The notes below the pieces were generated by a model. The model was given only the letters and a program-made list of their open reading frames with translations. It ran no database searches and had not been told where the DNA came from. From positions 1-22,227 of the forward strand of contig MNUO01000115.1 in assembly GCA_001871015.1 (NCBI GenBank): a stretch of DNA of 22,227 bases, read 5' to 3'. Below, piece after piece: positions 1 through 22,227 of the stretch. Numbering within the stretch: position 1 is the stretch's first letter; every line of letters starts with the position of its first letter. A program made the position numbers and the translations under genes. This stretch comes from Candidatus Desantisbacteria bacterium CG1_02_38_46. GTDB lineage: Bacteria > Desantisbacteria > UBA1551 > UBA1559.

Positions 1-2
1 CA

Positions 3-83
3 ATTATTGCTGCTGATTTAGTGAAAGCCTGTTATTCTATGCAAAGAGATAATGTTCCTTTTAATCCTTCGCTGATTCATTAA
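3..83 (+). pseudogene. C-terminal end of a probable transposase (partial)
   Basis: An open frame enters from the left edge and stops at TAA 81-83, giving 26 residues that end in PFNPSLIH. The pattern 'hydrophobic helix, YSMQRDN, then a proline-containing tail' resembles the extreme C-terminus of IS110/IS116-type transposases, which commonly end with a helix followed by a short Y/F-x-P tail. Only the last residues are visible, so the family assignment is weak; it could be the end of some other protein. It is the only plausible plus-strand coding sequence in the left part of the window and converges on the AbrB-type gene at 215-478. The 84-214 gap holds one small hairpin and no other gene. Confidence 0.35.
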
Positions 84-145
84 AGAACTGAATTTAAAGG
101 TGGTAGTCATTGTGTTTGTCAATCGTATTTTCCTGGTAATTTTTA

Positions 146-162
146 ACTCGCCTCGGGCGAGT
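146..162. repeat. Small hairpin, ACTCGCC-TCG-GGCGAGT
   Basis: This is a perfect 7-bp stem with a 3-base loop in the gap between the transposase remnant and the AbrB gene. It resembles in style the hairpins at 16784-16812. A T-run does not follow directly on either strand, so it is not a convincing terminator. Confidence 0.45.
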
Positions 163-214
163 ATGGGAGAAATCTGTCCATTTTTGTCAAAAAACTAATT
201 TTGAGCTTGACTTA

Positions 215-478
215 TTATAGGAAATCTCCCATTTCTTTCACTATACCCTTCGCAACTTCTTCTTTCATCTCTTCCCGCATTTTTTTGAAATTGATGAGAC
301 CACCTTCATGTTTTACCGAGCCCCTGATGTCAAGAATAGTTCCTTTTAATGGACGAATGATTACATGGTCTCCATAGGGAATAAATACTACTCTATCATG
401 GGGTTTTAATTCCAATATTTCCCTCACTGATTTAGGAATAGTCACTTGTCCTTTAGAAGTTATTGTTGCCTCTGCCAT
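215..478 (-). CDS. AbrB/MazE-type (SpoVT-AbrB) DNA-binding protein
   Basis: This 87-residue protein starts MAEATITSKGQVTIPKSVRE, the classic swapped-hairpin SpoVT/AbrB fold motif (TSKGQVTIPKxVR). Such proteins dimerise, bind DNA and most often act as antitoxins or transition-state regulators. The helical, charged C-terminal tail (about residues 60-87) is where an antitoxin would contact its toxin. No toxin gene (PIN, MazF or similar) follows: the sequence downstream runs into a transposase remnant, so the gene appears orphaned. The ATG at 478 is preceded by a strong Shine-Dalgarno AAGGAGGTAG (485-494) and a consensus promoter, so it is probably expressed. The DNA-binding class is clear; the biological role is not. 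Confidence 0.85.
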   Translation of the reverse strand: MAEATITSKGQVTIPKSVREILELKPHDRVVFIPYGDHVIIRPLKGTILDIRGSVKHEGGLINFKKMREEMKEEVAKGIVKEMGDFL

Positions 479-516
479 TTTTATCTACCTCCTTACTTTT
501 TATATTTTATTCTTAC

Positions 517-545
517 ATTGTAGCATAAAACTTACTTTTTGTCAA
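517..545 (-). promoter_or_regulatory. Sigma70-type promoter for the AbrB gene
   Basis: On the minus strand there is TTGACA (540-545), a 17-bp spacer and TACAAT (517-522), with TG at the extended -10 position. It lies between the terminator of the upstream envelope operon and the AbrB ribosome-binding site, giving a leader of about 30 nt. Seen directly; activity is inferred. Confidence 0.8.
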
Positions 546-552
546 GTTTCTT

Positions 553-587
553 TCAAATAAAAATGGCTGGGTACTTTTAACCCAGCC
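553..587 (-). terminator. Rho-independent terminator of the envelope operon
   Basis: A perfect 8-bp stem (GGCTGGGT 565-572, ACCCAGCC 580-587, 7-base loop) is followed on the minus strand by ATTTTTATTTG. It sits 40 bp after the stop of the FlgT-like lipoprotein gene and just before the promoter of the AbrB gene, so it separates the two units. Confidence 0.85.
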
Positions 588-627
588 CAATCAATTACTA
601 AGAAGAGGCAAGTTTCGCGTGATTACA

Positions 628-1827
628 TCATTTCGCTTTTGCCTCAATTACATTTCCAGTAATGGCAGTGACTTCAACGGGAAATTTCTTTATGTTGGTG
701 AGGTATGAGGCAATCTGCTGGGCATTTCCATACCGCAGATTGATATCTATTGATGCAACACCTTTTTCTGTTCCATAAGAACGGATGTATGTGCTTGCGA
801 CTCCCTGCATGCTCTGGATAAATTTATTTAACTGGGCGAGTTGATTGAAATCTGGAATATTGGAAATAGTAAGTTGCACCTGGGCTCTTTCATTCAGTGC
901 TTTTGTTATTCCTGGTATCATCTCATCTGCCACTATTTTTGCTGATTTCAAAAGAGCAGTGCTTGCAGCATTTTTCTTTGCAACATCTGCTCCTGCGCTA
1001 TTCTTGGTGCTTGTGAATAGGACTTCTGAGGAGTCTGTTTTAATTGCTTTCGCAGTAAGGGTTCCACGGTAAGAAATAAATCCACCCAGTCCCTGGTCAG
1101 TATTGAATGTTGAATATGCCTTGCCAATTACTATTACATCAACCTTCATATCCTGCCCAATTTTAGATGCTGCCTGTATATCACCCTCCATTGCGGATTT
1201 AGTGTTTGGAAGAGAGCGAATTTTTTTCACTTCTGCACTTTCCACAACCCTGTAGCCGGTATTCATAAACTGTTGTGCAAGTTCTGACTCGCAGACAGAA
1301 ATTGGAACTTCTGCGTCGTCAATGGATTCACTTATAAGCACCATTATGCGGGGATTCTGGACCGTTGCACCCTTAATCATCAGTCCAAGTGCATCCAGGT
1401 CCTTGTTTACGTCTCCTACTTTCACAAGTGCCTTTAGTTTCATCTTTAGAGCGTCACCTTCCTGTGTTTCAGAAAGGACTTCGTATTTTTTTACATAACC
1501 GTTAGTCTTGCTATAAATCTGGCTATCAACCAGCTGTGCTTTACCTACAAGCGTTGCAGCATTGACAAACACACCTACCACAAGCTCCACAGCTTTTCTC
1601 TGGGCTTTCATCAATGCTCTTTCTCTTGCTGCATTTACGTCGTTGTTTAAAATGGGCTCCATTACTTCCACCTCTACACTTTCTGTTTTTCCTTCAACCG
1701 GTTGCGCTTTACTTTCTGTTTTTCCTTCAACTGGCTGTGCTTTCAGTGTGGGCACATTTCCTACATGAGCGCATCCACTAAATAAAAAACCAACCAAAAT
1801 CATTACCATAATTTTTTTACTTTTCAT
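628..1827 (-). CDS. FlgT-like outer-membrane lipoprotein with CsgG-like middle domain
   Basis: This is a 399-residue lipoprotein: start MKSKKIMVMILVGFLFSGC, with a lipobox-like FSGC ending the signal. Residues about 50-145 match the FlgT N-terminal style (AARERALMKAQRKAVE, then GYVKKYEVL and a ...KALVKVGD strand). About 155-290 resemble the CsgG/FlgT middle domain (PRIMVLISE...VDVIVIGKAY), and the C-terminal third is a smaller alpha/beta region. In Vibrio, FlgT builds a periplasmic/outer-membrane ring at the flagellar base. No flagellar gene is visible, so a ring-like envelope role is inferred. An in-frame extension to 2004 exists, but the ATG at 1827 has a strong Shine-Dalgarno (AGGGGGAAGT) and a clean signal peptide. 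Last gene of the envelope operon, directly before its terminator. Confidence 0.75.
   Translation of the reverse strand: MKSKKIMVMILVGFLFSGCAHVGNVPTLKAQPVEGKTESKAQPVEGKTESVEVEVMEPILNNDVNAARERALMKAQRKAVELVVGVFVNAATLVGKAQLVDSQIYSKTNGYVKKYEVLSETQEGDALKMKLKALVKVGDVNKDLDALGLMIKGATVQNPRIMVLISESIDDAEVPISVCESELAQQFMNTGYRVVESAEVKKIRSLPNTKSAMEGDIQAASKIGQDMKVDVIVIGKAYSTFNTDQGLGGFISYRGTLTAKAIKTDSSEVLFTSTKNSAGADVAKKNAASTALLKSAKIVADEMIPGITKALNERAQVQLTISNIPDFNQLAQLNKFIQSMQGVASTYIRSYGTEKGVASIDINLRYGNAQQIASYLTNIKKFPVEVTAITGNVIEAKAK
1681..1746 (-). repeat. 33-bp tandem duplication inside the FlgT-like gene
   Basis: Two near-identical 33-bp units (1681-1713 and 1714-1746) encode the repeated 11-residue motif KAQPVEGKTES just after the lipidated cysteine. 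They lengthen the flexible linker between lipid anchor and folded domain. In-frame and seen directly; linker function is inferred. Confidence 0.8.
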
Positions 1828-1846
1828 ATAACTTCCCCCTAATTTT

Positions 1847-2179
1847 TTAATAATTTTTCCTTGCCGCCCAATTAAAGGCATAGAAATATTTTTCCCACTG
1901 CTTGTCGGTTGATTTATATTCATTGTCTCCGGCAAAGTAATCACAAAGAACTTCTCTGACACGGCAAATTTCTTTGAGGCGAGACTTGTGCTGTGGGTCA
2001 GCAACGGTTAAGTCCAGAAGTTCTAAAGTTCTCTCAAAAGCAAGACGGCTATAAACTCTATCTCCTTTTTTCCTCCAGGAAATTGCTCTAATTACTTCGC
2101 TGCCAATATTTGCCATCTGTTCAACAAGTGTCAATTGAAACCATCGTCCATTAGCTAATTGTCCATTCTGATAACTCAT
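1847..2179 (-). CDS. Conserved hypothetical 110-aa helical protein
   Basis: I do not recognise a named domain. The protein is rich in predicted helix and has conserved-looking blocks: LVEQMANIGSEVIRAISWR near the N-terminus, RLAFERTLELLDLTV in the middle, and RVREVLCDYFAGDNEYKS toward the C-terminus. From memory, similar sequences occur as uncharacterised proteins in uncultured bacteria. Its ATG overlaps the DUF5674 stop (ATGA, 2176-2179), so the two are translationally coupled. It is followed after 19 bp by the FlgT-like lipoprotein gene. The coupled small-gene arrangement resembles a two-gene toxin-antitoxin-like module, but nothing in the sequence proves that. Confidence 0.7.
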   Translation of the reverse strand: MSYQNGQLANGRWFQLTLVEQMANIGSEVIRAISWRKKGDRVYSRLAFERTLELLDLTVADPQHKSRLKEICRVREVLCDYFAGDNEYKSTDKQWEKYFYAFNWAARKNY

Positions 2180-2517
2180 TTTTCGACTAATGAATTAACA
2201 ATCCTTATAATTTTTTCTTTAATTTTCGGGTCATCTACGCCGCGACTGCGATTACCTTTAGATGGTTTGATATTAATCATAGAATCAAACTCAATAAACT
2301 CATCTCCTGATTTATCAGGATAAATATTGATACCCCATAAATTTTCTTGTTTTGACCCATCTTCAAGCAGTGCTTCTTCTTCATCAGAATGAAGCTCACC
2401 ACCAAAAGCGATTAATTCCTTATCCATATCAACTACTGCTTTCACAAAGTTGCCAAACATATTCTGAGCTATCTCTCTAAGTTCGCATAGTTTAATTTTA
2501 TCACGAATAATTTTCAT
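2176..2517 (-). CDS. DUF5674 family protein
   Basis: This 113-residue protein has the features I associate with DUF5674: KxCELREIAQNMFGNFVKAVVD, an ELHSDEEEALLEDGSKQENLWG block, and the near-invariant FDSMINIKPSKGNRSRGVDDP segment before a C-terminal helix. Function is unknown. The ATG at 2517 has a good Shine-Dalgarno (GAGGGTAT). It sits inside an operon of exported envelope proteins, but neither it nor its coupled partner has a signal peptide, so they are cytoplasmic passengers. Family assignment is fairly sure; role is not. Confidence 0.8.
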   Translation of the reverse strand: MKIIRDKIKLCELREIAQNMFGNFVKAVVDMDKELIAFGGELHSDEEEALLEDGSKQENLWGINIYPDKSGDEFIEFDSMINIKPSKGNRSRGVDDPKIKEKIIRIVNSLVEK

Positions 2518-2543
2518 TTATATACCCTCATAAACAGCAGGAA

Positions 2544-3389
2544 TCACTCCATCAATTTAAGATATTCCTGTGCTTTGGGGGATTTTTCCATTGAAATGGA
2601 TTTTTTTAATTCTTCTTTTGCTTTTTCAATCTCCCCAAATCTATAATAGATAATTCCAAGTTCTCTGTGTGGAAAATATTCAATAAAATGCATTCCGTAT
2701 GTCCGCGCTTTACAACGGTCCCTGCTCTCCAGAGATATAGCACCAAGAAAGGCATTTTTTGCTTCTTCCAATTTGCCCAGTTGTGCAAAAATTTTTCCTT
2801 CCCCATAATAATCCCACCAATTCATATCTCCTGCTGGAGATACTTTTTTCTCTAATGAAACTATTGGTTTTGGTTGAGATGCTTTAATTTGAGGAGGAGG
2901 TAATAAAATTTCAGGTGTGGTAGAGAGCCCTGCCATTTTGTTTGCAAGATTAGATACAGCAGATAATAATTCATCTTCACTCTTAACTTTTTCCGGTTCT
3001 GCTTTTTCAATCTTGCCGGTCTCTATATTAATAAGTTTTAGATTAATAAGATAGGTAGTGCCAACTTTTCCTATGGAACCGGTAAACATCTTACGTACCC
3101 CAAGTAATTGCCCTACCTGTATAATACATTCCTGGCTTGTGCAGCCTGATATCTGAAAATTCTGCTCCTTCAAAATTGTCTCCATATTTTCTCTTGTAAC
3201 CATGGTAAACTTATCTGTATTCACAATCTGCGTGCGCAGATAATCAGAAATTATAGATGCCACACCCACAGAAACTCCTTCCTTTGCATCTAATTCCATA
3301 ACAGCAACAGTCATTTTGGTCTCTTGGGCAAAAAGAGAAGCTAGAAAAAACCAAAAACAAAGAAGAAGCCCAAAATAAAATTTTTTCAT
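2544..3389 (-). CDS. CsgG/FlgO-like periplasmic protein with C-terminal TPR
   Basis: 281 residues. A signal peptide (about 1-21, ending FLASLFA) is followed by a CsgG/DUF2380-type domain (about 24-155): MTVAVMELDAKEGVS, FTMVTRENMETILKEQ, then a paired-cysteine stretch SGCTSQECIIQVGQLLG and GSIGKVGTTYLINLKLINIETG. This domain class includes CsgG, LpoB and FlgO, proteins that oligomerise at or under the outer membrane. After a proline-rich linker, residues about 190-281 look like two TPR units (GKIFAQLGKLEEAKNAFLGA; IIYYRFGEIEKAKEELKKSI). No lipobox cysteine is at the cleavage site, so it is probably soluble in the periplasm. Good Shine-Dalgarno AAGGAGGG; 9 bp after the barrel gene. Confidence 0.78.
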   Translation of the reverse strand: MKKFYFGLLLCFWFFLASLFAQETKMTVAVMELDAKEGVSVGVASIISDYLRTQIVNTDKFTMVTRENMETILKEQNFQISGCTSQECIIQVGQLLGVRKMFTGSIGKVGTTYLINLKLINIETGKIEKAEPEKVKSEDELLSAVSNLANKMAGLSTTPEILLPPPQIKASQPKPIVSLEKKVSPAGDMNWWDYYGEGKIFAQLGKLEEAKNAFLGAISLESRDRCKARTYGMHFIEYFPHRELGIIYYRFGEIEKAKEELKKSISMEKSPKAQEYLKLME

Positions 3390-3398
3390 AGACCCTCC

Positions 3399-4751
3399 TT
3401 AGAAATATAATACTGGCGTGAACATTACATCAAAGCGTCGCTGGCAAATGTCAAGTGCAAAATCGAAAGACCACTGTTCTCTTGAAAAACCCATTCCTAT
3501 GGTTATATGGTGCAGGTCAGCATCTTTTCCATATTTCTGTCCAAGGATTGTTCTATCCTGTGCAGTTTCTCCTGTAATATTCTGGTCTCTTTGAAATTTA
3601 TAAAAATCCTGAGCGCTGGGTTCAAGATAATAGCCAAATCTTAACGGAAGTATAAGTTCTTCCCCCTTCTTTCCCAGAAAGAATAAATATTCAACTCCGG
3701 CATGATATTCAATTGCATCTTCAAAAACCCAGTTGTCAGTGCGGTCAGGATCCATTTGAGTATAGGCAATATGATTGACCTGCATTGAAATTGTGAACAC
3801 ATCCCGGATACGCATAGCAAATCCTGCACCTATAAACCGCGGATACTTAAAATCAAAATCATTATGAAATGGATAATAATAATTCTGGTCAATTTTTGTC
3901 CAGCTATCGAACTCCATTCTCGCAGAGCTAAAATCTTTATAAACCAGACCAAAACTCAATCCAGAAACAGGGCGATACAGAACTCCTATGGAATACGAAA
4001 GCAATGAAGGTTTCTTCTCAAACCATGTTTTGTTATAAAAAGGACTTGTAATGGTATTTCCATCTTGTGCTAATTTTGGGAAATATTCTTCTCTTGATTT
4101 ATTTGTTTCTATCTGTTCTATAGAAGGAATCATTCCGACTTTAAACCCGAAAGAAAGACTTCTTATTAAATTGAACGCAAAAGCAGCTCCAAAATCAGGT
4201 TGACTATAATAGTGCTCCTGCTCCCTTTTATCTTCCCAGGACAATCCTATATCCTTACCACCAACATTCTTAAGATAAACAGGACCTTTTCCGCCTTGAT
4301 TACTATTTCTGAATTCAATATAATCCTCATAACCTGTTGTCCCAAAGCCAATAGCCATATTTTTCCAGGGATATACATAATTGATTGTACGAACATCTCC
4401 CTGTGGTCCACCACTGCCTTCTTTAGATTCTTGAAATTTAATAGCGTCATGCCAGTCAGTATAAACATAAGTTGGTTTACCCGTCTCCCACTGATTGGGG
4501 TCACAAGGATAGATTTGTCTGTATCTTTGTTCTCCTCTCATCCTCGCCAGATAAGACATTTCTGGCCTTTTTAATAAAACCATTCCCGCGGGATTCCAGG
4601 AATATGCTGTTGCATCATCAGCAATCGCAACAAATGCTCCACCCATTGCCTTACTTCTTGCTCCATCGCCAGCAAACTCATAATGCCCGGCATAAGCCAC
4701 TACTGAAGAGATTAGGATTGAGATTGAAAATAAAAATATTTTTTTATACAT
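3399..4751 (-). CDS. FadL/PorV-like outer-membrane beta-barrel protein
   Basis: 450 residues with signal peptide (about 1-21, ...SSVVAYA). The N-terminus of the mature protein carries GDGARSKAMGGAFVAIADD followed by ATAYSWNPAGM, a hallmark of the OMPP1/FadL-TodX and PorV/PorQ barrel superfamily, where a single passage of Gly/Ala-rich hatch precedes the strands. The rest alternates hydrophobic/aromatic strands, and the chain ends ...FDVMFTPVLYF, a terminal-aromatic beta-signal expected for BAM insertion. It may be a channel or an outer-membrane anchor/shuttle as PorV is in type IX secretion; substrate unknown. It lies between FecR and CsgG-TPR genes in the same operon (19-bp and 9-bp gaps); only a weak Shine-Dalgarno is seen. 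Confidence 0.75.
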   Translation of the reverse strand: MYKKIFLFSISILISSVVAYAGHYEFAGDGARSKAMGGAFVAIADDATAYSWNPAGMVLLKRPEMSYLARMRGEQRYRQIYPCDPNQWETGKPTYVYTDWHDAIKFQESKEGSGGPQGDVRTINYVYPWKNMAIGFGTTGYEDYIEFRNSNQGGKGPVYLKNVGGKDIGLSWEDKREQEHYYSQPDFGAAFAFNLIRSLSFGFKVGMIPSIEQIETNKSREEYFPKLAQDGNTITSPFYNKTWFEKKPSLLSYSIGVLYRPVSGLSFGLVYKDFSSARMEFDSWTKIDQNYYYPFHNDFDFKYPRFIGAGFAMRIRDVFTISMQVNHIAYTQMDPDRTDNWVFEDAIEYHAGVEYLFFLGKKGEELILPLRFGYYLEPSAQDFYKFQRDQNITGETAQDRTILGQKYGKDADLHHITIGMGFSREQWSFDFALDICQRRFDVMFTPVLYF

Positions 4752-4770
4752 TTTGGTCTCTTCTTTCTTC

Positions 4771-5580
4771 TCACTTTACGGTGGGCAGTTTTTCTTCTTT
4801 CTTTTCCTTCTGCTGTTGAATTTTCTCCTGAGTTCTTTTTTTGAAATCCTCAACTTTCTTTTTCATTGCCTCAATTTTTACCTGTCGGCGATTGCGGATT
4901 TCTTCAAGACGCAGGCGATTCTGCTCTACCCGCTGGCGGAATTTAGCAACAATATTCTCGCGATATAGACGGGACTTTTTACTTAATGCCTGAGGAGTTA
5001 AAGGAGCTTTTCCTTTTTCAACCAGTGTTTGCTGGTCCTGAGAGACCCTAACTGATTGCCCCGATATAATCGGGGCAGATACATCAACCTCACCTTCGAA
5101 AACAGCAACCTCTGTTTTGTCCTTTTGAGATTCCACAGAGAATTCAGTTCCCCTGACACCTGCAACCGCAGTTTGAGTTTTAATATTATATCTAGATTCC
5201 TTATGAATCAATTTCTTGAGGTTATTCAGGACTTTTCCCAGTCCCAGGTTAATCAAGAAACTTTTCTTTCCTTCTTCTGTACCTTCCTCAATTTTGGAAT
5301 CCACAATTTCAATGAGAGTTTTTTCCTCAATGCGCAGCATACTGCCGTCATCCAGGATTAGTTCTGCTTCAGATTTCGCTTCAGTTTTCACCTTATCTCC
5401 TGGATACACCGGCATATCCACATCAGCTTTTTCCCATTTTTCTTCACCGCCGCGCTGGACAGTAACTTTTCCCTTCACGGTAGTGAAAGAACCAACAAGT
5501 ATCTGTTCTTTTCCCAAGCTAATTACAGAAAATGCAGACAGAATTATCCCGCAAAGGACAAAAATGACAATTTTCTTCAA
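4771..5580 (-). CDS. FecR-domain periplasmic protein with coiled-coil tail
   Basis: 269 residues. The signal peptide (about 1-23) is followed by a FecR domain (about 28-170): VGSFTTVKGKVTVQRGG, VYPGDKVKTEAKSEAELILDDGSMLRI, then TQTAVAGVRGTEFSVE. These beta-helical domains sit in the periplasm and, in the classic case, relay signals from an outer-membrane receptor; here there is no sigma-factor gene nearby, so a structural role is as likely. The C-terminal 65 residues (QRVEQNRLRLEEIRNRRQ...) are strongly charged and helical, probably coiled coil. Start is a TTG at 5580 with GGAGGG just upstream; no ATG fits better. Directly between the LPP20 lipoprotein and the barrel gene. Confidence 0.82.
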   Translation of the reverse strand: MKKIVIFVLCGIILSAFSVISLGKEQILVGSFTTVKGKVTVQRGGEEKWEKADVDMPVYPGDKVKTEAKSEAELILDDGSMLRIEEKTLIEIVDSKIEEGTEEGKKSFLINLGLGKVLNNLKKLIHKESRYNIKTQTAVAGVRGTEFSVESQKDKTEVAVFEGEVDVSAPIISGQSVRVSQDQQTLVEKGKAPLTPQALSKKSRLYRENIVAKFRQRVEQNRLRLEEIRNRRQVKIEAMKKKVEDFKKRTQEKIQQQKEKKEEKLPTVK

Positions 5581-5594
5581 ATGCCCTCCCTGTT

Positions 5595-6044
5595 TTATTG
5601 CAGTTTGAGCCCAACCCTTCTTGCCAGTCCCTGTAAATCAATGCGTAGCGTCACCACACAGCCATCGTCTTTCATCCACTCAGTCTTGATGATTTCCGCT
5701 CCCTTAATTTCGGCATCGACCGTTGCAGAAATTACAGAATCAGTCTGCATTGCTTTTTCAATTGTAACTCCACCTTCAATGTGCACACCCTTTATCATTG
5801 TTGCTAATTGATACTGTGCAGCGACAATTGCTGCTTCCCTTGAGGTTGCACGACGCTGGGTCTGACTCTCGAGATTTGGGTCCGCCGCACCAATTCCTAT
5901 TGATTCAATGTACCTCCTGTCAATTTTCTCAGCCCCAAGAGTATCCTTGAGTTGTCCACCCTTTGTATGCGGAGTCTGAGTGGCACATCCTGCTAACAGA
6001 ACTACAACTCCCATTACACACATAACACCAACAATCCTTTTCAT
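5595..6044 (-). CDS. LPP20-family (FlgP-like) lipoprotein
   Basis: 149 residues with a lipoprotein signal (MKRIVGVMCVMGVVVLLAGC; lipobox LAGC). The mature part fits the LPP20 fold: ESIGIGAADPNLESQTQRR, ATSREAAIVAAQYQLATMI, and a C-terminal strand pair ending VTLRIDLQGLARRVG. LPP20 proteins include Helicobacter Lpp20 and Vibrio FlgP, the latter forming outer-membrane rings at the flagellar base. It is the first gene of the envelope operon, behind a leader of about 260 nt and a strong Shine-Dalgarno (AAGGAGGGGG). Together with the CsgG/FlgO-like and FlgT-like genes downstream it makes a FlgO/P/T-like set without visible flagellar genes. Confidence 0.78.
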   Translation of the reverse strand: MKRIVGVMCVMGVVVLLAGCATQTPHTKGGQLKDTLGAEKIDRRYIESIGIGAADPNLESQTQRRATSREAAIVAAQYQLATMIKGVHIEGGVTIEKAMQTDSVISATVDAEIKGAEIIKTEWMKDDGCVVTLRIDLQGLARRVGLKLQ

Positions 6045-6089
6045 ACCCCCTCCTTCGTTCGTTTGAATTACCTCTTACTATATTAATAA

Positions 6090-6241
6090 CTATTAAATCA
6101 CCAAAAGTAGTGGTCGAGTTTACTCGACTATTAAGTCACCAGAAGTAGTGGTCGAGTTTACTCGACTATTAAGTCACCAAAAGTAGTGGTCGAGTTTACT
6201 CGACTATTAAGTCACCAAAAGTAGTGGTCGAGTTTACTCGA
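6090..6241. repeat. Four 38-bp tandem repeats in the leader of the envelope operon
   Basis: Four head-to-tail copies (6090-6127, 6128-6165, 6166-6203, 6204-6241) differ at one or two bases only. Each contains the hairpin GTCGAG-TTTA-CTCGAC preceded by TAGTG. There are no spacers, so it is not a CRISPR array. The block lies in the transcribed leader between the promoter at 6313-6340 and the first gene. Confidence 0.9.
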
Positions 6242-6244
6242 CAG

Positions 6245-6269
6245 AACAAAAGGCAGAGTAAACTCTGCC
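6245..6269 (-). terminator. Terminator-like hairpin in the operon leader
   Basis: GGCAGAG-TTTA-CTCTGCC (7-bp stem, 6252-6269) is followed on the minus strand by TTTTGTT. It lies after the dinG stop, so it may end the phosphate-operon transcript. It is also about 40 nt downstream of the envelope promoter, so it would act on that transcript as an attenuator. The run of Ts is short, so efficiency is uncertain. Confidence 0.5.
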
Positions 6270-6312
6270 ACTACAATTACATCTGACAGCTTAAGCATTA
6301 CCTATATTGATA

Positions 6313-6340
6313 ATTATAGTCAACTTAAGAAATTTGTCAA
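6313..6340 (-). promoter_or_regulatory. Consensus sigma70 promoter of the envelope operon
   Basis: On the minus strand there is TTGACA (6335-6340), a 16-bp spacer and TATAAT (6313-6318): both hexamers are perfect. The -35 hexamer overlaps the dinG stop codon (TGA 6337-6339). The predicted start near 6306 leaves a leader of about 260 nt, filled by the hairpin and tandem repeats, before the LPP20 gene. Confidence 0.85.
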
Positions 6341-8385
6341 GTGAAAACAGTATGAAGTTTGATTTTTGAGAAAAATTTATCTATTTCTTCAATATCTGAG
6401 GTAATCTTACATTCAGGCAATGATTTTAAAAACATCTTTCCATAGGACCTTGTTCTTAATCTGGGGTCCAGTATGGCAACTACTCCAATATCTTCTTTCG
6501 TGCGAATAAGTCTACCAAAACCCTGCTTGAGCATAATTATTGCCTGCGGAACCTGATACAAGAGAAAAGGGTCTTTTCCTTCTTTCTGAAGGTATTCTAT
6601 CTTAGTTTCTGTGACCGGGTCAAAAGGCGCAGCAAATGGTAATTTCACAATTATAACACATTCAAGTGCCCTGCCTGGCACATCCACCCCCTGCCAGAAG
6701 GTGTTCGTTCCAAACAGGACGAATCCACCGTTTTTTAGATTGACACCTTCCTTGAACTTCTTCAGCATTTTATATCTGGGCAGGTCTCCCTGACGCAGGA
6801 TTTTTAATTCAGGAAAGTCTTTTAGAGAATTATGGATTTCATTCATCATTTTGAAACTTGTAAATAAGACGAAAGTACGTCCTCTGACAATTTCAAGGAT
6901 TTGAGTAATTTGTCTTGCTACTTCGTTTGTGTAGTTCTTTGTTTCATTGCTTGGGTCAGAAAGAGAGGGAGAGATATAAAGAAGTGCATTCTCTTTAAAG
7001 TTGAATGGCGAGCCGAGGATTAGTTCGCTGGTTTCATCCAGTCCAATCCTTTCCTTGAAGTAGTTAAAGGAACCGTTTGTGGATAGAGTTGCAGAAGTTA
7101 GAACTACAGGACTAATTCTGTTGAACACCATTTCCTTCATCAATTCGCCAACATTAACAGGAGAAGCATGAAGAATATATCGCGAATAGCGAGAACTCTT
7201 TATTGTTTCTACCCAGTAGACATAATCCCGCAGGCTCTGGGCTAAAATTGTTTCAACCTCATTGCCGATTATCTTTGCCCGGGTTGAAAGAGCATTTATT
7301 TCAATTTTTTCTTCTGCCAAGCAATCCTTTAAAATTGGAAGCAATGTTTTTAAATATGAAGAGAGAATGAGTAGCGGCTCAGTTAAGGTATTGGGAATAA
7401 AATTCGGCTGGCGAATTCTAAAGGAATTAGTTTTCCAGAGGGAGCCCGTTGGGACAGGAGGACATTTCTCAATTATATTAGAGAAGAATACGTCTGCGGC
7501 TATCCGAACATCTGCAACCAATTTTTCTATTTTTCTCTTCTTATCTTCTTCTCTTACAGAGCCTACTTCGGCAATATTTTTTAGACTGCCAAGCAATCCT
7601 TTACCGGTGCGAGGTGAAGAAATAGAATCGAGTAAGAACTTCAATTTATAGTTTGAGACTTCCACTCCTAGGTAGTTCGTCGCCACTTCTTCTAAGGTGT
7701 GCGCTTCATCAAATACAATGGCATCATATTCAGGCAGTGCTTTTTCTCCTGATGCTAAATTAGCAAAAAAGAGATGATGGTTAACCACAAGAATTTGGGA
7801 TTGGCACTGTTTTTTCTTTGCTTTTCGATAAAAACAATCTTCATGGTGCAGACAATTTTTTCCCATGCAGAGGTCGGCTTCACGGCAGACTTTTCCCCAT
7901 ACTGAGTTCAGGGGTTCAAAATGCAGTTCAGAAATAATTCCTGTCCGGGTTTGCATCCTCCATTCAAAAACATCCTCTAATTGTTTAAGCTCTGTTTTTG
8001 TCTCAAATAGTCCATGCTGCCCGGACTGGTCAAGCCTGCGCATACAGAGGTAATTTTGTCCGCCCACGCACAGGGCATAGTTAAATTTGATATCAAGCGA
8101 TTCCTGCAGAAAAGGAATGTCCTTTTCAACAAGTTGTTGCTGGAGCGCCTTTGTAAAGGTGGAGATTATTACCCGCTTATCCTGTTCGATTGCCCAATAG
8201 ATGAAGGGAACCATGTAAGCCAGACTTTTTCCAATGCCTGTCCCAGCTTCTACAATCAAATGTTCTTCGTTGACGATAGTTTCGTAAATTGCCCTGACCA
8301 TTTCAATTTGTTCAGGTCGGGATTCATAGCCCTGTAAGCGACAGGCAATCGGCCCGTTTTTTTTGAAAATTTCAATAATTTTCAT
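6337..8385 (-). CDS. dinG: DinG-family ATP-dependent helicase
   Basis: Superfamily-2 (XPD/DinG-type) 5'-3' helicase, 682 residues from the ATG at 8385. Visible motifs: GYESRPEQIEMV (Q-like region), Walker A EAGTGIGKS (about 46-54), a four-cysteine iron-sulfur cluster region (YLCMRR, then CREADLCMGKNC and HHEDCFYRK), VVNHHLFF, DEAH in IVFDEAHTLEE, VVLTSATLS, FWQGVDVPG, and motif VI GFGRLIRT. DinG unwinds structured or R-loop-containing DNA during repair. There is no N-terminal exonuclease domain. The frame is open to 8469, but the start at 8385 (or ATG 8397) fits the family's N-terminus. It overlaps the carboxypeptidase stop (8372) by 14 bp, so translation is likely coupled; no clear Shine-Dalgarno. 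Last gene of the phosphate operon by layout. Confidence 0.93.
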   Translation of the reverse strand: MKIIEIFKKNGPIACRLQGYESRPEQIEMVRAIYETIVNEEHLIVEAGTGIGKSLAYMVPFIYWAIEQDKRVIISTFTKALQQQLVEKDIPFLQESLDIKFNYALCVGGQNYLCMRRLDQSGQHGLFETKTELKQLEDVFEWRMQTRTGIISELHFEPLNSVWGKVCREADLCMGKNCLHHEDCFYRKAKKKQCQSQILVVNHHLFFANLASGEKALPEYDAIVFDEAHTLEEVATNYLGVEVSNYKLKFLLDSISSPRTGKGLLGSLKNIAEVGSVREEDKKRKIEKLVADVRIAADVFFSNIIEKCPPVPTGSLWKTNSFRIRQPNFIPNTLTEPLLILSSYLKTLLPILKDCLAEEKIEINALSTRAKIIGNEVETILAQSLRDYVYWVETIKSSRYSRYILHASPVNVGELMKEMVFNRISPVVLTSATLSTNGSFNYFKERIGLDETSELILGSPFNFKENALLYISPSLSDPSNETKNYTNEVARQITQILEIVRGRTFVLFTSFKMMNEIHNSLKDFPELKILRQGDLPRYKMLKKFKEGVNLKNGGFVLFGTNTFWQGVDVPGRALECVIIVKLPFAAPFDPVTETKIEYLQKEGKDPFLLYQVPQAIIMLKQGFGRLIRTKEDIGVVAILDPRLRTRSYGKMFLKSLPECKITSDIEEIDKFFSKIKLHTVFT

Positions 8386-9211
8386 ATGAGAATCCATAGT
8401 CAAGTATTTTTGGAGTATTTTTCCAGAGGTCATCGGTATTGAGGATAATACAGAGCAGTTGTTGTCCATTTTTCATGCATGTGGTAACTATGCATTTTCC
8501 GGCCAGCCTGGTATATCCTGTTTTTACACCATCCACACCTTCATACAATAACAGCATTTTATTGACAGTTTTTAACTTTCTATGATGTGTTTTGCCGTCC
8601 TTCCAGTAGATATCTTTTTCTTTCGTATTTATAATTTTGGCAAACAATGATTTCTTGAGAGCATAGCGGGTAATCTTTGCCAGATCTGAGGCAGTAGAGA
8701 AATTTCCTCCATCAGTATCCAGTCCGTGAGAATTTGTGAATTTTGTATTAGTTGCACCAATTTCCCTTGCTTTTTTATTCATCAATTCCACAAAATTTTT
8801 CTCAGTTCCGGCAATCGCTTCAGCAGCAACAAGCGCAGCATCATTCCTGGATTCTATTAACATTGCATAAAGCAGATCGCTCATACGAATTTTCTGCCCC
8901 CATTTCAATCCGAGTTTCCATGTGTTTATTTTTTTTACATTCCGGCTCACTTTTACCAGTGTGTCAAGTTTAATTCTCTCTATAATGAGAATGCTTGTCA
9001 TAATTTTGGTTAAACTGGCAATGTGGCAGGATTCGTTTTCATTGTATGAATAAATTGTCTGGTTGTTGGTCAAATCTTTAATTAAAATTGCTGAAGCAGG
9101 TATAGACGGTATATCTTTGCCCGGCAATAAGTCACCAATGCCGATAAATGTAAAAAGTAATATGAGCCCCGATGCAACCATTGTGGCAACTGCATAACTT
9201 ATTTTTTTCAT
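8372..9211 (-). CDS. D-alanyl-D-alanine carboxypeptidase (peptidase S11, DacA/PBP5-like)
   Basis: Low-molecular-weight penicillin-binding protein that trims the terminal D-Ala of peptidoglycan pentapeptides. From the ATG at 9211 (279 residues) an N-terminal membrane segment (about 5-27) precedes the catalytic domain. Motifs: ASLTK (SxxK, nucleophile Ser66), ESRND (SxN, S121-R-N123) and DGVKTGYT (KTG, 230-232). The chain stops soon after the catalytic domain, so the usual beta-rich PBP5 C-terminal domain and amphipathic anchor are missing; the N-terminal segment may be an uncleaved anchor. An ATG at 9235 overlaps the phoU stop (TAATG) and is an alternative start. Placement between phoU and dinG suggests co-transcription with phosphate uptake. 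Confidence 0.9.
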   Translation of the reverse strand: MKKISYAVATMVASGLILLFTFIGIGDLLPGKDIPSIPASAILIKDLTNNQTIYSYNENESCHIASLTKIMTSILIIERIKLDTLVKVSRNVKKINTWKLGLKWGQKIRMSDLLYAMLIESRNDAALVAAEAIAGTEKNFVELMNKKAREIGATNTKFTNSHGLDTDGGNFSTASDLAKITRYALKKSLFAKIINTKEKDIYWKDGKTHHRKLKTVNKMLLLYEGVDGVKTGYTRLAGKCIVTTCMKNGQQLLCIILNTDDLWKNTPKILDYGFSYENY

Positions 9212-9234
9212 TCTATTATTCCCATCTAACCCCA

Positions 9235-9897
9235 TTATTTTTCGGTGATGTGGTGGCGGATGTCCTTACCCTGAACCATAAATATTACTTCTTCGCCGAT
9301 ATTTGTAGCGTGGTCAGCGATTCGTTCAAGATGTCTGGAAATAAGAATCAAGTCCATTGCTCGTTGAATTGTTCCTGGGTCAGACATCATATATGTTAAT
9401 AGTTCGCGGAATACCTGGTCCTTTAAATCATCAACTTCATCATCTCGGACACAGACTGATTTTGCAAGTTCGGGTTCCTGTTGCACAAAAGCATCAAGAC
9501 TATCTTTTACCATTTGCCCGGCAATTTCAGCCATTCTCGGAATATCAATTAAAGGTTTAAGCAGAGGTTGTTTTAGTAATTCTTTTGCTGCCTGGCAGAT
9601 ATTTATTGCCTGGTCTCCCATTCTTTCGAGTTCGCTGTTGATTTTAATGGCAGTTACAAGAAATCTCAAATCAACCGCTGCAGGTTGATGTAATGCTATC
9701 ATCTTTATTGTTCTATCATCAATTTCTACCTGCAAAAGGTTAATCTCATCCTCATTTTTGTAAACCTGGTCAATAATGTCCTCTTTTTGTTCAACCAGTG
9801 CTTTAACTGAATCTGAAATCATTGTTTCTGCAAGTCCTGCCATATAAAGCAATTTCTCTTTTAAATTTTTTAATTCTTCATCAAAGTGTCTTTCCAT
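9235..9897 (-). CDS. phoU: Phosphate transport system regulator PhoU
   Basis: 220 residues, the usual length. Two three-helix PhoU repeats are visible, each with its acidic metal-site signature: SELERMGDQAINI (about 88-100) and RHLERIADHATNIGE (about 188-202). PhoU couples the Pst transporter to the PhoR histidine kinase and restrains the Pho response when phosphate is plentiful. It starts at ATG 9897 with GGAGGTTG immediately upstream and follows the second pstB after an 80-bp gap that contains a repeat-like element. No phoR or phoB is in the window. Confidence 0.96.
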   Translation of the reverse strand: MERHFDEELKNLKEKLLYMAGLAETMISDSVKALVEQKEDIIDQVYKNEDEINLLQVEIDDRTIKMIALHQPAAVDLRFLVTAIKINSELERMGDQAINICQAAKELLKQPLLKPLIDIPRMAEIAGQMVKDSLDAFVQQEPELAKSVCVRDDEVDDLKDQVFRELLTYMMSDPGTIQRAMDLILISRHLERIADHATNIGEEVIFMVQGKDIRHHITEK

Positions 9898-9977
9898 TTC
9901 AACCTCCTGAGGGGGTAGGTCTTACACCACAAAAAGTGATAAACACTTTTTGGAAAAGTAGCCTGTCCCCTTTTTAG
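9898..9977. repeat. Intergenic repeat-like element between pstB and phoU
   Basis: The gap contains a hairpin AAAAAGTG (9931-9938) / CACTTTTT (9944-9951) and the 13-mer TAGCCTGTCCCCT (9959-9971). The 13-mer recurs exactly at 16773-16785, upstream of the isomerase gene. This suggests a dispersed element. No terminator-type T-run follows on the minus strand, so pstB-phoU read-through is expected. Confidence 0.5.
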
Positions 9978-10730
9978 TTAGCCGAAGCGGCCTGTAATGT
10001 AATCCTGTGTCTTCTGATTATCAGGACTGGTAAATATTTTGCTCGTTGTTCCAAATTCTATCAGTTCTCCTAAAAGCATAAACCCGCAGCAATCTGATAC
10101 TCTTGCTGCCTGCTGCATATTGTGTGTGACAATCACAATTGTGTATTTCTTTTTTAATTCAAACATCAGTTCTTCAATTTTTGCAGTTGCAATAGGGTCC
10201 AGAGCAGAACAGGGTTCGTCCATAAGGATTACCTCGGGTTCAATAGCCACAAGTCTTGCCATACACAGTCTCTGTTGCTGTTCTAATGGTAGTTCTGTGG
10301 CAATGGAATTCAGTTTATCCTTCATTTCATCCCAGAGTCCAGTTGCTTTTAAACTGCGCTCTACAATTTCTTCAAGCCTGAAGGCTTGAGTTACTCCATG
10401 AACTTTTAATCCATATACTACATTGTCAAATACTGAAAGGGGAAAGGGATTTGGGCGCTGAAAAACCATTCCCACATGCCTGCGCAATTCCACAACATCT
10501 ATATTTTTAGAATAAATATTTTTATCTTTAAAATCCACTTCTCCAGAAATTTTTACCCCTTCTATTAAATCATTCATTCTGTTCAGGCATCGCAACAGTG
10601 TTGATTTTCCACAGCCGGATGGACCTATTAATGCTGTAATTATTTTTTCCTGAAATGCTATACCTATATCCTTCAGTGCCTGAAAATTTCCATAATAAAA
10701 ATTGAGGTTTTTAACTTCAATAGTGTTCAT
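9978..10730 (-). CDS. pstB: PstB-type phosphate ABC ATPase, signature motif degenerate (PstB-2)
   Basis: 250-residue ATPase of the Pst importer. Walker A GPSGCGKS (36-43), Q-loop Gln91 ([10 protein letters not shown]), Walker B VILMDEP with catalytic Glu172, SALDP D-loop and H-loop His203 (VTHNMQQA) are all intact. The ABC signature, normally LSGGQQQR, reads LPLEQQQR (147-154): Ser, Gly and Gly are replaced, which should prevent it from closing on the ATP bound by its partner. It begins directly after the stop of the other pstB (TAAATG) and ends 80 bp before phoU. Its own Walker site could still work with the intact signature of the neighbouring paralogue. From memory, similar LEQQQ variants exist in other bacteria, so this is probably not decay. 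Confidence 0.93.
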
Positions 10731-11483
10731 TTAGCCAAACCTTCCTGAAATGTAATCTTCTGTTCTTTTATCATTAGGACTGGTAAATATTTTCCCTGTT
10801 TCATTGGACTCGATGAGTTCACCCATCAGAAAAAATGCAGTATAATCTCCAACTCTTGCTGCCTGCTTTGTATTATTTGTCACGATTATTATCATATATT
10901 CTTTTTTCAATTGCCTCATTGCTTCTTCAATCTTTGCTGTAGAGATGGGGTCAAGTCCTGAACAGGGCTCATCCATCAATATTATATCAGGTTTTAATGC
11001 AAGCGCCCTTGCTATGCAGAGTCTCTGTTGCTGTCCTCCTGACAATTTCATTGCAGGGTCATTCAGTCTATCTTTTACCTCATCCCATAGAAATGCATCT
11101 TTTAGACTTTTTTCTACTATGCCATTCAACTCTTTTTTATTTGTGATGCCAGCGAGTTTCGGTCCATAAACAATATTTTCAAAAATACTCATTGGCAAAG
11201 GGATGGGTAGGGCAAAAATCATTCCAACCCTTCGGCGTAATTCTACAGGATTTATACCCTGGTATATATTTTTCCCATCAAATAAAATTTCTCCTGTAAA
11301 TTTCATTTCTGGATCCAGGTCATTCAGGCGATTCAAACATCTCAAAAATGTTGTTTTTCCACTTCCAGCAGGTCCTATTACTGCAAGAATTTTATTTGGA
11401 GTTATATCGAGGTTGATATTTTTGAGCACATGCTTATCCCCGAAAAAAACATTTAGATTTTTAACACTTATTTTATTATTCAT
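10731..11483 (-). CDS. pstB: PstB-type phosphate ABC ATPase, Q-loop and H-loop altered (PstB-1)
   Basis: 250 residues, colinear with the other PstB. Walker A GPAGSGKT (37-44), signature LSGGQQQR (147-154), Walker B IILMDEP with Glu172 and SGLDP are intact. The Q-loop glutamine at 91 is Ala (GMIFALPIPLP) and the switch histidine at 203 is Asn (VTNNTKQA). These are exactly the functions its neighbour keeps, while it keeps the signature its neighbour lost. The ATG at 11483 matches family N-termini (MNNKISVKNLN) but has no Shine-Dalgarno. The frame stays open to an ATG at 11522 inside a palindromic repeat, so a repeat-derived extension of 13 residues is possible. Confidence 0.93.
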   Translation of the reverse strand: MNNKISVKNLNVFFGDKHVLKNINLDITPNKILAVIGPAGSGKTTFLRCLNRLNDLDPEMKFTGEILFDGKNIYQGINPVELRRRVGMIFALPIPLPMSIFENIVYGPKLAGITNKKELNGIVEKSLKDAFLWDEVKDRLNDPAMKLSGGQQQRLCIARALALKPDIILMDEPCSGLDPISTAKIEEAMRQLKKEYMIIIVTNNTKQAARVGDYTAFFLMGELIESNETGKIFTSPNDKRTEDYISGRFG

Positions 11484-11556
11484 TGAATTATTTTGCAGAG
11501 CAAGCTCTGCCACTACTTCCATTCACAGCAGAGTAAACTCTGCCACTACTGACGAC
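11484..11556. repeat. Two palindromic repeats between pstA and pstB-1
   Basis: Hairpins GCAGAG-CAAG-CTCTGC (11495-11510) and GCAGAG-TAAA-CTCTGC (11528-11543), each followed by CACTACT/CACTACTT, fill the gap. They belong to the same family as those at 6113-6269 and 12411-12510. The loops differ (CAAG, TAAA) as complementary four-base variants. One copy lies in the possible extended reading frame of pstB-1. Confidence 0.85.
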
Positions 11557-12393
11557 TTATAAATTTCTTTTCGTAAATTTATGCATTATCCAGTAAGCGG
11601 TAAGGTTCATCGCAAGGATAAAAATTACCAGAACTGCCGCGGTCCCACAGGCATTTTTCATAGAAATCCCCTCGCGTGAAAGGATATAAAAATGCACTGA
11701 CATTGTGCGCACTGAATCAAACAGGGAAGAAGGTAGGCGAAGAGAAGAGCCTGCAGTAAAAATTACTGCTGCTGTTTCACCTACACTTCTTCCTATTCCA
11801 AGAATTATTCCTGTCACAATTCCGGGCAGAGCATTTGGCAAAACCACTTTTTTTATAGTCTCCCATTTTGTTGCACCCAGTGAAAAACTCACTTCGCGGT
11901 AAGAATATGGCACAGTTTTGATTGCCTCTTCAGAAGTTCTAATAATTGTTGGAAGAATCATAAATGCAAGGGTTAGCCCACCAGAAAGAATTGACCATCC
12001 CATTTTTAAAGTAACAACAAATAAAATAAAACCAAAAAGTCCGAATATAATAGAGGGAATCCCAGCCAGGGACTCTGCCCCAAAACGGATAATCTTTGTA
12101 ATTTTTCCCTCTCTGATATATTCAGTTAGATATACTGCTGCTCCAACCCCAAGTGGAGTTGCTATGACAATTGCTACAAGAGTCAGTACAAATGTTCCTA
12201 TGATAGTGGGCAGAATTCCCCCTGCTTTACCCATTTTTGCAGGGAAGTTAGAGAGGAATTCCCAGTTCAATACAGGTATTCCCTTGCTTAACATAAATAC
12301 AATTATAAAAAGAAGTATGAAAATTGTCAAACCTGTTGCAATTCCTAATACTATTCTCATTATTTTTTGAGAAGTTTTTGGGTTTAATCTCAT
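11557..12393 (-). CDS. pstA: Phosphate ABC transporter permease PstA
   Basis: 278-residue inner-membrane permease that pairs with PstC to form the phosphate channel. Six hydrophobic segments are apparent (about 13-35, 63-88, 108-130, 134-150, 193-212, 250-270). The EAA coupling loop for PstB reads EVSFSLGATKWETIKKVVLPNALPG (split here as EVSFSLGATKWETIKK plus VVLPNALPG), followed by the typical GIGRSVGETAAVIFTAG helix. Start ATG 12393 has GAGGT close upstream, sited just after the pstC-pstA repeat block, so ribosome access is kept despite the hairpins. Followed by two pstB genes. Confidence 0.95.
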   Translation of the reverse strand: MRLNPKTSQKIMRIVLGIATGLTIFILLFIIVFMLSKGIPVLNWEFLSNFPAKMGKAGGILPTIIGTFVLTLVAIVIATPLGVGAAVYLTEYIREGKITKIIRFGAESLAGIPSIIFGLFGFILFVVTLKMGWSILSGGLTLAFMILPTIIRTSEEAIKTVPYSYREVSFSLGATKWETIKKVVLPNALPGIVTGIILGIGRSVGETAAVIFTAGSSLRLPSSLFDSVRTMSVHFYILSREGISMKNACGTAAVLVIFILAMNLTAYWIMHKFTKRNL

Positions 12394-12403
12394 AAAACCT
12401 CTA

Positions 12404-12518
12404 TTGTAGTGGCAGAGTTTACTCTGCCCCTATTGTAGTGGTCGAGCTTGCTCGACTTTTCTGCAGAGTAAACTCTGCCACTACATAATGATCTGCAGAG
12501 TAAACTCTGCCACTACAA
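12404..12518. repeat. Four-hairpin repeat block between pstC and pstA with perfect 24-bp inverted arms
   Basis: Four stem-loops: GGCAGAG-TTTA-CTCTGCC (12411-12428), GTCGAG-CTTG-CTCGAC (12441-12456), GCAGAG-TAAA-CTCTGC (12463-12478 and 12495-12510). The outer arms, 12404-12427 and 12495-12518, are perfect reverse complements over 24 bases, so the whole block can fold as one long cruciform or RNA stem. No T-run follows, so it is not a standard terminator. Confidence 0.9.
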
Positions 12519-12520
12519 TT

Positions 12521-13366
12521 TTAACGTTTTCTTACAGCATAGTTTGCTATAATATTCAGAATCATTATTATTATAAAAAGAACCACTCCAGTTGCAAATA
12601 GAGCTTGCCGATGGTCTCCTGCTGCAAATCCCATCTCCAGGGCAATGTTTGTGGTCAGAGTACGGGCAGGATCTAGAATTGACCTTGGAATTTTTACAGC
12701 ATTTCCAGCAACCATAATTACTGCCATTGTTTCTCCAATTGCCCTTCCCATTCCAAGAATTATACTTGCTACAATTCCAGAGCGAGCTGCTTTTAGTACA
12801 ACCATATGAATTGTCTGCCACTTAGTTGCACCCATTGCGAGGGAACCTTCTCTGTAAGAGCGTGGCACTGCCTGAATTGCATCAATAGAAATGCTGATAA
12901 TTGTTGGAAGAATCATTATCCCCAATATTATTGAACCTGCAAGAATTGAAAGTCCCGGCCCTCCGAGATTTTCTCTTATCAATGGCACCAGCACAACCAT
13001 TCCTATAAATCCATAGACCACCGAAGGAATTCCAGCAAGCAATTCAATTGTAGGTTTTAAAATTGCCATTATCCTGCGAGGGACAAATTCAGAAAGAAAG
13101 ATTGCACAAGAGAGTCCAAGTGGAACACCAATAATAAGTGCTCCTGCTGTAATCCATAGCGTGCCAAGAATCATAGAAAAAATACCGAATTGCCCTTCGA
13201 GGGGGAACCATTTGCTACTTGTGACAAAATTCTTAAAACCCACCTTAAATATTAAAGGCGTGCCTTCTTTGAAGATAAATATGGCTATCAGAAAAAGCAT
13301 AAAAATTGCTGAAAGGGCAATCAAAAAAAGACTTTTTTCAATAACGACTTCTTTGGTATTTTTCAT
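12521..13366 (-). CDS. pstC: Phosphate ABC transporter permease PstC
   Basis: 281-residue partner permease of PstA. The N-terminal segment (about 12-32, LFLIALSAIFMLFLIAIFIF) and further hydrophobic spans give six membrane helices. The coupling loop reads EGSLAMGATKWQTIHMVVLKAARSG (seen as REGSLAMGATKWQTIHMV then VLKAARSGIV), followed by ILGMGRAIGETMAVIMVAGN, both typical of PstC. The ATG at 13366 overlaps the pstS stop (ATGA), and no Shine-Dalgarno is seen, so translation is coupled to pstS. A 127-bp repeat-filled gap separates it from pstA. Confidence 0.95.
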   Translation of the reverse strand: MKNTKEVVIEKSLFLIALSAIFMLFLIAIFIFKEGTPLIFKVGFKNFVTSSKWFPLEGQFGIFSMILGTLWITAGALIIGVPLGLSCAIFLSEFVPRRIMAILKPTIELLAGIPSVVYGFIGMVVLVPLIRENLGGPGLSILAGSIILGIMILPTIISISIDAIQAVPRSYREGSLAMGATKWQTIHMVVLKAARSGIVASIILGMGRAIGETMAVIMVAGNAVKIPRSILDPARTLTTNIALEMGFAAGDHRQALFATGVVLFIIIMILNIIANYAVRKR

Positions 13367-14172
13367 TTTGTTTTACTGTATATTTTTGCTGGTATCAAAC
13401 CCTGTTCCTGAATTGTTTTTTGCCCTTCAGGTCCAAGGATATAATCAAGGATTCCTCTGACATAAGTTTCAGCTCCTGTTTTTATCAAGAGGTAAATTGG
13501 GCGGACAAGTTTGTATTTGCCTGCAACAGTATTCTCGGGGCTTGCAGCTATCCCATCAATTTTTAATGCTTTAACTTTTTCATTAACAACTCCATGCGAG
13601 ATATATCCGATAGCGTTGGGGTCATTTATGATGGTTTCCCGCACAGTCCCGTTTGAATCTCCAATGATAGCATCTTCTCCAAGCTTCAGTCCCTTTAGCA
13701 TCAGGTCTTCAAAAGATGACCTCGTGCCTGAGCCTGCCTCACGGGAAACAACAGTAATTGGTTTGTCAATTCCACCGATTTCCATCCAGTTCTTAATTTT
13801 CCCTGAATAAATTGTTCTTATCTGTTCAGTCGTCAAGTTATCTATTTTATTGGAAGGGTGTACCACTAAGCAGATTGCGTCATTTGCAGCAACAAATTTT
13901 TTAAGTTTGTTTGCTTCAGGCGGGAGTGTAACTAAATCAGCCATCCCAATTTGCGCAGTTCCATTTAATGCTGATTGAATCCCGACTGCTGAACCACCGC
14001 CCTGGACATTTATATTCACTCCAGGATTCTTTTTCATATAATCCTCAGCGAGTTGATCAGCAAATGGTAGGAATGCAGTTGACCCGGCCATCGTTATGGT
14101 ACTGCGCTTAGTACAACCACTTACAAAAATTAAAAAAAATGATAGTATTAAAAAAACAATTTCTTTTCTCAT
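13363..14172 (-). CDS. pstS: Phosphate-binding lipoprotein PstS
   Basis: 269 residues from the ATG at 14172, which begins a clean lipoprotein signal (MRKEIVFLILSFFLIFVSGC; lipobox VSGC). Periplasmic binding-protein features include TMAGSTAFLPFADQLAEDY (phosphate-binding Gly-Ser-Thr), NVQGGGSAVGIQSAL, AQIGMADL, and VVSREAGSGTRSSFE (Arg/Ser/Gly-Thr phosphate contacts). It captures phosphate and delivers it to PstCA. The frame is open upstream to 14289 with a lysine-rich stretch, but that is the remnant of the decayed Lon-like gene rather than part of PstS. First functional gene of the pst operon, about 700 bp downstream of PHO-box-like sites. Confidence 0.94.
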   Translation of the reverse strand: MRKEIVFLILSFFLIFVSGCTKRSTITMAGSTAFLPFADQLAEDYMKKNPGVNINVQGGGSAVGIQSALNGTAQIGMADLVTLPPEANKLKKFVAANDAICLVVHPSNKIDNLTTEQIRTIYSGKIKNWMEIGGIDKPITVVSREAGSGTRSSFEDLMLKGLKLGEDAIIGDSNGTVRETIINDPNAIGYISHGVVNEKVKALKIDGIAASPENTVAGKYKLVRPIYLLIKTGAETYVRGILDYILGPEGQKTIQEQGLIPAKIYSKTK

Positions 14173-14275
14173 TTTCAAATTTTGCCTACTTTTCTTCTTT
14201 TTTCTTTGCTTCTTCTTTTCCGCTATTTTTTCTTCAATCAAATTTGAACGCCGTATTTTTTCCTGAATTGCCTTC

Positions 14276-14716
14276 TCAACAATCTTCAAGGAACTTGCTC
14301 ACCTTTGGACAATTCTTATATTTTGATTTAATTTCCTGAATGTGATGTCCTATAGCAAAAAGCGCTATATCCCTTATAGAGCCTTCACCTGCAGGAAGAT
14401 TGATGGACAATGGGGTATCTGGATTCGAGAAATTATATACATAACACCAATCTGGAGGTATTTCCTGGGTCTGTGCAAGTTTCTCCACATAGGATTTTAT
14501 AGTGGATGTTTTTCCGGTTCCGGATATACCAGCGAGATATATGTTGAAACCTGGAGTTTTAATGTTGAGCCCAAAGTCAATTGCATCAACCCCGCGCTCC
14601 TGTCCAATTGTTCCCTCAAGCGGTGGAACTTCACTTGTGTTGTTAAACATAAATTGTCGGGGGTCGCAGGTCCATTTCAATTTTTCAAGAGGTACCTCAA
14701 AATTATTTTTAGCCAT
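14276..14716 (-). pseudogene. Decayed Lon-like AAA protease (AAA_32 / PF13654 type), N-terminal remnant
   Basis: 146 residues. Residues 1-115 match the start of bacterial Lon-related proteases: LKWTCDPRQFMF, PLEGTIGQERGVDAIDFGL, Walker A LAGISGTGKTS, PPDWCYVYNF, and LPAGEG. Directly after LPAGEGSI comes RDIALFAIGHHIQEIKSKYKN and PKVSKFLED, a block that in full-length members lies roughly 100 residues further on, so an internal segment has been deleted. The frame then stops at 14276; one base shifted, it would continue VEKAIQEKI, as expected for the family, implying a frameshift as well. Walker B, the rest of the AAA module and the Ser-Lys protease domain are gone; pstS follows instead. A good Shine-Dalgarno (GGAGGGAT) remains, so a short peptide may still be made. 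Confidence 0.75.
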
Positions 14717-14866
14717 TTTTTATCCCTCCAATTCACAAGCGTTCTTTAAAAGAGTTTTCAGATTCACGCCTTGTTTATTTCGGTAATTCAGTTTTTGCCT
14801 TAAAATACGCCCATCATCTTGAAGAGATTAGTGATATCTAATGACTTTTAGAGAATTTTTGTTTTC

Positions 14867-14951
14867 ATGACATTTCCATGACATTTTATCATTTTTCATG
14901 ACATAAGTTTTTGTGACATTTTTATGACATCTGGATATTTTTTGTGACAAT
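14867..14951 (-). promoter_or_regulatory. PHO-box-like direct repeats (PhoB/PhoP operator candidates)
   Basis: Six TGTCA motifs on the minus strand precede the decayed Lon-like gene and pst operon. Two pairs have the 11-bp spacing of a PHO box: ATGTCATAAAAATGTCAC (14913-14930; 16 of 18 positions fit CTGTCATAWAWCTGTCAY) and ATGTCATGGAAATGTCAT (14867-14884; 14 of 18). Single half-sites are at 14945-14950 and 14899-14904. The triplet spacing 20/11 recurs with a 46-bp offset, so the array looks like a duplication. A convincing -10 was not found; TCTAAA (14847-14852) is the nearest candidate. Confidence 0.65.
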
Positions 14952-14952
14952 A

Positions 14953-15573
14953 TCATTTTGCCATATATCGTAAAGAACGTCCTTTCCCTTTAGGAGCAAC
15001 CAATCCTAATTTTAATAAGAATCGCATGTCTCTCACAAAAGTTTGGTTACTTACATCAAACTGTTTTTGGTATTCTCTATTGGAAAAAACTCTATCTTCA
15101 TTTACCATTAACCGCAGTACTTCAATCTGTCTGTCATTCAAGCCCAGCTTTTTTAAATCAGTCTGTCGTTCTTCAGGAATATTGGACACCAAATCCAGAA
15201 TTTTATCTCCGGGCCCATAAAATTTGACGACGAAGAAATCCCCTTCTTCTAAAAATTCAGGTTCGGGCAATCCATGTTCTTTCATAAATCTTTTCATCTT
15301 GCCAATGCCCGTGCCAAATTTTTCCATGTCTTTTGTTTCATGAAATATTTCACAGATTTTCTTATTGCGTGTTTCATGATGTCCTTCGAGTTTCTTTATG
15401 TTAAGTCCGGGCAAAAGACCGCCTGGACTGCTGATTTCCGTTCGGTCATCAAAAATAGAAAACATAATAGGTGCTCCTCTACGAAAGTAATTTCTGTGTG
15501 CAATGGCATTAACCACCGCTTCTCTAATTGCTTCGTAAGGATATTCAGGTATATCCACTCTTTTAAATTCCAC
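14953..15573 (-). pseudogene. C-terminal remnant of an AlbA_2/RecG-like ATP-binding regulator
   Basis: 206 residues from a GTG at 15573. The sequence begins in the middle of the family: YPYEAIREAVVNAIAHRNYF, IFDDRTEISSPGGLLPG, and KFGTGIGKMKRFM are the GHKL-like ATPase block (HATPase_c_4) of 'putative transcriptional regulator/RecG-like' proteins, followed by a winged-helix C-terminus (NDRQIEVLRLMVN... NQTFVRDMRFLLKLGLV). Full-length members are about 400-480 residues and start with an AlbA_2 (schlafen-like) domain, which is absent here; a stop codon sits immediately upstream of the GTG. It is therefore a 5'-truncated gene, or possibly a short regulator translated from the AbrB transcript 27 bp upstream. 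Confidence 0.7.
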
Positions 15574-15600
15574 TTATTTGTTTCAATTTTCCTTTCTCCG

Positions 15601-15855
15601 TCACTTCAAAACGTAACCTTTTAGTTTATTCTCCAATTTTCTTTCTTCAGCCCTTGCTTTTAAAAGAGATTTAGTCAATCCCGTTCCTTTAAGCATTCCT
15701 CTTGCATATTTAATTGGGTCTTCAGATACCGGAATAACAGTTATTACATTTCCATCATCTATCCATTCAAGTTTCATGCGTCCTTTTATATGATACTTTC
15801 GACGGATTTCTGCAGGAACTGCTGTCTGTCCGCGAACCGTTACAGTTGTCCGCAT
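15601..15855 (-). CDS. AbrB/MazE-type (SpoVT-AbrB) DNA-binding protein
   Basis: 84 residues with the swapped-hairpin motif in its N-terminal half: TTVTVRGQTAVPAEIRRKYHI, followed by KLEWIDDGNVITVIPV. The helical C-terminus (KYARGMLKGTGLTKSLLKARAEERKLENK) is typical of antitoxins that pair with PIN-domain RNases. No toxin gene is adjacent; the next cistron is the truncated RecG-like gene 27 bp downstream. ATG 15855 has a good Shine-Dalgarno (GGGGGTGAT) and a perfect promoter. It is unlike the other AbrB protein in the window (215-478) outside the core motif, so it is not a recent duplicate. Confidence 0.83.
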   Translation of the reverse strand: MRTTVTVRGQTAVPAEIRRKYHIKGRMKLEWIDDGNVITVIPVSEDPIKYARGMLKGTGLTKSLLKARAEERKLENKLKGYVLK

Positions 15856-15875
15856 GTTTCATCACCCCCAACTGT

Positions 15876-15904
15876 ATTATACAAGATTTTTATCAATTTG
15901 TCAA
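15876..15904 (-). promoter_or_regulatory. Perfect sigma70 promoter of the second AbrB gene
   Basis: On the minus strand there is TTGACA (15899-15904), a 17-bp spacer and TATAAT (15876-15881): full match to consensus at the optimal spacing. The inferred start is about 15869, so the leader is only some 14 nt and the Shine-Dalgarno lies right at its 5' end. The left inverted repeat begins 6 bp upstream. Confidence 0.85.
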
Positions 15905-15909
15905 GACAA

Positions 15910-15993
15910 TCAGACCTGAAGGTCTGAGTTACGTAACTCAGGACTTTAGTCCTGAAGGTTGTGGATAACTTTTGGTATAATTTCCTTAGCTAT
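15910..15993. repeat. Left copy of long inverted repeat (hairpin block plus extended -10)
   Basis: Three joined palindromes (TCAGACC-TGAA-GGTCTGA 15910-15927; TGAGTTACGTAACTCA 15925-15940; TCAGGAC-TTTA-GTCCTGA 15938-15955) are an exact reverse complement of 18751-18796 over 46 bp. A second block, 15968-15993, is an exact reverse complement of 18697-18722 over 26 bp and contains TGGTATAAT on the plus strand, facing into the enclosed gene block. Confidence 0.92.
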
Positions 15994-16766
15994 CAAGTAA
16001 ATATTTTTTTACTTGTAAAATTCTCGATTAAAAATTGAGCGTCAGATTTTACATAATTCCTGTACTCTGGTAGATATTCCAGTACAATATTTCCAGCAAA
16101 TTCTTTTTGAACTAAGAATTTAAATATCTGGTGGAAGTTTAAATCAGTTTTGTCTTGAGAATAAAAAAGAGGAAGATGTTGTTTTCTTTTTTCGGCAATG
16201 CGATTTGAGACATGGAACACTCTGATAAAATCAAAATTTTCTTCAATTTCCCTGATTACTTCTTCCTGTGGTTTATGAATATGGCTGAAGTCATAACAGG
16301 CACGATGCCAGATTTTAGTTGAACAGAAATTGGCAATTCCATCGATACCTGAAAGAATTCGTCTTTTGCTTTCAAAGGTTTCCCAGCAAAGGAAAATTCC
16401 ATTTTCATCCAGAATGGGGTCAACCATATTGTCTATAAAGGACTTCGCATCATCCAATTTTCCGAAACTCGGATGAACGACAAGCGTATCACAATTCAAT
16501 TCCCCGGCGATTGTTATTGATTTGCGCAAAACGGATTCAAATATCTGAGGTTCGGTGACCCTTGCGTGGGCAAGATGAATTGAAGATGCCGCAATGCCCA
16601 ATTTTTTAAAAGGAGCGACAACTGATTCAACAGAGACTTTTTCAAGGAAAGATTTCGGAAAATAGAAAGCAACTTCAATTCGTCCTATTTCCTTATAATT
16701 CTTTAGTGCCTCAAACCAGTCATATTTGCCCGTTTCAGGATAGGTTACCCTCACCGCAATTTTCAT
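15993..16766 (-). CDS. Xylose isomerase-like TIM-barrel protein (sugar phosphate isomerase/epimerase family)
   Basis: 257 residues. The pattern of an AP-endonuclease-2/xylose-isomerase-like barrel is visible: N-terminal strand MKIAVRV, IEVAFYF, SSIHLAHARVTEP (His metal ligand candidate), ELNCDTLVVHPSFGKLDD, FLCWETFESK (Glu ligand), CYDFSHIH (Asp/His ligands), FIRVFHVSN, and a final IVLEYLPEY (Glu). Such enzymes interconvert sugars or act on abasic DNA; the substrate here is unknown. It follows the GMP synthase gene by 53 bp of hairpin-rich spacer that supplies only a weak GGGGACAGG in place of a Shine-Dalgarno. The last base lies at the edge of the left inverted repeat. Confidence 0.75.
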   Translation of the reverse strand: MKIAVRVTYPETGKYDWFEALKNYKEIGRIEVAFYFPKSFLEKVSVESVVAPFKKLGIAASSIHLAHARVTEPQIFESVLRKSITIAGELNCDTLVVHPSFGKLDDAKSFIDNMVDPILDENGIFLCWETFESKRRILSGIDGIANFCSTKIWHRACYDFSHIHKPQEEVIREIEENFDFIRVFHVSNRIAEKRKQHLPLFYSQDKTDLNFHQIFKFLVQKEFAGNIVLEYLPEYRNYVKSDAQFLIENFTSKKIFT

Positions 16767-16772
16767 TAAATA

Positions 16773-16812
16773 TAGCCTGTCCCCTCGCCCCGGCGAGTCG
16801 CCTTGGGCGACT
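16773..16812. repeat. Two abutting hairpins and a shared 13-mer upstream of the isomerase gene
   Basis: CTCGCC-CC-GGCGAG (16784-16797) and AGTCGCC-TTG-GGCGACT (16796-16812) abut after TAGCCTGTCCCCT (16773-16785), a 13-mer also at 9959-9971. A T-run (TTTTT) follows the second hairpin on the plus strand only, so it would terminate plus-strand transcripts, not the local genes. Confidence 0.6.
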
Positions 16813-16819
16813 TTTTCCT

Positions 16820-17764
16820 TTAAATATATTCAATCGTGCTTGGTGGTTTTGGAGTGATGTCAAACAGCACCTTGATTACATCTGGAATTTCGAGATTAAT
16901 TCTTTTTTGAATTTTCTCCAGTACTTTCCAGGGTATGCGGGTTACCTTTGCAGTAATCGCATTTTTTGAATCAACAGAGCGCACCACGATAATCTCTCCA
17001 AAAGCCCTTTTTCCTTTTTTGACACCGGTCGCTTTATCTTTCAATAGGACCGCAAACCCCTGGAATGGTTTTATTCTTGCTTTTTTAATTTCTTCTTCCA
17101 CAATCACTGTTGCTTTTCTCAGGGTTGCTACTCTATGCGGGGTTACTTCACCGACTACTCTTGTGGCAAGACCTGGTCCTGGAAATGGCATTCTCTCGCT
17201 GTATTCCGGCTGAATCCCCAGCGCCCTTGCAACCATTCTTACCTCAAATTTATAAAGGTCTTTCAAAGGTTCAAGAATCCGCAATCCGTATTTTTCCGGG
17301 CTAATGCCTATTTGCTGAAGGACATTGTGCTGGGTTTTAACTCCTGCCCTGGTTTCTTTGATGTCCGCAGCAATCGTTCCCTGAATCATAAATGAGGCAC
17401 CGGTCATTCTCACAGCTTTTCCCAGTGACTTATAGAAAGTATCCCTGAAAGCTTTTCTTTTTTCTTCAGGGTCCTCGAGTCCCTTCAATGCTTTAAAGAA
17501 ATCAGCCTGCACATTCATTATTTTAACTTTGATTCCTGATTTTGCCATGTCTTTCTTTACTTTTTGACCTTCGTTCTGACGCATCAGGCCATCATCAATA
17601 AAGAGGACAATGGCATTTTTACCGATTGCCTTATGTGTAAGCACAGCACAGGTTACGCTGTCCACCCCGCCTGAAGTTGCTATAAGAGCTTTTTTCTTCC
17701 CAACTGCACTTACAATTTCCTTCATCCTTTTTGAAATATACTCCTTTACATTTCTTAAAGCCAT
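16820..17764 (-). CDS. guaA: GMP synthase ATP-pyrophosphatase subunit (GuaA C-terminal part / subunit B)
   Basis: Converts XMP to GMP using ATP and ammonia. 314 residues from ATG 17764, which has a strong Shine-Dalgarno (GGGAGGAAG). Features: PP-loop SGGVDS (31-36), VLFIDDGLMRQNE, MIQGTIAAD, the TQHNV stretch, RMPFPGPGLATRV, and the C-terminal dimerisation domain ending TPKPPSTIEYI. The N-terminal class-I glutamine amidotransferase domain of fused bacterial GuaA is absent, so it is the split, archaeal-style form that needs a separate glutaminase gene, not present here. It lies 14 bp after nadE, another PP-loop enzyme. A TTG start at 17782 is possible but less likely. Confidence 0.93.
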   Translation of the reverse strand: MALRNVKEYISKRMKEIVSAVGKKKALIATSGGVDSVTCAVLTHKAIGKNAIVLFIDDGLMRQNEGQKVKKDMAKSGIKVKIMNVQADFFKALKGLEDPEEKRKAFRDTFYKSLGKAVRMTGASFMIQGTIAADIKETRAGVKTQHNVLQQIGISPEKYGLRILEPLKDLYKFEVRMVARALGIQPEYSERMPFPGPGLATRVVGEVTPHRVATLRKATVIVEEEIKKARIKPFQGFAVLLKDKATGVKKGKRAFGEIIVVRSVDSKNAITAKVTRIPWKVLEKIQKRINLEIPDVIKVLFDITPKPPSTIEYI

Positions 17765-17778
17765 TTCTCTTCCTCCCT

Positions 17779-18678
17779 TCAATGTCCGGTATCACGCATA
17801 TGTTGAGAGCAGCGATTCAACTCCTGGACATAATTGACAGTTTCTTCATTTATTCCAAGTTCTTTTGCAATTTTAGAACTTTCCATTTTGTTTTCCAGTC
17901 CAAACAATATCAAATCCAGAATTTCATAGGTTATACCCATTGCTAATTCGTCAGTTATGCCCGGCAACAGATCCGGTGTGGGTGCTTTAATTATAATTTT
18001 CTGAGTTACGCCGAGGTGGTGTGCTAATTGTCTGACCTGCATCTTATATAAATTCTTGAGCGGGTCAAAATCAGAGGCGCTGTCACCGTATTTCACAAAA
18101 AAACCGATTGAAATCTCAGTTTTATTGCAGGTGCCCAGCATTAAGTAATTGTGCAGTTCACCATAAAAATAAAGCGTTATCATACGCATGCGATGTTTTG
18201 AGCGATAATATGCTGAGGTCTTTTTTGCAAGTACAGAGGGATTACCAAGCATTCCACTTAAAAACAGCGGTTCCTTACTTGTTTTTATGCTTTTTTCAAA
18301 CTGTTTCTTCACAAACTTTTCTATTATTCTGCGCGGCATAAACAGCGGTTCGGGAAAAAGTTTGTATATTCCCAGCCTTCTAAGCATTGGTTCAATGTTA
18401 ACCTCCCGTATTTTAATACCCAGTGATTTTGCATGTTCAATTGCATCTGTGCGACTCTCGGGGTGGCTATCTCTCTCTGGCAATATTAAGCCAAGCACAT
18501 TATCCCTGCCTGCTGCGCCTGCTGCAAGAGCTAGAGCAACTGCTGAATCTATCCCTCCACTTATGCCCAGTATAATTCCTTCTCGGTGAAGCTCTTTCAT
18601 CCGATTGCGAATTTCTTTCTCAAGGTCAAAAGCAACCTTTTTTAGGTCAATCTGCAATACTTCAGGTTTTAAATCCAC
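17779..18678 (-). CDS. nadE: NAD+ synthetase (ammonia-dependent type)
   Basis: Final step of NAD synthesis: amidation of nicotinate adenine dinucleotide. 299 residues, GTG start at 18678 with AGGAG upstream. PP-loop GISGGIDSAVALA (SGGIDS 40-45), YRSKHRMRMITLYFYGE, LMLGTCNKTEISIGFFVKYGDSASDFDPL (read as GTCNKTEIS and KYGDSASDFDPL) and the TPDLLPGITDE block are characteristic. No N-terminal nitrilase domain is present, so it uses free ammonia. Somewhat longer than the usual 245-275 residues because of a basic insert around 105-150 (PEPLFMPRRIIEKFVKKQF). Driven by the extended -10 in the right inverted repeat and followed by guaA and the isomerase gene. Confidence 0.94.
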   Translation of the reverse strand: MDLKPEVLQIDLKKVAFDLEKEIRNRMKELHREGIILGISGGIDSAVALALAAGAAGRDNVLGLILPERDSHPESRTDAIEHAKSLGIKIREVNIEPMLRRLGIYKLFPEPLFMPRRIIEKFVKKQFEKSIKTSKEPLFLSGMLGNPSVLAKKTSAYYRSKHRMRMITLYFYGELHNYLMLGTCNKTEISIGFFVKYGDSASDFDPLKNLYKMQVRQLAHHLGVTQKIIIKAPTPDLLPGITDELAMGITYEILDLILFGLENKMESSKIAKELGINEETVNYVQELNRCSQHMRDTGH

Positions 18679-18696
18679 CTCTTCTCCTATATTTTA

Positions 18697-18796
18697 ATAG
18701 CTAAGGAAATTATACCAAAAGTGTTGTAACTCAAACCTTTAGGTTTGATATCAGGACTAAAGTCCTGAGTTACGTAACTCAGACCTTCAGGTCTGA
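18697..18796. repeat. Right copy of long inverted repeat, carrying the nadE promoter
   Basis: Contains blocks exactly reverse-complementary to the left copy (18697-18722 with 15968-15993; 18751-18796 with 15910-15955), plus an extra hairpin TCAAACC-TTTA-GGTTTGA (18731-18748) absent on the left. The minus strand reads TGGTATAAT (18709-18717), an extended -10 about 30 bp upstream of the nadE start; no good -35 is seen. The purC stop codon (18787-18789) lies inside the repeat. Confidence 0.9.
18709..18717 (-). promoter_or_regulatory. Extended -10 promoter of the nadE-guaA-isomerase unit
   Basis: TGGTATAAT on the minus strand lies about 31 bp upstream of the GTG start of nadE. The same TGGTATAAT occurs in the mnmG promoter and in the left inverted repeat. 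The weak -35 region falls in a repeat hairpin. Confidence 0.6.
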
Positions 18797-19695
18797 TTTT
18801 TCTTAAAATCCTCGCCGATAATTCTCCTGTAGGCCTCTATGTATTTTTCAGTGGTTTTCTTTACTACTTCTTCTGGCAAAACTGGCGCTGGTGGTTTTTT
18901 ATTCCATTTGATACTTTCAAGGTAATCCCGAACATACTGTTTGTCAAATGAGTTCTGCGGTTTTCCTGGTACATAATCATCCTTTGGCCAGAACCTTGAA
19001 GAATCAGGCGTTAGAATTTCATCAATCAGTATAACCTCATCATTGCATAATCCAAACTCAAATTTTGTATCTGCAATGATTATACCCCGTTCCTCGGCAT
19101 ATTCACAGGTAGTTTCATAAATTTTAAGACTTTTTTCCTTTATTTCCTGCCCAATTTTTTCTCCAACAATCTCCACCATTTTTTCTTCGCTAATATTCAT
19201 ATCATGGCCAGTGTCAGCTTTGGTGGCAGGTGTAAAAATAGGGAAGGGGATGCGCTGAGATTCTTTTAAACCTTCTGGTAATTTTATTCCGCAGATTGAA
19301 CCTTTCTCCTGATATTCTTTCCAGCCAGAACCTGCAAGATATCCGCGCACAACACATTCTACTGCAAGCGGCCTGGTCTTTTTTGCCAGTGTTGCTCTGT
19401 TTTTTAGCATTCCTTCATATTCTTTTAATACATTTATTTGCGAAACAATCTCCACGCTTTCCGTGGTTATTACATGATTCGCAATTATTTCTTTAGTGAA
19501 ACCGAACCAGAATTTAGCCAGCATATTCAAAACCCTACCCTTATGAGGAATGCCATTTGGCAGGACCACATCAAATGCAGAAATGCGGTCTGTAGCGACA
19601 ATCAAGAGCATGTCGTCTGCTTCATAAACATCTCTGACTTTACCTTTCTTAAACAACTTCAACGGCAGCTGTGTCTGTAAAACTACCTCATTCAC
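18787..19695 (-). CDS. purC: Phosphoribosylaminoimidazole-succinocarboxamide synthase
   Basis: SAICAR synthase of purine synthesis, joining CAIR and aspartate with ATP. 302 residues, the longer form. Conserved blocks: [32 protein letters not shown] (seen as [10 protein letters not shown] and [11 protein letters not shown]), [58 protein letters not shown] and the C-terminal [11 protein letters not shown] start at 19695 overlaps the mnmG stop by 8 bp and has a strong Shine-Dalgarno (GGGAGGG). The last residues and stop codon are encoded by the right inverted repeat, so the repeat reached the 3' end of the gene. Confidence 0.96.
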
Positions 19696-21508
19696 TTTTC
19701 CCTCCCTGCCCTGAACCTGAATGCAATGAATGGTTCTGGGCTGGCTTAACTTTCTTTTCGCCTTTTTTTAAATAAATCATCAATATTGAAATATCAGATG
19801 GAGTTACTCCCTGGATGCGGGATGCCTGTCCTAAAGAAATCGGGCAAATTTTTGACAATTTTTGCCTGGCTTCAGTCTTAAGCCCATGCAGACTGAAATA
19901 ATCGAAATCTGCTGGTATTGGATGTTCTTCTAATTTTTTGAATTGTTCAACCTGGCGCTCCTGGCGTTCAAGATACCCTTTGTATTTTAGTTCAATTTCC
20001 ACTTCTTTTTTTACATCTTCAGGCAAATCTTTTGGTATTTCCTGATTCATGACTGCATCTATCATTTTCCACTTCTTCTCGAATTTCCCGTAGATTTTTT
20101 CCGTAATTAATCCGAACTTATATCCGAAGGGCATCATACGCCTGTCAGCATTGTCGCAGCGTAAAATCAGGCGATATTCAGCACGGGAAGTGAACATCCT
20201 GTAAGGTTCCTCCACTCCCTTGGTTACAAGGTCATCAATCATAACGCCCATATATGCCTGAGAGCGGTCAGGCATAAATGGTGGTTCACCTTTCAGTTTT
20301 AGCACAGCATTTATTCCTGCTATTATCCCCTGTGCTGCTGCTTCTTCATAGCCGGTAGTACCATTGATTTGTCCGGCGAAATATAAATTTTCAATCAGTT
20401 TTGTCTCAAGTGTTGGTTTTAATTGTATTGGCGAAAAAAAATCATATTCAATTGCATAGCCCGGGCGGACAATCTTTACTTCTTCCAGTCCTGGAACGGT
20501 GTGCAGGTATTTTAATTGTACATCCTCAGGAAGACTGGTGGAAACACCATTTGGATAAATTTCAGTAGTGTTTTTTCCTTCAGGTTCCAGAAAAACCTGG
20601 TGCCTGTTCCTATCCGGAAATTTCACAATTTTATCTTCAATAGAAGGGCAATATCGCACGCCCGTTGCTTTTATTTTTCCTCCATACATCGCTGAAAGGT
20701 GTAAATTTTTCCGTATGATATCGTGGGTCTTCTCGTTTGTATAAGTTATGTAACAAGGAATTTGTTCCCGAATAATCTTTTTTGTAAAAAATGAAAATGG
20801 TCGGGGATTTTCGTCTCCATTTTGAACTCCTAATTTTGAAAAATCAATTGTCCTGCCGTCAAGCCGTGGAGGAGTCCCTGTTTTAAGTCGTCCGATTTCA
20901 AAACCGAGCTCTTTGAGGTTTTCTGATAATTCTTTTGCGGCAGGCTCTCCCATTCTTCCTGAACTGAAGGAATCATCGCCGATATAAATCAGTGCATTCA
21001 AAAATGTTCCTGCGCTAAGTATTACCGCCCCTGCCTTATATTCTTTTCCCTCTTCAGTTATTACCCCTTCTGCTTTGACACTTTGACACGGCGCCTGCCC
21101 GCCAGAGTTTTGGTGGCGGGACACTTCGACACTTTTTATAAGTCCTTGCTTTACTTCAAGCCCAGGTTGATTTTTCAGTACCTGTTTCATTGCCAGTCGG
21201 TATTCTTTTCTATCGCATTGCACGCGCTGTGCCTGAACTGCTGGACCCTTTTTCGTATTGAGCATTCGAAATTGAATACCGGTCATATCAGTGTTCTTAG
21301 CCATTTCACCACCAAGTGCATCCAGCTCAGCCACGAGATGGCTCTTACCCAATCCTCCCACAGAAGGATTGCAGGACATCTGAGCAATGGTATCAAGGTT
21401 GATGGTTAAGAGAAGGGTAGAATATCCCATCCTTGCCGCAGCGAGTGCCGCCTCGCATCCTGCATGTCCAGCACCCACAACAATTATACCATATTCAGTA
21501 TCACTCAT
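19688..21508 (-). CDS. mnmG: tRNA uridine-5-carboxymethylaminomethyl modification enzyme MnmG (GidA)
   Basis: FAD protein that, with MnmE, modifies the wobble uridine (cmnm5U34) of several tRNAs. 606 residues. FAD motif [21 protein letters not shown] at the N-terminus (seen as [12 protein letters not shown]), then [57 protein letters not shown] and C-terminal [19 protein letters not shown] at 21550 is in frame, but ATG 21508 gives the normal MnmG N-terminus; no Shine-Dalgarno is visible. Residues about 126-140 ([11 protein letters not shown] region) are an extra segment encoded by a palindromic element. Overlaps purC. MnmE and RsmG genes are not in the window. Confidence 0.96.
21077..21132. 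repeat. Palindromic insertion element inside mnmG
   Basis: The stem CCCGCCA (21098-21104) / TGGCGGG (21114-21120) is flanked by a 13-bp near-direct repeat, GACACTTTGACAC (21077-21089) and GACACTTCGACAC (21120-21132). It keeps the reading frame and adds roughly 14 residues relative to typical MnmG between a beta strand and AEGVIT. The composition is more GC-rich than the surrounding gene. Confidence 0.7.
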
Positions 21509-21543
21509 TTTGATTTTAGTAATACTTAAGATGTCAGATGTGT

Positions 21544-21567
21544 AACTCAAACCTTCAGGTTTGAGTT
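21544..21567. repeat. Hairpin at the 5' end of the mnmG transcript
   Basis: AACTCAAACC-TTCA-GGTTTGAGTT, a perfect 10-bp stem, lies immediately downstream of the -10 hexamer and so forms the start of the mnmG mRNA. It belongs to the same family as the hairpins of the inverted repeats (TCAAACC/TCAGACC variants). Confidence 0.8.
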
Positions 21568-21570
21568 TAT

Positions 21571-21598
21571 ATTATACCAGAAAAATGTTAATTGTCAA
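21571..21598 (-). promoter_or_regulatory. Consensus promoter of the mnmG-purC unit
   Basis: On the minus strand there is TTGACA (21593-21598), a 16-bp spacer and TATAAT (21571-21576) with TG in the extended -10 position. The inferred start near 21564 leaves a leader of about 56 nt that begins with a 10-bp hairpin. Confidence 0.85.
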
Positions 21599-21651
21599 AT
21601 TTTATAACAAAACAACTACACATTTCATTCTGGACGGAAAATATTTTTTTC

Positions 21652-21679
21652 TTGCTTTTTTTATTTTTTATGCTATAAT
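21652..21679 (+). promoter_or_regulatory. Plus-strand promoter upstream of an unexplained region
   Basis: TTGCTT (21652-21657), a 16-bp spacer and TATAAT (21674-21679) with an extended -10 TGC. It reads rightward, away from mnmG, into a region without a recognisable gene. It is the only good plus-strand promoter facing non-coding sequence in the window. Confidence 0.55.
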
Positions 21680-21911
21680 ATTACGCAAAGAATTACATAT
21701 AAAAGAGAGCTGATTTAAAAAGTCGCTCCTTGACATCTAAGGGAAATAAAAGGCACTTCTGGTAAGGAAAAAACCTGTTTTTAAGCAGGTAAAAATAGTC
21801 AAAAGATGGAAATTTTTCACAAAAGAAAAGAGAACCCAGTTTGAAGACAAACCTATCTCTATTCTCACCTGAAGTGAGAAAAAAGAAGTAGTTAAAGAGG
21901 AAAATTTGATT
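21680..21911 (+). other. Non-coding gap downstream of a plus-strand promoter; possible small RNA
   Basis: No convincing gene is seen between the mnmG promoter region and the transposase remnant. The stretch is A-rich and has two small hairpins: CCTG/CAGG (21774-21789) and TTCTCAC-CTGAA-GTGAGAA (21862-21880). Neither is followed by a T-run on the plus strand. I could not match it to 6S, SRP, tmRNA or a known riboswitch. It may be a small RNA, a decayed leader or the end region of the insertion element. Confidence 0.3.
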
Positions 21912-22227
21912 TCATACTGGCGGTGCGCGGGGATGAAGCATATTACTCAAGAAGGTAGGAATCTTACGCAGTTGTAGTCCTTTCCACCATCTTTTATCAT
22001 TTGTGGATATGTGCTTACGCCAGGTAAGGGTAACCTTAACAATAAAGTGCATTACTTTCTTTAAAAGAGTAGATATACAAGCCATCTGGGCAAGAATCTT
22101 TGCTCTTTCTAATCCCATAACCCGGGGATGCTCCAGAATATCCAGGTCACTCTTTGTAGTAGAGTTAGTTCTTTCTGAGGAAGAGCGGAGATTGTGGAGT
22201 TTCTTCCATCTTTCTGAACCCCTCGGT
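21912..22227 (-). CDS. Transposase, C-terminal part (runs off the right edge)
   Basis: The frame is open from the right edge to TGA 21912-21914, about 104 residues. It begins PRGSERWKKLHNLRS, continues SERTNSTTKSDL, then LEHPRVMGLERAKILAQMACI, and ends in a basic tail. The 'R-S-S-x-E-R-x-N ... K ... L-x-x-x-R-x-x-G ... L' layout is that of the C-terminal catalytic glutamate helix of DDE transposases (DDE_Tnp_1-like). The IS family cannot be fixed from this part. It marks the right side of the gene block as a mobile-element boundary. Whether the gene is intact depends on sequence outside the window. Confidence 0.65.
   Translation of the reverse strand, partial: PRGSERWKKLHNLRSSSERTNSTTKSDLDILEHPRVMGLERAKILAQMACISTLLKKVMHFIVKVTLTWRKHISTNDKRWWKGLQLRKIPTFLSNMLHPRAPPV

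Follow-up and report, generated by a model that had tools for sequence, protein, structure and literature searches.

The pst operon and its tandem pstB genes

The window analysed here, the whole 22,227-nucleotide stretch of DNA from Candidatus Desantisbacteria bacterium CG1_02_38_46, carries on its minus strand an operon in the order pstS-pstC-pstA-pstB1-pstB2-phoU. The source genome is a 133-contig draft of 1.73 Mb that is 88% complete. The genes of the operon, with pstS, pstC, pstA and phoU assigned by NCBIfam profiles, are the following:

13363..14289, minus strand: pstS, phosphate-binding lipoprotein (TIGR02136)
12521..13366, minus strand: pstC, permease (TIGR02138)
11557..12393, minus strand: pstA, permease (TIGR00974)
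10731..11483, minus strand: pstB-1, PstB paralogue with a degenerate Walker/Q/H side and an intact signature
9978..10730, minus strand: pstB-2, PstB paralogue with an intact Walker/Q/H side and a degenerate signature
9235..9897, minus strand: phoU (TIGR02135)

The original prediction had given the coordinates of the two pstB genes correctly, and both lie on the minus strand, with the TAA of pstB-1 abutting the ATG of pstB-2 at a gap of zero nucleotides. Both products score above the cut-off of 343.2 bits for the NCBIfam PstB equivalog TIGR00972 (388 bits for PstB-1 and 369 bits for PstB-2), and they are 57% identical to one another over an alignment with one gap. No third PstB was found in the 88%-complete assembly, where the next-best ABC ATPase reaches 160 bits, short of the cut-off of 343. 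An alternative pstB-1 start at 11522 is possible and would create an ORF of 263 amino acids, the 13 added codons of which consist mostly of a palindromic repeat that is found genome-wide.

This short repeat, AGTGGCAGAG[TTTA/CTTG]CTCTG, is present in 86 exact copies in the 1.73-Mb genome, as against 0 for the reversed control pattern, and is possibly a mobile or regulatory element of the REP-like kind. Of the six copies in the window, three form a cluster in the pstC-pstA interval and two directly precede pstB-1; the copies are at the following sites:

11496-11547: palindromic repeat
12408-12514: palindromic repeat
6254-6272: palindromic repeat

Two further features flank the operon. An ORF of 146 amino acids at 14276-14716 overlaps the start of pstS and resembles a truncated gene; it matches a LonC-type Lon-like protease (Pfam LonC_helical) only over that protein's initial part. 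Downstream, positions 2544-6044 of the window encode envelope-type proteins (a CsgG-like protein with TPR, an outer-membrane porin-like protein, and FecR).

Motif states and their conservation

In a canonical PstB, the Q-loop Gln, the H-loop His and the LSGGQ signature are intact in each subunit. PstB-1 and PstB-2 depart from this arrangement by complementary losses, the motifs reading GPAGSGKTT, IFALPIPLP, LSGGQQ and IIVTNNT in PstB-1, and GPSGCGKST, VFQRPNPFP, LPLEQQ and VIVTHNM in PstB-2. The lesions on which the original prediction was built, Ala91 and Asn203 in PstB-1 and LPLEQ in PstB-2, can be read straight from the codons:

11349..11375, minus strand: PstB-1 Walker A, GPAGSGKTT, with Ser for the Cys of all canonical PstBs
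11211..11213, minus strand: PstB-1 Q-loop codon 91, GCC, Ala replacing Gln (read from sequence)
11031..11045, minus strand: PstB-1 signature LSGGQ, intact (read from sequence)
10968..10973, minus strand: PstB-1 Walker B Asp and catalytic Glu, intact
10875..10877, minus strand: PstB-1 H-loop codon 203, AAT, Asn replacing His (read from sequence)
10458..10460, minus strand: PstB-2 Q-loop Gln91, CAG, intact (read from sequence)
10278..10292, minus strand: PstB-2 signature LPLEQ, degenerate (read from sequence)
10215..10220, minus strand: PstB-2 Walker B Asp and catalytic Glu, intact
10122..10124, minus strand: PstB-2 H-loop His203, CAC, intact (read from sequence)

Two points can be added to that prediction, namely the change of Walker A Cys40 to Ser in PstB-1 (PstB-2 numbering), and the retention of the Walker A Lys, the Walker B Asp and the catalytic Glu in both proteins. 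The losses in PstB-1 do not appear to damage the fold, since an AlphaFold2 model, built for PstB-1, is a confident NBD fold (pLDDT 94.7, pTM 0.91) whose closest structure is E. coli PstB in PstSCAB (9k3x, TM 0.95).

The same states recur in a typed set of 108 distinct PstB-1-type, 104 PstB-2-type and 161 canonical proteins. Types were assigned by the Gln and SGG states, and the counts for those two are thus partly by construction: position 91 of PstB-1-type proteins is Ala in 104, Asp in 2, Glu in 1 and Pro in 1, with Gln in 0/108 and SGG kept in 108/108, while in PstB-2-type proteins Gln91 is present and SGG lost in 104/104. Asn203, Ser40 and the kept His of the partner played no part in defining the PstB-1 type, and the motif-based types are matched by an independent typing from the tree. 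Position 203 is Asn in 107 of the 108 PstB-1-type proteins and His in the other, Cys40 is replaced by Ser in all 108, and Lys42, Asp171 and Glu172 are likewise present in 108/108. For the PstB-2 type, His203 and Cys40 are each found in 104/104, position 149 is Leu in 91/104, and Gly150 is usually replaced, by Glu in 89, Asp in 13 and Tyr in 1, with Gly kept in 1, which makes the position acidic in 102/104. The comparison case for an acidic residue in LSGGQ is CFTR G551D, and a literature search for the effect of such a residue found nothing.

The positions that best discriminate PstB-1-type from canonical proteins (40, 91, 203, 205, 92, 32, 96, 206 and 94) are mostly on the Walker/Q/H side, and the top two for the PstB-2 type are the signature positions 150 and 149. 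In each type, the half that would be contributed to a shared canonical site is invariant.

Distribution, retention and descent of the pair

A first survey of 98 genomes, one per family, identified adjacent PstBs in seven (those of the window, G001, G056, G061, G082, G086 and G039). Complementary losses in an identical gene order were evident in six of the seven pairs in this sample, the exception being G061, where both copies are fully canonical. Further complementary pairs were found in public genomes of Melioribacter (L045), a WOR-1 bacterium (L046), an uncultured bacterium (L050) and an Anaerolineae bacterium (L086). Profile searches of 386 genomes added more, nearly always between pstA and phoU, and targeted searches in three other phyla recovered PstB-1-type proteins in 73/198, 9/10 and 8/68 genomes. 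The complementary pattern is seen in about 90 further distinct pairs, and about a hundred other genomes, from several phyla, retain both of the matching losses. The co-occurrence of both lesions in genomes with two pstB genes, which the original prediction had proposed as a check, is thus borne out, with the same gene order and the same kept halves.

In principle, the draft state of the assembly (133 contigs, 88% complete) could point to an assembly or sequencing error in the window. This explanation is barely credible and was rejected, given that a genome of the same order that was assembled independently (L039) has identical residues and that about 90 other pairs carry the pattern.

In the phylum of G056, 198 genomes divide, at the scores used, into 71 with both types, 4 with PstB-1 only, 3 with PstB-2 only and 120 with neither, and the seven single-type genomes are 53-89% complete. 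The 71 comprise 69 found by search and two, G458 and G415, found by typing lower-scoring matches; the score cut-offs had overlooked these two real pairs, so the co-occurrence counts are lower bounds. Nineteen PstB-1 genomes lacking a neighbouring PstB-2 were rechecked, and 15 hold a PstB-2-type gene, mostly unlinked and beside phoU. The partner is therefore generally kept after break-up of the operon, and lone PstB-1 loci were dismissed as counter-examples to pairing. PstB-2 was not found in 4 of the 19 (64, 53, 87 and 84% complete). Evidence against the pairing comes from G506 and G548 (84% and 87% complete), which belong to a single genus: PstB-1 is accompanied there by a canonical PstB encoded in another operon, and no PstB-2 was found. 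Both types are still present in genomes of 0.4-0.6 Mb.

Some loci depart from the usual arrangement. G460 (L365, L366; 89% complete) has two PstB-2-phoU loci, and PstB-1 was not found. The G039 operon encodes a third PstB-like protein (L044 6487-7257), with Gln kept, Asn for His and LSNGQ, as well as a second, distant PstA; the operon thus appears to encode additional subunits, and this third PstB was left out of the evidence. Also left out were L214, L215 and L216 (LSIGQ/LSVGQ), considered as PstB-2 candidates and found to have another Q-loop (LSQRP) and a branch of their own; this PstB-like group is not paired with the PstB-1 or PstB-2 types.

In one family with a split pst operon (L199, L322, L325-L335), PstB-1 lies with pstCA and PstB-2 is always with phoU, suggesting that PstB-2 may be the subunit that meets PhoU. 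This linkage would also suit an arrangement where a PstB-1 homodimer, with its intact Walker A and B, Glu and LSGGQ, powers slow import, and PstB-2 is a non-pairing regulatory paralogue linked to PhoU. Such a homodimer could draw on the tolerance of H-to-N changes in ABCC1, where transport was kept (PMC7756269), meaning that Asn203 alone need not kill a site. The Q-loop Gln, however, is lost in every PstB-1-type protein, and the retention of all PstB-2 Walker/Q/H residues in 104/104 is sensible only with an LSGGQ-bearing partner to complete the site, making a PstB-1 homodimer improbable.

In a tree built without the motif columns, PstB-1-type proteins form one group (24/24, SH-aLRT 91), as do PstB-2-type proteins (24/25, support 91), and similar subgroups are found within the two. 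This topology is consistent with a single ancient duplication, after which the two copies were inherited or transferred together, and the pairs would therefore not be independent origins; co-occurrence would mostly represent shared retention rather than many independent origins. The Anaerolineae pair (L086) has milder losses, with His kept and LSLGQ, and sits at the edge, with weak placement; it may be an intermediate. The distance matrices of PstB-1 and PstB-2 are correlated (r = 0.81 for 56 representatives, with 0/2000 shuffles as high), as is expected of any two co-inherited genes.

Over 191 non-independent comparisons, pairwise dN/dS has a median of 0.12 (PstB-1) and 0.13 (PstB-2); for the window against G001, synonymous change is saturated. 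By this dN/dS comparison, which had been suggested as a check, both genes are under strong purifying selection, and neither frameshifts, which the original prediction had named as evidence against itself, nor stops are present among the matches listed. The losses do hit normally invariant motifs, as would be the case for a second pstB turning into a pseudogene. Such decay can be given almost no weight, and was rejected, in light of the dN/dS, the intact frames among the matches listed, the invariant kept halves and the retention of both genes in genomes of 0.4-0.6 Mb.

The original prediction had argued for selection over decay. Decay is contradicted by dN/dS, co-occurrence and unlinked retention; an adaptive origin does not follow, as purifying selection is a sign of present need and not proof that the asymmetry arose as an advantage. 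Constructive neutral evolution is a possible, if less favoured, alternative, whereby complementary losses after duplication lock the copies together, yielding the same heterodimer with an asymmetry that is a ratchet rather than an adaptation. The tree is compatible with a single duplication, the L086 pair may record an intermediate, and purifying selection is compatible with either origin. Set against this, the acidic residue at 150 (102/104), Ala91 and Asn203 are more uniform than expected of free drift, part of which is explained by shared ancestry.

A predicted asymmetric phosphate importer

The ATPase of the high-affinity phosphate importer is regarded as symmetric. E. coli PstB of PstSCAB (PDB 9k3x/9k3s) belongs to the same equivalog family, fold and operon as the pair described here, but it is the product of a single gene and forms a homodimer with two canonical sites, in contrast to two diverged genes with complementary losses. 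By motif, either homodimer of PstB-1 or PstB-2 would have no complete site, and the pair is therefore predicted to form an obligate heterodimer on PstC-PstA with one canonical, hydrolytic ATP site and one degenerate site, a reading to which a probability of about 0.8 is assigned. This is the heterodimer of the original prediction, and it is supported by near-perfect co-occurrence across 198 genomes, retention of the partner when unlinked, and purifying selection.

PstB-1 and PstB-2 would thus be the ATPase pair of one importer, PstS-PstC-PstA-PstB1-PstB2. In the first site, the Walker A and B motifs, Q-loop and H-loop of PstB-2 would meet the LSGGQ of PstB-1, and this canonical site would hydrolyse ATP. 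In the second, the Walker A and B motifs of PstB-1, without Gln and His, would face the L-x-x-E/D-Q signature of PstB-2. The original prediction that this weak site lacks all three elements is accurate for Gln, His and a normal signature, and overstated in that Lys, Asp and Glu are invariant in PstB-1. With the Walker A Lys and catalytic Glu kept, the second site probably still binds ATP, held as a structural clamp with little or no hydrolysis, and import would be driven by a predicted one hydrolysis event per cycle. A search for PstC/PstA coupling-loop residues that would assign each permease to a PstB gave no clear signal.

The likeness to asymmetric exporters in the original prediction is partial. 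As in TM287/288, TmrAB, BmrCD and TAP, the two NBDs can pair, at the level of motifs, into one consensus and one degenerate composite site, with one subunit's signature degenerate, here in the NBD that would face the weak site (104/104 PstB-2-type proteins). Those systems are exporters with fused membrane domains, whereas the PstB pair belongs to an importer, and the lost residues differ. In heterodimeric exporters the degenerate site typically has a changed Walker B Glu (PMC7756269); in the PstB pair this Glu is invariant (Glu172 in 108/108 PstB-1-type proteins), and it is the Q-loop Gln and the H-loop His that are missing. ABCG5/ABCG8 is also a heterodimer with a degenerate site and a changed signature, but is a eukaryotic exporter with Walker A Lys changed to Arg (PMC7756269). 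Degenerate ATP sites also exist in the bacterial importers RbsA and NupO, which are type II importers with two NBDs per chain and loss of the Walker A Lys (PMC11466899).

The Firmicutes tandem PstBs (E. faecalis PstB1/PstB2 and B. subtilis PstBA/PstBB) are likewise encoded by two adjacent genes with unequal roles, and the E. faecalis proteins are about 60% identical, similar to the 57% here. In the studied Firmicutes pair, however, Walker A, signature and H-loop are intact in both copies (PMC12096839). Asymmetric exporter heterodimers and degenerate sites in fused sugar importers (PMC7756269, PMC11466899), and Firmicutes tandem pstB (PMC12096839), are thus already known; no earlier report of complementary PstB pairs was found in searches of open-access literature. 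Some tandem pstB genes appear to be canonical duplicates, of the E. faecalis kind, and others complementary pairs of the kind described here; automatic annotation, with the one equivalog TIGR00972, does not separate them.

The linkage of PstB-2 to phoU is the one hint that the asymmetry might act in PhoU signalling; E. coli PstB locked by motif mutations alters phosphate signalling (PMC5775613). A broader proposal, speculative and at present doubtful, is that the pairs represent a widespread, previously undescribed class of phosphate importer with a single hydrolytic site. The second site would clamp ATP permanently and also determine the PstB that is turned towards PhoU, so that one particular face of the pump would serve as the read-out for both phosphate sensing and transport. 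If this lineage does work with one canonical site, one hydrolysis event per cycle can suffice for a type I importer. The pair would then offer a naturally asymmetric pump whose two ATP sites can be addressed one at a time, and the reading of PstB state by PhoU would become testable.
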